This document shows positions 1 to 64,000 of a stretch of DNA of 64,000 nucleotides, in pieces. Both the position numbers and the translations under genes were made by a program. The DNA lies in NCBI RefSeq assembly GCF_007970665.1, contig NZ_CP042430.1, forward strand, positions 4,898,001 through 4,962,000, read 5' to 3'. The notes under the pieces were generated by a model, which ran no database searches, was not told the DNA's origin, and saw only the letters and a program-made list of their open reading frames with translations. Positions within the stretch are counted from its first letter, which is position 1; each line of letters starts with the position of its first letter. Source of the DNA: Baekduia soli (GTDB taxonomy: Bacteria; Actinomycetota; Thermoleophilia; Solirubrobacterales; Solirubrobacteraceae).

Positions 1-3073
<3,073 letters not shown>

Positions 3074-3150
3074 TACGGCGACTCCTCGGGGGTCGAGGCG
3101 GGCAAACAGAGGGAGGCGTTTCGCACGGTGGCGCGAAGGCGCGACCTGTC

Positions 3151-3161
3151 AATCTAGCACA
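3151..3161 (-). promoter_or_regulatory. candidate extended -10 promoter for rpoB
   Basis: In the 275-base gap between the terC-like gene and rpoB, the minus strand carries TGTGCTAGATT, which fits an extended -10 (TGnTAGATT) about 78 bases upstream of the GTG start. No clear -35 box is visible. A similar GTGCTAG core lies upstream of the terC riboswitch. The gap has no convincing gene; the rest is GC-rich spacer and the hairpin at 3311-3340. Confidence 0.35.
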
Positions 3162-3310
3162 GGCCGAAGCGGACCCCCTCAGGGGCGGTCGACGCTCACG
3201 GACCCCGCCCCGGCGTCCGCGTATGTGGCGCGGAACGCATGCATCGGGCGGCTGCGACTATCGGTCGACGCGCGGCAGTGTAGCGGTGGACGTCGGCCTG
3301 CGCCAGCAGG

Positions 3311-3340
3311 GCGGGCCGGCACGTCCGCCGCCCGGCCCGC
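3311..3340 (-). terminator. stem-loop after terC-like gene
   Basis: A perfect 9-bp inverted repeat (GCGGGCCGG / CCGGCCCGC) with a 12-base loop lies 8 bases past the stop codon of the terC-like gene. No T tract follows, so this is either a weak or U-less terminator or an mRNA 3' end structure separating terC from rpoB. Confidence 0.4.
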
Positions 3341-3348
3341 GCGCCCCC

Positions 3349-4212
3349 TCAGGCGGCCGAGGGCTCGGCCTGCGCCAGGCGGCGGTCGCGCACCAGCGAG
3401 GCCACGACGCCCGTGCCGAGCACGAGGGCGATCGCCGGGAGGCTGATCTCGGGCCCGAGCTTGCCGAAGGCCTCGCCGGCGGCCATCTTGATCCCGATGA
3501 GCACGAGCAGCGCCGCCAGGGCGGTCTTGAGGTAATAGAGGCGCTGGACCAGGTCGGCGACCAGGAAGAACAGCGGCGCGAGGCCCAGGAGGGCGAACGC
3601 GTTGGCGGCGAACACGATGAACGGGTCGTCGGTGATCGCCAGGATCGAAGGCACCGAGTCGATCGCGAACACGATGTCGGCGATCACCAGCGCCGCGAGC
3701 GCGGCGACCTCCACGCGGCCCGACAGCCGCGCCTTGAGCTTGTCGACGAAGGCCGTCTCCCCCGCGCTGTCGTGGCGGTGCTGGAACATCCGCCAGCCCG
3801 TCCAGATCAGCAGGGCGGCGAAGATGTAGGCGATCCAGCTCGCGTGGTGCAGGGCCGTGGCGCCGACGGCGATGAACACGCCGCGCAGGACGAGGGCGGC
3901 GACGATGCCCCAGGTCAGCAGGCGGTGGCGCTGGGCCTCGGGGATGCCGAAGCTCGTGAGGATGAGCAGGAAGACGAAGACGTTGTCGAGCGAGAGCGAC
4001 TTCTCGACGAGGTAGCCGGCGAAGTAGAGGCCGAACTCGCGGCCGCCCATGGCCATGAGCATGACGGCGCCGAAGCCGAGGGCGACGACCACCCAGCCGA
4101 GGCTCTGCAGCGTCGCGGTGCGCACGCTCATGCCGCCGCGCTCGCGCCGGGCGAGCCACAGGTCGAAGGCCAGGAGCACGGCGAGCGCGCCGATGAGGGC
4201 GATCCACTTCAT
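3349..4212 (-). CDS. TerC/Alx-family integral membrane protein (probable manganese exporter)
   Basis: A 287-residue protein with about seven to nine hydrophobic segments and the conserved TerC blocks EKSLSLDNVFVFLL and IADIVFAIDSVPSILAIT, whose acidic residues lie inside membrane segments. Family members such as Alx/MeeF-type proteins export Mn2+ and may help metallate secreted enzymes; tellurite resistance is the historical name. Function here is inferred from the family and from the candidate Mn2+ riboswitch directly upstream. It lies in the same orientation between rplL and rpoB, an unusual insertion into an otherwise conserved cluster, but has its own leader and a hairpin on each side, so it is probably a separate transcription unit. 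Confidence 0.9.
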   Translation of the reverse strand: MKWIALIGALAVLLAFDLWLARRERGGMSVRTATLQSLGWVVVALGFGAVMLMAMGGREFGLYFAGYLVEKSLSLDNVFVFLLILTSFGIPEAQRHRLLTWGIVAALVLRGVFIAVGATALHHASWIAYIFAALLIWTGWRMFQHRHDSAGETAFVDKLKARLSGRVEVAALAALVIADIVFAIDSVPSILAITDDPFIVFAANAFALLGLAPLFFLVADLVQRLYYLKTALAALLVLIGIKMAAGEAFGKLGPEISLPAIALVLGTGVVASLVRDRRLAQAEPSAA

Positions 4213-4260
4213 GGGGAGGGTCCTTTCGCGGGTGACAGGCGCTCCGCCGGTGCGGGGCGC

Positions 4261-4360
4261 GGGACTCGCGAAGGTTTGACCGCCCGCTGGGGGCCGCGCA
4301 CACCGGGCGGCCGTGGCCGCCGTGCTGACGAATGTGCGCCGTCGGGCTACTTCCCTTCGA
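4261..4360 (-). promoter_or_regulatory. candidate yybP-ykoY (Mn2+) riboswitch in terC leader
   Basis: The minus-strand leader reads GAAGGGAAGTAGCC at its 5' end (about 4346-4359), then TCGTCAGCACGG (about 4320-4331), and closes with CCTTCGCGAGTCCC (about 4261-4274). These follow the order of yybP-ykoY conserved blocks: GGGGAGUAGC, then GUCGUCA-AC-GG, then a CCU-CGCGAGACC-like element. GGGA and TCCC at the two ends can pair as the closing helix, a compensated version of the consensus. This class senses Mn2+ and commonly controls TerC/Alx and MntP exporters. The distance to the ATG (48 bases) leaves room for an expression platform. The call comes from reading the sequence; no covariance model was run. 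Confidence 0.72.
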
Positions 4361-4368
4361 CGTGCCGG

Positions 4369-4379
4369 AGGCTAGCACG
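4369..4379 (-). promoter_or_regulatory. candidate -10 promoter upstream of the riboswitch
   Basis: The minus strand has CGTGCTAGCCT, an extended -10 form (TG-C-TAGCCT) ending at 4369. Transcription starting about 7 bases downstream would begin near 4361, exactly at the 5' edge of the candidate riboswitch. No -35 element is obvious. Confidence 0.4.
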
Positions 4380-4490
4380 TGCTTGTGCGCCACCGCGACG
4401 CGTGCTCACGCCACCGGCGCCCCTGGGCGCGGGAGCGCCGATGGAGCGCAATGTCCCGGCGCGCGCCGAACACGAGCGCCCGAAGAACGA

Positions 4491-4544
4491 CGAAGGGCGC
4501 CCCGAGGGCGCCCTTCGCACAACCGGCGGCCGAATGCGGCCGCC
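4491..4544 (-). terminator. tandem stem-loops after rplL
   Basis: Two hairpins follow the rplL stop: GGCGGCCG/CGGCCGCC with loop AATG (4525-4544), and an 11-bp perfect stem CGAAGGGCGCC/GGCGCCCTTCG with a 5-base loop (4491-4517). The second is followed on the minus strand by a mildly T-rich stretch (TCGTCGTTCTTC). They probably terminate or attenuate the ribosomal-protein transcript ahead of terC and rpoB. Confidence 0.6.
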
Positions 4545-4550
4545 TGCGAG

Positions 4551-4931
4551 CTACTTGAGCTCGACGGAGGCGCCGGCCTCCTCGAGCTCCTGCTTGAGCT
4601 TGTCGGCCTCGTCGCGCTCCAGGCCCTCCTTGACGGGCTTGGGGGCCTCGTCGACGAGCGCCTTGGCCTCCTTGAGGCCCAGGCCTGTCGCGGCCCGCAC
4701 GACCTTGATGACCTGGATCTTCTTGTCGCCGGCGGCGGTGATGACGACGTCGACCGTCGAGGACTCCTCCTCGGCGGCGCCGCCCGCGTCACCCGCGGCG
4801 GCGGGGGCCGCGGCGGCCACGGCCGTCGCCGACACGCCGAACTCCTCCTCGAGCGCCTTGATGCGCTCGGAGAGCTCGAGCACGGAGATGCCCTTGAGCT
4901 CCTCGATCCACTCTGCGGTGCTGGTAGCCAT
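4551..4931 (-). CDS. rplL: 50S ribosomal protein L7/L12
   Basis: A 126-residue stalk protein that recruits translation factors to the ribosome. It has the N-terminal dimerisation helix region ([20 protein letters not shown]), an alanine-rich hinge at about residues 38-55, and the C-terminal domain with the conserved KIQVIKVVR and [12 protein letters not shown] blocks. It starts 6 bases after the rplJ stop, the normal rplJL arrangement in which translation of the two is coupled. Two hairpins follow. Confidence 0.97.
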
Positions 4932-4937
4932 GTTTCC

Positions 4938-5657
4938 TCAGTCCTCCTGGGTCTCGGTGGTGTCGTCGGAGCCCTCGGCAGGCTCCTCCGAAGACGCAGC
5001 AGGCTCGGGGGCCTCCGCATCCTGATCAGTGGTGGTGGTGTCCTCGGCGGGCGCCTCGGCGGCGTCCGCCTCGGGTGCCGCCTCGGCGGCGGGCTCGGGT
5101 GCTGCGGACTCGGTCCCGCCCGCCCCGATCTCCCCGCTCTCCTTCTTCTCCAGCACGCCGCCCAGGGCGATCGCCAGACCGGACACGAGGCCGTTGAGGC
5201 TCCGGGCCAGGCCGGTGATCGGCGAGGCGACGATCCCGACGAGCTGCCCGTAGAGCACCTGGCGGGTCGGCAGCTTGGAGATGGCGGTGATCTGGTCGGC
5301 GTCGAGCGCGGCCCCGTTGAGCAGGCCGCCCTTGAACGCCAGCAGGTCGCCGCCGGCGACGCGCTGGTAGTCGGCGATGACCTTGGCCGACGCCGCGGCG
5401 TCGCCGCGCACGAACGTCAGCGCGGTCGGGCCCTCGAGCAGCGCCTTCAGCGCTGCCGCGTCCGCCTTGTCGGCTGCCCGCTCGGTCAGCGTGTTCTTGA
5501 CGACGCGGAACGTCGCGTCGCTCTCACGCAGCCGGGCACGCAGATCGCCGATCTGGGCGACGGTGATGCCTCGGTAGTCGACGGCGAAGACCGCCTCCGA
5601 CCCCTGGATCTGCTCGGCGATCTCGGCGACCGCCGCTGCTTTCTGTTCCCTGTTCAC
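4938..5657 (-). CDS. rplJ: 50S ribosomal protein L10 with long acidic C-terminal tail
   Basis: Forms the base of the L7/L12 stalk. Residues 1-170 are the ordinary L10 fold (VFAVDYRGITVAQ, VVKNTLTERA, LEGPTALTFV, LPTRQVLYGQLVG). After about residue 173 there is a tail of roughly 65 residues made mostly of Glu, Asp, Ala, Thr, Ser and Pro and ending in ETQED. L10 is usually 165-180 residues, so the tail is extra and looks intrinsically disordered. The preceding 74-base gap holds a candidate autoregulatory L10 leader. Confidence 0.95.
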   Translation of the reverse strand: MNREQKAAAVAEIAEQIQGSEAVFAVDYRGITVAQIGDLRARLRESDATFRVVKNTLTERAADKADAAALKALLEGPTALTFVRGDAAASAKVIADYQRVAGGDLLAFKGGLLNGAALDADQITAISKLPTRQVLYGQLVGIVASPITGLARSLNGLVSGLAIALGGVLEKKESGEIGAGGTESAAPEPAAEAAPEADAAEAPAEDTTTTDQDAEAPEPAASSEEPAEGSDDTTETQED

Positions 5658-5731
5658 AGGCCTCCTCTGCCGGGCTTGCCACGGATCCGCGTCCGTGTGC
5701 CGGCGGTCTCAGGACGGCTCGGGGGTGTGGG
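5658..5731 (-). promoter_or_regulatory. candidate L10 (rplJ) leader
   Basis: The short gap between rplA and rplJ can fold on the minus strand into nested helices: GCCGGC near 5699-5704 with GCCCGGC near 5668-5674, enclosing a perfect CACGGA/TCCGTG hairpin (5680-5697). A purine-rich AGAGGAGG ribosome site follows. Position and shape are like L10 leaders that bind L10-L12 to repress rplJL, but the match is structural only and short. Confidence 0.4.
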
Positions 5732-6475
5732 CTAGGCGGCTGCGGCGGCTGCCGCGGCCTCCGTGGAGCCCTCCCCGAGAATGTCGCGGATGCGGGACGG
5801 GTCGACCTTGATGCCCGGGCCCATCGTCGAGGCGATGGTGACCGTGCGCAGGTAGCGACCCTTGGCCGCCGAGGGCTTCGCGCGGATGAGCTCCTCGATC
5901 ACGGCGGCGTAGTTCTCGAGCAGCTGCTGCTCGTCGAAGGAGGTCTTGCCGATGTTGAGGTGGACGATCGCGGTGCGGTCGGTGCGGTACTCGACCTTGC
6001 CGGACTTCGACTCCTCGACCGCCTTGGCGACGTCCATGGTGACCGTGCCGACCTTCGGGTTGGGCATCTTGCCCTGCGGGCCGAGGATGCGGCCCAGGCG
6101 GCCGACGACGGGCATCATGTCCGGCGTCGCGATGGCGACGTCGAAGTCGGTGAAGCCCTCCTCGATGCGCTTGGCGAGATCGTCGGCGCCGACGACGTCG
6201 GCCCCGGCCTCCTCGGCCTCGCGCGCCTTGTCGCCCTTGGCGAACACGGCGATCTTGACGTCCTTGCCCAGGCCGTTGGGCAGCGCGATGGTGCCCCGCA
6301 GCTGCTCGTCGGCGTGGCGGACGTTCAGGCCCGTGCGCACGTGCACCTCGACGGACTCGTCGAACTTCGCGCGCTTGAGCTGCTTGACGAGCTTGATGGC
6401 CTCGACGGGCTGGTACTCGTGCTCACGGTCGACCTGGGCCTTGACCGCGACGTAGTTCTTGCCGTGCTTTGCCAT
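5732..6475 (-). CDS. rplA: 50S ribosomal protein L1
   Basis: A 247-residue L1 stalk protein that binds 23S rRNA and helps release deacylated tRNA. Family blocks are clear: [40 protein letters not shown] and [16 protein letters not shown]. The start is the ATG at 6475 (MAKHGKNY), one base after the rplK stop; an upstream in-frame ATG inside rplK is less likely. An alanine run ends the protein. Confidence 0.96.
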
Positions 6476-6476
6476 G

Positions 6477-6899
6477 TCAGACGACCTCCACACCCATGCT
6501 GCGGGCGGTGCCCGCGATGATCTTGCTGGCCTGCTCGACGTCGTTGGCGTTGAGGTCGTCCAGCTTCTTCTCCGCGATCGCGCGGATCTGGTCCTTCGTG
6601 ATCTTGCCGACCTTGGTGCGATGCGGCTCGCCGGAGCCCTTCTCCAGGCCGATGGCCTGCTTGATGAGCACCGCGGCGGGGGGCGTCTTGGTGACGAACG
6701 TGAACGAACGGTCCTCGAAGACCGTGATCACGACCGGGATCACCGTGCCGGAGTCCTGCTGGGTCTGGGCGTTGAACGCCTTGCAGAACTCCATGATGTT
6801 GATGCCGTGCTGACCGAGCGCGGGACCGACCGGCGGAGCCGGGCTGGCCTGGCCGCCGACGGCCTGGAGCTTGATCTGGGTGAGGACCTTCTTCGCCAT
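6477..6899 (-). CDS. rplK: 50S ribosomal protein L11
   Basis: A 140-residue protein of the GTPase-associated centre and target of thiopeptide antibiotics. The N-terminal domain has the proline switch region ([20 protein letters not shown]) and the C-terminal rRNA-binding domain ends ARSMGVEVV. It starts with ATG at 6899, 11 bases after the nusG stop, and its stop almost touches the rplA start, so nusG-rplK-rplA are likely one transcript. Confidence 0.97.
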
Positions 6900-6910
6900 G
6901 CGGAAACCTT

Positions 6911-7432
6911 CTAGATCTTCTTGACCTGGTCGAAGCCCACCTCGACGGGCGTCTCTCGACCGAAAATGGATACCAGCACCTTGAGCTTCTGCGCGTCCTG
7001 GTTGATCTCCGAGATCTCCCCGGAGAAGTCCGACAGCGGGCCCGAGATCACCTTGACGGACTCGCCGATCGAGAACTGCGCCTTCGTGGCGACCTTCTGC
7101 GCGACCTCGCGGTGCAGCAGGCGGTCGACCTCGGGCTGGGTGAGCGGGACGGGCTCGTTGGAGGCGCCGACGAAGCCGGTGACGCCAGGCGTGCCCTTGA
7201 CGAGCTGCCACGAGTCCTCGTTGAGATCCATGTTGACCAGCACGTAGCCGGGCATGGTCCGCTTCTCCTGCGAGACCTTCTGCCCGTCCTTCATCTCCGA
7301 CACGGTCTCGGTCGGGACCACCACCGAGCGGATCGCGCGGCGCTGCCCGAGGGAGCTCGCGCGGTGCTCGAGGTTGGACTTGACCTTGTTCTCGTGTCCG
7401 GAATAGGTGTTGACGACGTACCAGCGATACAT
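6911..7432 (-). CDS. nusG: transcription termination/antitermination factor NusG
   Basis: A 173-residue RNA polymerase-associated factor coupling transcription with Rho or the ribosome. The NGN domain begins [16 protein letters not shown] and contains [11 protein letters not shown] and GVTGFVG; the C-terminal KOW domain is at about residues 122-170 ([13 protein letters not shown]). It is compact and lacks the long acidic N-terminal extension common in many actinobacterial NusG proteins. secE lies 34 bases upstream, the standard order. Confidence 0.97.
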
Positions 7433-7466
7433 GGAGGCAGTTTTCTGACGGAGGGGCGGGGCGGGG

Positions 7467-7946
7467 CTAGAGGACGAGGTCGACGACCTTGCGGGCCAGC
7501 CAGTCGGCCACCCCGAGGTACGCGCCCGCGATGATCACGAAGCCGATGACCACGCCGGTGGCCTGGAAGACCTGACGCCGGTCGGGCCACTGCACGCGCT
7601 GCAGCTCGGCCCAGCACGCCCCGAGGAAGCCGATGAACCGCGGGCCGCCGCGAGGCCGGGCCGGCGATCGCGCACCGCGTGCGGCGATCTGGCGGTCCTC
7701 GTCGTCGACGTCGCCGTCGTCGTCGAGGTCGCCGACCGACGCCGTCGCCGCGCGCTCGAGCTCGGCGTCGTCGGTCTCGGTGTCGGGCTCTCCGCCGGCG
7801 CCGCTGACGAGCGCCGCCTCGAACCCCTCGACCTCGCCGGAGGCGTGGTCGAGCTCGCCCGGGACGTTCTCCCGGTGCGGCTCGGTCGGCGCTGGGCCGG
7901 AGGGGTTCGACGAGGCGGGCTCGCGCTTGGGTCGGTCAGGGGCCAT
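7467..7946 (-). CDS. secE: preprotein translocase subunit SecE with acidic N-terminal extension
   Basis: The small essential subunit of the SecYEG channel. The last 55 residues are SecE: the amphipathic [20 protein letters not shown] segment, then one transmembrane helix ([20 protein letters not shown]). The first 100 residues are an acidic, low-complexity region ([14 protein letters not shown] near residue 75) not needed for the SecE fold; single-helix SecE is usually 60-90 residues. rpmG lies 21 bases upstream. Confidence 0.93.
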
Positions 7947-7967
7947 CGTGGCGCACCTCGGTGAGAC

Positions 7968-8132
7968 CTAGCGGGTCTCCCGATGGCTGGTGTGCGTGCG
8001 GCACCACTTGCAGAACTTCCGCAGGGTGATGCGGTCCGGCGTGTTGCGCTTGCTCTTGTTCGTCTGGTAGTTGCGGCGCTTGCAGTCCTCACACGCGAGG
8101 GTCACAGCAATGCGCACGTCTCCGCGGGCCAT
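7968..8132 (-). CDS. rpmG: 50S ribosomal protein L33
   Basis: A 54-residue ribosomal protein starting [17 protein letters not shown]. Two CxxC pairs (CEDC and CKWC) form the zinc-binding ribbon, so this is the C+ (zinc) form. [17 protein letters not shown] is the usual central block. Its position before secE-nusG matches the gene order in many bacteria. A terminator for the preceding operon lies upstream. Confidence 0.95.
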
Positions 8133-8193
8133 GGGCGGGCTCCCGTCGAGGTGAACGGAAAAAAAGTGGTTCGACCGGCTGTGCTCGGGGCAG

Positions 8194-8219
8194 AAAAAGG
8201 ACTCGCCCCGGAGCGAGTC
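8194..8219 (-). terminator. Rho-independent terminator of the ATP-grasp/transglutaminase operon
   Basis: A perfect 7-bp stem GACTCGC/GCGAGTC with a 6-base loop (8200-8219) is followed on the minus strand by C and TTTTT. It ends the operon whose last gene stops at 8348 and insulates rpmG. It is the only hairpin with a true T tract that I noticed in the window. Confidence 0.8.
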
Positions 8220-8347
8220 GATCTCGCATGGTAGCGCTCGGGGAACCCTCGCGCGGAGCGCTCGCCTCCCTCAGCACGAGCTCGCCCGGGGGCTCGCTCG
8301 CCCGGCGCGTGTTCTCCGTGCCGGTCGCGGTCCCCGTGGGCGCGTTC

Positions 8348-9223
8348 TCAGGCCCGGGCCGACGTCGCCGGGTCGAGGCGGGTCATGTGGACCGTGGCCT
8401 CGAGCTCGGCCCCGGTCTGCCCGCGGTAGACGCCCTTGATCGGGGGCACGTCGCCGTACAGGCGCCCGTGGCCGATCTTGACGTGCGTCCCGCCCGACAG
8501 GCGGCGGTTGGTGGGGTCGGCGCCGACCCAGATCGGCTCCCCGCGCCCGCCCGCGCCGGGCATGAGGGCCTCGAGCCAGGCGTGCGTCTGGACCTCGACG
8601 GAGTTGTGCGCGCCCTCCTCGGGGGCCGAGAAGAGGTAGCCGCTGACATAGCGGGCCCCGATCCCGTGGCGGCGCAGCAGCACGAGCGCCAGGTGCACGA
8701 AGTCCTGGCAGACGCCGGCGCCGGCGCGCAGGAAGTCGTCGACCGTCGAGCCGACGTAGGTCACTCCCGCCCGGTACTCGAAGCGGTCGGGGATGAGCTC
8801 GCAGAGCCAGCGCACGGTCGCCAGCGGCGTCCGCGCCCGGGCGATGTCCATGAGCTCGGCCATCGCCTCGTGCCGGGGCTCGACGTCGGCGGGCAGCAGG
8901 AACTCCCCGGCCGCCTCGGCGTAGGTGTCGCCCTCGAGGTGGTCCCAGGGTGCCTCGGGCGGCTCGGGCGGGTCGGAGGTCACGACGCGGGCGCGCACGT
9001 CGATCGTCATGTGGTCGTGGGGCCGCGCGACGCCGAACTCGAGCACCTCCGTGCCGAAGTAGTCGACGTGGCGGTGGATGCGGGCCTCGGGGTCCAGGCG
9101 CACGTGGAACTCGTCGCAGCGCTGCGACGACGTCGTGGCCGGGCGCACGCGCAGCGCGTTGAGGTTGTCGGTGACCGGCGACGCGTAGCGGTAGGACGTG
9201 AGGTAGTGGATGTCGTAGTTCAT
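8348..9223 (-). CDS. transglutaminase-like cysteine protease-fold protein
   Basis: A 291-residue protein with an N-terminal beta-rich domain (HYLTSYRYASPV, typical of bacterial transglutaminase-like proteins) followed by the transglutaminase core. The triad is visible: C172 in GAGVCQDFVHLAL, H215 in VQTHAWLEAL and D236 in VGADPTNRR. Such proteins are predicted peptidases or amide-forming enzymes. The start ATG overlaps the alpha-E stop (ATGA), so the two are translationally coupled. With the ATP-grasp and alpha-E genes it forms the three-gene set predicted from comparative genomics to make or process a peptide-like tag; the substrate is unknown. Confidence 0.88.
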   Translation of the reverse strand: MNYDIHYLTSYRYASPVTDNLNALRVRPATTSSQRCDEFHVRLDPEARIHRHVDYFGTEVLEFGVARPHDHMTIDVRARVVTSDPPEPPEAPWDHLEGDTYAEAAGEFLLPADVEPRHEAMAELMDIARARTPLATVRWLCELIPDRFEYRAGVTYVGSTVDDFLRAGAGVCQDFVHLALVLLRRHGIGARYVSGYLFSAPEEGAHNSVEVQTHAWLEALMPGAGGRGEPIWVGADPTNRRLSGGTHVKIGHGRLYGDVPPIKGVYRGQTGAELEATVHMTRLDPATSARA

Positions 9224-10182
9224 GCGACGACGGTGCCGGCCGCGGCCGCGGCCCCGGCGAAGTAGCGCTCGGCGATGTCGGTGTCCACGAGGGCGAGCTC
9301 CTGCTGGACGAGCTCGCACGCCTCGGCCAGGTTGCCATCCTCGGCGGCGGCACGGCCGCGGAACTCGAGGTCGGCGGCCAGGCGGCTCAGCCGCAGCACC
9401 GGCTCGGAGGACCGCGGGGAGACGTCGACGTCCTGCAGGGCGTGGTGCACGGCGTCCACGGAGGCCGCCACGGAGTCGGGGTAGGCGCGCTCGTAGAGCA
9501 GGAAGCGGGTCACCGGGCCGGCGTTGGCGGGCGCCGGCACCGCGCGGCGGAACGCCTGGAAGCCGCCGACGGCCTGCAGCAGCGCCAGCGCCTGGCCGTC
9601 GCGCACGCCGTCGATGCCCACGCCCTCCGTGCCCGCCGCGGGCATCGCGACGCGCAGCATGCGCAGGACCATGTCGGCCGACTCGATCCGGCCGCCGGCG
9701 ACGAGGAACGCGCGCGCCTCGTCGCGCAGCATCGTGCGGCTCGTCAACCCCCAGAACAGCGCGCTGCGCTCCTTGACGTACTGGAACACGCTGTAGGGGC
9801 CCATCTGCAGCCGGCCCTCAAGGTCGCCCGCCGACCGCGCCAGGTGGGTCGTGTTGACCGCCTCCCACATCTCGGCCGAGACGACGTCGCGCATCGTTCG
9901 GGCGCCCTCGCGCGCCCGGGAGACGCAGGCGATGACCGAGGCCGGCTCGCTGCGGTCCAGCGTCATCCGGTTGAGCACCTCGGAGCGGCGCACGGGCCGG
10001 CCGCCGGCGTCGGCGCCCATGATCGCCATGATCGACCCCCAGCCCAGGCGCACGCCGGCGGGGTCGTCGGGGCGGCCCTGGAGGCTGGCCTGGAAGACGC
10101 CGTCGAGCATGCGCGCCGTGTGCTCGGCGCGCGCGACGTTGCGGCCCAGCCAGAAGAGCTCCTGGGCGATGCGCGACAGCAT
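9220..10182 (-). CDS. alpha-E domain protein (DUF403)
   Basis: A 320-residue, mostly helical protein beginning MLSRIAQELFWLGRNVARAE, the typical start of the alpha-E (DUF403) family. Blocks such as ERAYPDSVAASVDAVHHALQD are consistent. Its biochemical role is unknown; in genomes it almost always sits with circularly permuted ATP-grasp and transglutaminase-like genes, as here. Its ATG overlaps the stop of the ATP-grasp gene and its stop overlaps the next ATG, so all three should be made together. Confidence 0.88.
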   Translation of the reverse strand: MLSRIAQELFWLGRNVARAEHTARMLDGVFQASLQGRPDDPAGVRLGWGSIMAIMGADAGGRPVRRSEVLNRMTLDRSEPASVIACVSRAREGARTMRDVVSAEMWEAVNTTHLARSAGDLEGRLQMGPYSVFQYVKERSALFWGLTSRTMLRDEARAFLVAGGRIESADMVLRMLRVAMPAAGTEGVGIDGVRDGQALALLQAVGGFQAFRRAVPAPANAGPVTRFLLYERAYPDSVAASVDAVHHALQDVDVSPRSSEPVLRLSRLAADLEFRGRAAAEDGNLAEACELVQQELALVDTDIAERYFAGAAAAAGTVVA

Positions 10183-11861
10183 CAGGCCTCCGGCACCGGG
10201 TCCAGGCCGCGCAGGGCGCGGCTGCGGGCGTGGGCGTCGGCGGGCTGGGACTGCTGCTGTTGCTGCTGCTGGCCCTGCCACTCGCCGCCGTAGCGCAGGC
10301 CGGGCATCGTGGTGGGCACGACCTGGTGCAGGCCGGTCTCGGGCTCGGCGCCGTCCGGGCCGTCCTCCTCCAGGACCCACGTGTCCTTCGAGCCGCCGCC
10401 GCGCGAGGAGTTGACGATCATCGACCCCTCGGTGAGGGCCACACGGGTCAGCCCGCCGGGGACGATGCGGATCGTCTCGCCGAAGACGGCGAACGGGCGC
10501 AGGTCGACGTGGCGCGGGGCCAGCGTGCCGTCGGGCATCGCCGTCGGCACCGTCGAGAGCTGGACGAGCTCCTGGGCGATCCAGCGCTCGGGCCGGGCGC
10601 GGATGACGTCGGCGAGACCGTCGAGGGCGGCCTTGTCGGTCTGGGGGCCGATGAACACGCCCTTGCCGCCCGACTCCCCCGTCGGCTTGAAGACGAGCTC
10701 CGAGCGCCGGGCCAGGGCGGCCTCGCGGATGTCGGGGTCGGCGAGCAGGTAGGTGTGGACGTTGGCGAGGATCGGCTCCTCGGAGAGGTAGAACCGGATC
10801 ATGTCCGGGACGTAGTGGTAGATCGCCTTGTCGTCGGCCACGCCCGTGCCCAGGGCGTTGGCGATCGCGACGGTGCCCGCGCGGTAGGCCCGCACGAGGC
10901 CGGGGACGCCGAGCAGCGAGTCGGGCCGGAACTCGAGCGGGTCGACGAAGTCGTCGTCCAGGTGCCGGTACACGGCGTGCACGCGCCGCAGCCCGGCCGT
11001 CGTGCGCATGTACAGGACGTCGTCGCGCACCACGAGGTCGGAGGCCTCGACCAGCTCGACGCCCATCTGGCGGGCCAGGAACGCGTGCTCGAAGTAGGCC
11101 GAGTTCATGGGCCCCGGGGTCCAGACGACGACCGTGGCCTCGTCCTCGGCGCTGGGGGCCACCGAGCGCAGCGCCCCCAGCAGGAGCTGCGGGTAGTGGT
11201 CGACGGGGCGCACGCGGTGATGGCGGAAGAGCTGGGGCACGAGCCGCGTCATCGCGACGCGGTTCTCCAGGACGTAGGAGATCCCCGACGGCGTGCGGAC
11301 GTTGTCCTCCAGCACGCGCCAGGACCCGTCGGCGTCGCGGACGAGGTCGCAGCCGGCGACGTGGCAGTACACGCCGCCGGGCGGCCGCACGCCGTGGGCG
11401 GCCCGCGCGAAGTGCGAGCGCGACACGATGAGCCGCCACGGCACGAGGCCCGCCCGGACGATCTCGCGCTCGTGGTAGACGTCATCGATGAAGCGGTTCA
11501 GCGCCCGGATGCGCTGGGCCAGGCCGCGCTTGATGCCGTCCCACTCCGAGGCGGGCAGGATCCGGGGCACGAGGTCGAGCGGGAACGGGCGGTCGCGCAC
11601 GGGCCCGTCCTCGCCGCTGGCGTCGAACGTGATCCCCTGCTGCATGAAGATCGCGTCGCGGCGGCGACCTGCGCCCGCCAGCGCCTCGGGGCCGAGCCGG
11701 TGGAGCTCGGCCGCCAGGTGGGCGGCGTGCCCGCGCGGGACGCCGTGCGGCCCGAAGATCTCGTCGAAGGAGCCCTCGGGCGGCTCGTAGCCCGGCGCAT
11801 CGTCGGTCAGCAGGGAGTCGGACAGGGGGCTGATCCTGGAGCCCGGCGGGACGACGTGCAA
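10182..11861 (-). CDS. circularly permuted ATP-grasp type 2 protein
   Basis: A predicted ATP-dependent carboxylate-amine ligase of the permuted ATP-grasp family (former DUF404/407). Family blocks: GYEPPEGSFDEIFGPHG near the N-terminus, VYCHVAGCDLVRDADG, VLEDNVRTPSGISYVLENR, LVFKPTGESGGKGVFIG (nucleotide-binding loop) and IVNSSRGGGSKDTWVL at the end. The C-terminus adds a run of seven glutamines. No ATG or GTG fits the start; a TTG at 11861 is the best in-frame candidate (559 residues), with CTG codons slightly downstream as alternatives. It is the first gene of the operon with alpha-E and the transglutaminase. Confidence 0.87.
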   Translation of the reverse strand: MHVVPPGSRISPLSDSLLTDDAPGYEPPEGSFDEIFGPHGVPRGHAAHLAAELHRLGPEALAGAGRRRDAIFMQQGITFDASGEDGPVRDRPFPLDLVPRILPASEWDGIKRGLAQRIRALNRFIDDVYHEREIVRAGLVPWRLIVSRSHFARAAHGVRPPGGVYCHVAGCDLVRDADGSWRVLEDNVRTPSGISYVLENRVAMTRLVPQLFRHHRVRPVDHYPQLLLGALRSVAPSAEDEATVVVWTPGPMNSAYFEHAFLARQMGVELVEASDLVVRDDVLYMRTTAGLRRVHAVYRHLDDDFVDPLEFRPDSLLGVPGLVRAYRAGTVAIANALGTGVADDKAIYHYVPDMIRFYLSEEPILANVHTYLLADPDIREAALARRSELVFKPTGESGGKGVFIGPQTDKAALDGLADVIRARPERWIAQELVQLSTVPTAMPDGTLAPRHVDLRPFAVFGETIRIVPGGLTRVALTEGSMIVNSSRGGGSKDTWVLEEDGPDGAEPETGLHQVVPTTMPGLRYGGEWQGQQQQQQQSQPADAHARSRALRGLDPVPEA

Positions 11862-11967
11862 GAGATGGCGGTCGGAATCGCGGGGCTCGTGTCTGTACGC
11901 GTGGTCGGGGCGGGCGGGTGACGGGTCGTGGGTAGCATGGCGCCGTGCCCGGCCGGCCCCGCGCCCG

Positions 11968-12684
11968 ATGAGCGCCGCCCCGCCCGCGCTCGTGCTCCAG
12001 CACGACCTCGACGCCCCGGCCGCGCTGCTGGCCGACTGGGCCGCCGACCGCGGCGTGGCCATCGAGGTCGTCCTCGCCGGCGCGCCGCTGCCCGACCCGC
12101 GCGACCGCCCGTTCGTCGTGGCCCTGGGCTCCGACGCCGGCGCCCACGACGACGCCGTCCCGTGGCTGGCCGCCGAGCGCGCCCTGCTGGACCGGGCACT
12201 GGCGGCCGGGGTCCCGGTGCTCGGGATCTGCTTCGGCGCCCAGCACCTGGCCCGGGCGCTCGGCGCCACGGTCGCGCCGGCCACCCGCCCCGAGGTCGGC
12301 TGGCTGGACCTCGAGAGCGCCGATCCCGATCGGGTGCCGCCCGGGCCGTGGATGCAGTGGCACCGCGACGCGTTCGGGCTGCCGCCGGGCGCCGAGCTGC
12401 TGGCCGGCACCGCGGCGGCGACGCAGGCCTTCGGCCTGGGCCCGCACCTCGGTGTGCAGTTCCACCCCGAGGCCACGGCCGAGGTCGTCGCGGGCTGGGT
12501 GCGCGGCGATCCCGGCGGCCTGGCCGCCGCGGGCACGAGCGCCGCGGAGGTGCTGGCGGGCGGCCGGCGCCACGCGGCCGACGCCCGCCGTCGCGCGTGG
12601 CGGCTGTTCGACGGCTTCGCCGCCGTGGCCCGGACCGCGCGGGAGTGCGGCCGGGCGCGCTCGGGTAGCTCCACGGGCACATGA
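11968..12684 (+). CDS. class I glutamine amidotransferase-like protein
   Basis: A 238-residue flavodoxin-like GATase1 protein. The nucleophile elbow is GICFGAQ (C88) and the second half of the triad is QFHPEA (H166, E168), so it should hydrolyse glutamine or cleave a gamma-glutamyl bond. The family includes stand-alone GMP-synthase-like amidotransferases and PuuD-type hydrolases; no synthase domain is attached. It is divergent from the permuted ATP-grasp operon with about 106 bases between starts, so an amide donor role for that system is possible but unproven. Its stop overlaps the next gene's start (ATGA). Confidence 0.8.
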   Translation: MSAAPPALVLQHDLDAPAALLADWAADRGVAIEVVLAGAPLPDPRDRPFVVALGSDAGAHDDAVPWLAAERALLDRALAAGVPVLGICFGAQHLARALGATVAPATRPEVGWLDLESADPDRVPPGPWMQWHRDAFGLPPGAELLAGTAAATQAFGLGPHLGVQFHPEATAEVVAGWVRGDPGGLAAAGTSAAEVLAGGRRHAADARRRAWRLFDGFAAVARTARECGRARSGSSTGT

Positions 12685-13151
12685 CCGAGATGACCACCCC
12701 ACCCGCGACGGCCCCCGGCGGCCGCGTCGACCCGCGCGCCCGGCCGACGGGCGAGCTGGTCAAGGACCTGTCGACCCAGGTCTCGACCCTCGTGCGCCAG
12801 GAGCTCGAGCTCGCCAAGGTCGAGCTGACCGAGAAGGGCCGCCAGGCCGGCGTCGGCGCCGGGCTGTTCGGCGGCGCCGGGGTCTTCGCGCTCTACGGCG
12901 CCGGCGCGCTGACCGCGGCCGCCGTCCTGGCCCTGGCCACCGCCGTGGCCGGCTGGCTGGCGGCCGTCATCGTCGGCGTCGCCTGGCTCGCCGTCGCCGG
13001 CGCGCTGGCGCTCGCCGGCAGGGCCCGCACGAAGCGCGCGGTGCCGCCGGTGCCCGAGCAGGCCGTCGAGACGGTCAAGGAGGACGTGCGCTTCACCAAG
13101 GAGCACGTCGCCCGGTCCCGCCAGGCCCACCGCCAGGAGGCCGCCCGATGA
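12681..13151 (+). CDS. holin-like membrane protein (DUF1469 / actinobacterial holin-X type)
   Basis: A 156-residue protein with a soluble amphipathic N-terminal part (LVKDLSTQVSTLVRQELELA) and two transmembrane segments at about residues 55-75 and 82-110, the layout of DUF1469/Holin-X proteins. Despite the name these are usually chromosomal envelope proteins of unknown role. It overlaps the upstream amidotransferase and the downstream DUF3618 gene, a very common pairing. Confidence 0.8.
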   Translation: MTEMTTPPATAPGGRVDPRARPTGELVKDLSTQVSTLVRQELELAKVELTEKGRQAGVGAGLFGGAGVFALYGAGALTAAAVLALATAVAGWLAAVIVGVAWLAVAGALALAGRARTKRAVPPVPEQAVETVKEDVRFTKEHVARSRQAHRQEAAR

Positions 13152-13507
13152 CCGACACCCGCACCTCCGACCAGATCCGCCGCGACATCGAGCACACCCG
13201 CTCCGAGCTGGCCGAGACGGCCGCGGCACTGGCCGACAAGGCCGACGTCAAGGCGCGTGCCCACGAGAGGCTCGACGAGACGAAGGCCCGGATCACGGGC
13301 CGCGTCGGCATCGCGCGGGCCAGGGTCGCCGGCACCGCGGGCGAGGCGCGCGGCAAGGCCGTGGAGGCCACGCCGGCCTCCGTGGCCGGCGGCGCACAGG
13401 ACGTGGCGGGCGCCTTGCAGACCAAGGTGCGCGCCAACCCGGTCCCGGTCGCGCTGGCCCTCGGGCTCGCGTTCGGCGTGTTCTTCGGCCGCCGCCGCGG
13501 GGCCTGA
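13148..13507 (+). CDS. DUF3618 membrane-associated protein
   Basis: A 119-residue protein beginning TSDQIRRDIEHTRSELAETA, the DUF3618 signature, followed by a charged coiled-coil-like stretch and one C-terminal hydrophobic segment (PVPVALALGLAFGVFFGRRR). The family usually sits directly after a holin-X type gene and may anchor or space it in the membrane; the function is unknown. ATG overlaps the upstream stop. Confidence 0.8.
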   Translation: MTDTRTSDQIRRDIEHTRSELAETAAALADKADVKARAHERLDETKARITGRVGIARARVAGTAGEARGKAVEATPASVAGGAQDVAGALQTKVRANPVPVALALGLAFGVFFGRRRGA

Positions 13508-13513
13508 GGAGCC

Positions 13514-13536
13514 GCGGGGCGGCGGCGCCGCCCCGC
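13514..13536. terminator. bidirectional hairpin between convergent genes
   Basis: A perfect 10-bp stem GCGGGGCGGC/GCCGCCCCGC with a 3-base loop lies in the 40 bases between the convergent DUF3618 and phospholipase D genes. There is no T tract on either strand; the position suggests a shared terminator. Confidence 0.5.
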
Positions 13537-13547
13537 AGCCCGCCCGC

Positions 13548-15011
13548 TCAGCCGTCGTCGACGAGCTCCTGCAGCGGCCCGAGCAGGCGCCGCGAGCGCC
13601 GTGAGACCCCGGGCAGCGCGATGAGTCGGTGGCTCGCGCGCTGCCCCGCCTCGCGCCGGCGCAACTGCTCCATCGCGGTCGGGCGCCAGTGGCGGTCGAC
13701 GACCTGCGCGGGGTCGACGCCCTCCAGGGCCGCGGGCTCCAGCTCGAGGTGCTCGGACCACAGGCGCACGCGCGTGGCCTCGATCAGGCGCGCGTCGTCG
13801 GTGACCATGTTCATCTCGGTGTCGTTGAACAGCGAGTGGCTGTTGAGGTTGGCCGACCCGATCGTCATCCACCGGTCGTCGACGATGCCGACCTTGGCGT
13901 GGACGTAGAGCGGGTCGTCGCGGTCGCCGGTCCGCGACCGCACCGTCGTGGCCAGGAAGCGCTCGTGCCCGTCGTCGGCGTCGGCGAGCACCGCGAGCTG
14001 GCCCTTGGTGTCGTCCTCGCCGTTGTTGGCCCGCGCGGGCAGGAGCACGACGACGCGGAAGTCCGGGCGCGGCGGGCGGCGCAGCTTGGCCGCCAGCAGG
14101 TCGACGATCTCCGGCGACCACAGGAACTGGTTCTCGAGGTAGACGAAGCGCCCCGCGTCGCGCAGCGCGCGGCGGTAGACCTCCAGGATCCGGAAGTCGC
14201 CGCGCGGGACGCGCTCGTACATGTCCTCGGCGACCGTGCGGACGATCTGCACCGTGCTCGCGTCCCCGTCGGTCAGCGGGGCGGGCACGGCGGGCGCGGG
14301 GAGCCGCTCGCCGGTGACCTCGAGCCAGCGCATGGCGAAGTGCGCGGCGACGTCGGCGACGGCCGGGCCCTCCAGCCGCGTGCCGACGTCGTGCCAGCCC
14401 AGGCGGCGCCGGGCCTCGTGCGCCGAGGTGTCGAAGCGGTCGCCGGACTGGTCGGTCATGTCGATGCCCCCGACGAACGCGATCTCGTCGTCGATGACGA
14501 TCGTCTTCTCGTGGTGGCAGTGCACGGGGTGCTCGCGCGGGTCCGCCACGCAGCGGATCGCCGTGTCGCGGACCAGCGTGCGCACCTCGGCGTCGACCTC
14601 CTTGCGCGTCGGGTGGAACACGGGCACCGGGGCGCCGGCCCACACGAGCACGCGGACGTCGATGCGCTGCGCGAGCTCGGCCAGCAGCGCGCCGAGGACG
14701 ACGGGGTCGCCGTCGCGGACGAGCTCGAAGTGCGACGCGACGTGCCACCCGGTGATGTGGACGTGGGACCGCGCGCCGCGCAGCGCCTCCGCGATGCGCG
14801 GGAACGCGTTCGCGCCGTCGACCAGGACCTCCACGCGGCAGCCGGGGCGCGGCGCCGGCTCGCCGGCGGCGAACAGGCGCCCGTCGGCCGGCGGGTCCAG
14901 GCACCCCGCCCGGCCCAGCCCCCGCAGCCGACGGCGGTGCTGGAGCTTGACCGACGCCTCGATGGCGCGGCCGAGCAGGGCATCGGCGCGGGCGAGGGCG
15001 GCGGAGGGCAT
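13548..15011 (-). CDS. phospholipase D / cardiolipin synthase-like protein
   Basis: A 487-residue enzyme with two HKD motifs: H167-x-K169-x4-D174 (HHEKTIVID) and H371-x-K373-x4-D378 (HAKVGIVDD), each followed by the usual GG or GSAN block (IGSANLNSHS). Two HKD motifs in one chain make a complete active site for phosphatidyl transfer or phosphodiester hydrolysis. There is no clear N-terminal membrane anchor, so it resembles soluble PLD more than the membrane cardiolipin synthases. Start chosen at MPSAALARA (15011); an upstream in-frame start would add 15 residues. Confidence 0.85.
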   Translation of the reverse strand: MPSAALARADALLGRAIEASVKLQHRRRLRGLGRAGCLDPPADGRLFAAGEPAPRPGCRVEVLVDGANAFPRIAEALRGARSHVHITGWHVASHFELVRDGDPVVLGALLAELAQRIDVRVLVWAGAPVPVFHPTRKEVDAEVRTLVRDTAIRCVADPREHPVHCHHEKTIVIDDEIAFVGGIDMTDQSGDRFDTSAHEARRRLGWHDVGTRLEGPAVADVAAHFAMRWLEVTGERLPAPAVPAPLTDGDASTVQIVRTVAEDMYERVPRGDFRILEVYRRALRDAGRFVYLENQFLWSPEIVDLLAAKLRRPPRPDFRVVVLLPARANNGEDDTKGQLAVLADADDGHERFLATTVRSRTGDRDDPLYVHAKVGIVDDRWMTIGSANLNSHSLFNDTEMNMVTDDARLIEATRVRLWSEHLELEPAALEGVDPAQVVDRHWRPTAMEQLRRREAGQRASHRLIALPGVSRRSRRLLGPLQELVDDG

Positions 15012-15091
15012 GGTCCCGTTATGCCCAGCCCCCACCGGCTCCCAACCCACTGCCAACCGAACCCCAACGCGCCCGGTGCGACGCTGGCCCG

Positions 15092-16282
15092 GTGACCGTC
15101 GGCCCCCGCCCGCGCGTGTGGATCCCGGCCGTCGCCGCGGCGGCGCTGGGGGCGCGCGCCCTCGCGGTCGGGCTCACGCCGGGCTACGTCCCACGCCACG
15201 ACGACCACTCCTACGTGCAGCACGCGCTGGCCCTGGCCGACACGGCGGCCTACCCGCGCTTCAGCGATCACGGCCACGCCGTGGCCACGGCCTACCGGGC
15301 GCCGGGGTTCCCCATGCTGCTGGCGCTCGTCGACCGCGTGCTCGGCCCCGGCCTGACGAGCGAGCGCGCGGTCCAGGTCGTCGTCGGCGCCGTCCTCGCG
15401 GTGCTCGTCGGCATCGTGGCCCGTGAGCTGTGGGGGCCGCGGACGGCGCTGGCCGCCGCGGCGCTGGCCGCCGTCTCCCCCGTCCTGGTGCTCTTCGGCG
15501 CCTCGCTGATCTCCGAGCCGCTGTTCACCGCGCTGATGCTCGGCGCGCTGGCCTGCGCGCTGCACGCGCGCGGGCGGCTGCCGTGGGCCGCCGCCGCCGG
15601 GCTGCTGGCCGCGGGCGCGGCGCTGACGCGGCCCGAGGGCCTGGCGGTCGCCGTCGGCGTGGCGCTGTGCGCCGGCGGGCGCCGGGCGGCGGCGGTCGCA
15701 CTCGTGGCGACCCTGGTCGGCGTGACGCCGTGGACGATCCGCAACGCCGAGGCACTGCACGCGTTCGTGCCCGTGAGCACCGAGACCGGCAACACGCTGG
15801 CCGGCACCTACAACGCCGCCTCGCTGCACGACGCCCGCTGGCGCGACCCGCGGCTGTCGGACCTCTACCCGGCCGCCCGCCGCGCGCACCGCGACGACGA
15901 GGCCGCGACCGACCGCGCGCTGACCCACGCCGCCCTGCGCTTCGCGGCCGCCCACCCCGCCTACGTGCTGCACGTCGCGGGGGCCAACGCCATGCGCCTC
16001 GCGGGCGCGGTGCCCGCGTCGTTCGCGCGCCTGTCGCTGCGCACCGTGTCGCTGCCGGTCGCGCCCGCGGGGCTGCTGCGCGGCGCGCTGCTGATCACCA
16101 CGCTGCTGGGGCTGGCCGGCGCGGGCACCGCGGCGGCGCGCCGCGCGCCGCCGGGCTGGTGGCTGGCGGGCGCCGTCGTGCTGCTGGCGGCGCTGCTCGT
16201 CAACGCCGAGCAGCGCTTCGCGGTCCCGCTGCAGCCGTTCCTGCTCGCCCTCGCCCCGCTGCCGTTCACGCGCGGGACGTGA
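15092..16282 (+). CDS. ArnT/PMT-like membrane glycosyltransferase
   Basis: A 396-residue, multi-pass protein beginning with a GTG. An early extracytoplasmic loop carries an acidic motif (PRHDDHSYVQHALAL), as in GT39/GT83-type enzymes that transfer sugars from polyprenyl phosphate carriers, followed by repeated alanine/leucine-rich helices and a TRPEGL motif. Acceptor and sugar cannot be read from sequence. It is divergent from the phospholipase D gene and ends 9 bases from a convergent TetR gene. Confidence 0.7.
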   Translation: MTVGPRPRVWIPAVAAAALGARALAVGLTPGYVPRHDDHSYVQHALALADTAAYPRFSDHGHAVATAYRAPGFPMLLALVDRVLGPGLTSERAVQVVVGAVLAVLVGIVARELWGPRTALAAAALAAVSPVLVLFGASLISEPLFTALMLGALACALHARGRLPWAAAAGLLAAGAALTRPEGLAVAVGVALCAGGRRAAAVALVATLVGVTPWTIRNAEALHAFVPVSTETGNTLAGTYNAASLHDARWRDPRLSDLYPAARRAHRDDEAATDRALTHAALRFAAAHPAYVLHVAGANAMRLAGAVPASFARLSLRTVSLPVAPAGLLRGALLITTLLGLAGAGTAAARRAPPGWWLAGAVVLLAALLVNAEQRFAVPLQPFLLALAPLPFTRGT

Positions 16283-16291
16283 CGCCGCGGC

Positions 16292-16915
16292 TCACGGCGC
16301 GCCGATGGCGTGCAGGACGGTGCCGACGATGAGCTCGGCGTAGGCCTCGGCGACGACCTCGGGCGCGGCGGTGCCGTCGCGGCGGTACCAGCGCGGCAGC
16401 CCGTTGACCGCCGAGAAGACGTAGAGGCGCGCCAGCTCGGGGTCGACGCGGGGCTCGGCGCCGACCTCCTGCACCGCGGCGTCGATGAGCTCCTGCACCC
16501 GGCGCCCGTACTCGCGGCGCATCTGCGCGGTGTGCTCGCGGCGCGCGCCGGTCAGGTGGATCCAGTCGTTGACGTAGACCCGGGCCCGCTCGATGTTCTC
16601 GAGGTACCAGAGGCACCAGCGCCGCGCGAAGTCGCGCAGCCGGTCGACCGCCGGGAGGTCGAGCGCCCAGGTCTCCTCGATGAGCCGGCCGAACTCCTCG
16701 TCGCTGCGGTCGAAGATCCGGACGAGGAGGTCCTCCTTGGAGTCGATGTAGTAGTAGAGGCTGCCCTTGAGGACGCCGACCGTCTCGGCGATCTCCTCGA
16801 TGGAGGCGGCCGCGTAGCCCTTCGCGTCGAAGATGGCGATCGCGTGGTCGTAGATCTCCTCCCGGCGCCGGCGCCGCCGTGGGGTCTCGGGCGCGTCCTC
16901 AGGAGCTTCGGGCAC
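16292..16915 (-). CDS. TetR-family transcriptional regulator
   Basis: A 207-residue regulator starting at a GTG (16915) inside the end of the FAD-dehydrogenase gene. The DNA-binding domain is at about residues 15-65 (IAIFDAKGYAAASIEEIAET, LKGSLYYYIDSKEDLLVRIF), and the helical ligand domain follows. Because it is the last gene of the ligase-dehydrogenase operon, it probably controls that operon, likely in response to an acyl-CoA; the palindrome at 20087-20101 upstream of the ligase is a candidate operator. Confidence 0.87.
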   Translation of the reverse strand: MPEAPEDAPETPRRRRRREEIYDHAIAIFDAKGYAAASIEEIAETVGVLKGSLYYYIDSKEDLLVRIFDRSDEEFGRLIEETWALDLPAVDRLRDFARRWCLWYLENIERARVYVNDWIHLTGARREHTAQMRREYGRRVQELIDAAVQEVGAEPRVDPELARLYVFSAVNGLPRWYRRDGTAAPEVVAEAYAELIVGTVLHAIGAP

Positions 16916-18488
16916 CGATGGCCTCCGCCGCCGCCATGCCGGACACCAGCGCCTGTCCGAGCGAGGTCCCGGTGAGGTAGGCGCCGCCGGTGACCAGGCC
17001 CGCGGCGGTCGCCCCGCAGGCGTACAGGCCGTCGATCGGCGCCCCGTCGACGTCCAGCACCCGGGCCGACGGATCGCAGACGACCCCGCCCCGGTGCCCG
17101 GAGGTGCCGGGGAACAGCTCCATGCAGTAGAAGGGCGGCTCGGAGATCGCCCCCAGCGTCGGGTTGGCTCCGCCGCTCGCCGGCCCGGCGAACGCCCGCC
17201 GGTAGGCGCCCTCGCCCCGCCCGAACTCGCGGTCGCGACCGTGGGCCACGTCGGCGTTGAAGCGCCGCACCGTCGCCTCCAGCCCCGCGGGGTCGATCCC
17301 GTTGGCCGCCGCCAGGGCGGTGAGGCTCGGGTGGCGCGTGAGGTAGTCGCCGACGGGCACCGACGCCGGCAGCCCGTGGCGCTCCCGGTGGCGCTCGTCG
17401 AAGACGAGGTGCATCGGCAGGTTGGGGTGGCTCGCCGTCGAGGCGTCGAACGTGCACCAGCCGCGGGCCAGGTCCTGGAAGAACGTCTCGTCGGCGAAGC
17501 GCCGCCCCGCCCGGTTGACCACGATGCAGTGCGACCGCGAGAGCTCCTGGAAGCAGAGCCGGCACAGCGGGTGGTCGCCGTCGCGCTCACCGGGGACGCA
17601 CACCCCCGGCGTCCAGATCGTCTGGTCCATGAGCGCCAGCCCGGCGCCGAGCGCCGCCGCCATGCGCTGGCCGTCGCCCGTGGCCCCGACCGGGGTCTGC
17701 GGATGCGGCGCCGGCGCCGGGACGGCGGCGCGCGTCATCCGCGCGTTCCACTCGAAGCCGCCCGTGCCGAGCAGGACGCCGTGGCGGGCGCGCAGCCGGC
17801 GGCGCCCGCCGGGCCCCTCGACCTCGACGCCGGCGACCGACCCGTCCTCGGTCAGCAGCGCACGGGCCCGGGTGTCCAGCTCGTAGGGCGTCGCGTCCTG
17901 CAGCACCCGCAGCCAGAGGCTGCCGACCAGGCCGCGGCCGCCGGCCCACGCGTGCTCCTGGGCCGGGAAGTGGACCGACGGCCGGACGAGGAGCAGCTCG
18001 GAGACGCGGCGCGCGGCCGCCTCCAGCGCCGCGGACACGACACGCGGCTGGGGCAGCAGGCAGCGGCCGTCGGGCTTGGCGCCGGGGATCTCGAAGTAGT
18101 CGGGCAGGCGCGGGTAGCTCATCCAGGCCAGCTCGGTCTCGCGCTCGAGCCACCGGAGGATCGCCGGGAGACGCTGCACGTAGGCGGCGGCGAGCTCGGC
18201 GTCGCCGCGGCCGTCCGAGACGCGCCGGAGGTACTCGAGCGCCTCGCCGGCGCTGTCGGCCAGGCCCTTGGCCCGCATCCGGTGGTTGGCCGGCGCCCAG
18301 ACGACCCCGCCCGACCAGGCCGACGCGCCGCCGACCAGCGCGGCCCGCTCGAGCAGCAGCGGCCGCAGCCCGGCCGCCGCCAGGCCGATCGCCGCCGCCA
18401 GGCAGCCGAGGCCGGTGCCGACCAGGATGGCGTCGTACGTCGCGTCCCGGTCCGCCGCCGACGCCGGCCGGTCAGCCCGGATGCGCAT
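16899..18488 (-). CDS. FAD-dependent oxidoreductase, 3-ketosteroid dehydrogenase / fumarate reductase type
   Basis: A 529-residue flavoprotein. The N-terminal Rossmann motif is ILVGTGLGCLAAAIGLAAAG, with cysteine where the third glycine of GxGxxG is usual, followed by LLLERAALVGGASAWSGG. The C-terminal FAD block is GLYACGATAAGLVTGGAYLTG. This is the FAD_binding_2 family, which holds 3-ketosteroid delta-1/delta-4 dehydrogenases and related flavin dehydrogenases; the substrate is not determined. It overlaps the ligase stop by 17 bases and the TetR start by 17 bases, so the three genes form one operon. Confidence 0.82.
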   Translation of the reverse strand: MRIRADRPASAADRDATYDAILVGTGLGCLAAAIGLAAAGLRPLLLERAALVGGASAWSGGVVWAPANHRMRAKGLADSAGEALEYLRRVSDGRGDAELAAAYVQRLPAILRWLERETELAWMSYPRLPDYFEIPGAKPDGRCLLPQPRVVSAALEAAARRVSELLLVRPSVHFPAQEHAWAGGRGLVGSLWLRVLQDATPYELDTRARALLTEDGSVAGVEVEGPGGRRRLRARHGVLLGTGGFEWNARMTRAAVPAPAPHPQTPVGATGDGQRMAAALGAGLALMDQTIWTPGVCVPGERDGDHPLCRLCFQELSRSHCIVVNRAGRRFADETFFQDLARGWCTFDASTASHPNLPMHLVFDERHRERHGLPASVPVGDYLTRHPSLTALAAANGIDPAGLEATVRRFNADVAHGRDREFGRGEGAYRRAFAGPASGGANPTLGAISEPPFYCMELFPGTSGHRGGVVCDPSARVLDVDGAPIDGLYACGATAAGLVTGGAYLTGTSLGQALVSGMAAAEAIGARSS

Positions 18489-20072
18489 CGAGCGCCATCT
18501 GCTTGAGGACCGGCTTGGCGATCTTGCCGGCCGACGTCTTGGGCAGCTCGGCCAGGAACTCGACGTACTTCGGCTTCTGGTAGGAGCCGAGGTGGGTGGC
18601 GACGGCCGCGGCGATGTCGGCGGCGACCGCCTCGACGCCAGGCTTGAGCACGACGTAGGCCATGACCGACTCGCCCCAGAGCGGGTCCGGCACGCCGACC
18701 ACCGCCGCCTCGAGCACGGCCGCGTGGCGCTGGATCGCCAGCTCGACCTGGGCGGGGTAGATGTTCTCGCCGCCGGAGATGATCATGTCCTTGGCGCGGC
18801 CGACGATGTAGAGGTAGCCGTCGGCGTCGAAGCGGCCGACGTCGCCGGTGCGCAGCCAGCCGTCGCCGAAGGTCGCCTCGGCGGTCAGGTCCGGGCGGCC
18901 GAGGTAGCCGACCATCGTCGCCGGCGACTTGGCGATCACCTCGCCGGGCTCGTCGCTGGAGCGGGGGATCACCCGGTCGTCGGCGTCGAGCAGCTCGACC
19001 CGGGTCAGCCACGCCTCCCGGCCGCAGGACTGCAGGCGGTGCGCGTTGCGGCCGTTGACCGCGTCGACGTGGTCCTGCGGCGACAGGAACGTGATCGCCA
19101 GCTCCTCCGTGCGCCCGTAGCACTGCAGGAGGTCGCAGCCCAGCGCCTCCAGCAGCTCGCGGGTGACGGACTCGGCGGTGGGGCTGCCCCCGTATTGGAC
19201 GTGGCGCAGGCTGGCCATGCTCGGGCCGCCGCCGGCCAGGACGGCGAGCATGTTCTGGAACATGGTCGGGATGCCCATCGTGGCGGTCACGGCCTCGTCC
19301 TCGATCGCCCGGAGCACGAGCCCGGCCTCGAAGTTGGCCATCACCACGGGGCAGCCGTGCGTGAGGTAGTTGATGGCCAGGACCACGGGGCTGTGGAACA
19401 TCTGCCCCATCAGCAGGAACCTGTCGTCGGGCGTGACCCCCTCGCCGACCGTGTTGTTGGCCATCGCGCCGAGCGCCGTCGCGTGGGTGTGGACCGCGCC
19501 CTTGGAGACCCCGGTGGAGCCGCCGGTGTAGACGACGATGAAGGGGTCCGTGCCGCCGGCGCGGCCGAGCCGGGACTCGTCGGCGCCGGCCCCCGCGGCG
19601 ACCAGGTCCTCGAACGGCGACGGACCTCCCTCGGCGTCCCAGGCGACCCAGTGCTCGCAGGCGACGTCGCGCTGCAGCGCCTGCACCTCGCCGGCGAACT
19701 CGGGATCAACGAGGATGGCCCGCGGCGGCGAGGCGTTGAGGATCGTCGCGAGCTCCTGCGGGGAGAGCCGCCAGTTCAGTGCCTGCACGGCGGCCCCGCG
19801 CAGCGCGCAGGCGAGGTAGGTCTCCAGATACTCGATGCGGTTGCGCGCGAGCACCGCGACGAAGTCCCGTGGGCGACGCCGCAGCGCGCGTGCAGGCCGG
19901 CGCCGAGCGCGATCACCCGGTCGGCGAGCGTGCCGAAGGTGCGCCGCCGGCCCGACGGGTACTCCGTCAGCGCCTCGCGGTCGCGGTCCCGGCGCGCGTG
20001 GCGGAGGACGAGCGACGCGACGTTGACGCGCCCGTCGGTCAAGGCCCTCGTGGCGTCGGCCCCCGTGGACAT
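18472..20072 (-). pseudogene. AMP-dependent acyl-CoA synthetase/ligase, frameshifted
   Basis: Activates a carboxylic acid to its CoA thioester. The large part has the P-loop-like VYTGGSTGVSKGAVHTH, the YGRTE block, GWLRTGDVGRFDADGYLYI and the terminal catalytic lysine in KTSAGKIAKPVL. The N-terminus (MSTGADATRALTDGRVNVAS, ATG at 20072) is in another frame that ends in ...RCGVAHG; reading continues as DFVAVLARNRIEYLE if one G is restored to the GGG run at 19866-19868. With that base the protein would be about 533 residues, a normal length. A sequencing error is likelier than decay. It leads the operon with the FAD dehydrogenase and TetR genes. Confidence 0.85.
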
Positions 20073-20086
20073 CGGCGCCGACCGTA

Positions 20087-20101
20087 TCAAACGCCGTTTG
20101 A
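20087..20101. promoter_or_regulatory. candidate TetR operator upstream of the acyl-CoA ligase
   Basis: A perfect 7-bp inverted repeat with a 1-base centre (TCAAACG-C-CGTTTGA) lies 15 bases upstream of the ligase ATG, in the gap after lepB. Its size and position fit an operator for the TetR regulator encoded at the end of the same operon. Confidence 0.5.
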
Positions 20102-20113
20102 AACCTCAGCCGC

Positions 20114-20749
20114 TCACGGCGAGCCGAGGCGGACCGGCGGCCAGTAGATGGCCAGCGCGCGCCCCACGACCCACGCGTCGGGCACCGGGCCCCAGAAGCG
20201 GCTGTCGTCGGAGTTGCCGCGGTTGTCGCCCATGAGGAAGACCGAGCCGCGGGGGATCGTGATCGTGTTGGGGAACTCGCACTGCTGCTCGCCGGGGAAG
20301 CAGCGCTGCGCGAACGGCTCCCGCGCCGGGCGCCCGTTGCGGATCACGTGGCCGTCGCGGATCGCGATGCGGTCGCCGCCGACGGCGACCACGCGCTTGA
20401 TGAAGGCCTGCGACGACGCGCCGGGCGTCGGGCGCGAGCACGGTGTCAGCGATCCCTGTCCCTGCGCGCGGGCCCCGCAGACGGGCGAGCTGGGGTCGGC
20501 GCCCTTGGGCGGGTGGAAGACGATGATGTCGCCCACGTGCGGCTCGCCGCCCAGGACCCGGTGCCCGAAGCGGTTGACCAGGACGCGGTCGCCGACCTTC
20601 AGCGTGGGCTCCATCGACCCGCTCGGGATGCGGTACGGCTTCAGCGCGTAGGCCTGCAGGCTCAGGGCCAGCGCGATGGCCAGGGCCAGGAGCACCGCGG
20701 TCTCCAGCACGGTCTGGGGGCGCGAGCGGCGCCGGCGCGTCGGGCTCAT
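20114..20749 (-). CDS. lepB: signal peptidase I
   Basis: A 211-residue membrane protease that removes signal peptides from exported proteins. One N-terminal transmembrane helix (residues 14-33) is followed by the catalytic serine in IPSGSMEPTL (S45), the general base lysine in AFIKRVVAVGGD (K118) and the GDNRGNSDDSR block. An insert of about 30 residues with two cysteines (C91, C104) lies before the lysine domain, and a second pair (C144, C151, approximate) is near RCFPGEQQCEF, so disulfides in the extracytoplasmic domain are possible. Confidence 0.95.
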   Translation of the reverse strand: MSPTRRRRSRPQTVLETAVLLALAIALALSLQAYALKPYRIPSGSMEPTLKVGDRVLVNRFGHRVLGGEPHVGDIIVFHPPKGADPSSPVCGARAQGQGSLTPCSRPTPGASSQAFIKRVVAVGGDRIAIRDGHVIRNGRPAREPFAQRCFPGEQQCEFPNTITIPRGSVFLMGDNRGNSDDSRFWGPVPDAWVVGRALAIYWPPVRLGSP

Positions 20750-20798
20750 CGCCCTTCATGCTGCCACGCCGGGACCGCGGGGCGGTCCGGTGGCAGGG

Positions 20799-20924
20799 CT
20801 ACCAGATGCCACGCGGCGAGGCCGGCACGGGCGGGCGCGGCACCGGCCGCACGACCGGGTAGGCGAACAGGTGGGCCTCGGGCCGCTGCGGTCCGGCCTG
20901 CGGTGACGGCGTCGAGTGGATCAT
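20799..20924 (-). CDS. possible small proline-rich protein (41 residues)
   Basis: A short frame from ATG 20924 with a good ribosome site GGGAGG 8 bases upstream. The peptide is proline- and arginine-rich (PVVRPVPRPPVPASPRGIW at its end), with no signal peptide or membrane segment, and resembles nothing I recognise. The ribosome site and isolated position support it; codon pattern alone cannot decide at this length. Confidence 0.35.
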   Translation of the reverse strand: MIHSTPSPQAGPQRPEAHLFAYPVVRPVPRPPVPASPRGIW

Positions 20925-21015
20925 GGGGCGAGCCTCCCACCGGTCCCCGGGTGCGCCCAGCGGGCAGGCCGCCGAGCGCATGTGCGGTCTGCCACACCCT
21001 CGGCGGGCGGCCCGC

Positions 21016-21323
21016 TCAGCCCCGCAGCACGACGTGCAGGACGCGGGCGTGGGCCGGCCGGCGCCTCGCCGTGGCCGAAGCGGGACGGTCACCGTCGAGG
21101 GCACGCCGGTCGACAGCGTGCCGCCGACGTGGCCGACGCATACGGCGCGCCGCGGGGTCTTCTTCGCCAGCCCCTGGCGGCGGGCGTCGACGGTGCTGCC
21201 CGACACGTACGCCGGGGCGCCGATGACCGTCGCCGCGTCGGGCACGTCGTTGACCGGTGCCGCCGAGGCCGCGGCGGCGGGCACGAGCACCAGGACGGCC
21301 AGGAGCGCGGGGAGCGGTCGCAT
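21016..21323 (-). pseudogene. small secreted protein, apparently frameshifted
   Basis: Begins with a clear signal peptide (MRPLPALLAVLVLVPAAAAS, cleavage near AAA-AP), then PVNDVPDAATVIGAP and SGSTVDARRQ, similar in style to the start of secreted actinobacterial beta-sandwich proteins. The frame as written runs on into unrelated sequence. If one C is restored to the run at 21082-21084, it closes naturally as TVTVPASATARRRPAHARV followed by LHVVLRG and a stop at 21016, giving about 102 residues. Function unknown. Confidence 0.45.
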
Positions 21324-21355
21324 CCGGTGGGCCTCGACGCGCACGGGCCGGGTCC

Positions 21356-22192
21356 TCACCGCGGCGCGGGCCCGCGGCGGGTCACCAGGCCGCACACGAG
21401 GTAGTCGGCGCCGGGCGCGAACGGCCAGCGCCACAGGCGCATCGCCTGCACGTGGGCGCCCGCGCGCCGCGTCGCCAGCCACGGGTCGCAGCCGTAGGGC
21501 GGCGAGCCGCCGCGGGCGCGCCGCAGCGCCGCCCCCGGGTCGTGCCGGGCGAGGGCCAGCACGTCCTGCAGCGCGAACGGCTGGGGATGGCCGTCCCACC
21601 AGCCCAGCAGGTCGTGGAGCACGACGACGACGCCGCCGGGAGCCGAGGCGTGCAGCCGGGCGACCACCGCATCGGTCAGCGCCTGGCCGTCGCGCAGCAG
21701 CACGCCGTCGATCTCCCCGCCGCCCAGGCCGCGGCGGCGCAGCGCGGGGTACAGCAGCTGGGTGAGGACGAGGTCGGCGATCACGACGTCGTAGGGCGCG
21801 GCGCCCAGCGGGCCGGCGGGGACCTGCGCAGCCCCGGGCGCGGGCGGGCCGGGCGCCGCGGCGACCAGCGCGTCGGCGCGGCCGTCCGTGAGGTCCTCGA
21901 CGAGGGCGTGCACCCGCCGCCGCCCGCGCCGCACCCCGCGCCGCGCCCGGGTCAGCGCGGCGGCGTCGAGGTCGAGCAGGTCGACGCGCGACGCGCGGCG
22001 GGCCAGGCGCCCGAGCGGGAGGTCGTCGCCGTTGCCCGCACCGGCGACGAGCACGCGCGACCCGGGGGCGACCACGCCGTCCAGCAGCGCCCAGGCCTGC
22101 TCGCGCGCCGGGCGCCAGCGCCCGCGCCGCGCGCGGCCCCCCTTGGCGTTGTTGGCGCTGTTGGCCTCCCGGACGCCGGCCGTGGCGCTCAG
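21356..22192 (-). CDS. class I SAM-dependent methyltransferase-like protein
   Basis: About 278 residues with a SAM-binding motif SRVLVAGAGNGDDLPLGRL, an acidic loop after the next strand (VDLLDLDAAALTRAR) and PYDVVIADLVLTQLLYPAL at motif IV. Substrate unknown. The frame contains no ATG, GTG or TTG upstream of motif I. The likeliest start is CTG at 22192, which overlaps the GntR stop as CTGA, like the ATGA/GTGA couplings elsewhere here; a GTG at 22075 would leave almost nothing before motif I. It is probably co-transcribed with GntR and the SDR. Confidence 0.65.
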   Translation of the reverse strand: MSATAGVREANSANNAKGGRARRGRWRPAREQAWALLDGVVAPGSRVLVAGAGNGDDLPLGRLARRASRVDLLDLDAAALTRARRGVRRGRRRVHALVEDLTDGRADALVAAAPGPPAPGAAQVPAGPLGAAPYDVVIADLVLTQLLYPALRRRGLGGGEIDGVLLRDGQALTDAVVARLHASAPGGVVVVLHDLLGWWDGHPQPFALQDVLALARHDPGAALRRARGGSPPYGCDPWLATRRAGAHVQAMRLWRWPFAPGADYLVCGLVTRRGPAPR

Positions 22193-22884
22193 TCGGCCGG
22201 CTCCTCGAAGAAGTCCGGGTGGGCGGCGCGGATGTGCCCCAGGCCCGAGAGCACCATGCGCAGGTGGTGGCGCAGCGCCTCCTCGGCCCGGTCGGGATCG
22301 CCCGCGGCCACCGCGGCGACGACCTGGCGGTGCTCGGCGACCATCTCGCCGAGGTAGCCGGGCTCGGGCAGCGAGAGGCGGCGCACGCGGTCCAGGTGCC
22401 CGTTGGCGCGGCGGCTGAGGTCCCAGGCGATCTCGTGGCCGCTGAGCTCGCACAGCGACCGGTGCAGCGCCTCGTCCAGCCCGTCGAACGCCTCGGCGTC
22501 GCCCGCGGCCTGGGCGCGGTCCTGCGCGGCCAGGTTGGCCTGCAGCTCGGCCAGCGCGTCCTCCCCCGCCCGCTGGGCGGCCAGGCGGATGGCCGCGCAC
22601 TCCAGGGCCTCGCGGACGAACGCGGCGTCGGCCACGCCCTCGGTGGAGATGAGCGTCACGAACGTCCCCAGCTGCGGGACGATCGCCACCAGCCGCTCGT
22701 CGCGCAGGCGCACGAGCGCCTCACGCACCGGGGTGCGGCTGACCCCCAGTAGCTCGGCCAGCTCGTTCTCCGACAGCCGCCGGCCCGGCTCGAGCTCGGC
22801 GCTGATGATGGCCTCGCGCAGGGCGAGGTAGACCTGATCACGCGCCGACCCGCCGCTGGCGCGCTCCCCGAGGGCGATCCGCAT
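22189..22884 (-). CDS. GntR/FadR-type transcriptional regulator
   Basis: A 231-residue regulator. The winged helix is at residues 15-80 (VYLALREAIISAELEPGRRL, LLGVSRTPVREALVRL), and the helical FCD ligand domain follows, with the metal-binding His and Asp pattern (DEALHRSLCELSG, EHRQVVAAVAAGDPDRAEEA, RHHLRMVL). FCD regulators usually sense organic acids and control nearby catabolic genes. It lies 20 bases downstream of the SDR gene, so that dehydrogenase is the likely target. Confidence 0.9.
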   Translation of the reverse strand: MRIALGERASGGSARDQVYLALREAIISAELEPGRRLSENELAELLGVSRTPVREALVRLRDERLVAIVPQLGTFVTLISTEGVADAAFVREALECAAIRLAAQRAGEDALAELQANLAAQDRAQAAGDAEAFDGLDEALHRSLCELSGHEIAWDLSRRANGHLDRVRRLSLPEPGYLGEMVAEHRQVVAAVAAGDPDRAEEALRHHLRMVLSGLGHIRAAHPDFFEEPAD

Positions 22885-22904
22885 CGCGGGAGGCTACAGC
22901 GGCC

Positions 22905-23654
22905 TCACCAGCTGCGGGTGAGCCCACCGTCGACGAGCAGCCGCTGGCCCGTGACGTAGGCGGCCGGCTCCGAGCACAGGAAGACCGCGGCGGCCGCGAT
23001 CTCCTCCGGCGTGCCCAGCCGGCCGGCGGGCACCTCGGTCCGCGCGCGCTCCTGCGCGGCGTCCATCCCGCCCTGGGTGGAGGCGAGGCGGTCGGTGGCG
23101 ATCCGGCCGGGCAGCACGCTGTTGAGCGTCACGCCGTCGGCGGCCACCTCGCGGGCGAGATGCTTGAAGGCCGCCAGGAGGCCGGGGCGGTTGGCGTTGG
23201 AGAGCTGCAGGCCGGCCAGCGGCTCCAGCGCCGCGCTGGAGGAGACCCCCACCACGCGGCCGAAGCCGCGCTCGCGCATGCCCGGCAGCACGCGGCGCAG
23301 GATGGCCATCGGCGAGACGACCAGGCTGCGGTGCGCGGCCTCCCACTGCTCGTCGGTGAAGCCGAGCGGGTCGGCGCCGGCGGGCGGGCCGCCGGTGTTG
23401 GCGACGTAGATCTCGATCGGGCCGAGGTCGCGCTCCACGCCGTCGACCAGGCCGTCGACCGCGCCGAGGTCGGCGCTGTCGAACACGAGCGCGCGACCGC
23501 CGATCGCCTCGGCCACCGCGCTCGCGTCGGCCTGCGTGCGCGCGGCGACCGCCACGCGCGCGCCCTCGGCCGCCAGGCCCTCGGCGATCGCGCGGCCGAT
23601 CCCGCGCGAGCCGCCGGTGACCAGCGCGACACGTCCCCGCAGTCCGAGCTCCAT
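22905..23654 (-). CDS. short-chain dehydrogenase/reductase, atypical active site
   Basis: A 249-residue SDR with the cofactor motif TGGSRGIGRAIAE and the C-terminal GQRLLVDGGLTRSW of FabG-like enzymes. The serine block is present (VGVSSSAAL, about 137-142), but the YxxxK motif is replaced: the aligned stretch reads SNANRPGLLAAFK, with Ser152 at the Tyr position and Arg156 at the Lys position. It may therefore be a non-canonical reductase or a binding protein. Other SDR subfamilies lacking Tyr are known. It leads the operon with GntR. Confidence 0.85.
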   Translation of the reverse strand: MELGLRGRVALVTGGSRGIGRAIAEGLAAEGARVAVAARTQADASAVAEAIGGRALVFDSADLGAVDGLVDGVERDLGPIEIYVANTGGPPAGADPLGFTDEQWEAAHRSLVVSPMAILRRVLPGMRERGFGRVVGVSSSAALEPLAGLQLSNANRPGLLAAFKHLAREVAADGVTLNSVLPGRIATDRLASTQGGMDAAQERARTEVPAGRLGTPEEIAAAAVFLCSEPAAYVTGQRLLVDGGLTRSW

Positions 23655-23817
23655 GTCCGAAGCCTGCCAGCAAGCCCGGCGCCACGGCGACGTGAAGCGC
23701 CCGACGAGCCCTTCGAGGTCCTGCGCGCGGCGTCGCTGATCGTGCCGATCGCACCGGCTTGCGGACCTCCACGGCCACGACGGCGGCCGGCATTCGCCCG
23801 GCGCCCGGGCCGGTCAG

Positions 23818-23836
23818 CCCTGAGACATCCTCAGGG
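23818..23836 (-). terminator. stem-loop directly after the GH65 gene
   Basis: Perfect 7-bp repeat CCCTGAG/CTCAGGG with a 5-base loop, one base past the GH65 stop codon. No T tract follows. It could terminate the HAD-GH65 transcript or be a protein-binding palindrome. The remaining 160 bases up to the SDR start show no gene. Confidence 0.4.
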
Positions 23837-23837
23837 G

Positions 23838-26191
23838 TCAGCCGGACCCGCGCCGGCGCGGGGCGCGGCCCGGCGGCTGCCGCGGAGCCGGGCCCTCGGG
23901 GACCGGCGTCAGCGGCCGTGTCTGCGGCCGGCCCGCGCGCACGACGACGTCCTGGCCCTCGTGGCCGACCGTCAGCTCGTCGCCCTCCTCCAGCACGTAG
24001 GTCGCCGTGCCGCGGCGCACGGCGACGGCCAGGCGCCGCCCCCGCGCGGTGAGGCGGAAGACGAGCCCGTCGACGCCGGCGGGCAGCCGCGGTGCGAAGC
24101 TCAGCCGGCCGCCGTGGTCGCGGAAGCCGCCCAGGCCGGCGACGATCGCCAGCCACGTGCCGGCCAGCGAGGCGATGTGCAGGCCGTCGCGGGTGTTGTG
24201 CTCGATGTCGTGCAGATCCATGAGCGCGGCCTCGCCCGCGTAGTCGTAGGCCAGCCCGAGATGGCCCGTCTCGGCCGCGACGATCGCCTGCACGCAGGCC
24301 GACAGCGACGAGTCGCGCACGGTCAGCGGCTCGTAGTAGGCGAAGTCGCGGACCTTCTCGTCGTGGGTGAAGCGGTCGCCGCAGGCGTATAGCGCGAGGA
24401 CGAGGTCAGCCTGCTTGATGACCTGCTTGCGGTACAGGTCGAAGTACGGCGCGTGCAGCAGCAGCGGGTAGTCCTCGGGGCCCGTGGTGTCGAAGTCCCA
24501 GGGCGCGTGCTTCGTGAAGCCCTCGGCCTGCGGATGGACCTCGAGCCGCGAGTCGTAGGGCACGTGCATCGTGTCCGCCGCCCGCCGCCAGGCCTCGAGC
24601 TCGCGCGCGTCGACGCCGAGCGCCTGCGCGTCGCGCGGCAGCCGCCCGGCCAGGTCGACGGCGGCCGAGAGGTTCCGGGCGGCCATGAGGTTGGTGTAGA
24701 CGTTGTCGTCGCTCAGCGCGCTGTACTCGTCGGGGCCGGTGACGCCGGGGATGCGGAAGGCCCCCACCGCGTCGTGATGGCCCAGCGAGCGCCACAGGCG
24801 GGCGGTCTCCACGAGGATCGGCAGCGCCACCTCGGCCTCGAACCCCGGGTCGTCGGCGACCGCGAGGTAGCGCACGACGGCCGCCGCGATGTCGGCGTTG
24901 ACATGGAAGGCCGCTGTGCCCGCCGGCCAGTAGCCCGAGCACTCCCGGCCCGCGATCGTCCGCCACGGGAAGGCGGCGCCGGCCAGGCCGAGCTGGGCGG
25001 CCCGCTCGCGCGCGGCGGGCAGCGTCGCGTGGCGCCAGCGCAGCGCGTCGGCCACGGCCCGGGCGTGACGTAGCTCAGCACGGGCAGCACGAAGGACTCC
25101 GTGTCCCAGAAGGCGTGGCCGTCGTAGCCGGCGCCCGTGAGGCCCTTGGCCGCGATGGGCCGGCGCTCGGCGCGCACCCCGGCCTGGAAGACGTGGAACA
25201 GCGAGAAGCGCACGGCCTGCTGGAGCTGGGCGTCGCCCTCGATCTCGACGTCGGCGCGGGTCCAGAAGTCGTCGAGGACCTCGCGCTGGGCGGCGCACAG
25301 CCCGTCCCAGCCCGTGTGGCGCGCCTCGGCCAGGCTGCCGCGCACCTGCGCGCGCACCGACGGCAGCGAGCGGCTGCCCGACCAGCCGTAGGACAGGTAC
25401 TTGAGCACGCGCAGCCGCGATCCGACCGGGATGTCGGCGGCCACCGTCACGCGGCCGACGTCGCCGGCGGCCTCCACGTCGACGTCGTAGCCGTCGGGGC
25501 CCGCGATCTCGTGGTCCATCGCCGCGGCCATCCGCAGTCCGCTGCGGCGGGTGTGGTGGGCCAGCAGCACGCCGAGCTCGTGCTGGTAGTGCTGCTCGGC
25601 GACCAGCGGGTGGTCCATCGTCGCCGCGGCGCGCGGGTCGCCGTCGGCGTGGCGCTGGACGCCGCCGTTGGCGATGAGCTCGGACTGCACGACGAGCCGC
25701 GCCGCCTGGCCGACGGGCTCGACCTCGTAGAGGATCGCGGCCACGCCGCGCTGCGTGAAGGACACCAGGCGCGTGGAGGTCACGAGGACCTCGCGGCCCG
25801 CGGGCGAGCGCCAGTGTGCCCGGCGGCGCAGCACCCCGCCGCGCAGGTCGAGCACGCGCTCGTGCTCCAGCAGCCGGCCGTAGCGGACGTCGAAGAGCTC
25901 GTCGTCGACGAGCAGCCGCAGCGGCTTGCCGTCCGTCACGTCCAGGACGGTCTCGCCGGCCTCCGGGTTGCCGTAGGCCGGCTCGGCGTAGGGCAGCGGC
26001 CGCTCCTCGTGGAACCCGTTGAGGTAGGTGCCGGGCAGGCCGGCCGGCTCGCCCTCGTCGAGGTTGCCGCGCAGGCCGATGTGCCCGTTGGCCAGCGCGA
26101 AGATCGACTCGGTCTGGGCGAGCACGTCGAGGTCCAGGCGCGTCTCGCGGATGGCCCACGGGTCGTTCTCGAAGCAGGGGTGGCCGATCAC
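23838..26191 (-). pseudogene. GH65 disaccharide phosphorylase (maltose/kojibiose/trehalose type), frameshifted
   Basis: A glycoside phosphorylase releasing beta-glucose 1-phosphate from an alpha-glucosyl disaccharide. The N-terminal beta-sandwich domain starts FENDPWAIRETRLDLDVL with GHIGLRGNLDEGEPAG; the catalytic part has FWDTESFVLPVLSYVTP, the general-acid motif VTGPDEYSALSDDNVYTN and VIKQADLVLALY. The frame breaks after LSYVTP: adding one base at 25058-25063 restores RAVADALRWRHATLPAARE and gives about 784 residues, normal for GH65. GTG start at 26191 overlaps the stop of the beta-phosphoglucomutase-like gene (GTGA). Linkage specificity cannot be read. Confidence 0.87.
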
Positions 26192-26895
26192 GTCAGGTCG
26201 GCCAGGTCGTCGACGACCACGTCGGCGCCGTGCGCGCGCAGGGCGTCGCGCTGGCCGACGCGGTCCACGCCGACGACGTAGCCGAACCCGCCGTCGCGCC
26301 CGGCCTGCACGCCGGCCAGCGCGTCCTCGAAGACGGCGGCGCGGTCCGGTGGCACGCCCAGGCGCCGCGCGCCCTCCAGGAAGCTGTCGGGCGCGGGCTT
26401 GCCGCGCAGGCCGAGATCGCGGGTGACGTGCCCGTCGACGATCTCCTCGAACAGGTCGAGGATGCCCGCGGCCTGCAGCCCGGCGCGGCAGTTGGACGAC
26501 GAGGACACCACGGCGCGGCGCAGCCCGGCGTCGCGCGCGGCGTGGACATAGGCGATCGAGCCGTCGTAGGCCTGCACGCCGTCGCGCTCGATGATCTGCT
26601 GGACGAGCTCGTTCTTGCGGTCGCCGAGCCGGCGGACCTCGTCGTCGTCGACCTCGATGCCGCGCGAGGACAGGAAGCCGCGGACGCCGTCGTCGCGCGG
26701 CAGCCCGTCGACGTGCTCGTCGTAGTCGGCGTGGGCGTCGAAGGGCACGAACTCCTCGCCCGTGCGCCGGGCGCGGTCGCGCAGGTACTCGTCGAAGAGC
26801 TGCTTCCACGCGGCGGCGTGGATCTTCGCGGTCTGGGTGAGCACCCCGTCGAGGTCGAACAGGCAGGCGGTCACGGGGTCCGGGAGTCCGAGCAT
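26188..26895 (-). CDS. HAD hydrolase, beta-phosphoglucomutase type
   Basis: A 235-residue HAD-superfamily protein. The nucleophile motif is CLFDLDGVLTQT (D14 and D16), the second is VSSSSNCRAGL, the lysine is in LRGKPAPDSFLEG and the acidic pair is in AAVFEDALAGVQAG. The length and cap fit beta-phosphoglucomutase, which converts beta-glucose 1-phosphate to glucose 6-phosphate. Overlap with the GH65 phosphorylase, the enzyme that makes this substrate, supports the call; plain phosphatase activity is the alternative. Confidence 0.87.
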   Translation of the reverse strand: MLGLPDPVTACLFDLDGVLTQTAKIHAAAWKQLFDEYLRDRARRTGEEFVPFDAHADYDEHVDGLPRDDGVRGFLSSRGIEVDDDEVRRLGDRKNELVQQIIERDGVQAYDGSIAYVHAARDAGLRRAVVSSSSNCRAGLQAAGILDLFEEIVDGHVTRDLGLRGKPAPDSFLEGARRLGVPPDRAAVFEDALAGVQAGRDGGFGYVVGVDRVGQRDALRAHGADVVVDDLADLT

Positions 26896-26924
26896 CGTCG
26901 GCTGGCTACCCGGCCCCGCCGGAC

Positions 26925-28226
26925 TCAGTCGTTGGCCGTCACCGCGTCCAGGACCGCCGCGAACTTGCGGCGGGCGTCCTCGCGGCGCGTCGGGACGTGC
27001 TCGGTGGGGACCTCGCCCTCGGGCGCGCTGTAGCCGCGCAGCACCTGGCGCGCGACGGACTGGCGATGGACCTCGTCGGGCCCGTCGTAGATCCGCGCAG
27101 CCCGCGCGTAGCGGTACATCGCCTCCAGCGGCAGGTCGGTCGAGTAGCCCAGGCTGCCGTGGGCCTGCAGCGCACGATCGATGACGTCGTGCAGCATCTC
27201 GGCGCCCGCGTACTTGATCATGCTGATCGGCGTGCGGGCCGCCGCGACGCCCTGGGTGTCCATGACCCACGCCGCGTGCAGCGTCATGAACCGCGCCGCC
27301 TGCATCTGCGCCGCCGAGTCGGCGACCCAGTTCTGCACGGTCTGGTGCTCGGCCAGCGTCTTGCCGTGCGCGACGCGGTAGGTCGCCCGCTCGCAGAGCA
27401 TGTCGAAGGCCCGCTGGGCCACGCCCAGCCAGCGCATGCAGTGGTGGATCCGCCCCGGGTACAGCCGCTGCTGGGCGATGAGGAAGCCCTCGCCCTCGCC
27501 GCCGAGGCGGGCCGACGCCGGGATCCGCACGTCCTCGTAGAGGACCTCGGCGTGGCCGCCGAGCTTGCCGAAGGACTCCCACGGGTGCTCCATCGTCGGC
27601 ACGTCGCGCAGGATCTGCACGCCCGGCGTGTCGACGTCGACGACGAACATCGAGGCACGCTGGTGCGGGCGCGCCTCGGGGTCGGTGACGGCCATGACGA
27701 TGAGGAAGTCGGCGATGGACGCGTTGGAGGAGAACCACTTGCGGCCGCTGATGACGTAGTCGTCGCCGTCGCGTGTCGCGCGGGTGCGCAGCAGCGTCGG
27801 GTCGCTGCCGGCCGTGTCGGGCTCGGTCATCGAGAACGCCGACTTCAGGTCGCCGGCCAGCAGCGGCTCGAGGTAGCGCTCCTTCTGCTCCGGGTTGCCG
27901 GCGAGCGCCAGGATCTCGCTGTTGCCCGAGTCCGGCGCCTGGCAGCCGAACGCGTTGGGGGCGAACGGGCTCGTGCCGAGCACCTCGTGCAGCAGGCCGA
28001 GCTTGACCTGGCCGAAGCCCTGCCCGCCGAGCTCGGGGTCCAGGTGCGCGGCCCACAGCCCCTGCCGGCGCACCTCGGCCTGCAGCGGGGCGTAGATGCG
28101 GTCCAGGGCCTCCTGGGAGAGGTCGTGGGCGACCGTCTCGATCGGCCACACCTCCTCGCGCACGAACTCGCGTGCCCAGTCGAGCTTCTCCGCGTAGTGC
28201 GGCTCGGTGCTGAAATCCCAGGCCAT
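26925..28226 (-). CDS. acyl-CoA dehydrogenase, ACAD11/CaiA-like
   Basis: A 433-residue flavoprotein introducing an alpha-beta double bond in an acyl-CoA. Motifs: FSMTEPDTAGSDPTLLRTRA (FAD/substrate loop), GRKWFSSNASIADF and GSLGYSTDLPLEAMYRYARA. The C-terminal block is RIYDGPDEVHRQSVARQVL, with Asp where many short-chain enzymes have Glu, as in long-chain ACAD10/11-like members. ATG at 28226 (MAWDFSTEP) is the sensible start. It stands alone between the HAD gene and dedA on the same strand. Confidence 0.9.
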   Translation of the reverse strand: MAWDFSTEPHYAEKLDWAREFVREEVWPIETVAHDLSQEALDRIYAPLQAEVRRQGLWAAHLDPELGGQGFGQVKLGLLHEVLGTSPFAPNAFGCQAPDSGNSEILALAGNPEQKERYLEPLLAGDLKSAFSMTEPDTAGSDPTLLRTRATRDGDDYVISGRKWFSSNASIADFLIVMAVTDPEARPHQRASMFVVDVDTPGVQILRDVPTMEHPWESFGKLGGHAEVLYEDVRIPASARLGGEGEGFLIAQQRLYPGRIHHCMRWLGVAQRAFDMLCERATYRVAHGKTLAEHQTVQNWVADSAAQMQAARFMTLHAAWVMDTQGVAAARTPISMIKYAGAEMLHDVIDRALQAHGSLGYSTDLPLEAMYRYARAARIYDGPDEVHRQSVARQVLRGYSAPEGEVPTEHVPTRREDARRKFAAVLDAVTAND

Positions 28227-28269
28227 GCGGGCATCCTCGCACGTCGCGGGGGCGCCGCGGGAGGGCGGC

Positions 28270-28842
28270 TCAGGGCCCGGCGTGGCGGCGGTGGCGCAGG
28301 AACAGGCCGACCGCCAGGACGATGGCCACCACGACGAGCGCGCCGACGCCCACGTCGCGGATGATCGCCCCCACCGCGTCACCGGCGACGTAGGCCAGCA
28401 CGCCGACGGTCGCGGCCCACGAGATCCCGCCCAGCGCGTTGAACGCCAGGAACGACCGCCAGCGCATGCGCGTGATGCCGGCCAGCCACGACGCCCAGAC
28501 CCGCAGCCCGAGGATCCAGCGCCCGAAGAACACGGCCTTGGGCCCGTGGCGCTCGAAGAACGGCTCGCCGACCTCCAGCACCCGCTGGCGCTGGGTGGCG
28601 AAGCGGCCGGGGCGCTCGAGCAGCCTGCGGCCGCCGCGGCGGCCGATGAGGTAGCCGAGGTTGTCGCCGATGATCGCCGCCGACGCGGCGACGACGATGA
28701 CCAGCGCGAGGTCGAGCTGGCCCTGCCCGGCGAGCACGCCGGCGGCGATGAGCGCCGTCTCGCCCGGGACGGGCACGCCGCCGGACTCGGCCATGACCAG
28801 GCCGAAGAGCGCGGGGTAGCCGACGTCGTTGGCGAGGCTCAT
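28270..28842 (-). CDS. DedA/VTT-family membrane protein
   Basis: A 190-residue DedA-type protein with re-entrant and transmembrane segments. Diagnostic residues: ESGGVPVPGETALIAAG near the N-terminus and FFGRWILGLRVWASWLAG, matching the conserved F-x-R-x3-G-x-R motif. DedA proteins are thought to move polyprenyl or phospholipid carriers across the membrane and support membrane homeostasis. It lies between the acyl-CoA dehydrogenase and a TetR gene on the same strand. Confidence 0.92.
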   Translation of the reverse strand: MSLANDVGYPALFGLVMAESGGVPVPGETALIAAGVLAGQGQLDLALVIVVAASAAIIGDNLGYLIGRRGGRRLLERPGRFATQRQRVLEVGEPFFERHGPKAVFFGRWILGLRVWASWLAGITRMRWRSFLAFNALGGISWAATVGVLAYVAGDAVGAIIRDVGVGALVVVAIVLAVGLFLRHRRHAGP

Positions 28843-28861
28843 CGGCCGCGATCCTGACGGA

Positions 28862-29521
28862 TCAGAGCCGAGCGCAGCGCATCGTCTGCTCGAACTGCTC
28901 CTGGCTGAGCGCGGGCGTGGCCAGCGGCGTGACGCCGCGGCGCTCGGCGCGCAGACCGTCCAGGACGATGGGGAGCATGCGCCGCCAGACCTCCGGCGCG
29001 ACGTCGGTGGCGTAGATCCCGGCCGCGCCGACCATGAACTGCAGGAGCGGGATGTCGGTGGACTCGACGTCGGCGCGCAGCGAGCCGTCGGCCTGCGCGC
29101 GCTCCAGGATGCGCAGGACGAGCGGCTTGATGCGCTCGCGTACGGCGGCCACGCGCTGGCGGCCGTGCACGGAGCTGAAGACGATCTGCTGGAGGCCGCG
29201 GTCGGCGGTGTGGCGCTCGCACGCGCGCTCCATGAAGTGCGTGAAGCCGGTCCACGGGTCCTCGTGGGCCAGCGCCTCCTCGGCGAGCGAGACGATGCCG
29301 GCGATGCGGTCCTCGAAGAGCGCGTCGATGAGCTCCTCCTTGACCGGGAACCGCCGGTAGACGGTGCCGACGCCCACTCCGGCGCGGCGGGCGACCTCGT
29401 CGAGCGTGACGTCGAGCCCGGCCTCGGCGAAGAGCTCGGCGGCCGCCTGCAGGATCCGCTGCCGGTTGCGCTCGGCGTCGCGGCGCAGCGGGCGGTCGGC
29501 CGGCGTGGCGTCCGTGCTCAT
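28862..29521 (-). CDS. TetR-family regulator of the adjacent MFS exporter
   Basis: A 219-residue regulator. The N-terminal helix-turn-helix reads LRRDAERNRQRILQAAAELF and VARRAGVGVGTVYRRFPVKE. It is divergent from the MFS gene at 29633; the 111-base gap holds an inverted repeat (29538-29560) and a -10-like element. It closely resembles in its DNA-binding domain the TetR at 54602-55249 (RRDAxRNRxRIL, ARRAGVGxGTxYRxFPxKxxLID), whose promoter has the same layout. Likely represses the exporter until a drug or lipid ligand binds. Confidence 0.9.
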   Translation of the reverse strand: MSTDATPADRPLRRDAERNRQRILQAAAELFAEAGLDVTLDEVARRAGVGVGTVYRRFPVKEELIDALFEDRIAGIVSLAEEALAHEDPWTGFTHFMERACERHTADRGLQQIVFSSVHGRQRVAAVRERIKPLVLRILERAQADGSLRADVESTDIPLLQFMVGAAGIYATDVAPEVWRRMLPIVLDGLRAERRGVTPLATPALSQEQFEQTMRCARL

Positions 29522-29537
29522 GCGGCCAGCGTAGCGG

Positions 29538-29571
29538 AAGTGGAGGATGCCTCTCCATTTAGTGCTACCGT
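29538..29571. promoter_or_regulatory. shared operator/promoter of TetR and MFS genes
   Basis: AAGTGGAG (29538-29545) and CTCCATTT (29553-29560) form an imperfect inverted repeat (7 of 8). GCTACCGT at 29564-29571, read as TGCTACCGT, fits an extended -10 for the MFS gene. The AAGTGGAG to GCTACCGT distance is 34 bases, the same as at 55286-55319 beside the paralogous TetR gene. Confidence 0.5.
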
Positions 29572-29632
29572 GCCGACACCGAAGTTGAGATGACTCCTCC
29601 GTTTCGCCCCCGACCCACCCGACCTTCCCCAC

Positions 29633-31093
29633 ATGACCGAGCACGCCGATCCGCACCACGCCCGCCGCTGGCTCATCCTCGCCGTCCTCGGCCTGGCCCA
29701 GCTCATGGTGGTCCTCGACGCCACGATCGTGAACATCGCGCTGCCCTCCGCGCAGAAGGCGCTGGAGTTCTCCAACGACAACCGCCAGTGGATCGTCACC
29801 GCCTACGCGCTGGCGTTCGGCTCGCTGCTGCTGCTCGGCGGGCGCATCGGCGACCTCTTCGGCCGCAAGTGGGTGTTCATCGTCGGCCTCGGCGGCTTCG
29901 CGATCGCCTCCGCGCTCGGCGGCACGGCGCAGAGCTTCGGCGTCCTCGTGATCGCCCGCGCCCTGCAGGGCGCGTTCGGCGCGCTGCTGGCCCCGGCCGC
30001 GCTGTCGCTGCTGACGACGACGTTCACCGAGCCGGAGGAGCGCAACAAGGCCTTCGGCGTCTTCGGCGCGCTGGCCGGCAGCGGCGCCGCCGTCGGCCTG
30101 CTGCTCGGCGGCATCCTCACGGAGTACCTGTCCTGGCGCTGGTGCCTGTACGTCAACCTCGCCTTCGCGGGCGTGGCCATCGCCGGTGCCGCGACGCTGC
30201 TGACCAACCAGCCCCAGCACGACAAGCCGCGGCTCGACATCCCGGGCACGCTGACGGCGTCGGCGGGCCTGTTCGCCCTCGTCTACGGCTTCTCACACGC
30301 CGCGACGTCGAGCTGGTCGAACGCGACGACGATCGGCTTCCTGGCGGCCGGCGTGGTGCTCCTGGCCGTCTTCGTGGTCCTCCAGCGCCGTGTGGCCCAT
30401 CCGCTGCTGCCGCTGCGGATCGTCCTGGACCGCGACCGCGGCGCCTCGTACCTGGCCGTCGGGCTCTCGGGCATCGCGATCTTCGGCGTGTTCCTGTTCC
30501 TGACGTACTACCTGCAGCAGAACCTCGGCTTCTCGCCGATCGAGTCCGGCCTGGCGTTCCTGCCGATGACCTTCGCCATCATGATCTCGGCGACGACCTC
30601 GCAGACCCAGCTGCTGCCGCGCGTCGGCGCCCGCCCGCTCATCGGCTCCGGGATGGTCCTGGGGTGCATCGGGATGATCTACCTGACGGGGATCGCGCCG
30701 CACTCCAGCTACGCGTCGCACGTGCTGCCCGCGCTGCTGATCATGGGCGTCGGCTTCGGCCTGATCTTCGCCCCGGCGATGAGCATCGCGACGCTGGGCG
30801 TCGAGCCCCACGACGCCGGCGTCGCCTCGGCGATGGTCAACACGATGCAGCAGATCGGCGGCTCGATCGGCACCGCGCTGCTCAGCACGCTGGCGGCCAG
30901 CGCGTCGACCTCCTACCTCCAGACGCGCCGCCCGTCGGCCGACGTCGTGGCCCAGGCCGCGGTCCACGGCTACACGACCGCGTTCTGGTGGTCGGCCGCG
31001 ATCTTCGCGATCGCCGCGGTCGTCTGCACCGCCCTGCTGCGTCCGGGCGTCCAGGCGCCCGCGCCGGCGGGCGAGCCGGTGTTCGCGCACTAG
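29633..31093 (+). CDS. MFS transporter, DHA2 (14-helix) drug:H+ antiporter type
   Basis: A 486-residue multi-pass membrane protein. The first helix carries the DHA2 motif LDATIVNIALP, followed by the MFS loop motif GGRIGDLFGRKWVF and WRWCLYVNLAFAG. About fourteen hydrophobic segments are visible. Such pumps export drugs or amphiphilic metabolites using the proton gradient. The divergent TetR regulator next door supports efflux controlled by a ligand. Confidence 0.9.
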   Translation: MTEHADPHHARRWLILAVLGLAQLMVVLDATIVNIALPSAQKALEFSNDNRQWIVTAYALAFGSLLLLGGRIGDLFGRKWVFIVGLGGFAIASALGGTAQSFGVLVIARALQGAFGALLAPAALSLLTTTFTEPEERNKAFGVFGALAGSGAAVGLLLGGILTEYLSWRWCLYVNLAFAGVAIAGAATLLTNQPQHDKPRLDIPGTLTASAGLFALVYGFSHAATSSWSNATTIGFLAAGVVLLAVFVVLQRRVAHPLLPLRIVLDRDRGASYLAVGLSGIAIFGVFLFLTYYLQQNLGFSPIESGLAFLPMTFAIMISATTSQTQLLPRVGARPLIGSGMVLGCIGMIYLTGIAPHSSYASHVLPALLIMGVGFGLIFAPAMSIATLGVEPHDAGVASAMVNTMQQIGGSIGTALLSTLAASASTSYLQTRRPSADVVAQAAVHGYTTAFWWSAAIFAIAAVVCTALLRPGVQAPAPAGEPVFAH

Positions 31094-31734
31094 CGGCCCT
31101 GCACCCCCAACAACAGGTCCACGAACCCGTCGGCGACCTGCTCGGCGGTCAGGCGGCCGCGGGGGCGGAACCACTGGGGCGTGTGGTTGACCATGCCCAG
31201 CAGCGCGAGCAGCGCGAGGCGGCGGTCGCCGAACGCGAACGCCCCCGCGCGCTCGCCACGCAGCAGCACGTCGTCGAGCAGGTCCTCGAACGCCTTGCGG
31301 CTGGCGCGCACCGCGCGCCACTGGGGCTCGTGCTCGAGCACGTGGCGCTCCTGCTGGAAGACGAGCATGTGCGCGCGGTGGCGCCCGACGTGCTCCACCC
31401 ACATGCGGACGAGCCCGCGCAGCTCGTCCTCGGGCGCGAGCTCCTGCGCGCGGAGCTCGCGCGCCGCGGCCAGCAGCGGGACCATCAGCTCGTCGCAGAT
31501 GGCCACGAGCAGGCCGGCCTTGGACCCGATGTAGTGATACAGCCCGCCGGCCGCCAGCCCCGTGGCGTCGGTGAGGTCCTGCATCGAGGTCGCGTGGTAG
31601 CCCTGGCGGGCGAAGACCTCGGCCGCCGCGTCCACCACCTCGGTGCGCCGGCGCTCGTAGCGCTCGCGCAGGGCGGGTCGGGTGGGCGGGGCGGGCACGG
31701 GGTCGCGGCGGAGGGTCGGGGTCCGAACGACCAT
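31090..31734 (-). CDS. TetR-family regulator of the leucine-degradation operon
   Basis: A 214-residue regulator with helix-turn-helix VVDAAAEVFARQGYHATSMQ and GGLYHYIGSKAGLLVAI. It is divergent from the HMG-CoA lyase/carboxylase operon. The ATG at 31734 lies inside the long inverted repeat at 31729-31751 and has no ribosome site, so translation may be leaderless or begin at a GTG twelve codons on. It probably represses both itself and the operon, sensing an acyl-CoA of branched-chain catabolism. Its stop overlaps the MFS stop region by 4 bases (convergent). Confidence 0.87.
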   Translation of the reverse strand: MVVRTPTLRRDPVPAPPTRPALRERYERRRTEVVDAAAEVFARQGYHATSMQDLTDATGLAAGGLYHYIGSKAGLLVAICDELMVPLLAAARELRAQELAPEDELRGLVRMWVEHVGRHRAHMLVFQQERHVLEHEPQWRAVRASRKAFEDLLDDVLLRGERAGAFAFGDRRLALLALLGMVNHTPQWFRPRGRLTAEQVADGFVDLLLGVQGR

Positions 31735-31763
31735 TCGAACTTCGAACGGTCCTTCGGTATTGT
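31729..31763. promoter_or_regulatory. TetR operator and promoter of the carboxylase operon
   Basis: GACCaTTCGAA-C-TTCGAAcGGTC (31729-31751) is a 23-base inverted repeat with one mismatched pair. On the plus strand TTCGAA (31734-31739) and TATTGT (31758-31763), 18 bases apart, can act as -35 and -10 boxes, so a bound repressor would cover the -35 region and also the start codon of the divergent TetR gene. Confidence 0.6.
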
Positions 31764-31813
31764 CGCCGCATGGTGTCACAGGCGACGCAGGTCCGCGAGC
31801 CCCGGAGCCCACG

Positions 31814-32746
31814 ATGAGCGCGCCCTCGCTCCCGGGGCGCGTCCTCGTCCGCGAGGTCGGCCCCCGCGACGGGTTCCAGAACGAGCCCGAGGTCGTCCCG
31901 ACCGACGACAAGGTCCGGCTCATCGACGCGCTGGCGCGCACGGGGCTGCGCCGCATCGAGGTCACCTCGTTCGTGCGCGCCGACGTCATCCCCCAGCTCG
32001 CCGACGCCGCCGAGGTGCTGCGCCGCATCGACGTGCCCGACGGGGTGGCCGTGTCGGTCCTGGTCCCCAACGAGCGCGGGCTGGACGCCGCCCTGGCGCT
32101 CCGCGACCGCTTCGACGAGGTCAGCGTCTTCCTCTCGGCCTCCGAGACCCACAACCGGCACAACGTCAACCGCAGCGTCGAGGCCTCGCTCGACGGCCTG
32201 CAGCGCGTGCTCGGCCGGGCCCGCGAGGCCGGGCTGCGCTGCGAGGCCGTCATCTCGACCGCGTTCGGCTGCCCCTACGAGGGCGCCGTCGACGAGGACC
32301 GCGTCCTGGACATCGCTCGCCGCCTCGTCGCCGACGGCGCCCAGGAGATCGGCTTCGGCGACACGACGGGCATGGCCAACCCGCTCGGCGTCGGGCGCTT
32401 CTTCACGCGCGCCGCGCAGGCGCTCGGCGACGACGTCCAGCTCACCGCGCACTTCCACAACACCCGCGGGCAGGGCCTGGCCAACGTCCTGGCCGCCCTG
32501 CAGGCCGGGTGCGCGTCGCTGGAGTCGAGCTTCGGCGAGCTCGGCGGCTGCCCGTTCCCGCCCGGCGCGACCGGCAACGTGGCCACCGAGGACGTCGTCT
32601 CCATGCTGCACGAGATGGGCATCGAGACCGGCGTCGACCTGGCCGCCGTGCTCGAGGCCGCCCGCGCCGTGCGCGACGTGCTCGGCCGCCCGCTCGGGTC
32701 GCACACGCTCACGGCGGGACCCGTCGACTGGAGCGGCACGGCATGA
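31814..32746 (+). CDS. hydroxymethylglutaryl-CoA lyase-type enzyme
   Basis: A 310-residue TIM-barrel enzyme of the HMG-CoA lyase/DRE family. The catalytic block is REVGPRDGFQNE (Arg18, Asp19), metal ligands lie in AHFHNTRGQG and the active-site cysteine loop is GELGGCPFPPGATGN. In leucine breakdown it splits HMG-CoA to acetoacetate and acetyl-CoA. The next two genes encode a methylcrotonyl-CoA carboxylase, which supports this pathway. The stop overlaps the next ATG (ATGA). Start chosen at ATG 31814, after the operator. Confidence 0.9.
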   Translation: MSAPSLPGRVLVREVGPRDGFQNEPEVVPTDDKVRLIDALARTGLRRIEVTSFVRADVIPQLADAAEVLRRIDVPDGVAVSVLVPNERGLDAALALRDRFDEVSVFLSASETHNRHNVNRSVEASLDGLQRVLGRAREAGLRCEAVISTAFGCPYEGAVDEDRVLDIARRLVADGAQEIGFGDTTGMANPLGVGRFFTRAAQALGDDVQLTAHFHNTRGQGLANVLAALQAGCASLESSFGELGGCPFPPGATGNVATEDVVSMLHEMGIETGVDLAAVLEAARAVRDVLGRPLGSHTLTAGPVDWSGTA

Positions 32747-34608
32747 GCCTGCATGACCTCGGCCCGGTGCTGATCGCCAACCGCGGTGAGATCGCGATCC
32801 GCGTCGCGCGCACCGCCCGCGCGCTCGGCCTGGAGACCGTCGGCGTCATCACCGCCGCCGACCACGACCCCGCCCACCCCGCCGCGCACGCCGACGCGGT
32901 CGACGTCGCCGTGGCGGTCGAGTCCTATCTCGACCCGGCCGAGCTGCTGCGCGCCGCCGCGGTCGCCGGCGCCCGCTCCGTGCACCCGGGCTACGGCTTC
33001 CTCTCCGAGAACGCCGGCTTCGCCCGCGCGGTCGCCGAGGCCGGGCTGACGTGGATCGGCCCGCCCCCGCAGGCCATCGAGCTCATGGGCGACAAGGCGG
33101 CCGCCAAGGAGGCCGCCGCGGCCGCCGGCGTGCCCGTGGTCCCCTCGGGCGATGACGGCGGGATGCCCGTCATCGTCAAGGCCCTGGCCGGCGGCGGCGG
33201 CAAGGGCATGCGCGTCGTGCGCGACGCCTCCGAGCTGGAGGCCGCGACCGCCGCGGCGCGCCGCGAGGCCCAGGCGGCCTTCGGCGACGACCGCGTGCTC
33301 ATCGAGCGCTACCTCGAGCGCCCCCGCCACCTCGAGATCCAGGTGTTCGCCGACGCCCACGGCACCTGCGTGCACCTCGGCGAGCGCGAGTGCTCCCTGC
33401 AGCGCCGCCACCAGAAGGTCGTCGAGGAGGCGCCCTCGCCCGTCGTCGACGCCGCGCTGCGCGCCCGCATGGGCGACGCCGCGGTGCTGCTGGCCAAGGC
33501 ATGCAACTACGTCGGCGCCGGGACGGTGGAGTTCATCGCCACCGGCGACGCGAGCGAGTTCTACTTCCTGGAGATGAACACCAGGTTGCAGGTCGAGCAC
33601 CCGGTCACCGAGCTCGTCCACGGCGTCGACCTGGTCGAGCACCAGCTGCGCGTCGCCGCCGGCGAGCCGCTCGCGCTGCGCCAGGAGGAGCTCGTCCCGC
33701 AGGGTCACGCGATCGAGGCGCGCCTGTACGCGGAGGACCCGGCCGCCGGCTTCCTGCCCGCCACGGGCACGGTGCGCGTCTACCGCGAGCCCACCGGCGA
33801 GGGCGTGCGCGTGGACTCGGGCATCCGCGTGGGCAGCGACGTCGGCACGGCCTACGACCCCATGCTGGCCAAGGTCATCGCCCACGGACCCGACCGCGCG
33901 ACCGCGCTGGCGCGCCTGGACCGGGCGCTGGCGACCTTCGACCTGGCCGGCGTGACGACCAACGCCGCGTTCACCCGCGCGCTGCTGGCGCGCGACGACG
34001 TCCGCGCGGGCGAGCAGGACACCGGCCTGCTGGAGCGCGTGCTCGCCGACCTGGCCGTCGACCCGCCGCCCGACCTGGTCGCCGCCGCGATGCTCGCCGC
34101 CGCGGGCACGGGCCGGCCCGCCGGGCCGTGGCAGCGCACGCTGGCCGGCCACGGCGAGGCGCGCGTGGGCGACGGCCGCGTCACGGTCGACGACCGCGAG
34201 TGGGCCGCGACGGAGGTCGCGCTCGGCGACGACGGGATCGCGCACATCGCCCTGGACGGCGTGCGCCGGCGCTACGCGGTGGCCGTCGGTCCCGACACGG
34301 TCTGGATCGGCCGCGACGGCCACCACCTCGAGGTCGCCACCGAGCGCCGCGCCCACGACGGCGCGGGCGCGCTGTCGGGCTCGCTGGAGGCGCCCATGCC
34401 GGGCACCGTGCTGCTCGTGCACGTCGCCGACGGCGACGCCGTCGCCGAGGGCGACGTCCTGCTCGTCCTGGAGTCGATGAAGATGGAGCTGTCGATCACC
34501 GCGCCCCACGCGGGGACCGTCGCGGGGCTGGACCTGGCGCCGGGCGACCGCGTGACGCTGCGCCAGCCGCTGGTGGCCGTCGTGGCCGAGGAGGAGGGGA
34601 ACGCATGA
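32743..34608 (+). CDS. mccA: acyl-CoA carboxylase biotin carboxylase/BCCP subunit (methylcrotonyl-CoA type)
   Basis: A 621-residue alpha subunit. The N-terminal biotin carboxylase runs from [20 protein letters not shown] through [15 protein letters not shown] (ATP loop), [18 protein letters not shown] and [18 protein letters not shown]. The C-terminal biotinyl domain has ESMKMEL with the biotin lysine at about 580. It carboxylates biotin using ATP and bicarbonate for transfer by the adjacent beta subunit. Overlaps both neighbours by ATGA. Substrate assignment relies on the neighbours. Confidence 0.92.
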
Positions 34609-36140
34609 GCACCGCAGCCGACACGTCGCATCGGGACGAGCACCTCGAGCTGATCGCCGACCTGGAGGCGCGCCTGGAGCGCGTGCGCGCGGGCGGCGGC
34701 GAGCGGGCGCGCCGGCGCCACCTTGACCGCGGCAAGCTCCTGGCGCGCGACCGCGTGCGCTGGCTCTGCGACCCGGGCGCCCCGTTCCTGGAGCTGAGCA
34801 CGCTGGCCGCCGAGGAGCTCTACGACGGCGACGCTCCCGGCGCGGGCGTGGTCACCGGCATCGGCCTGGTCAACGACCGCCGCGTCGTCGTCGTGGCCAA
34901 CGACGCCACCGTCAAGGGCGGGACCTACTACCCCATGACGGTCAAGAAGCACCTGCGCGCCCAGGAGATCGCGGTGCACAACCGGCTGCCCTGCGTCTAC
35001 CTCGTCGACTCCGGCGGGGCGTTCCTGCCCATGCAGGACGACGTGTTCCCCGACCGCGAGCACTTCGGGCGCATCTTCTACAACCAGGCGACCATGTCGA
35101 AGGCCTCGATCCCGCAGATCGCCTGCGTCATGGGCTCGTGCACCGCCGGCGGCGCCTACGTGCCGGCGATGAGCGACGAGACCGTCATCGTCCGCGACCA
35201 GGGCACGATCTTCCTCGGCGGGCCGCCGCTGGTGAAGGCGGCCACCGGCGAGGTCGTGACCGCCGAGGAGCTCGGCGGCGGCGACGTGCACGCCCGCACC
35301 AGCGGCGTCGTCGACCACCTCGCCGTCGACGACCGCCACGCGCTGGAGATCGTCCGGCGCATCGCGGGCACCCTGCCCGCCCCGCCCGCGCCGCCCTGGG
35401 AGCGCCTGCCCCCGCGGCCGCCGGCGCTGGATCCCGAGACGATCCTCGACGTCGTCCCCGTCGACGCGCGCACGCCCTACGACGCGCGCGAGGTCATCCG
35501 GCGCATCGTCGACGCCGGCGAGCTCCAGGAGTTCAAGGAGCTCTACGGCACGACCGTCGTCACCGCGTTCGCCCACCTCGACGGCCACCCGGTCGGCATC
35601 ATCGCCAACAACGGGATCCTGTTCAGCGACTCCTCGCTGAAGGCCGCGCACTTCATCGAGCTCTGCGACCGCCGCGGCATCCCGCTCCTGTTCCTGCAGA
35701 ACATCTCCGGGTTCATGGTGGGCAAGGACTACGAGGCCGGCGGCATCGCCAAGGACGGCGCCAAGCTCGTCACCGCGGTCGCCTGCGCGCGCGTGCCCAA
35801 GATCACGGTCGTCGTCGGCGGCTCGTTCGGCGCGGGCAACTACGGCATGTGCGGGCGCGCCTACTCGCCGCGCTTCCTGTTCATGTGGCCCAACGCGCGC
35901 ATCAGCGTGATGGGCGGCGAGCAGGCCGCGACCGTGATGCGCGAGGTCGGCCAAGAGGAGGTCGGCGCCCAGCTCAAGGACCAGTACGAGCACCAGGGCC
36001 GGCCGGTCTACTCCACCGCCCGGATCTGGGACGACGGCATCATCGACCCGCGCGACACCCGCGCCGTGCTGGCCCAGGCCCTGGCCGCCTGCGCGGGCGC
36101 CCCGCTCGGTGAGCTGGGCTACGGCGTCTTCCGCATGTAG
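34605..36140 (+). CDS. mccB: acyl-CoA carboxylase carboxyltransferase subunit (methylcrotonyl-CoA carboxylase beta)
   Basis: A 511-residue carboxyltransferase. The order [50 protein letters not shown] and [15 protein letters not shown] is typical of methylcrotonyl-CoA rather than propionyl-CoA carboxylase; the second crotonase-like half has [20 protein letters not shown] and [20 protein letters not shown]. With the alpha subunit it converts 3-methylcrotonyl-CoA to methylglutaconyl-CoA in leucine degradation. No enoyl-CoA hydratase for the next step is in this operon. Confidence 0.93.
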
Positions 36141-36146
36141 CCCCGC

Positions 36147-37277
36147 TCAGCCGCGCAGCTGCAGCGCGACGGCCAGGCGCCCCGACGGGAAGGCCGGGGC
36201 GGTGAGGTGCACCGTGCGCAGGCCGGGCCCGTGCAGCGCCACGCTGCCGGGCACCAGGCCCGCCGGCCCGCGCAGCACCACGCCGGCGCCGGTGAAGCGG
36301 TGCATGAGCTTGATGTAGCCCGTGTCGTCCTGGACCGACAGCGTGACCCGGCCCAGGACGTGCCCGGACGTGGTGCGCAGCGTCCGCGAGGCGGGCGCGA
36401 GCACGTAGGGCCCGCCGACGTCGCCGACGAGCCGCCCGTCGGCTGCGACCGCGCGGATGCGCACGACGTGCAGGGTGCGCTGGCGGAAGAAGCGGATGAT
36501 CGCGGCGCGCAGCGCGACGGGGTCGTTGGCGGCCACGGCGTGCAGGAAGCCGCGGTCCGTCGCGACGTGGCGCAGCACGCGCCGGGCCTGGGCGCCGCCG
36601 GTCTCGGAGGCCAGCAGGCGCAGGCCCGCGCTGCGGACGACCTCCCCGCGGGTCGCGGCCGGCGTCGCGCCGCAGCGCACCTGCGCCCCCTGGCCGATCA
36701 CGAGGGCCACGCGCATCGGGCCCGACGGGTAGGCCGTCGCGGCGAACGACGCCGTGCCGTGGGCGTGCGGGCCCATGACCACGTCGGCGCCGGTCACCGT
36801 GCGCGTGATGCCGGCGATCGCCGCGTCGCTGGTGACCGACATCACATAGCGGCCGACGGGATGGCCCGCCGGGTCGCGGATGAGGCCGTGCACGGGCGCG
36901 GGCGCCGGGCTGTGGCCGACGTCGGCGAGCAGGTGGACCCCGCGGGTGATCCGGATGCGGTGGATCTGGTTCTTGAGCAGCGGGTGCAGCGCCGCCATCG
37001 TCGCGGCCGGGTCCCCGGCGTACACGGCACGGGCCAGGGCCTGGGAGCGGGCGAGCCGCCGCCGGGCGCTGACCACGTTGCGCCCCGCCGCGGCCTGGCG
37101 GTAGATCCGCTGGGCGATCGTGCGCAGCTCGCCGGCGACGGCGGCCGGGCACGAGGTGGCCGTGGCGGTACCGGCGGCCTGGTGCGCGGCGGCCTGGGCC
37201 GCCGGGGTGCGGTGCCCGGCGGCCGCGCTCCCGCAGCCGGCGAGGACGAGGACCGCGGCGGCGGCGGCCAGGCGCAT
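36147..37277 (-). CDS. lipoprotein with two repeated Cache-like domains
   Basis: A 376-residue protein with a lipoprotein signal (MRLAAAAAVLVLAGC, lipobox LAGC). An alternative ATG at 37316 adds 13 residues. Two halves repeat the same pattern: a helix ending LLKNQIHRIRITRG then GRYVMSVTSDAAIAGITRTV, and IRFFRQRTLHVVRIRAV then GRVTLSVQDDTGYIKLMHRF. Helix followed by a beta-sheet with a terminal turn resembles extracellular PDC/Cache sensor modules; this is pattern reading, not a profile match. It is encoded just downstream of a two-component system on the same strand, so it may bind a signal for that kinase. Confidence 0.6.
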   Translation of the reverse strand: MRLAAAAAVLVLAGCGSAAAGHRTPAAQAAAHQAAGTATATSCPAAVAGELRTIAQRIYRQAAAGRNVVSARRRLARSQALARAVYAGDPAATMAALHPLLKNQIHRIRITRGVHLLADVGHSPAPAPVHGLIRDPAGHPVGRYVMSVTSDAAIAGITRTVTGADVVMGPHAHGTASFAATAYPSGPMRVALVIGQGAQVRCGATPAATRGEVVRSAGLRLLASETGGAQARRVLRHVATDRGFLHAVAANDPVALRAAIIRFFRQRTLHVVRIRAVAADGRLVGDVGGPYVLAPASRTLRTTSGHVLGRVTLSVQDDTGYIKLMHRFTGAGVVLRGPAGLVPGSVALHGPGLRTVHLTAPAFPSGRLAVALQLRG

Positions 37278-37371
37278 GACCGGGCGCGTGACGCGGGGAC
37301 GGGTGCAGGGGGGCATCGGCCGCCAGCGTGGCCTGCAGACCTTCGCGCCCGATGAAGGCGGCGTTGGTGGT

Positions 37372-38798
37372 TCATGGGGTCCCGCGCCAGGGCGGCAGCC
37401 GCATGGCGAACACCGCGCCGACCCCGTCCTGGACGGTGGCCAGCGTGCCACCCTGGGCCTCGGCCAGCGCCCGCGCGATCGCCAGGCCGAGCCCGGCGCC
37501 GGGCGTGCCGGGCGCCGCGCGACCGCGGGCGAAGCGCCGGAAGACGTCCTCGCGCTCGGCCTCGGCGACCCCGGGGCCCTCGTCGGCGACGGCGACGACC
37601 ACGGCGTCGGTCTCGGCGTGGACGGTGACCGTCACCGCGCCCTCGCCGTAGTTGCAGGCGTTGTCGAGCAGGATGCGCAGGACGCGCACGGCGGCCGCCG
37701 GGTCGGCGAGCGCGAGGGCGGGTCCGACCCGGACGTGCAGCGAGCGGTCGGCGGCCAGCAGCCGCGCCTCGAACTCCGGAGCGATCGTCTCGGCCAGCTC
37801 GCCGAGCTCCAGCGGCTCGGGGTGCAGCCCGTCGCCGCCCTCGACGCGGCTGAGGTCCAGCAGGTCGGTCGCCAGCCCGACGAGCCGGTGGGTCTGGCGC
37901 AGCGCGGTGTCGGCCCGCCCGGCCGTCTCCTGCGGCGAGGTGCCGCCGCGCAGGACCTCCTCCTTGAGCAGCTCGAGGGTCGCCTGCAGCGACGCCAGCG
38001 GGGTGCGCAGCTCGTGGCTGGCGGTCGCGACGAACGCCTGGCGTGAGGACTCCTCCTCGACCAGCCGCGCGCGCATCTCCTCCAGCGCCCGGGCCACCAC
38101 GGCGACCTCGTCGCCGCCGGCGACGGTGACCTCGTGGCCGAGGCCCTCGTCGCGCAGCGCGCGTGCGTCGGCGTACAGCGTCGCGAGCCGGCGCAGCATG
38201 CTGCGGCTGAGCAGGAGTGCGAGCAGGGCGCCCACCAGCAGCCCGGCGAGGAGGCCGAGCGGCAGGGCGCCGCGGATGACGCCGAGCGCCGCCCGGGTGT
38301 CGTCCAGGCGCTTGGCGATGACGAGCGTGATCCGCGTCGCCTCGTCGCGCGTGACGAGGATCGCGAACGCGCGGCCCTGGTAGGTGCCCGAGGCGACGTC
38401 GTCGCGGCGCCGCAGCGCCCTCGCGCGCTCGGCCGCCAGATCGGGCACGACGGGCTCACGGCCGGCATCCGCGCTGGAGGTGTCGGCCAGCACCCGCCCG
38501 GCCTCGTCGTAGATGACGATCCGGCCGCCGGCGCGGCGCGCGAGCTGCGAGGCGATGACGCGCAGGGCGCGAGCGCGCGGGTGCAGGTCGTCGTCGGGGA
38601 TCGCGCGCAGCGCCGGGGCCGAGCTGCGCGCCAGGCCCCGCAGGTCGGCCAGCCGCTCGCTCTCCAGGCGCTTGGCCAGCAGCGGCGCGATCGTCAGCGT
38701 CGCCGCGGCGAGCGTCGCGACGCTCGTGGCCGCGAGCGCGATGGCCAGGCGAGGGCGCAGCCCGAGGCGCGGGAGCCAGCGGCCGGCCCCCGTCGCGG

Positions 38799-38802
<4 letters not shown>
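37372..38802 (-). CDS. sensor histidine kinase
   Basis: A 476-residue membrane kinase: transmembrane segments at about residues 18-42 and 178-200 flank an extracytoplasmic sensor domain with a Cache-like end (GRIVIYDEAGRVLADT). A HAMP linker follows, then the phosphoacceptor block FVATASHELRTPLASLQATL (H263), and the ATPase domain with ILLDNACNYGEGAV (N box), DEGPGVAEAEREDVFRRFAR and PGAGLGLAIARALAEAQGG. ATG overlaps the response regulator stop (ATGA). The signal is unknown. Confidence 0.93.
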
Positions 38803-39500
<698 letters not shown>

Positions 39501-39626
39501 CGCCCCGCAAACGTAGCCGCTGCGCACGGATGCAACAGAGTCCCAACACAACGACAACCACGGGCTTGGGGACCGCTCACGCCGCGACGGGACAGTGGCG
39601 CTCCACCGTCTGCCAAGGAGCTCGCC

Positions 39627-40373
39627 GTGCCCACCCTGTCATCGCTGTCGATCGTGCTGCCCTGCTTCAACGAGGCGCCGAACGTGGCGGCCGCCGTCGC
39701 CGAGGCGCAGGCCGCCGCGTCGGCGTGCGCGAGCGAGCACGAGATCCTCGTCGTCGACGACGGCTCGACCGACGGCACGCAGGCCGTGGCGCACGCGATC
39801 GCGGCCGCCGACCCGCGCGTGCGCGTGGTCGTCCACGAGGCCAACCGCGGCTACGGCGCCGCCGTGCGGTCGGGCTTCAACGCGTCGCGCGGCGACTGGG
39901 TGCTGCTGACCGACGGCGACCTCCAGTTCGACCTCGGCGAGCTGTCGGCCTTCCTGGAGCCCGCCGCAGACCACGACCTCGTCGCGGGCTTCCGCATCGA
40001 TCGGGCCGACCCGCTGCCGCGCCGGATGGCCGCCCACGCGTGGAACCGCCTCATGCGCCGGACGTTCGGCGTGGCGCTGCGCGACGTCGACTGCGCGTTC
40101 AAGCTCATGCGCGGCCCGGCGCTGCGCGCCCTGCCCCTGGAGAGCGACGGCGCCATGATCTCCACCGAGCTGCTCGTGCGCGCCCAGGACGCGGGCTGGC
40201 GCATCGGCGAGGTCGGCGTGCACCACCGCGCGCGGACCGCGGGGGAGCCCAGCGGCGGCGACCCGGCCGTCGTCTGGCGCGCGTTCCGCGAGCGCCGCGC
40301 GCTCATGCGCGACCTCCGCGCCCGCCGCGCCGCCCCGGCCTCGGCGGCGCTCGCGCGCCCGACCCCTTCGTGA
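39627..40373 (+). CDS. GT2-family glycosyltransferase (polyprenyl-phosphate sugar synthase-like)
   Basis: A 248-residue cytoplasmic GT-A enzyme starting at GTG 39627 with an AAGGAG ribosome site. Motifs: LPCFNEAPNVAAAVAEA, VVDDGSTDGTQA, EANRGYGAAVRSGF and TDGDLQFDLGEL (metal-binding DxD). This is the dolichyl-phosphate mannose/glucose synthase-like class, loading a sugar onto a lipid carrier. Its stop overlaps the start of a PMT-like transferase (GTGA) that would use such a donor. Confidence 0.9.
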   Translation: MPTLSSLSIVLPCFNEAPNVAAAVAEAQAAASACASEHEILVVDDGSTDGTQAVAHAIAAADPRVRVVVHEANRGYGAAVRSGFNASRGDWVLLTDGDLQFDLGELSAFLEPAADHDLVAGFRIDRADPLPRRMAAHAWNRLMRRTFGVALRDVDCAFKLMRGPALRALPLESDGAMISTELLVRAQDAGWRIGEVGVHHRARTAGEPSGGDPAVVWRAFRERRALMRDLRARRAAPASAALARPTPS

Positions 40374-42319
40374 AGGCAGTCCTCGGACGCCCGGCGCCGC
40401 CCACGCCCCTCACGGTCCCGGCGCGTCCGCGCGCCGCCCCGTCCCGGCCCCGCCGCGAGGCGCTCGCCGCGGCGGTCGTCGTGGCGCTCGCCGCGGTGCT
40501 GCGGCTCGCCGGCCTGGCGCACACGCCGCTGGACCCGTTCTACGACGCCTCGGTGCGCAGCATGGGCGGCTCGGCCCACGCGCTGCTGGTCGGCGCGTTC
40601 GACCCGTCCTCGCAGCTGGCGATCGACAAGCCGCCCGTCGATCTCTGGCTCCAGGTCGCCTCCACCCGGCTGCTCGGCTTCTCCCCGACCGCGCTCCTGC
40701 TGCCCGCGGCGCTGGGCGGCACGCTGGCCGTCGCGGCGCTCTACGACCTGCTGCGCACCCTGCTCGGCCACCGCGTCGCGCTCGCCGGCGCCCTCGTGCT
40801 CGCCGTCCTGCCCGTCGCGGTCATCACGTCGCGCAGCGACACGATGGACTCGGTCATGGCCGCGCTGCTGGTCGCCGCGCTGGCCGTCGCCGCCCGCGGG
40901 CTGCGCCGGGCGCGCATGGTCCACATCGCGGTCGCCGGGGCGCTCGTGGGCCTCGCGTTCGAGGTCAAGCTCTTCGAGGCTCTGATCGGGCTCGTCCCGC
41001 TCGCCGTGATGTGGTGGCTCGGCGCCCGCGCCACGCGGCGCCGCCGCCTGGCCGGTCTCGCCGCCGCCGGCGCGGCCTGCGCCGCGGTGGGCCTGGCCTG
41101 GCTCGTGGCGCTCACCGTCCTCGTGCCCGCCGGTCAGCGCCCCTACGCGTTCGGGTCGACCCACGGGTCGGCGTGGGAGGCGACGTTCGTCTACGACGGC
41201 TGGGACCGCCTCGCCGGCCTGCACCCGCCGCCGGTGCCCCGGCCGACCGGCCCGATCCGCGTGCGCCGCGCCGGGACGCTGGCCTCCGCGCGCCGGCGCA
41301 CGGCGCAGGAGCACCGCGCCTCCGTCCTGCGCTCCCCCGCCGCGCCGGGGCCGCTGCGGCTGCTGTCGGGCCAGGCCCACCTCGGCGCCCGCCTGGGCGT
41401 TGTCCTCGTGGCCGCCTGGGCCGCGCTGCTGGCGCTCGGGCTCCTGGGTGCCCGCCGCCGCCTGGACCTGGACCGCACGGGCCGCGCGGGGCTGGCCGCG
41501 CTCGCCGCCTGGCTGGCGCTGGGCACACTGCTGTTTAGCGCCCAGCATGGGCTGCGCCCGCGCTACCTCGAGGCCTTCGACCCGGCCGTCGCGGCGTGCC
41601 TGGGCGCCGGGGTGGTCCTGGTCGCCGGCGTCAGGGCCGGGCGGCTGCGGCCATCGGCCCCGGGCGCGCGTGCCGCGCTGGCGGCCGCGCTGCTGCTGGC
41701 GGTGCTCGCCGCACCGACCGCCACGACGGTCGCGGCGATCCGCGGCCACGTGCAGGACTCGGGAGCGCCCGGCGGCCTGCCGTCGGCGCGCCTGGCCCGG
41801 CTGACGGCCTACCTGCGGGCCGACCAGGGCACCGCCCGGTACGAGACGGCCTCCGTGGCCGTCGCGAAGGCCGGCCCGGTCATCGCCCGCGACGGGCGGC
41901 CCGTGCTCATGCTCACAGGGACCTGGGGCCGCCCGCTGGTCTCCACGCGCCGGCTCGCGGCGCTCGTGCGCGCCGGGGAGGTCCGCACCGCGCTGGTCGG
42001 CGACAGCTGCACCGCGCTGTCGCCCAACCGCTGGGACGGCTGCTCGGCGCCCGCGCGCTGGATCCGCGCCCACGGCGTCGACGTCAGCGCCGCGGCGGGC
42101 CAGCCGCACGCGGGGTTCGTCTACGCGCTGGGACCCGCGGCGCCGGCGCGCCGTGCGCCCGCGCGGGCCGCCTCGGTCACCCGTCACGACCGTCGTCGGC
42201 GCCACGTGGCCCACCGGCGCCATGCGCGGCGCCGGCACCGCCGCCGCGCCCTCAGCCGCGCGGCTGCTGGTCGTCGCGGAAGGCGCTCAGGAAGCGCCAG
42301 GTCCGCACGGTCGAGCTGA
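40370..42319 (+). CDS. GT39/ArnT-like membrane glycosyltransferase
   Basis: About 649 residues, multi-pass. An early periplasmic acidic motif (DPFYDASVRSMGGSAHALLV) and QLAIDKPPVDLWLQV are typical of bacterial PMT/ArnT-like enzymes that use polyprenyl-phosphate sugars. A large extracytoplasmic region is at the C-terminus (ETASVAVAKAGPVIARDG, LMLTGTWGRPLVSTRRLAAL, LVGDSCTALSPNRWDGCSAP). GTG start overlaps the GT2 gene. The last 50 residues are Arg/His-rich and overlap the convergent esterase gene by 68 bases; no earlier stop exists in any frame. Confidence 0.82.
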   Translation: MKAVLGRPAPPTPLTVPARPRAAPSRPRREALAAAVVVALAAVLRLAGLAHTPLDPFYDASVRSMGGSAHALLVGAFDPSSQLAIDKPPVDLWLQVASTRLLGFSPTALLLPAALGGTLAVAALYDLLRTLLGHRVALAGALVLAVLPVAVITSRSDTMDSVMAALLVAALAVAARGLRRARMVHIAVAGALVGLAFEVKLFEALIGLVPLAVMWWLGARATRRRRLAGLAAAGAACAAVGLAWLVALTVLVPAGQRPYAFGSTHGSAWEATFVYDGWDRLAGLHPPPVPRPTGPIRVRRAGTLASARRRTAQEHRASVLRSPAAPGPLRLLSGQAHLGARLGVVLVAAWAALLALGLLGARRRLDLDRTGRAGLAALAAWLALGTLLFSAQHGLRPRYLEAFDPAVAACLGAGVVLVAGVRAGRLRPSAPGARAALAAALLLAVLAAPTATTVAAIRGHVQDSGAPGGLPSARLARLTAYLRADQGTARYETASVAVAKAGPVIARDGRPVLMLTGTWGRPLVSTRRLAALVRAGEVRTALVGDSCTALSPNRWDGCSAPARWIRAHGVDVSAAAGQPHAGFVYALGPAAPARRAPARAASVTRHDRRRRHVAHRRHARRRHRRRALSRAAAGRRGRRSGSARSARSS

Positions 42320-43181
42320 ACGGCAGCAGCGAGCGCCCGCCGGGCCAGCCGTGGTCGGCGCCCAGGACGCGGTCGTGGACGATCACGCGGCCCGCGGCGC
42401 AGGTCCAGCGCAGCTCCCGCACGCCCGGGGCCGGCGTGCTGCGCCGCGCGAGGCCGGGGCACGCGTCACGGACGCGCCACTGGTCCACGAACGGGCCGAC
42501 GGCGCCGGCGTGCGTGCCCGTCGTCCCGTCGTAGGGGACGACGTGGTCGCGCAGGCCGTGGATCTCCAGGATCGGCAGTGGCCGCGACGGCGCGCAGGCC
42601 GGCAGCGTCGCATAACCGCCGGCCACCGGCGCGGCCGCCGACAGCAGGTCGGCGGCGCGGCAGGCCATCAGCGCGGCCATGCCGCCGCCGTTGGACACGC
42701 CGGTGATCCCCACCCGCGACGGGTCGCCGCAGCCCGCGGGCCCGGTCAGCACCGTGATGACCGCGCGCAGGTAGCCGACGTCGTCGGGCCGGCCGGCGCC
42801 GGTCGTCGAGACGTTCCAGAACGGCCGCGCTCCCGAGGCCGTCGGGTAGGCCACGAGGAACCCGCGCTCGTCGGCCAGGCGCGAGTAGCTCGTGGCGCGC
42901 GCGATCTGCTCGCCGGTCTGGCCGGCGCCGGGCAGCACGACGACCAGCGGCCGCCGGCCGGGCGGCGGCGTCCCGGGCGGGACGTGCAGGACGACACCGG
43001 GCCAGCCGTCCTGGATGTCGATGGGGTGGTTGCCGGGCGCCGGCGGCGAGCAGGCCGGCGCGGTGGCGACCGCGGGCGTGCGGCCGCGGTCGGCCGCCAG
43101 CGCGGCGACCGCGAGGGCCAGCAGCAGGCCGCCGAGGCCCAGGACCGCCAGCGGCAGCGCGCGGCGCACGCTCACGCTCAC
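42252..43181 (-). CDS. secreted PHB-depolymerase/feruloyl-esterase-like hydrolase (LpqC family)
   Basis: A 309-residue protein with an N-terminal hydrophobic signal or anchor (LPLAVLGLGGLLLALAVAAL) and an alpha/beta hydrolase domain of the esterase_PHB type: LVVVLPGAGQTGEQIA (oxyanion), nucleophile GVSNGGGMAAL, LEIHGLRDHVVPYDGT and GADHGWPGG with the catalytic histidine. Probably cleaves esters outside the cytoplasm. The start is the first GTG of a GTG-AGC-GTG-AGC-GTG run, overlapping the GtrA stop. Confidence 0.82.
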   Translation of the reverse strand: MSVSVRRALPLAVLGLGGLLLALAVAALAADRGRTPAVATAPACSPPAPGNHPIDIQDGWPGVVLHVPPGTPPPGRRPLVVVLPGAGQTGEQIARATSYSRLADERGFLVAYPTASGARPFWNVSTTGAGRPDDVGYLRAVITVLTGPAGCGDPSRVGITGVSNGGGMAALMACRAADLLSAAAPVAGGYATLPACAPSRPLPILEIHGLRDHVVPYDGTTGTHAGAVGPFVDQWRVRDACPGLARRSTPAPGVRELRWTCAAGRVIVHDRVLGADHGWPGGRSLLPFSSTVRTWRFLSAFRDDQQPRG

Positions 43182-43570
43182 GCCGGCTCCGGGGCGCGGA
43201 ACACCACGTGGCGCGAGAGCGTGTAGGTCACGAGCGTGACGACGGGCAGGACGACCGCCTCGGCCGCCAGGCGCTTGAGGTTGAGGTCGCTGGAGGCCAG
43301 GGCGATGCCGCCGGCGCTCAGCCCGGCGCCGAGCGCCTGGACCGCGACGTAGCGCGCGATGGTCGCCGCGTTGCCGGGCCCGACCCGGAACGTCCAGCGC
43401 CGGTTCCACGCGTAGCCGTTGGCGGCGCCCACTGCGAAGGCGATCGCCGAGGCGGCGGCCGCGTCCACGGCGTTGCCGCCGGTGAGGACCGCGAACACGG
43501 CCAGCGTCAGCAGCGTGTTGCCGACGCCGACCAGGCCGAAGCGGACCATCCGGGTGAGCTCGGAGATCAT
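43178..43570 (-). CDS. GtrA-like membrane protein
   Basis: A 130-residue protein with four transmembrane helices and the GtrA hallmarks RFGLVGVGNTLL and ANGYAWNRRWTFR. GtrA proteins are thought to flip polyprenyl-phosphate sugars across the membrane. It lies between a GT87-like mannosyltransferase and the esterase with overlapping ends, and close to the convergent GT2/GT39 pair, so it likely belongs to the same cell-surface glycan pathway. Confidence 0.88.
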   Translation of the reverse strand: MISELTRMVRFGLVGVGNTLLTLAVFAVLTGGNAVDAAAASAIAFAVGAANGYAWNRRWTFRVGPGNAATIARYVAVQALGAGLSAGGIALASSDLNLKRLAAEAVVLPVVTLVTYTLSRHVVFRAPEPA

Positions 43571-45133
43571 CGGACGAGCTGCATCTCGAGGTCGTGGTTG
43601 GCCAGCCCGGTCGGCGACCGGGTCGGGTAGAAGCCGGCGTCGTGCAGCAGCTGGGGCATCTGGGGCACCCCGCCGACGCCGAGCCACAGGCACCCGACGA
43701 CGACGGCGGGCACGAGCGCCCGGGGCACCGCGAGCGCCGCGAACGGCAGGCACCACGCCAGGTACCACGGCATGACCCAGGACAGTGAGAGCGCGGCGGC
43801 CAGCAGCACGAGGCCGAGCGCCGGCAGCAGCCACCGCGGCCGCCACGCCACCGCGGCGCACGCGGCGAGCACCGCGACCACCAGCGCGTCGCGGCCCGCG
43901 GCCCGGACCGGCGCGTCGGCGCCGCCGTGGTGCAGGAGCACGCCCGCGAGGTTCGGCAGGCTCAGCGGCGTCACGAGCCGGCCCTGGATGCCGATGGCCG
44001 GCAGCGCACCGCCGAAGACGAGCAGGACGATGCCGGCCACGATCGCCCCGGTCCACGCCGCCCCGGCCGCCGCCCACACCCGGTGGCGGCAGCCGAGCAC
44101 GACGAGCGGCACCACGACCGCGAAGGACGGCTTGAGGCCGGCGGCGGCGACGGCGAGCACACCGGCGGCGGCGTTCCAGCCGCCGCCGGTGTCCTGGCCG
44201 CCCGAGGCGTCCCGGACGGGGCGCGCTCGCGCGAGCGCACCGCGCAGGCCGCCGCGCCCACGATGCAGAGCATCGCCGGGGTGTCGTTGTGCAGCCCGCC
44301 GATGCCGATGCCCAGCGTCACCGGGCACAGGCCGGCGCAGACCAGCGCGCGCTGCGGCGAGCGGCCCAGGCGCCGGGCCAGCCACCACACGAGCGCCAGC
44401 AGGCCCAGCGCGGAGGCCAGCACGACGAGCTTCCACGCCCAGTAGGCCGTGGGCAGGCCCAGGAGCGACAGCGGCTCGCTCAGCAGCGTGAACAGCGGCC
44501 CGTACGGGGTGGGCAGGTGGTGCCAGTTGGCCAGCTGGTAGGCCACGTCGTGCGGCCCCTGCACCGGCAGGTGGGTGTAGGGGTTCAGGCCGTGGGCGGC
44601 CATGCGCCCGTAGACGATGTAGTTGAAGACGTCGGTCAGCGGCTGCGGGGCCCGAGGACCATCACGACCTGCGCGAGCCCGACGGCCGCCGCGACGACGG
44701 CCAGCGGCAGCGCGGAGGCGGCGGCCCACGCCACCAGCCAGCCGACGAACATGACGACCAGCGCGGTCGTGTAGTCGGCATGCAGCCGCACGTGGTCGGT
44801 GCTCAGGTGCGGGAGCAGGCCGCTCAGCGGCCCCATGAGCCAGTGGACCCCGGTCGTGCGCAGGGTCGGCGGCGAGAGCAGCGAGGCGCGCTGCGCGGCG
44901 GCCAGCGTCAGCCACCCCGCGGCGCCGAGCACCGCGGCCAGGCCCACGGCCGCCAGCAGCGCCGTCGCGCCGCGGCGGACGAGGTGGATCCGGCGCCCCG
45001 GCGCGGTCCCATCCGCGCCGACCCGGTTCAGGGATACGGGTCGGCGGCTGGGGAGTGCAGGGGACGGGACCGCGGGCGCCGGGGTTGGAACCACGCACGG
45101 CATGCTGGGGCGGGGCGCCAAACCGCACCTCAA
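43567..45133 (-). pseudogene. GT87/MptB-like polyprenol-dependent mannosyltransferase, twice frameshifted
   Basis: Three frames join into one multi-pass enzyme. The first (from 45133, or ATG 45103) ends ...VVMVLGP; adding one base at 44647-44653 continues with PLTDVFNYIVYGRMAAHGLN, NPYTHLPV and PTPYGPLFTLLSEPL, typical of GT87-like enzymes using polyprenyl-phosphate mannose. A second lost base at 44218-44221 separates AVRSRERA from PVRDASGGQD, after which helices continue to YPTRSPTGLANHDLEMQLVR. Restored length is about 522 residues. Both breaks are in G/C runs, so sequencing error is likely and the gene is probably intact. Confidence 0.75.
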
Positions 45134-45161
45134 GGCGATGTTGGCGAACGGTTGGGGCGGG

Positions 45162-46295
45162 TCAGGCGCCCAGCGCGCGGGCGATGACCATCTGCTGGAC
45201 CTCGTCGGTGCCCTCGCCGATCGTGAGGATCTTCGCGTCGCGGTAGAACCGGCACACCGGGTACTCCTCGATGTAGCCGTAGCCGCCGTGGATCTGCACG
45301 GCCTCCTCGCTGGCGCGCACGGCCAGCCGGCCCGTCTTGAGCTTGGCCTGGGCGGCGGTCAGCGTGAAGTTGCGCCCCTGGTCCTTGAGCACCGCGGCCT
45401 TGTAGGTCAGCAGCCGGGCGGCCTCGATCTCCGTCGCGATGTCGGCCAGCTTGGCCTGGATGGTCTGGTACTTGCTGATCGCCTGGCCGAAGGCCTTGCG
45501 CTGCTTGGCGTAGGCCAGCGCCTCGTCCAGCGCCCCCTGCGCCAGGCCGACGCCCATCGCGGCCACGCCGATGCGCCCGATGTCGAGGATGTGCAGGAAC
45601 TGCTTGAACCCGGCGCCGCGCGGGCCCAGAAGCTGCTCCTCGGGCACCCGGCAGCCGTCGAAGCTCAGCGGCCGCGTGTCCGACGCGTTCCACCCCATCT
45701 TGCGGTACGGCGTGCCCTGCTCGTAGCCCGGCGTGCCGTTGTCGATGATGATGTTGGAGATCTCGTTCTCGCCGGTCCGGGCGGTGATCGCGACGTGGCC
45801 GGAGATGTCGGTGCCCGCGTTGGTGATGAACTGCTTGGCGCCGTCGATCACCCACTCGCCGCCGTCGAGGGCCGCGCGCGTGCGCACGTTGCCGGCGTCG
45901 CTGCCGGCCTCGGGCTCGGTCAGCCCGAACGCCCCGAGCTTGCGCCCGGCGCACAGATCCGGCAGGTAGCGCGCCTTCTGCTCCTCGGTGCCGAACAGGT
46001 GGATCGGCTGCGTGCCCAGCGAGGTGTGCGCGCACATCGTGATCGCCACCGACGAGTCGGCGCGGGTGAGCTCCTCCACCGCGATCGCGTACTGCAGCGA
46101 CGTGCCGCCGGAGCCGCCGACCTCCTCGGGGAACGGGATGCCCATCCAGCCCAGTGCGCCCATCTTGGCGACGAGGTCGTAGGGGAAGCTCTTCGTGCGG
46201 TCCAGCTCCTCGGCCGCCGGGGCGACCTCGCCCTGTGCGAACTCGCGCACGGTGCGCTGCAGGAGCTGGGTGTCGTCGTCGAGATCGAAGAGCAT
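45162..46295 (-). CDS. acyl-CoA dehydrogenase (short/medium-chain type)
   Basis: A 377-residue flavoprotein starting MLFDLDDDTQLLQRTVREFA. Blocks: FGLTEPEAGSDAGNVRTRA, KQFITNAGTDISGHVAITAR and RKAFGQAISKYQTIQAKLAD, and the catalytic glutamate in ILTIGEGTDEVQQMVIAR. Length and motifs fit short-chain or branched-chain acyl-CoA dehydrogenases feeding electrons to ETF. ETF genes are not in the window. It lies 32 bases after the ferredoxin reductase on the same strand. Confidence 0.92.
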   Translation of the reverse strand: MLFDLDDDTQLLQRTVREFAQGEVAPAAEELDRTKSFPYDLVAKMGALGWMGIPFPEEVGGSGGTSLQYAIAVEELTRADSSVAITMCAHTSLGTQPIHLFGTEEQKARYLPDLCAGRKLGAFGLTEPEAGSDAGNVRTRAALDGGEWVIDGAKQFITNAGTDISGHVAITARTGENEISNIIIDNGTPGYEQGTPYRKMGWNASDTRPLSFDGCRVPEEQLLGPRGAGFKQFLHILDIGRIGVAAMGVGLAQGALDEALAYAKQRKAFGQAISKYQTIQAKLADIATEIEAARLLTYKAAVLKDQGRNFTLTAAQAKLKTGRLAVRASEEAVQIHGGYGYIEEYPVCRFYRDAKILTIGEGTDEVQQMVIARALGA

Positions 46296-46327
46296 GGCGG
46301 CCAGCGTACCCGCCGGCCGGCGGTCGC

Positions 46328-47728
46328 TCAGGCGCGGTCGACGGGCCGCGCGGCGCCGTGGAGGTCGGCCAGGCGCACGAGCTTGACGCGGGGGCGGCCG
46401 TGGGGCTCGCCGGCGGACTTCTCGTGAGCGTCGATGGCCTGCCAGCCCTCCCAGGTCACCGCGTCGGGCGCCCGCTGGGCGTAGAGCTCGGCGCTCTCGG
46501 CCGGGTCGTGGAGCACGGGCACGTTGAGCGCGCCGGCGTCGCGGTCCTCCAGGATGCGCGCGACGGTGTCGGCGGCGTCCTTCTTGTTGGTGCCGATGAC
46601 CCCGGAGGGCCCGCGCTTGATCCAGCCCACGACGTACTCGCCGCGGTGCGGGCGGCCCTCCTCGTCGCAGACGCGGCCGCCCTCGTTGCGGATCAGGCCG
46701 CGGCGGTCGTCGAAGGGCACGTCGCCGACGGGCCGGCCGCGGTAGCCGATCGAGCGCAGCACCAGGCCGCAGCCGATGACCTCCTCCTCCCCCGTGGGCA
46801 CCGCGCGCAGCCCCGTGCCGTCGGCCGTGGGCTCGATGCGGTTCTTGACGACCCGGATGCCCGTGACCCGGCCGTCGGTGCCCTCGCCCAGGATCTCCAC
46901 GGGCGAGCGCAGGAAGCGCAGCACGATGCGATGGGTGGCCTCCTTGGGCCCCTCCTGCGCGTAGGCGGCCAGGATCTCGACGTTCTTGCGCGCGGTGATG
47001 TCGGCCTCGGTCTCCAGCCACCGCGCGCTGTGCTCGTCGAGCTCCATGTCGGTCACGTCGACCTGCACGCCGGCGCGCTGCAGGTCGGCCAGCTCGCGCA
47101 GCTCGGGGTTGGTGAACGCCGCCTGGGCCGGGCCGCGCCGGCCCAGCAGCACGACCTCGGAGACCTGGGACTGCGCGAGGACCTCGATGGCGTGGTCGGC
47201 CGTGTCGGTCGGCGACAGCTCGTCGGGATGCAGGACCAGCATGCGCGCCACGTCGATGGCCACGTTGCCGTTGCCGATGACCACCGCACGGTCCACCGCG
47301 AGGTCGAAGTCGTGGTCGGTCGCGTCGGGGTGGCCGTTGTACCAGGCCACGAAGTGGGTGGCCGGATGCGAGCCCGGGCGGTCCTCGCCCGGGATCCCGA
47401 GCCGGTTGTCGTCCGAGGTGCCCACCGCGTAGACCACGGCGTCGTAGCGCTCCAGCAGCTCTGAGCGCGTGACGTCGCGACCCAGCTCGATGCCCCCGAA
47501 GAACCGGAAGCCCGGCTTGGCCGCCGTCTTCTCGTACACCCGGATGACGGCCTTGATCTTGGGGTGGTCCGGGGCCACGCCGGCCCGCACCAGCCCGAAC
47601 GGCGTGGGCAGCGCGTCGAGCAGATCGACCTCGAACCCCGCCCCCAGCAGCTGATCGGCGCAGTAGAAGCCCGACGGGCCCGCACCGATGATCACGGCGC
47701 GCAGGGAGGAGGTCTCGGCGGTGCTCAC
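46328..47728 (-). CDS. ferredoxin/adrenodoxin-NADP reductase, FprA type
   Basis: A 466-residue flavoprotein moving electrons between NADPH and ferredoxin, often for cytochromes P450. FAD motif AVIIGAGPSGFYCADQLLGA, then APDHPKIKAVIRVYEK, the NADPH-binding VVIGNGNVAIDVARML and the C-terminal GEYVVGWIKRGPSGVIGTNK are characteristic of the adrenodoxin-reductase group. GTG start at 47728. The P450 at 53161 is a possible partner; no ferredoxin gene is seen. Confidence 0.93.
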   Translation of the reverse strand: MSTAETSSLRAVIIGAGPSGFYCADQLLGAGFEVDLLDALPTPFGLVRAGVAPDHPKIKAVIRVYEKTAAKPGFRFFGGIELGRDVTRSELLERYDAVVYAVGTSDDNRLGIPGEDRPGSHPATHFVAWYNGHPDATDHDFDLAVDRAVVIGNGNVAIDVARMLVLHPDELSPTDTADHAIEVLAQSQVSEVVLLGRRGPAQAAFTNPELRELADLQRAGVQVDVTDMELDEHSARWLETEADITARKNVEILAAYAQEGPKEATHRIVLRFLRSPVEILGEGTDGRVTGIRVVKNRIEPTADGTGLRAVPTGEEEVIGCGLVLRSIGYRGRPVGDVPFDDRRGLIRNEGGRVCDEEGRPHRGEYVVGWIKRGPSGVIGTNKKDAADTVARILEDRDAGALNVPVLHDPAESAELYAQRAPDAVTWEGWQAIDAHEKSAGEPHGRPRVKLVRLADLHGAARPVDRA

Positions 47729-47817
47729 GCCTGCACAGATACCGGAAACGGCTGAGCGGATGCTGTGACGGAAGGCCGGGGCGCCCGAGCGCCCGCGGCC
47801 GCCGTCGCGTCGGTGCG

Positions 47818-47862
47818 TTACGGGCGGATGGTCATGGGGTCACCTCCACGGGGTCGGGTCAT
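47818..47862 (-). CDS. possible leader-like micro-ORF
   Basis: After the methyltransferase, ATG at 47862 overlaps its stop (ATGA) and encodes 14 codons. Inside it, a near-perfect ribosome site GGAGGTGA stands 4 bases before a second ATG that encodes only MTIRP. A strong ribosome site on such a short frame is odd: it may be a leader peptide, a relic of a lost gene or chance. The following 89 bases to the ferredoxin reductase hold nothing else. Confidence 0.2.
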   Translation of the reverse strand: MTRPRGGDPMTIRP

Positions 47863-48605
47863 CGCGCGACGGCGATCAGGACGGTCTTGGTGTGCCGGGC
47901 CTGGTCGGCCCGGCGCTCGATCCGGCAGCCCGTGCGCTGGCCGAGCACGGACACCGGCTCCAGGCCGGCGGCGCGCAGCAGCGCGGCCAGCCGGTGGGGG
48001 TCGTGGTGGCGCTGGAGGTGGCGGGCGCGGCGCACGCGGCCGTCGGGGGTCACCGCCTCCACCGTTGCGGCGTAGCGATCGGGGCCCGATGCGTCCTCGC
48101 CCTCGCCGGTCCAGGCGAAGCGGTGCTCGCCGACGGCGAAGTCCTCCGACGCCGAGAACGCGGTCGCGTAGGTGTGCCGCGTGTTGACGTCGAACACGAA
48201 CGTCCCGCCCGGGGCCAGGGCGCGGCGCACGCCGTGGAACGCGTCGAGCACGTCGTCGTCGCCGAGCAGGTGGTTCAGGGCGTCGTCCATGCACGTCACC
48301 AGCTCGACCTCGCCGGCGTCGGGCAGGCGCCGCATGTCGGCGGCGAAGACGCGATGGGGCTGGTCGACCTTGGCCCGTGCCGCCGCGACCATCCCCGGCG
48401 CGAGGTCGCAGGCGCTGACCTCCCACCCGCGACGCTGCAGCGGGACGAAGCTCGCGCCGGTCCCACAGCCCACGTCGAGGACCCGCCGGCCGCGCCCCTC
48501 GGCGGGCGTGCCGGCGGCCTCGAGGAGGCGCGTCAGCCACCGATCGTGGTCGTAGTCGTGGGCGAAGACGTCGTAGACGGCGGCGAGGTCGTCGTAGCCA
48601 GGCAC
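47859..48605 (-). CDS. class I SAM-dependent methyltransferase
   Basis: A 248-residue methyltransferase starting at GTG 48605 (VPGYDDLAAVYDVFAHDYDH). The SAM motif is RRVLDVGCGTGASFVPL, followed by VSACDLAPGMVAAARAKV, then VELVTCMDDALNHLLGDDDV, where the aspartates and asparagine match small-molecule methyltransferases. An upstream ATG at 48671 would overlap the divergent sigma-factor gene, so the GTG is preferred. Substrate unknown. Confidence 0.85.
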   Translation of the reverse strand: MPGYDDLAAVYDVFAHDYDHDRWLTRLLEAAGTPAEGRGRRVLDVGCGTGASFVPLQRRGWEVSACDLAPGMVAAARAKVDQPHRVFAADMRRLPDAGEVELVTCMDDALNHLLGDDDVLDAFHGVRRALAPGGTFVFDVNTRHTYATAFSASEDFAVGEHRFAWTGEGEDASGPDRYAATVEAVTPDGRVRRARHLQRHHDPHRLAALLRAAGLEPVSVLGQRTGCRIERRADQARHTKTVLIAVAR

Positions 48606-48663
48606 GGCACAGAAGACCCGTCCAGCGCTGCAGATCGTTTCACCGCAGTGTCGAATGCGGTCC

Positions 48664-49149
48664 ATGACCACTCGGACCTGCCGCGCACCCTTCGACTGGA
48701 CCGCCCTGCGGGACCTCGCCCACCGCGAGGCCCGGCGGGTCGTCCGCGACGACTTCGACGCCGACGAGGCCGCCCAGGAGGCCGTCCTGCGGGCCTGGCG
48801 CGGGCAGGCGTCCTGCCGCGCGGACGACCCGCGGCCCTGGATGGCGCAGATCGCCCGCCGTGAGGCGCTGCGGCTGCTCGCGCGCCGGCGCGAGGACCGC
48901 TCGACGGCTGCCGACGACCTCGACGAGCGCGCGTCGTCGGACGGCCAGGACGAGCTCAGCGCGCTGAGGATCGACCTCGCCCGCGCGCTGGGCGACCTGG
49001 ACCGGCGCGACCGCGCCCTGCTCTACGCGCGCTACGCGCTGGACCTCACGCAGCCGGCCGCGGCGGCCGTGCTCGACATGCCCGAAGGCACCGCGAAGGT
49101 CCGGCTCCACCGGCTGCGGGCGCGCCTGGCCGAGAGCCTGGCGGCATGA
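48664..49149 (+). CDS. ECF-type RNA polymerase sigma factor
   Basis: A 161-residue sigma factor. Region 2 is at about residues 10-75 (DADEAAQEAVLRAWRGQ, RPWMAQIARREALRLL) and region 4 at 105-155 (DRRDRALLYARYALDLTQPA, LDMPEGTAKVRLHRLRARLA). There is no obvious anti-sigma gene next to it. Start chosen at ATG 48664; another ATG lies three codons upstream. Divergent from the methyltransferase with a 58-base gap. Confidence 0.87.
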   Translation: MTTRTCRAPFDWTALRDLAHREARRVVRDDFDADEAAQEAVLRAWRGQASCRADDPRPWMAQIARREALRLLARRREDRSTAADDLDERASSDGQDELSALRIDLARALGDLDRRDRALLYARYALDLTQPAAAAVLDMPEGTAKVRLHRLRARLAESLAA

Positions 49150-49207
49150 TCTTCCCGGACGGGCAGCGGAGCGCCCTCGGGGGCAGGTACGCTCCGGCGT
49201 TCCAGCC

Positions 49208-49825
49208 ATGGATCACCAGCGCGACATCACCGACCCGAACATCGCCAAGGCGCTCGCCCACCCGCTGCGGGTGCGCCTGCTCGGCATCCTGGAGGAGCGC
49301 ACCGCGAGCCCCAGCGAGCTGGCGGAGGCCACGGGCGCGGAGCTGACGCTCGTCAGCTACCACGTGCGCCGGCTCAAGGCCACGGGTCTCATCCGGCTCG
49401 TCAGCACGACGCCTCGTCGCGGCGCCATCGAGCACCACTACGCCGCGGTGCCGCGCACGACGATCACCAGCGACGCCTGGGCGCAGGTGCCGTCGGTGGC
49501 CAAGTCGGCGATGGTCGGTGCGACGCTGGCCAAGCTCGGCGAGCGGATCAACGAGGCGGCCTCCAAGGGCGGCTTCGAGCGCGCCGAGGCCCACCTCAGC
49601 CGCACGCCGGTCGTCCTCGACGCGCAGGGCTTCAGCGAGGTCGCCGACCGCCTGGACGCCCTGATGGCCGACCTCGAGGACATCTCGGCGGCCAGCCGCG
49701 AGCGGCTGGCCGACTCCGGCGAGGCGATCGCCGCCACCGCGGTCCTCATGCTCTTCGAGGGCGGCGAGGTCCCGGCCGAGCACCGCGGCGCGCGGTCCGG
49801 CGAGCGCGCGGCGGCGCGGAGCTGA
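49208..49825 (+). CDS. ArsR-like winged-helix regulator
   Basis: A 205-residue protein with an N-terminal winged helix (NIAKALAHPLRVRLLGILEE, ASPSELAEATGAELTLVSYH and VRRLKATGLIRLVSTTPRRG) and a longer C-terminal helical part with no metal-binding cysteines. It resembles helix-turn-helix domain 20 type regulators more than metal-sensing ArsR. It is followed after 3 bases by a hydrolase gene, a possible target. Confidence 0.83.
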   Translation: MDHQRDITDPNIAKALAHPLRVRLLGILEERTASPSELAEATGAELTLVSYHVRRLKATGLIRLVSTTPRRGAIEHHYAAVPRTTITSDAWAQVPSVAKSAMVGATLAKLGERINEAASKGGFERAEAHLSRTPVVLDAQGFSEVADRLDALMADLEDISAASRERLADSGEAIAATAVLMLFEGGEVPAEHRGARSGERAAARS

Positions 49826-49828
49826 GCC

Positions 49829-50587
49829 GTGGGCGGCGCGCCCGGCCTGACGCGCGCCGCCGATGCCCTGCGCTTCGGGACCGAGGCCGCCCGGCCGCGT
49901 CCCGCGGTCGTCGCTCGCGCGGCGCGCGAGTGGCTCTCGACGCGCGACCCCCGCGCGTGGCCGGCGCCGCCCGAGGGCGACGGCCGGCCCGTCCTGCTCG
50001 TGCCGGGCTTCCTGGCCGGGGACGCCAGCCTGCGGCGCCTCGGGGCCTGGCTGCGCACCGGCGGCTTCCGCACCTACCGCAGCGGGATCGCCGCCAACGT
50101 CGACTGCATGGAGCCGCTGCTGGCCCGGCTGGAGATCCGAGCGCAGGACGTCGTCCGGCGGGCCGGCGCCCCCATGGTCCTCGTCGGCCAGAGCCGCGGC
50201 GGAACGCTGGGCCGGGTGCTGGCCGCCCGGCGGCCCGACCTCGTGCAGACGCTGGTGACGCTGGGCTCGCCCGTCGGCGACCAGCTCGCGGTGGCGCCGC
50301 GCACGCGCGTGGCGGTCACGGCCGTCGGCACGCTGGGCTCGCTCGGCCTCCCCGGGCTGTTCTCGCACGCCTGCATGGACGGCCCGTGCTGTGCGCCGTC
50401 GCGCGCCCAGCTGCTCGAGCCGTTCCCCGGGGGCGTGCGGTACGTGGCGGTCGTCTCCCCCGTGGACGAGGTCGTGCGGCCCGAGGCCTGCCTGGACCCG
50501 GCGGCCGACCTCGTCGAGCTCCACGTCTCGCATGTCGGCATGGGCGTCGACGCCACGGTGTGGCGGGCGCTGTCGGCCCGCCTGTAG
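49829..50587 (+). CDS. alpha/beta hydrolase (lipase-like)
   Basis: A 252-residue serine hydrolase from GTG 49829. The oxyanion strand is PVLLVPGFLAGDASLRRLG, nucleophile elbow VGQSRGGTLG, acid in VVSPVDEVVRPEAC and histidine in ELHVSHVGMGVD. It is similar in plan to triacylglycerol lipase/PGAP1-like alpha/beta hydrolases. Four cysteines after the nucleophile (HACMDGPCCAPS) are unusual for a cytoplasmic enzyme; no signal peptide is seen. Adjacent to the ArsR-like gene with a 3-base gap. Confidence 0.83.
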   Translation: MGGAPGLTRAADALRFGTEAARPRPAVVARAAREWLSTRDPRAWPAPPEGDGRPVLLVPGFLAGDASLRRLGAWLRTGGFRTYRSGIAANVDCMEPLLARLEIRAQDVVRRAGAPMVLVGQSRGGTLGRVLAARRPDLVQTLVTLGSPVGDQLAVAPRTRVAVTAVGTLGSLGLPGLFSHACMDGPCCAPSRAQLLEPFPGGVRYVAVVSPVDEVVRPEACLDPAADLVELHVSHVGMGVDATVWRALSARL

Positions 50588-50644
50588 CCCGCGCGCCGCA
50601 CGCGCGCCCCCGCGACGGGCCGCGGCCTGTCAGGATCGCGCGCC

Positions 50645-50932
50645 ATGATCGTGCACATCGTCCTGCTGAACTGGAACGACTCCGCCACCCCGGAGCAGAT
50701 CGACGAGCTCGCCGGCGCGCTGCGGGCCCTGCCGGGGGCCATCCCCGAGATCGAGGCCTACGACGTCGGTCCCGACCTCGGGATCCGCGGCACCGCCGAC
50801 TTCGCGGTCGTCGGGCGCTTCGCCGACGAGGAGGCGTTCTGGACCTACATCAACCATCCCGACCACCAGGCGGTGGCCGCGACGATCGGCGAGCTGGCGG
50901 CCGGTCGCAACACCGCGCAGTTCACGGCCTGA
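50645..50932 (+). CDS. Dabb-family (dimeric alpha-beta barrel) protein
   Basis: A 95-residue protein of the stress-responsive Dabb family: MIVHIVLLNWNDSATPEQID, GPDLGIRGTADFAVVGRFAD and YINHPDHQAVAATI. Small dimeric ferredoxin-like barrels of this kind act as enzymes or binding proteins; no specific role can be inferred. Stand-alone gene with a short 57-base upstream gap. Confidence 0.88.
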   Translation: MIVHIVLLNWNDSATPEQIDELAGALRALPGAIPEIEAYDVGPDLGIRGTADFAVVGRFADEEAFWTYINHPDHQAVAATIGELAAGRNTAQFTA

Positions 50933-51103
50933 CCCGACGGAGGGTCGCCACGTTCGCGATCCGGGCGCCCTGGTGGGACACTGGGGGCCCGGACGCGCCG
51001 TCGCCCCGGCGATGATCCGGTCGGGCGCGCACGGCGAACACCCCAGTAGGACCGCGCCTGCGGCGCAACGACGTCCCCTCCATCACCGGACCAAAGGACC
51101 ACC

Positions 51104-51352
51104 ATGCCCGGCCTCGGCTTCCCCGAACTCATCGTCATCCTCGTCATCGCCCTGATCGTCCTGGGCCCGAAGAAGCTCCCTGAGGCGGGCAAGTCGCTGG
51201 GTCGCGGCATGCGCGAGTTCAAGAACAGCCTCGATGGCAGCCACCGCGACGACGATGACGACGACGATCACCGCGCCGTGCCCGTCGCCCCCGTCGCCGA
51301 CCGCGACAACCCCGAGGCCGAGCGCTCCGAGACGCCCGCCGGCCGGGTCTGA
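51104..51352 (+). CDS. tatA: Sec-independent protein translocase TatA
   Basis: An 82-residue TatA/E protein: one N-terminal transmembrane helix ([20 protein letters not shown]) with the FG-equivalent PKKLPE hinge, an amphipathic helix ([17 protein letters not shown]), then an acidic tail with seven aspartates. It forms the pore of the twin-arginine pathway for folded proteins. tatC and tatB are not in the window. Strongly acidic tails are common in actinobacterial TatA. Confidence 0.93.
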
Positions 51353-51390
51353 TCCGCCGGCGGCACGGTCGCCCACTACCGTGGACGGCC

Positions 51391-51885
51391 GTGCCGATCT
51401 CCCACCGCGCCGCGGTCCGGTCCATCCTGTCCGAGGCCCGCGCCGAGCGTGAGGCGCTGCTCGAGCGGGTCTCGCCCGAGCTGCGGGCCTCGCTGCCGGT
51501 CGACGCCGCCGGCGTCACCCAGGCGATGGAGCACCTCGCGCAGGCCCTCGGCCGCGCCGACCGCCTCCACGCCGACCAGGCGCGCGGCCACCAGGCCAAC
51601 CCGGCCGTGCTTCACGGCCGCGTCTACGGGCGCGCCCCGCTCTCGCCCGAGACGGTGCTGGCCGCCTTCACCGAGGGCGCCCGCGTCCGGGCCGGGCTCC
51701 TGCTCGACCTCGCCGAGGCCATCGACGGCCAGGACCTGCGCGCCGCCGTGGGCGACCTGCTCGACGCCGGCCCGCTCCCGTCCGACCCGGCGTCGCCGGG
51801 CGCCGCCGACGCGTTGCGCGCGGGCTACGAGGCCCAGGAGGTCGCGGTCCTGTGCTGCGCCGAGCGCCTCGACGCGATCGGGTAG
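51391..51885 (+). CDS. helical protein of unknown function
   Basis: A 164-residue, alanine- and leucine-rich protein from a GTG start. It looks all-helical: helices around AVRSILSEARAEREALLERV, VTQAMEHLAQALGRADRLHA and AAFTEGARVRAGLLLDLAEA. Scattered histidines could suggest a DinB-like four-helix bundle, but I see no convincing metal triad. Not recognised. Follows tatA by 38 bases. Confidence 0.6.
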   Translation: MPISHRAAVRSILSEARAEREALLERVSPELRASLPVDAAGVTQAMEHLAQALGRADRLHADQARGHQANPAVLHGRVYGRAPLSPETVLAAFTEGARVRAGLLLDLAEAIDGQDLRAAVGDLLDAGPLPSDPASPGAADALRAGYEAQEVAVLCCAERLDAIG

Positions 51886-52180
51886 GGGCCGCGAGGAGAG
51901 GACGCGCCCGTGGGCCGGTGCCCGCCGGTCGTCCGCCGGGCTCGTCGGCACCTGGGTGTGGACATGGGCCATCAGGGGCCATCGGCGCGCGGAACCGGCG
52001 CGTCCACGCTCGCGAGCTCGCCGGATGGCGCGAAGGTGGGGCCATACTCCACGTTTGCGACATCCGAGACGCGCGGCGCCGGCCGACCACCGCCGGCGCC
52101 CGCTCCCGCCCGAGCGCGATCCTCCGTCGTCATCACGCCCCGTGCTACGTTCGATCCTCGTCGAACCTGGAGGAAGCACC
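51886..52180. other. intergenic stretch with no gene seen
   Basis: About 295 bases before the LLM oxidoreductase. No frame here resembles a protein. A GGAGGA ribosome site at about 52169-52174 belongs to the next gene. TTCGATCCTCGTCGAA at 52150-52165 contains a short inverted repeat (TTCGA/TCGAA) that could be an operator. Confidence 0.5.
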
Positions 52181-53101
52181 ATGGCGCAGACCGGGCCCGT
52201 GTGGGCGAACGCGACGGAGACCAAGGAGCAGGTCGGCCGGATCGGCGTCTGGCTCGGCGCGCTGAGCCGAGCGCCATGGCGGGAGGCGGCCGCCGCGGCG
52301 CGGCGCATCGAGGAGCTCGGCTACCGCGCGCTGTGGCTCAACGAGACGCCCGGGACCAAGGAGCCGTTCGCGCACGCCGGCATGCTGCTGGGCGTCACCG
52401 AGCGCGTCGTCGTCGCCACCGGCATCGCCAACATCTGGACCCGCGACGCCATCGCCGCGGGCAACGCCGCCTATGCGCTGGCCGAGGCCCACCCCGGGCG
52501 CTTCGTCCTGGGCCTGGGCGTCTCGCACAAGCCCATGGTCGACTCCCGCGGGCACACCTACGACAAGCCGCTGACCGCGATGCGTGAGTACCTCGACGCG
52601 ATGGATGCCATGCCGTGGGCCGCGCCCGCGCCGTCGGTCCCGGTGCCCGTGGTCCTCGCCGCGCTGCGCCCGCGCATGCTCGAGCTCTCCCGGGACCGCA
52701 CCGCCGGCGCCCACCCGTACTTCATCCCGGTCGCCCACACCGCCAAGGCGCGCTCGGTCCTCGGCGACGGCCCGCTGCTGGCGCCCGAGGTCTCGTTCAT
52801 GCTCGAGACCGAGCCGGCCCGCGCCCGGGCGCGCGGCCGCGAGTTCGCCAAGCTCTACCTGCGGCTACCCAACTACACCAACAACCTGCGCGACCTGGGC
52901 TACGACGACGCCGACCTGCTCGACGGCGGCAGCGACCGCCTCGTCGACGACGTCGTGGCCTGGGGCGACGCGGCCGCCGTGGCCGCCCGCGTGCGCGAGC
53001 ACCTCGACGCGGGCGCCGACCACGTCTGCGTCCAGCCCGTCGCGACCGATCTGGCGGGGTCGATCGACGAGCTCGAGCGCCTGGCGGCGGAGCTGCTCTG
53101 A
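52181..53101 (+). CDS. LLM-class F420-dependent oxidoreductase
   Basis: A 306-residue luciferase-like monooxygenase-fold protein, starting MAQTGPVWANATETKEQVGR with a GGAGGA site. GYRALWLNETPGTKEPFAHA, VVVATGIANIWTRDAIAAGN and FVLGLGVSHKPMVDSRGHTY match a mycobacterial-type LLM subfamily presumed to use coenzyme F420. Substrate unknown. It ends 47 bases before the P450's palindromic promoter region. Confidence 0.87.
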   Translation: MAQTGPVWANATETKEQVGRIGVWLGALSRAPWREAAAAARRIEELGYRALWLNETPGTKEPFAHAGMLLGVTERVVVATGIANIWTRDAIAAGNAAYALAEAHPGRFVLGLGVSHKPMVDSRGHTYDKPLTAMREYLDAMDAMPWAAPAPSVPVPVVLAALRPRMLELSRDRTAGAHPYFIPVAHTAKARSVLGDGPLLAPEVSFMLETEPARARARGREFAKLYLRLPNYTNNLRDLGYDDADLLDGGSDRLVDDVVAWGDAAAVAARVREHLDAGADHVCVQPVATDLAGSIDELERLAAELL

Positions 53102-53130
53102 GGCCGCGCCGACGGGACGGGGTGACCTTT

Positions 53131-53159
53131 ACATCGATCCATGGCACAATGGTCGATGT
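53131..53159. promoter_or_regulatory. palindrome at the P450 start
   Basis: ACATCGATCCAT - 6 bases - ATGGTCGATGT is a long inverted repeat with a single bulged base, overlapping an upstream ATG (53149) and ending one base before the ATG at 53161. It is AT-richer than its surroundings and looks like a repressor site for the P450 gene; the TetR gene at 54602 downstream is a candidate binder. Confidence 0.5.
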
Positions 53160-53160
53160 C

Positions 53161-54578
53161 ATGAATGTCACCGCCTCCCCCGCCGGACCCATCACCGCCG
53201 AGGAGGCCGGCAGCCTGCCGGAGCCGCCGGCCATCGCCCTCCCGCGCTTCCTCCAGGTGCTGCGCTTCAACCAGCGCCAGATCGAGTTCGTCTTCGGCGC
53301 GCGGCGCCGCCACGGCGACGTGTTCCGCATGCGCGGCACCGTCCCCGGGGGCCCGGTCATCACCTGCCACCCCGACCACGTCCAGTCGCTCTTCACGGCC
53401 AAGCCCGAGCTGGCGCCGTCGCTGACCGGCGAGTCGCCGCTGCGCCCGATCGTGGGCCCCAACTCCGTGCTCACGTCGATCGGCCCTCGCCACCTGCGCC
53501 AGCGCAAGCTGCTGCTGCCGCCCTTCCACGGCGAGGCCATCGCCCGCTACCAGCAGCTCATCACCGACGCCGCCGACCGCGAGATCGACACGTGGCCGCT
53601 CGGTCGTCCCATCGCCCTGGCCCCGCGGATGCAGGCCATCACGCTCGACGTGATCATGGCGGGCATCTTCGGCATCGAGGGCCGGCCCGAGCGCGGCAGC
53701 GCCGAGCACCGCCTGCGCGCCGCGACCAAGGGGCTGCTGGCCGCCTCGACGTGGAAGATCGCCCAGCTGGCCGAGATCATGAACATCGGCCGCGACGAGC
53801 CCATCGGGCTCACCCGCTCCGGCCTGGCGGTGCTGGACCGCGCGACCTACGCGGTCATCTCCGAACGCCGGGCGATCTCCGATCTCGACGACCGCAACGA
53901 CATCCTGTCAATGCTGCTGCGCGCGCGGACCGACGACGGCGAGGCGCTGTCGGACCGCGAGCTGCGCGACGAGCTGCTCACGCTGGTGCTTGCCGGCCAC
54001 GAGACCACCGCCAACTCGCTGGCGTGGACCTGGGAGCGTCTCGTGCGCACCCCGGCCGCCCACGACGCGCTACGCGACGCGGTGCGCTCGGACGACGCCG
54101 AGGCGTCGGCGCGTCAGGTCGAGGCCACGATCCACGAGGGCATGCGCGTGCGCCCCGTCATCCCGATCATCGGGCGCCGCGTGCAGGTGCCCTGGCGCCT
54201 GGGCGAGTACGCCGTCGGGCCCGACACGCCCGTGACGATGAGCATCCTGCTCCTGCACCACCGCGAGGACGTCTACCCCGAGCCGTTCGCGTTCCGGCCC
54301 GAGCGCTGGCACGACCGCAAGCCCGGCACGTACACGTGGATCCCGTTCGGCGGCGGCATCCGGCGCTGCCTGGGCGCGGCGCTGGCCATGGCCGAGCAGC
54401 GCGTCGTGCTCGAGACGATGGCGCGGCGGCTCGACCTCGCCGCCGACGACCCGGCGCCCGAGCGGGCCGTGCACCGCAACGTGACGATGATCCCCGCCCG
54501 CGGCGCGATGGTCGTGGTGCGCTCCCGCCTGGGGCGGGCAGCGGGTCGGCCGCCGAGCCCGCGGCCGTGGCCGCCTGA
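53161..54578 (+). CDS. cytochrome P450 (C-terminal frameshift suspected)
   Basis: A class I bacterial P450. I-helix oxygen motif LAGHETTANSLAW, ExxR in HEGMRVRP, and the heme loop FGGGIRRCLGAAL with C403 counted from ATG 53161 (an in-frame ATG at 53149 is the alternative). It hydroxylates an unknown substrate using reductase and ferredoxin partners. After VVVRSRLG the frame runs on to 54930 through the opposite TetR gene. Adding one G to the run at 54531-54534 instead gives AGSGSAAEPAAVAA and a stop at 54578, which is the likely true end. Confidence 0.88.
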
Positions 54579-54601
54579 CCGCGGGGTGGGCCGGCACTGC
54601 C

Positions 54602-55249
54602 TCATCGCGGCGGGCAGAGCGTGCAGCTCTGCAGCTGACGCGGGGTCAGCGGCGCCTCGGGCAGCGCGTCGCGCGCGGCCTCCGGCCGCAGGCCGGCGAG
54701 GTGCAGGGCCAGGAAGCGCCGCGCCTGTCCCGGCGCCGAGCCCGACGTGCGCTCGACGATCCGGGCGGTGGCCCAGAGCAGGACGAGCACGTCCTCGGCG
54801 GCCAAGTCGGCGCGCAGCTGCCCGGCCTCCTGGGCGCGGCCCACGAGCTTGCGCACCGCCGCGTGCAGCCGGCGGCGCGCGGGACGGACGCCCGGCTCGT
54901 CGCGGCGCCAGGTCGTCAGCGCGTCCTTGAAGCCGCGGTCGGCGGCCTGCAGCTCGACGGCCGCCAGGAGGAAGGACTCCAGGCCCTCCCAGGCGTCGGG
55001 CGCCGCGAGCGCCGACTGGGCGGCGGCGTTGAGCTCGGTGAAACGCGCATCGACGACCGCGTCGATGAGCGCGTCCTTCGTCGGGAAGTGCCGGTACAGC
55101 GTGCCCATGCCCACGCCCGCCCGGCGGGCGATCTCGTCGACGCCGACGTCGAGCCCCAGCTCGCAGAACGCCGCGCGCGTGGCGTCCAGGATCCGCTCGC
55201 GGTTGCGCTGGGCGTCGCGGCGCAGCGACGGCTTCGTGGCGAGGGACAT
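54602..55249 (-). CDS. TetR-family regulator (paralogue of the one at 28862)
   Basis: A 215-residue regulator with SLRRDAQRNRERILDATRAA and ARRAGVGMGTLYRHFPTKDA, nearly the same DNA-binding domain as the TetR at 28862-29521. The C-terminal helical domain ends with a CTLCPPR tail. Convergent with the P450 and divergent from a small gene at 55397. The upstream site (55286-55319) matches the layout at the other locus, so the two proteins may recognise related operators. Confidence 0.88.
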   Translation of the reverse strand: MSLATKPSLRRDAQRNRERILDATRAAFCELGLDVGVDEIARRAGVGMGTLYRHFPTKDALIDAVVDARFTELNAAAQSALAAPDAWEGLESFLLAAVELQAADRGFKDALTTWRRDEPGVRPARRRLHAAVRKLVGRAQEAGQLRADLAAEDVLVLLWATARIVERTSGSAPGQARRFLALHLAGLRPEAARDALPEAPLTPRQLQSCTLCPPR

Positions 55250-55285
55250 GCTTGCAGTGTACCCGCGGGGGCGGCGTCCGCGAGC

Positions 55286-55319
55286 AAGTGGAGCGGTCCC
55301 TCCGGTTGGCTGCTACCGT
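55286..55319. promoter_or_regulatory. operator/promoter of TetR and small gene
   Basis: AAGTGGAG (55286-55293), then CTCCGGTT, and GCTACCGT (55312-55319) repeat the arrangement seen at 29538-29571 with the same 34-base span. TGCTACCGT fits an extended -10 for the rightward gene. Further on, CCGGAGC-GTGC-GCTCCGG (55333-55350) can form a hairpin in its 5' leader. Confidence 0.5.
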
Positions 55320-55396
55320 AGGAGAGGAAGAACCGGAGCGTGCGCTCCGGAGCAGGACCCTCCCCCTCACCTCCCCGCCACGCAGAAGGACCTCAC

Positions 55397-55582
55397 ATGG
55401 CCACCACCCGCATCACCCGATCCCAGCAGGGCATGATCACCACCGCGATGCGCGAGCTCACGCGGCGCGACCACCCATCCTCGGCCCGCGCCACCGCCGC
55501 CTCCCGCCGCCGCCGATCCGGCGCCGTGCGCCTGCCGGCCCTCCCGCCGCTGCCGCAGGCCTCGCCGCCCAAGGCCGGCTAG
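55397..55582 (+). CDS. small basic protein of unknown function
   Basis: A 61-residue frame (MATTRITRSQQGMITTAMRE...) with an AAGGAC ribosome site and an upstream promoter-like region shared with the divergent TetR gene. Rich in Arg, Ala and Pro, without membrane segments. Its TAG stop is exactly inside the target site of the IS481 element, and removing the element leaves the stop unchanged, so the gene is intact. Not recognised. Confidence 0.45.
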   Translation: MATTRITRSQQGMITTAMRELTRRDHPSSARATAASRRRRSGAVRLPALPPLPQASPPKAG

Positions 55583-55583
55583 C

Positions 55584-55613
55584 TGTAGTTCCTGATCACG
55601 TTGTTCATCCGGG
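55584..55613 (+). repeat. left terminal inverted repeat of the IS481 element
   Basis: Begins TGTAGTTCCTGATCACG and matches the reverse complement of 56595-56624 at 24 of 30 positions; the GTTGTTCA and CCGGG blocks are identical. Confidence 0.85.
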
Positions 55614-55666
55614 CCTCCTTGGAGGCTGGTGGTTCTCGAGGCCATCAGTCCCAAGGAGGACACCGG

Positions 55667-56629
55667 ATGAAGCTGCACGCTAACGCCAGGCTCAGCCTGA
55701 TTCGCCGTCGCGAGATGGTGGAGATGGTCGTCTCGGGCCAACACAGCGTCCCCGAGGCCGCACGGATCGCTGGGGTCAGCGCCACGACTTGCAGCAAATG
55801 GGTTCGGCGCTTTGAGACCGACGGCGAGCTGGGGTTGCTGGATCGTTCCTCGGCCCCCAACACGGTCGCCAACCGGACCGACGAGCAGCGGATCGGGTGC
55901 ATCGCGGCGCTGCGCAGGTTGCGAATGACTGGGCCAGAGATCGCCGAGGTCCTGGGCATGGCGCTCTCGACGGTCTCAGGGATCCTGACCAAGATCGGGA
56001 TGGGCAAGCTCGGACGGCTCGGGCTGGAGCCGGCGCGCCGTTACGCGCGAGAGCGCCCGGGCGAGTTGATCCACGTCGACGTCAAGAAGCTCGGACGAAT
56101 CGGTCCCAAAGGCGCAGGCCATCGCATGACCGGCTCCAAACGCGGCCAGGCAAACCGTGGTCGCGACGGGCGGCGCACCGCCGGATGGGAGTTCATCCAC
56201 GTTGCCATCGACGACGCGACCCGCCTGGCCTACGTCGAGTCGCTGGCCGACGAAAAGGCCATCACGGCCATCGGCTTTCTCAAGCGCGCCAAGGCGTTCT
56301 TTGAGGCCCACGGCATGAGTGTCCAGGCCGTGATGACCGACAACGGCTCGGCCTATCGCTCCACGGCGCACGCCATCGCCTGCCGCGCCCTCGGGCTCAA
56401 GCACCTCCGCACGCGCGCCTACCGCCCACAGACCAACGGCAAGGCCGAGCGCTTCATCCGCACCATGCTCAGCGGCTGGGCCTACGGCGCGCTCTATCGC
56501 TCAAGCGACGAACGCGCCGCAGCCCTTGACGGCTGGCTCTTCACCTACAACCATCGCCGACGACACGCAGCCATCAGCCGACAGACCCCCATCACCCGGC
56601 TGAACAACCTGCTCGGGACTTACACCTAG
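55667..56629 (+). CDS. IS481-family transposase
   Basis: A 320-residue transposase with an N-terminal helix-turn-helix (GQHSVPEAARIAGVSATTCS) and a retroviral-integrase core. The DDE residues are D138 (LIHVDVKKLG), D225 (AVMTDNGSAYRS) and E261 (TNGKAERFIRT), with 35 residues between the last two, as expected. RBS AAGGAGGA precedes ATG 55667. The stop codon TAG (56627-56629) lies outside the element, in the target CTAG, so the reading frame is completed by the host sequence. Confidence 0.93.
   Translation: MKLHANARLSLIRRREMVEMVVSGQHSVPEAARIAGVSATTCSKWVRRFETDGELGLLDRSSAPNTVANRTDEQRIGCIAALRRLRMTGPEIAEVLGMALSTVSGILTKIGMGKLGRLGLEPARRYARERPGELIHVDVKKLGRIGPKGAGHRMTGSKRGQANRGRDGRRTAGWEFIHVAIDDATRLAYVESLADEKAITAIGFLKRAKAFFEAHGMSVQAVMTDNGSAYRSTAHAIACRALGLKHLRTRAYRPQTNGKAERFIRTMLSGWAYGALYRSSDERAAALDGWLFTYNHRRRHAAISRQTPITRLNNLLGTYT
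56595..56624 (-). repeat. right terminal inverted repeat of the IS481 element
   Basis: On the minus strand begins TGTAAGTCCCGAGCAGG and pairs with the left end at 24 of 30 positions. It overlaps the last codons of the transposase. Confidence 0.85.
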
Positions 56630-56813
56630 CGCTCACCGCGGGGCCCGGCCACCGCCGACCCGCGCGCAGACGGGCAGCCCACCCGCGCGCTGCCTCGGCC
56701 GCGCGCGGCGGCGGGGCCGTCCACGTCTCGGACCCCGGATCGTGCGTGGTGCCGACGACGACCACCGAGACCGTCGCCTGACCCGGCCCCGGCACGGACC
56801 TGCCCTCTGGGCG

Positions 56814-57344
56814 ATGTGGCAGTCTCCTGGCGGCTTGCCCGCTCCGCTGCCGTTCGATCCGATCGCCGAAGCCCAGCGCCAGTGGCGCCGCCACTGGGGC
56901 GAAGACGCCACGCCGTCGATGGCCGCGGTGACCTCGATCATGCGCGTCCACCAGCTCGTCATGGCGCGCCTGAACGACGAGCTGAAGCCCTGGGAGCTGA
57001 CGTTCGCGCGCTACGAGGCGCTCATGCTGCTGTTCTTCAGCCGCACGGGCTCGCTGCCGCTGGGCAAGATGGGGGCGCGTCTGCAGGTCCACCCGACGAG
57101 CGTCACCAACCTCATCGACGGGCTCGAGCGCCTGGGCTACGCGACGCGCGGGCCGCACCCCAGCGACCGACGCACGACCCTGGCCTCGATCACCGACCGT
57201 GGGCGCGTGGTGGCCGACGAGGCCACCGAGGCGCTCAACGCCATGCACTTCGGCACCGGCCGCCTGCGCAGCGACGACCTCGACGCGCTGACGGGGCTGC
57301 TGCGCAGCATGCGCGTCGAGGCCGGCGACTTCGAGGGCGGTTGA
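56814..57344 (+). CDS. MarR-family transcriptional regulator
   Basis: A 176-residue winged-helix regulator starting MWQSPGGLPAPLPFDP. The core reads LKPWELTFARYEALMLLFFS, MGARLQVHPTSVTNLIDGLE and the wing PHPSDRRTTLASITDRGR. MarR proteins bind palindromes as dimers and respond to aromatic or acyl ligands. It is convergent with the acyl-CoA dehydrogenase operon, 9 bases away, and the inverted repeat at 59470-59491 is a possible target. Confidence 0.9.
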   Translation: MWQSPGGLPAPLPFDPIAEAQRQWRRHWGEDATPSMAAVTSIMRVHQLVMARLNDELKPWELTFARYEALMLLFFSRTGSLPLGKMGARLQVHPTSVTNLIDGLERLGYATRGPHPSDRRTTLASITDRGRVVADEATEALNAMHFGTGRLRSDDLDALTGLLRSMRVEAGDFEGG

Positions 57345-57353
57345 GCCCGTGCC

Positions 57354-58513
<1,160 letters not shown>

Positions 58514-58517
<4 letters not shown>

Positions 58518-59407
58518 GCCGACACCGTGGCGGCCGCGGCGCGCGCCGGGCTGTACTCGTAGAAGCCGCGGCCCGTCTTGCGGCCGTGGTGGCCGGATAC
58601 GACCATCCGCTTCAACAACGGCGGAGGAGCGTACTCGGGGCGCTTGAACTCCTCGTAGAGCGAGTCGCAGACCGCGTAGAGGACGTCGAGGCCGATGAAG
58701 TCGCAGAGCGTGAGCGGGCCCATCGGGTGCCCCGCGCCGAGCTTCATGCCCTCGTCGATGTCCTCGCGGGTGGCGAAGGCGTCCTCGTACATGCGCACGG
58801 CCGCCATGAGGTAGGGCACGAGCAGCATGTTGACGATGAAGCCCGAACGGTCCTTCGTGCGGATCGGGGTCTTGCCGATCGCGTGGACGAAGCTCTCGAC
58901 GCTGCTGACCGCCTCCGGGGCGGTGTCGAGCGCGACGACGATCTCGACGAGCTTCATGACCGGCACCGGCGAGAAGAAGTGCAGGCCGAGCACACGCTCG
59001 GGCCGCTGCGTCCACGACGCGAGCTGGGCGATCGGGATCGACGAGGTGTTCGACGCCAGCAGCGCGTCGGGCAGCAGCGCGTCCAGATCGCGGAAGATCT
59101 TGCCCTTGACCTCGGGGTCCTCGAAGACGGCCTCGACGACGAGGTCGCAGCCGTCGAGGTCGTCGAAGGACGGCGACCAGGCCAGGCGGCCCATCAGGTC
59201 CGCGGCGCCCTCGGCGTCGAGCTTGCCGCCGCGGACGCCCTTGTCGACGGAGGCCTCGATCCGCTCGCGGGAGCGGTCGAGCGCCGCGCGCTCGGGTTCG
59301 TGGAGCACCACGTCGAGGCCCGCCCGGGCCACGGACTCGGCGATGCCCGAGCCCATGAAGCCGGCGCCGACGACTCCGACGCGATCGATGGAACGTGATC
59401 CGGCCAT
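58514..59407 (-). CDS. 3-hydroxybutyryl-CoA dehydrogenase
   Basis: A 297-residue NAD-dependent 3-hydroxyacyl-CoA dehydrogenase, stand-alone form. Rossmann motif VGVVGAGFMGSGIAESVARA, catalytic block ASNTSSIPIAQLASWTQRPE, then GLHFFSPVPVMKLVEIV with the active-site histidine, and C-terminal GHPMGPLTLCDFIGLDVLY. Start ATG 59407 (MAGSRSIDR); a GTG two codons upstream is possible. Operon with the acyl-CoA dehydrogenase; divergent from the mutase. Confidence 0.93.
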
Positions 59408-59469
59408 GAGCACCTTCGTTTCGTGCAGGACAGCAGCTTGCGCCGACGCTATCAGGTATGCGATAGTCC

Positions 59470-59491
59470 AATAGTCGTACTTCCAACTATT
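59470..59491. promoter_or_regulatory. inverted repeat between dehydrogenase operon and mutase
   Basis: AATAGT - 10 bases - ACTATT in the 95-base divergent gap, preceded by a direct repeat of ATAGTC (59463-59468 and 59471-59476). TTGCGC (59439-59444) and GATAGT (59462-59467), about 17 bases apart, could be -35/-10 for the mutase. A likely shared operator, possibly for the MarR regulator. Confidence 0.45.
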
Positions 59492-59502
59492 CCGGCCGAG
59501 CG

Positions 59503-61164
<1,662 letters not shown>

Positions 61165-61529
61165 TGCTTGCCGCCCCCTCGGGACAGGGAGTTCTGCGGC
61201 GAGGACCCGCGCCCACCACCACCGGAGCGCGGGCACCCGGTCAATGAGAACGGCCACGAAGGACGGGTCTCCCACCCGCCGGCGTGGCCGCCCCCTACAG
61301 CGAGCCGGAGTGGTCTCATCCTTCTCCTCCGCTCCGGCTCGCCGTTGACCACCGCCCCCCGGGCGGGGGACGCGCCCTGCGCGACACCGGCGGCCCCTGG
61401 GCGCCGTCTCGTCGGCGGCGCTGATCTCGGTTGGGACCGAGCGGCTCGCGGTCGCCGACGAGCACGTCCGCGTCCGTGACCTCACCGTCACGCCATTCGC
61501 CGGCGGGCGGCGCGGCGTGCCCGCTGGGT
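61165..61529. other. intergenic region with hairpin, no gene recognised
   Basis: 365 bases between the convergent mutase and KAS III genes. A perfect 9-bp repeat GAGCCGGAG/CTCCGGCTC (61302-61340, loop 21 bases) may act as a terminator for either side. Frames of 86-103 codons cross the region on both strands but look like GC-rich chance frames. No cobalamin riboswitch-like sequence is evident. Confidence 0.5.
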
Positions 61530-62537
61530 TCAGCCGTTCCAGATGAGCACGGTGCCGCCCCACGAGAGGCCGGCACCGAACGCCGCGACGAGCACGCGAG
61601 CGCCGGGGCGCAGCGTGCCGTCCTGCTCGGCGTGCGCCAGCGCCGTGGGCAGGCTCGCCGAGGTCGTGTTGCCCATCCGGGCGATGCAGTCCACGACGCG
61701 CTCGGCCGGCAGCCCGAGGCGCTCGCTCACCGCACGGGTGATCCGCGCGTTGGCCTGATGCAGCACGGCCAGGTCGAGCTGGTCGACGGCCACGCCGGCC
61801 TGCGCGGTGGCGCGGTGGGCGACGTCGACGAGCGCGTCGACGGCCCGGCGGAACGTGCGCTGGCCGTCCATGATCACGGGGCCCGACGGCCGCGGCGTGA
61901 GGATCGCGTCGCCCTCGGCGCCGTCGGACTCCAGGATGAACGGCCCGACGAGCGAGGCGCCCTCCACCGCACGCACGACGACCGCGCCCGCGCCGTCGCC
62001 GAAGATGCCCGCGGTGACGCGGTCGCCGTAGTCCAGGACGCGGGACATGATGTCCGCGCCGACGACCACGACCGTGCGCGCCCGGCTTGACTCGACCTGG
62101 CCGACGGCCATCGACAGCGCGGCGAGGAAGCCCGTGCACGCGGCGTTGACGTCCAGGGCGCCGGCGCGGTGGGCGCCGATGCCCGCCGCGACGACGGCCG
62201 CGGTGTGCGGGGTGAGGTCGTCGGGCGTCATCGTGGCGACGATGACCAGGTCGACCTCGCCCGCGTCGACGCCCGCCTTGTTCAGCGCGTCGGTCGCCGC
62301 GGTGGCGGCGAGGTCGCTCAGGCGCTCGCCGTCGGCGGCGCGGCGGCGATGCTCGACGCCCGTGCGGCGCACGAGCCAGTCGGGCTCGATGCCCAGGGGC
62401 GCGGCGATCTCGTCCGTGGAGACCTCACGGTCCGGGAAGCACGACGCGACCGAGACGACGCTCGCACCCGGGGCCACGGGGCGGATCAGGCCCAGGGCGT
62501 CCAGCGGACTCTGAAGGAGCTCCGGCAAGGACGCCAT
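61530..62537 (-). CDS. 3-oxoacyl-ACP synthase III (KAS III/FabH-like)
   Basis: A 335-residue thiolase-fold condensing enzyme. The catalytic triad is visible: C134 in VNAACTGFLAAL, His in VLHQANARITRAV and Asn in RMGNTTSASLPTAL; GFGAG-like AAFGAGLSWGGTVL closes the protein. It starts fatty acid synthesis from acetyl- or branched acyl-CoA, or serves a special pathway. It is not next to other fab genes here. Start ATG 62537 (MASLPELLQS). Confidence 0.92.
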   Translation of the reverse strand: MASLPELLQSPLDALGLIRPVAPGASVVSVASCFPDREVSTDEIAAPLGIEPDWLVRRTGVEHRRRAADGERLSDLAATAATDALNKAGVDAGEVDLVIVATMTPDDLTPHTAAVVAAGIGAHRAGALDVNAACTGFLAALSMAVGQVESSRARTVVVVGADIMSRVLDYGDRVTAGIFGDGAGAVVVRAVEGASLVGPFILESDGAEGDAILTPRPSGPVIMDGQRTFRRAVDALVDVAHRATAQAGVAVDQLDLAVLHQANARITRAVSERLGLPAERVVDCIARMGNTTSASLPTALAHAEQDGTLRPGARVLVAAFGAGLSWGGTVLIWNG

Positions 62538-62594
62538 TGTGCTGCCTGCGGCGGCGGGATCGCCGCCGCCCGGACCCCCAAGCACCTGAACGGG

Positions 62595-62729
62595 CTAGGT
62601 GTCGGCGCGCTGCCGAGCGGCCGATCCGGCCATCCCCGCATCGTCGCCGGCACGGCTGCGGCGCCCGACGAGCCGCTCCAGGCACGCCGCCACCCAGGTG
62701 CCCAACGCGACGATGGTGGCCAGTGCCAT
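62595..62729 (-). CDS. possible 44-residue membrane peptide
   Basis: A short frame from ATG 62729 (MALATIVALGTWVAACLERL...) with one hydrophobic N-terminal segment and a charged tail. No clear ribosome site is visible. It lies between the KAS III gene and a conserved-looking small gene. Weak support; could be chance. Confidence 0.25.
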   Translation of the reverse strand: MALATIVALGTWVAACLERLVGRRSRAGDDAGMAGSAARQRADT

Positions 62730-62772
62730 CGCGCGACACTACCAGTGCAACGGCGTCGCGCCAGGGTCTTCG

Positions 62773-62985
62773 TCAGCCTTCGAGGAGCGAGAGGCGCACC
62801 CCGTACCAGGGATCGCCCTCGCGCACGAAGCGCCCGTTGACCTCCCGCAGCGTGTAGGTCCGGCCCGCGACGACGACCGAGCGGCTGTCCGGGCCGACCG
62901 AGTCGATCACGGCCGGCTCGACCGCGCCGAGGTGCACGATGCGCACCGGCATGCCGGGCGACGGGATCGGGCGGGTGGGCGCCAT
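62773..62985 (-). CDS. small protein of unknown function (70 residues)
   Basis: A compact frame from ATG 62985 (MAPTRPIPSPGMPVRIVHLG). The pattern of alternating hydrophobic residues (VEPAVIDSVGPDSRSVVVAG, RTYTLREVNGRFVREGD) suggests a small beta-barrel domain, with an aromatic end WYGVRLSLLEG. It looks like a real folded protein but I do not recognise the family. Divergent from the gene at 63167. Confidence 0.5.
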   Translation of the reverse strand: MAPTRPIPSPGMPVRIVHLGAVEPAVIDSVGPDSRSVVVAGRTYTLREVNGRFVREGDPWYGVRLSLLEG

Positions 62986-63166
62986 CACCCGATGGTCCCA
63001 GGTCGGCCGGAGGTGGCGCTTCGGGCCCGAAGCCTTCGATCGGCTCTCCGGCCATTGGCCCACAGGGACAAACGCGGACCCGCAATCCTGGCCCGCCGTG
63101 CGAAGGCAACGGCCGTGCCGAGGCTCATCATGGTGTCGACCCGACCCTGCTGAGGAGCGTCGTGCC

Positions 63167-63457
63167 ATGACCAGTGAACGTGCAGAGGCCTACCGGCGTG
63201 TGACCCACACCCTCGACGAGCTCGGCCCGAGCAAGCTCCTCGGCGACGAGCAGGAGCGCATCCGCCGCGCGGCCGACAGCCTCCTGTTCAGCCAGGACGC
63301 GGCCGACCGGGCCGCGCGGTGCGCGATCGAGGACATCGAGCGCCTCTGCCGTGCGCTGGTCGACAGCGGCCGCTGGCACCAGGCGACCGCGAGGCGGCTG
63401 GCCGACGACGTCTCCCACTGCGGCCCGGTGCTGATGCCCGAGCTCAAGGCCGCCTGA
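63167..63457 (+). CDS. small helical protein of unknown function (96 residues)
   Basis: Starts at ATG 63167 with GAGGAG about 9 bases upstream. Helical, charged sequence (EAYRRVTHTLDELGPSKLLG, EQERIRRAADSLLFSQDAAD, CAIEDIERLCRALVDSGRWH). Three cysteines. No family recognised. Its end overlaps the convergent oxidoreductase by 14 bases. Confidence 0.55.
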   Translation: MTSERAEAYRRVTHTLDELGPSKLLGDEQERIRRAADSLLFSQDAADRAARCAIEDIERLCRALVDSGRWHQATARRLADDVSHCGPVLMPELKAA

Positions 63458-64000
63458 GCAGCCCTCGCCCGAGCGCGGCGCGCGCGGCCGCGTCGCCCGG
63501 CACGCCGTGCACCGCCCCGCCCGGGAACGTCGCGGCGCTGCCCAGGAACAGGCCCTTCAGCGGCGTGCTGTAGGGCGAGAGCTTGGGCAGCGGGCGGAAC
63601 ACCACCTGGTCCAGCCGGTAGGTGCCGCCGCCCACGTCACCGCCGACGAGGTTGGCGTTGCGGGCCTGCAGCGCAGCGGGCCCGAGGACGTGGCGCGCCA
63701 GGATCCGGTCGCAGAACCCGGGCGCGTAGCGCTCGACCTGGGCCTCGACGCGCTCGACGTGGCGGTCCTGCTCGGCGACCCAGTCCACGCCGCGCTGGGG
63801 CCCGTGGGTGTAGGCCCATGCCGTGTGCCGCCCCGCCGGCGCGCGCGTGGGGTCCGCGACGCTCTGCTGGCCCAGGAGCAGGAACGGCCGCTCGGGCAGG
63901 CCCTCCTGGGAGCGCGCGATCGCGTCGAGCAGCTCGTCCTCGCTGCCGCCCACGTGGACGGTCCCGGCGCCTCGGACCTCCGCGTTGGCCCACGGGATCG
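63444..64000 (-). CDS. phytoene-desaturase-like FAD oxidoreductase, C-terminal fragment
   Basis: About 185 residues enter from the right edge (…ANAEVRGAGTVHVGGSEDEL) and end at 63444. Blocks FLLLGQQSVADPTRAPAGRH, YAPGFCDRILARHVLGPAAL and the C-terminal FAD segment KGLFLGSAATFPGGAVHGVP with PGDAAARAAL match the C-terminal half of CrtI/PYROXD2-like dehydrogenases. The N-terminal Rossmann domain lies outside the window, so substrate and start are unknown. Confidence 0.85.
   Translation of the reverse strand, partial: IPWANAEVRGAGTVHVGGSEDELLDAIARSQEGLPERPFLLLGQQSVADPTRAPAGRHTAWAYTHGPQRGVDWVAEQDRHVERVEAQVERYAPGFCDRILARHVLGPAALQARNANLVGGDVGGGTYRLDQVVFRPLPKLSPYSTPLKGLFLGSAATFPGGAVHGVPGDAAARAALGRGLLRRP

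What the first reader, a model, noticed from the sequence alone, without database searches (positions are those of the whole stretch)
3311..4379. Mn2+ riboswitch-controlled TerC exporter inserted between rplL and rpoB
rplJL and rpoBC are usually adjacent. Here a terC-like gene with its own promoter, candidate yybP-ykoY leader and flanking hairpins separates them on the same strand. Read-through could couple manganese status to RNA polymerase levels, or rpoB may need a separate promoter (3151-3161).
Basis: partly seen in the sequence, partly recalled or inferred. Interest (0 to 1): 0.6.

Follow-up and report, generated by a model that had tools for sequence, protein, structure and literature searches.

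The report
Manganese RNA switch before terC
The stretch before this bacterium's terC metal-transport gene looks like an RNA switch of the manganese-sensing kind, in a shortened form that the standard RNA library overlooks here, and its place between two core genes looks accidental rather than a link to RNA polymerase.

Summary
The leader is real and is best read as a manganese riboswitch of the E. coli alx type. Rfam's yybP-ykoY model scores it 8 bits (cut-off 45). A covariance model from 16 family leaders (R1) finds the E. coli alx leader (E 2e-7) and 59 places in 54 of 296 genomes of the window's phylum. Of the 57 not used to build it, 55 have a readable downstream gene; 54 of these precede TerC, P-type ATPase, GDT1, Na/Ca exchanger, M48 or M50 genes. 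Pairs covary (22 of 27); the adenosine matching the Mn ligand is invariant (75 of 75); helix P2 is missing in 75 of 75. The P1.1 3' strand can pair with the Shine-Dalgarno stretch, so Mn2+ probably turns translation on. Coupling to RNA polymerase is not supported: rplL ends in strong hairpins, rpoB has its own -10-like element in 29 of 30 relatives, and the rplL-rpoB gap ranges from 230 nt to over 10 kb, with terC in it in 3 of 41 rows, all one genus.

The parts
4481..4550 (-). two G+C-rich hairpins after rplL, the second a 13-bp stem (4518-4490) with tail CGUUCUUCG: probable rplL terminator
   Evidence: fold z -3.13, 2 of 200 shuffles as good; the only terminator-like site found in 3050-4600; letters checked
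4369..4377 (-). -10-like element TGCTAGCCT of the terC promoter; transcript start about 4362 (inferred)
   Evidence: TANNNT starting 8-16 nt before the aptamer in 56 of 74 related leaders, 0.027 expected
4264..4363 (-). aptamer: P1.1, L1, P1.2, P3.1, L3, P3.2, P4; no P2
   Evidence: R1 96.9 bits, but this leader is one of the 16 in the model; 22 of 27 pairs with changes on both sides over 75 sequences
4326..4326 (-). L3 adenosine in CGUCA matching the N7 ligand of Mn2+ (A41 of L. lactis)
   Evidence: A in 75 of 75; mapping by the order U39 C40 A41.. U44 C45 given in PMC9190785 (passages)
4348..4353 (-). L1 5' strand GAAGUA; A4352 stands where the set mostly has G and changes together with the position of A4276
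   Evidence: pair table GG 55, AA 15, CG 4, AG 1 of 75; 0 of 2000 permutations reach the mutual information
4267..4274 (-). CCUUCGCG: 3' strand of P1.1 and its extension, alternative partner of the Shine-Dalgarno strand
4221..4230 (-). CGCGAAAGGA: Shine-Dalgarno stretch, complementary to 4267-4274 with one bulged A
   Evidence: metal-free fold pairs it with the P1.1 3' strand, -76.8 against -70.0 kcal/mol with P1.1 forced
3349..4212 (-). terC, 287 aa, TerC/Alx-type membrane protein; the only TerC match in the genome
   Evidence: Pfam PF03741 157 bits; 97 of 264 aligned positions identical to E. coli Alx; whole-genome Pfam search
3151..3161 (-). rpoB -10-like element TGTGCTAGATT
   Evidence: GTG[C/G]TANNNT in 29 of 30 family rpoB loci
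1..3073 (-). rpoB, neighbour and not part of the switch; runs off the window
   Evidence: Pfam RNA_pol_Rpb2 domains

Best explanation
terC is a stand-alone transcription unit. Transcription starts at about the first nucleotide of a P2-less, alx-type manganese aptamer (4264-4363). Without Mn2+ the 3' strand of helix P1.1 (CCUUCGCG) pairs with the Shine-Dalgarno stretch (CGCGAAAGGA) and translation is off. When Mn2+ bridges loops L1 and L3 (through the invariant L3 adenosine), P1.1 is stabilised, the Shine-Dalgarno stretch is freed, and TerC is made, which exports Mn2+ or passes it to exported enzymes. The place between rplL and rpoB is incidental. Shown by comparison: the fold, its conservation, the gene association, the potential for two competing pairings. 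Inferred: metal identity, ON direction, transcript start, TerC's transport activity.
For: Leader found before terC in 17 of 30 family loci. R1, built from 16 family leaders without any E. coli sequence, finds the alx leader at E 2.2e-7 in 21 kb. Of 57 phylum hits not used to build R1, 55 have a readable downstream gene: TerC 29, P-type cation ATPase 12, GDT1 7, M48 3, Na/Ca exchanger 2, M50 1, unassigned 1. 93.9% of pair cells form standard pairs against 69.9% shuffled and 34-51% slid; 453 double-changed cells against 137 shuffled. Mn-site adenosine and AGUA of L1 invariant in 75 of 75. P1.1 3' strand pairs better with its own downstream stretch (mean -13.6 kcal/mol) than with other loci's (-10.8; Wilcoxon p 2e-10) or shuffled ones (-10.1), 73 of 75 loci. 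Metal-free fold of the window leader is the OFF pairing. TerC 37% identical to Alx.
Against: RF00080 scores only 8 bits. 13 of 30 family TerC loci have no R1 hit, three of them (L009, L011 and the partial L015) with TerC 58-66% identical. The 57 hits were found with the model, so invariance of its core is partly built in. Relatedness inflates pair and permutation statistics. The window's own P1.1/Shine-Dalgarno match ranks only 22 of 73 against swapped partners, probably because of a bulged A. Its whole leader folds no better than shuffled (z -0.26). In L163 the ATPase begins some 420 nt behind the aptamer. No metal or expression data.
Confidence: 0.83

Rival explanations
1. The leader senses Mn2+, and terC transcripts run on into rpoB, so that high Mn2+ raises RNA polymerase.
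For: Same strand; hairpins between terC and rpoB are no stronger than chance, so read-through is possible.
Against: rpoB has its own -10-like element in 29 of 30 relatives; terC lies in the gap in 3 of 41 rows, and in two of these with further genes behind it; a translational switch would by itself change read-through little (inference).
Confidence: 0.06
2. The leader responds mainly to alkaline pH or to another divalent ion (for example Ca2+), with Mn2+ secondary.
For: E. coli alx reporters respond to pH 8.5 alone as well as to Mn2+ (PMC9603457, passages); some downstream families (Na/Ca exchanger, cation ATPase, GDT1) are also linked to Ca2+ by name or literature listing; the window clade has A-A in place of G-G in L1.
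Against: The adenosine that matches the N7 ligand giving Mn2+ preference is invariant (75 of 75; PMC9190785, passages).
Confidence: 0.09
3. The leader is just a G+C-rich transcription start region with chance hairpins.
For: Rfam gives no gathering hit and the fold energy is not unusual.
Against: Covariation, gene association and the alx match.
Confidence: 0.02

Closest known systems
E. coli alx leader (pH- and Mn-responsive, yybP-ykoY class)
   Same: Found by R1 at E 2.2e-7; same L1 (AGUA), L3 (CGUCA..ACG / CCGG), no P2; precedes a TerC-family gene whose product is 37% identical
   Different: L1 has G-G where the window has A-A; longer P4; the Shine-Dalgarno pairing found here is weak in alx by the same script (-9.7 kcal/mol, rank 45 of 73)
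Rfam RF00080, Manganese riboswitch (yybP-ykoY), and the L. lactis / X. oryzae crystal structures
   Same: P1.1 switch helix, L1 and L3 docking loops, Mn-sensing adenosine (passages); TerC, ATPase and GDT1 as targets (passages)
   Different: Four-way junction with P2 in RF00080 and the crystals; three-way junction here; RF00080 does not reach its cut-off
C. glutamicum terC (cg2157) yybP-ykoY leader
   Same: terC target; an actinobacterium; listed as observed with mapped RNA-seq ends (PMC3890552, passages)
   Different: Listed with 49 bits from Rfam as of 2013; not fetched or aligned here

Membership tests
yybP-ykoY manganese riboswitch (RF00080) | Match to the family's covariance model at gathering score | tested here: not met
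   8.0 bits against 45. E. coli alx gives no RF00080 row at E up to 5 and mntP gives 41.6 bits, so the model is a poor test for this subtype
yybP-ykoY manganese riboswitch (RF00080) | Mn-ligand adenosine in L3 within UCANN(U/A)C | tested here: met
   A4326; 75 of 75
yybP-ykoY manganese riboswitch (RF00080) | Four-way junction with helix P2 | tested here: not met
   Linker between P1.2 and P3.1 is 4-9 nt in 75 of 75, alx included
yybP-ykoY manganese riboswitch (RF00080) | Located upstream of Mn export or homeostasis genes | tested here: met
   terC here; 50 of 55 readable independent hits precede transporter families (TerC, P-type ATPase, GDT1, exchanger) and 4 precede M48/M50 genes
yybP-ykoY manganese riboswitch (RF00080) | Binds Mn2+ and changes expression | not testable with these tools
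   needs probing or reporter assays
alx-type (P2-less) manganese riboswitch | Shares a profile with the E. coli alx leader | tested here: met
   R1 finds alx, 36.8 bits, E 2.2e-7 in 21 kb
alx-type (P2-less) manganese riboswitch | P1.1 3' strand can compete for the Shine-Dalgarno stretch | tested here: inconclusive
   Strong over the whole set and in the metal-free fold, but prediction only; the window ranks 22 of 73 and alx 45 of 73 in the swap control
TerC family (PF03741) | Match above Pfam's gathering score | tested here: met
   157.1 bits against 27.8
TerC family (PF03741) | Mn2+ export activity | not testable with these tools
   published for homologues (PMC13274385, PMC10550928, passages)

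The most novel reading that the evidence does not exclude
The window leader belongs to a separate three-way-junction form of the manganese riboswitch, common in the window's phylum (taken to be Actinomycetota) but missed by Rfam's model, with its own regulon that includes membrane metalloproteases (M48, M50), a distinct L3 (CGACAnACUG) in front of GDT1 genes, and, in the window's family, a co-varying A-A replacement of the G-G pair in loop L1 that could shift metal affinity.
Probability: 0.4. Interest if true: 0.55.

Novelty: new member of a known kind. Interest (0 to 1): 0.4.

Why it matters
RF00080 hit 4 of 149 genomes of this phylum, none over its cut-off; R1 hit 54 of 296 in another draw (both with the tool's stricter filters), and in 20 R1 loci scanned RF00080 gave no match at E up to 1. 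Manganese control in these bacteria is therefore probably under-annotated. A P2-less aptamer also asks whether the four-way junction seen in the crystals is needed for L1-L3 docking, and the M48 and M50 genes behind four of the 55 readable leaders suggest a tie between Mn2+ excess and membrane protein quality control.

Tried and rejected
Rfam at gathering score on the window and whole genome: nothing. Rfam at E up to 10 on 1.7 kb: 7 weak matches far below their cut-offs, most on the rplL hairpins or the rplL gene; none to RF00080. Simple promoter scan: no sigma-70 match, uninformative here. Minimum energy of the whole leader: not unusual, rejected as a test. My first automatic choice of downstream reading frames picked wrong frames in several loci and was replaced, then checked by tblastn against a panel and, for the non-TerC ones of the first 28 and the 8 without a panel match, by Pfam. 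L010 was left out of the alignment for R1 because its P1.1 does not pair well; R1 still finds it (52.1 bits), but its P1.1 strand is cut to 3 nt. In the first promoter comparison 8 of 30 rpoB loci were left out; all 30 were counted later. In the gap survey 4 duplicate rows were dropped. The E. coli mntP leader is not found by R1 at E up to 10. Of 36 terC-relative loci with named records R1 hits 3 at E up to 0.01, all labelled as actinobacterial; Actinomadura, also actinobacterial, has none. Coupling to rpoB: rejected as above. Two papers on this riboswitch (PMC4376352, PMC11270866) are not held, so I could not check whether they already describe the P2-less form.

Full report
What is there. 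It is the only TerC match in the 5.2-Mb genome, and the only R1 hit at E up to 1 in that genome is its leader. The nearest named relative found, a Conexibacter metagenome bin with terC 88% identical, places the window in or near Conexibacter: Actinomycetota, Thermoleophilia. That placement is an inference from one hit; the genome search gives no names, so 'the phylum' below is taken to be Actinomycetota.

The leader. Rfam gives nothing at gathering score for the window or the genome; with 191 bases searched, RF00080 appears in the right place and strand at 8.0 bits, E 2.2. Upstream of terC homologues of the family the same motif is plain by eye: UCGAAGGGRAGUAnCCC, CGUCAnnACGG, CCCGG, GRAACCUUCG, then a Shine-Dalgarno stretch. 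Sixteen leaders were aligned, a structure was written by hand and model R1 built. R1 hits 17 of 30 family TerC loci, upstream of terC, at E 2e-10 or better; 13 have none.

Independent tests. R1 finds the E. coli alx leader, which RF00080 does not report even at E up to 5 in the same stretch; alx reporters respond to Mn2+ (PMC9603457, passages). In 296 genomes of the phylum R1 hits 54 (59 places); RF00080 hit 4 of 149 in another draw, none over its cut-off, and gave no match at E up to 1 in 20 R1 loci. In 529 kb (the window and regions around rpoB genes) the best hit other than the three terC leaders is 23 bits, E 0.014, so chance hits are rare. Of the 59 places two were in the training set; of the other 57, two run off the contig; 54 of the remaining 55 precede TerC (29), P-type cation ATPase (12), GDT1 (7), M48 peptidase (3), Na/Ca exchanger (2) or M50 peptidase (1), and one (L144) precedes an unassigned frame. 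TerC, P-type ATPase and UPF0016/GDT1 proteins are described as Mn exporters, and 328 of 333 screened bacterial UPF0016 genes as behind yybP-ykoY leaders (PMC13274385, PMC7380456, passages).

Structure. Over 75 sequences (17 family, alx, 57 new) 93.9% of pair cells are standard, against 69.9% shuffled and 34-51% with slid partners; 22 of 27 pairs have changes on both sides. The alignment is fitted to the model and the sequences are related, so these numbers lean towards the structure, but the slid control does not come near. L1 AGUA and, in L3, the C, G, C and A of CGUCA/CGACA are invariant in 75 of 75. L. lactis Mn-site residues U39, C40, A41, U44, C45 (PMC9190785, passages) match the order U C A n n A C here. 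The position that I take for the G9-G93 pair described in X. oryzae (PMC6754395, passages) reads GG 55, AA 15, CG 4, AG 1; the window is AA. That matching rests on motif order, not on a structure alignment. The linker between P1.2 and P3.1 is 4-9 nt in 75 of 75, so P2 is missing and the junction is three-way; E. coli mntP and the RF00080 consensus do have P2.

Mechanism. The 3' strand of P1.1 is complementary to the Shine-Dalgarno stretch: own pairing -13.6 kcal/mol on average over 73 of 75 loci, -10.8 with other loci's stretches, -10.1 shuffled. For the window itself the rank is a modest 22 of 73, for alx 45 of 73. The window's metal-free fold is the OFF pairing, 6.8 kcal/mol better than with P1.1 forced (no metal or tertiary energy is counted). 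An ON switch acting on translation fits this and what is reported for E. coli mntP (PMC9603457, passages). Direction and metal are inferred.

Setting. The rplL side ends in two strong hairpins. A TANNNT element starts 8-16 nt before the aptamer in 56 of 74 leaders. rpoB carries GTG[C/G]TANNNT within 130 nt upstream in 29 of 30 family loci, whatever lies before it. Family genomes were drawn evenly by the tool; 51 of the 53 with an rpoB match were looked at (52 rows). The rplL-rpoB gap could be measured in 41 rows: 10 of 400 nt or less, 11 of 401-1100, 4 of 1101-2000, 16 over 2000; 4 rows have no rplL within 12.5 kb and 7 are cut by contig ends. terC lies in the gap in 3 of 41, all from one genus; in the other two a 583-598 aa protein (the first with Vgb-lyase/NHL-like repeats by Pfam, the second without a Pfam match), and in one also a frame with an MFS transporter domain, lies between terC and rpoB. 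The insertion is thus one case of a loose region, and coupling to RNA polymerase is unlikely, though read-through is not excluded.

Limits. 13 of 30 family TerC loci lack an R1 hit. No expression or binding data exist here. Papers were searched for a three-way-junction form (3 papers, listing only) and for actinobacterial Mn riboswitches (listings; C. glutamicum passages); by title and start of abstract none of those listed describes this subtype, which is weak evidence that it is unreported, since key papers are not held.

Noticed in passing
L048 1501-1596, L065 1501-1597, L148 2210-2307, L066 1501-1596: Mn-type aptamers (48-57 bits) directly precede M48 (L048, L065, L148) and M50 (L066) peptidase genes; HtpX, an M48 protease by recall, co-purified with TerC proteins in B. 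subtilis (PMC10550928, passages).
   Followed up: partly
L143, L149, L153, L156, L158, L162, L166: Seven aptamers with a different L3 (CGACAnACUG instead of CGUCAnnACG) all precede GDT1-family genes.
   Followed up: partly
window 3151-3215 and upstream of rpoB in L067-L100: Upstream of the rpoB -10 element a TCCGTG[A/G] stretch is kept in 29 of 30 loci and a GCCC/GGG hairpin-like pattern in 27 of 30, even where the genes before it differ; possible regulator site or terminator.
   Followed up: partly
L072 918-2669, L073 7403-9199: Proteins of 583 and 598 aa lie between terC and rpoB in two relatives and are missing in the window; the first has Vgb-lyase/NHL-like repeats.
   Followed up: partly
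window 4340-4362: The 5' strand of P1.1 can form a local hairpin GUCG..GGG/CCC..GAC with the junction linker, present in 8 of 16 leaders of A1 and in the metal-free fold; a possible anti-P1.1 element.
   Followed up: partly
L144 371-1234: A good aptamer hit (50 bits) before a 288-aa frame without any Pfam match.
   Followed up: no
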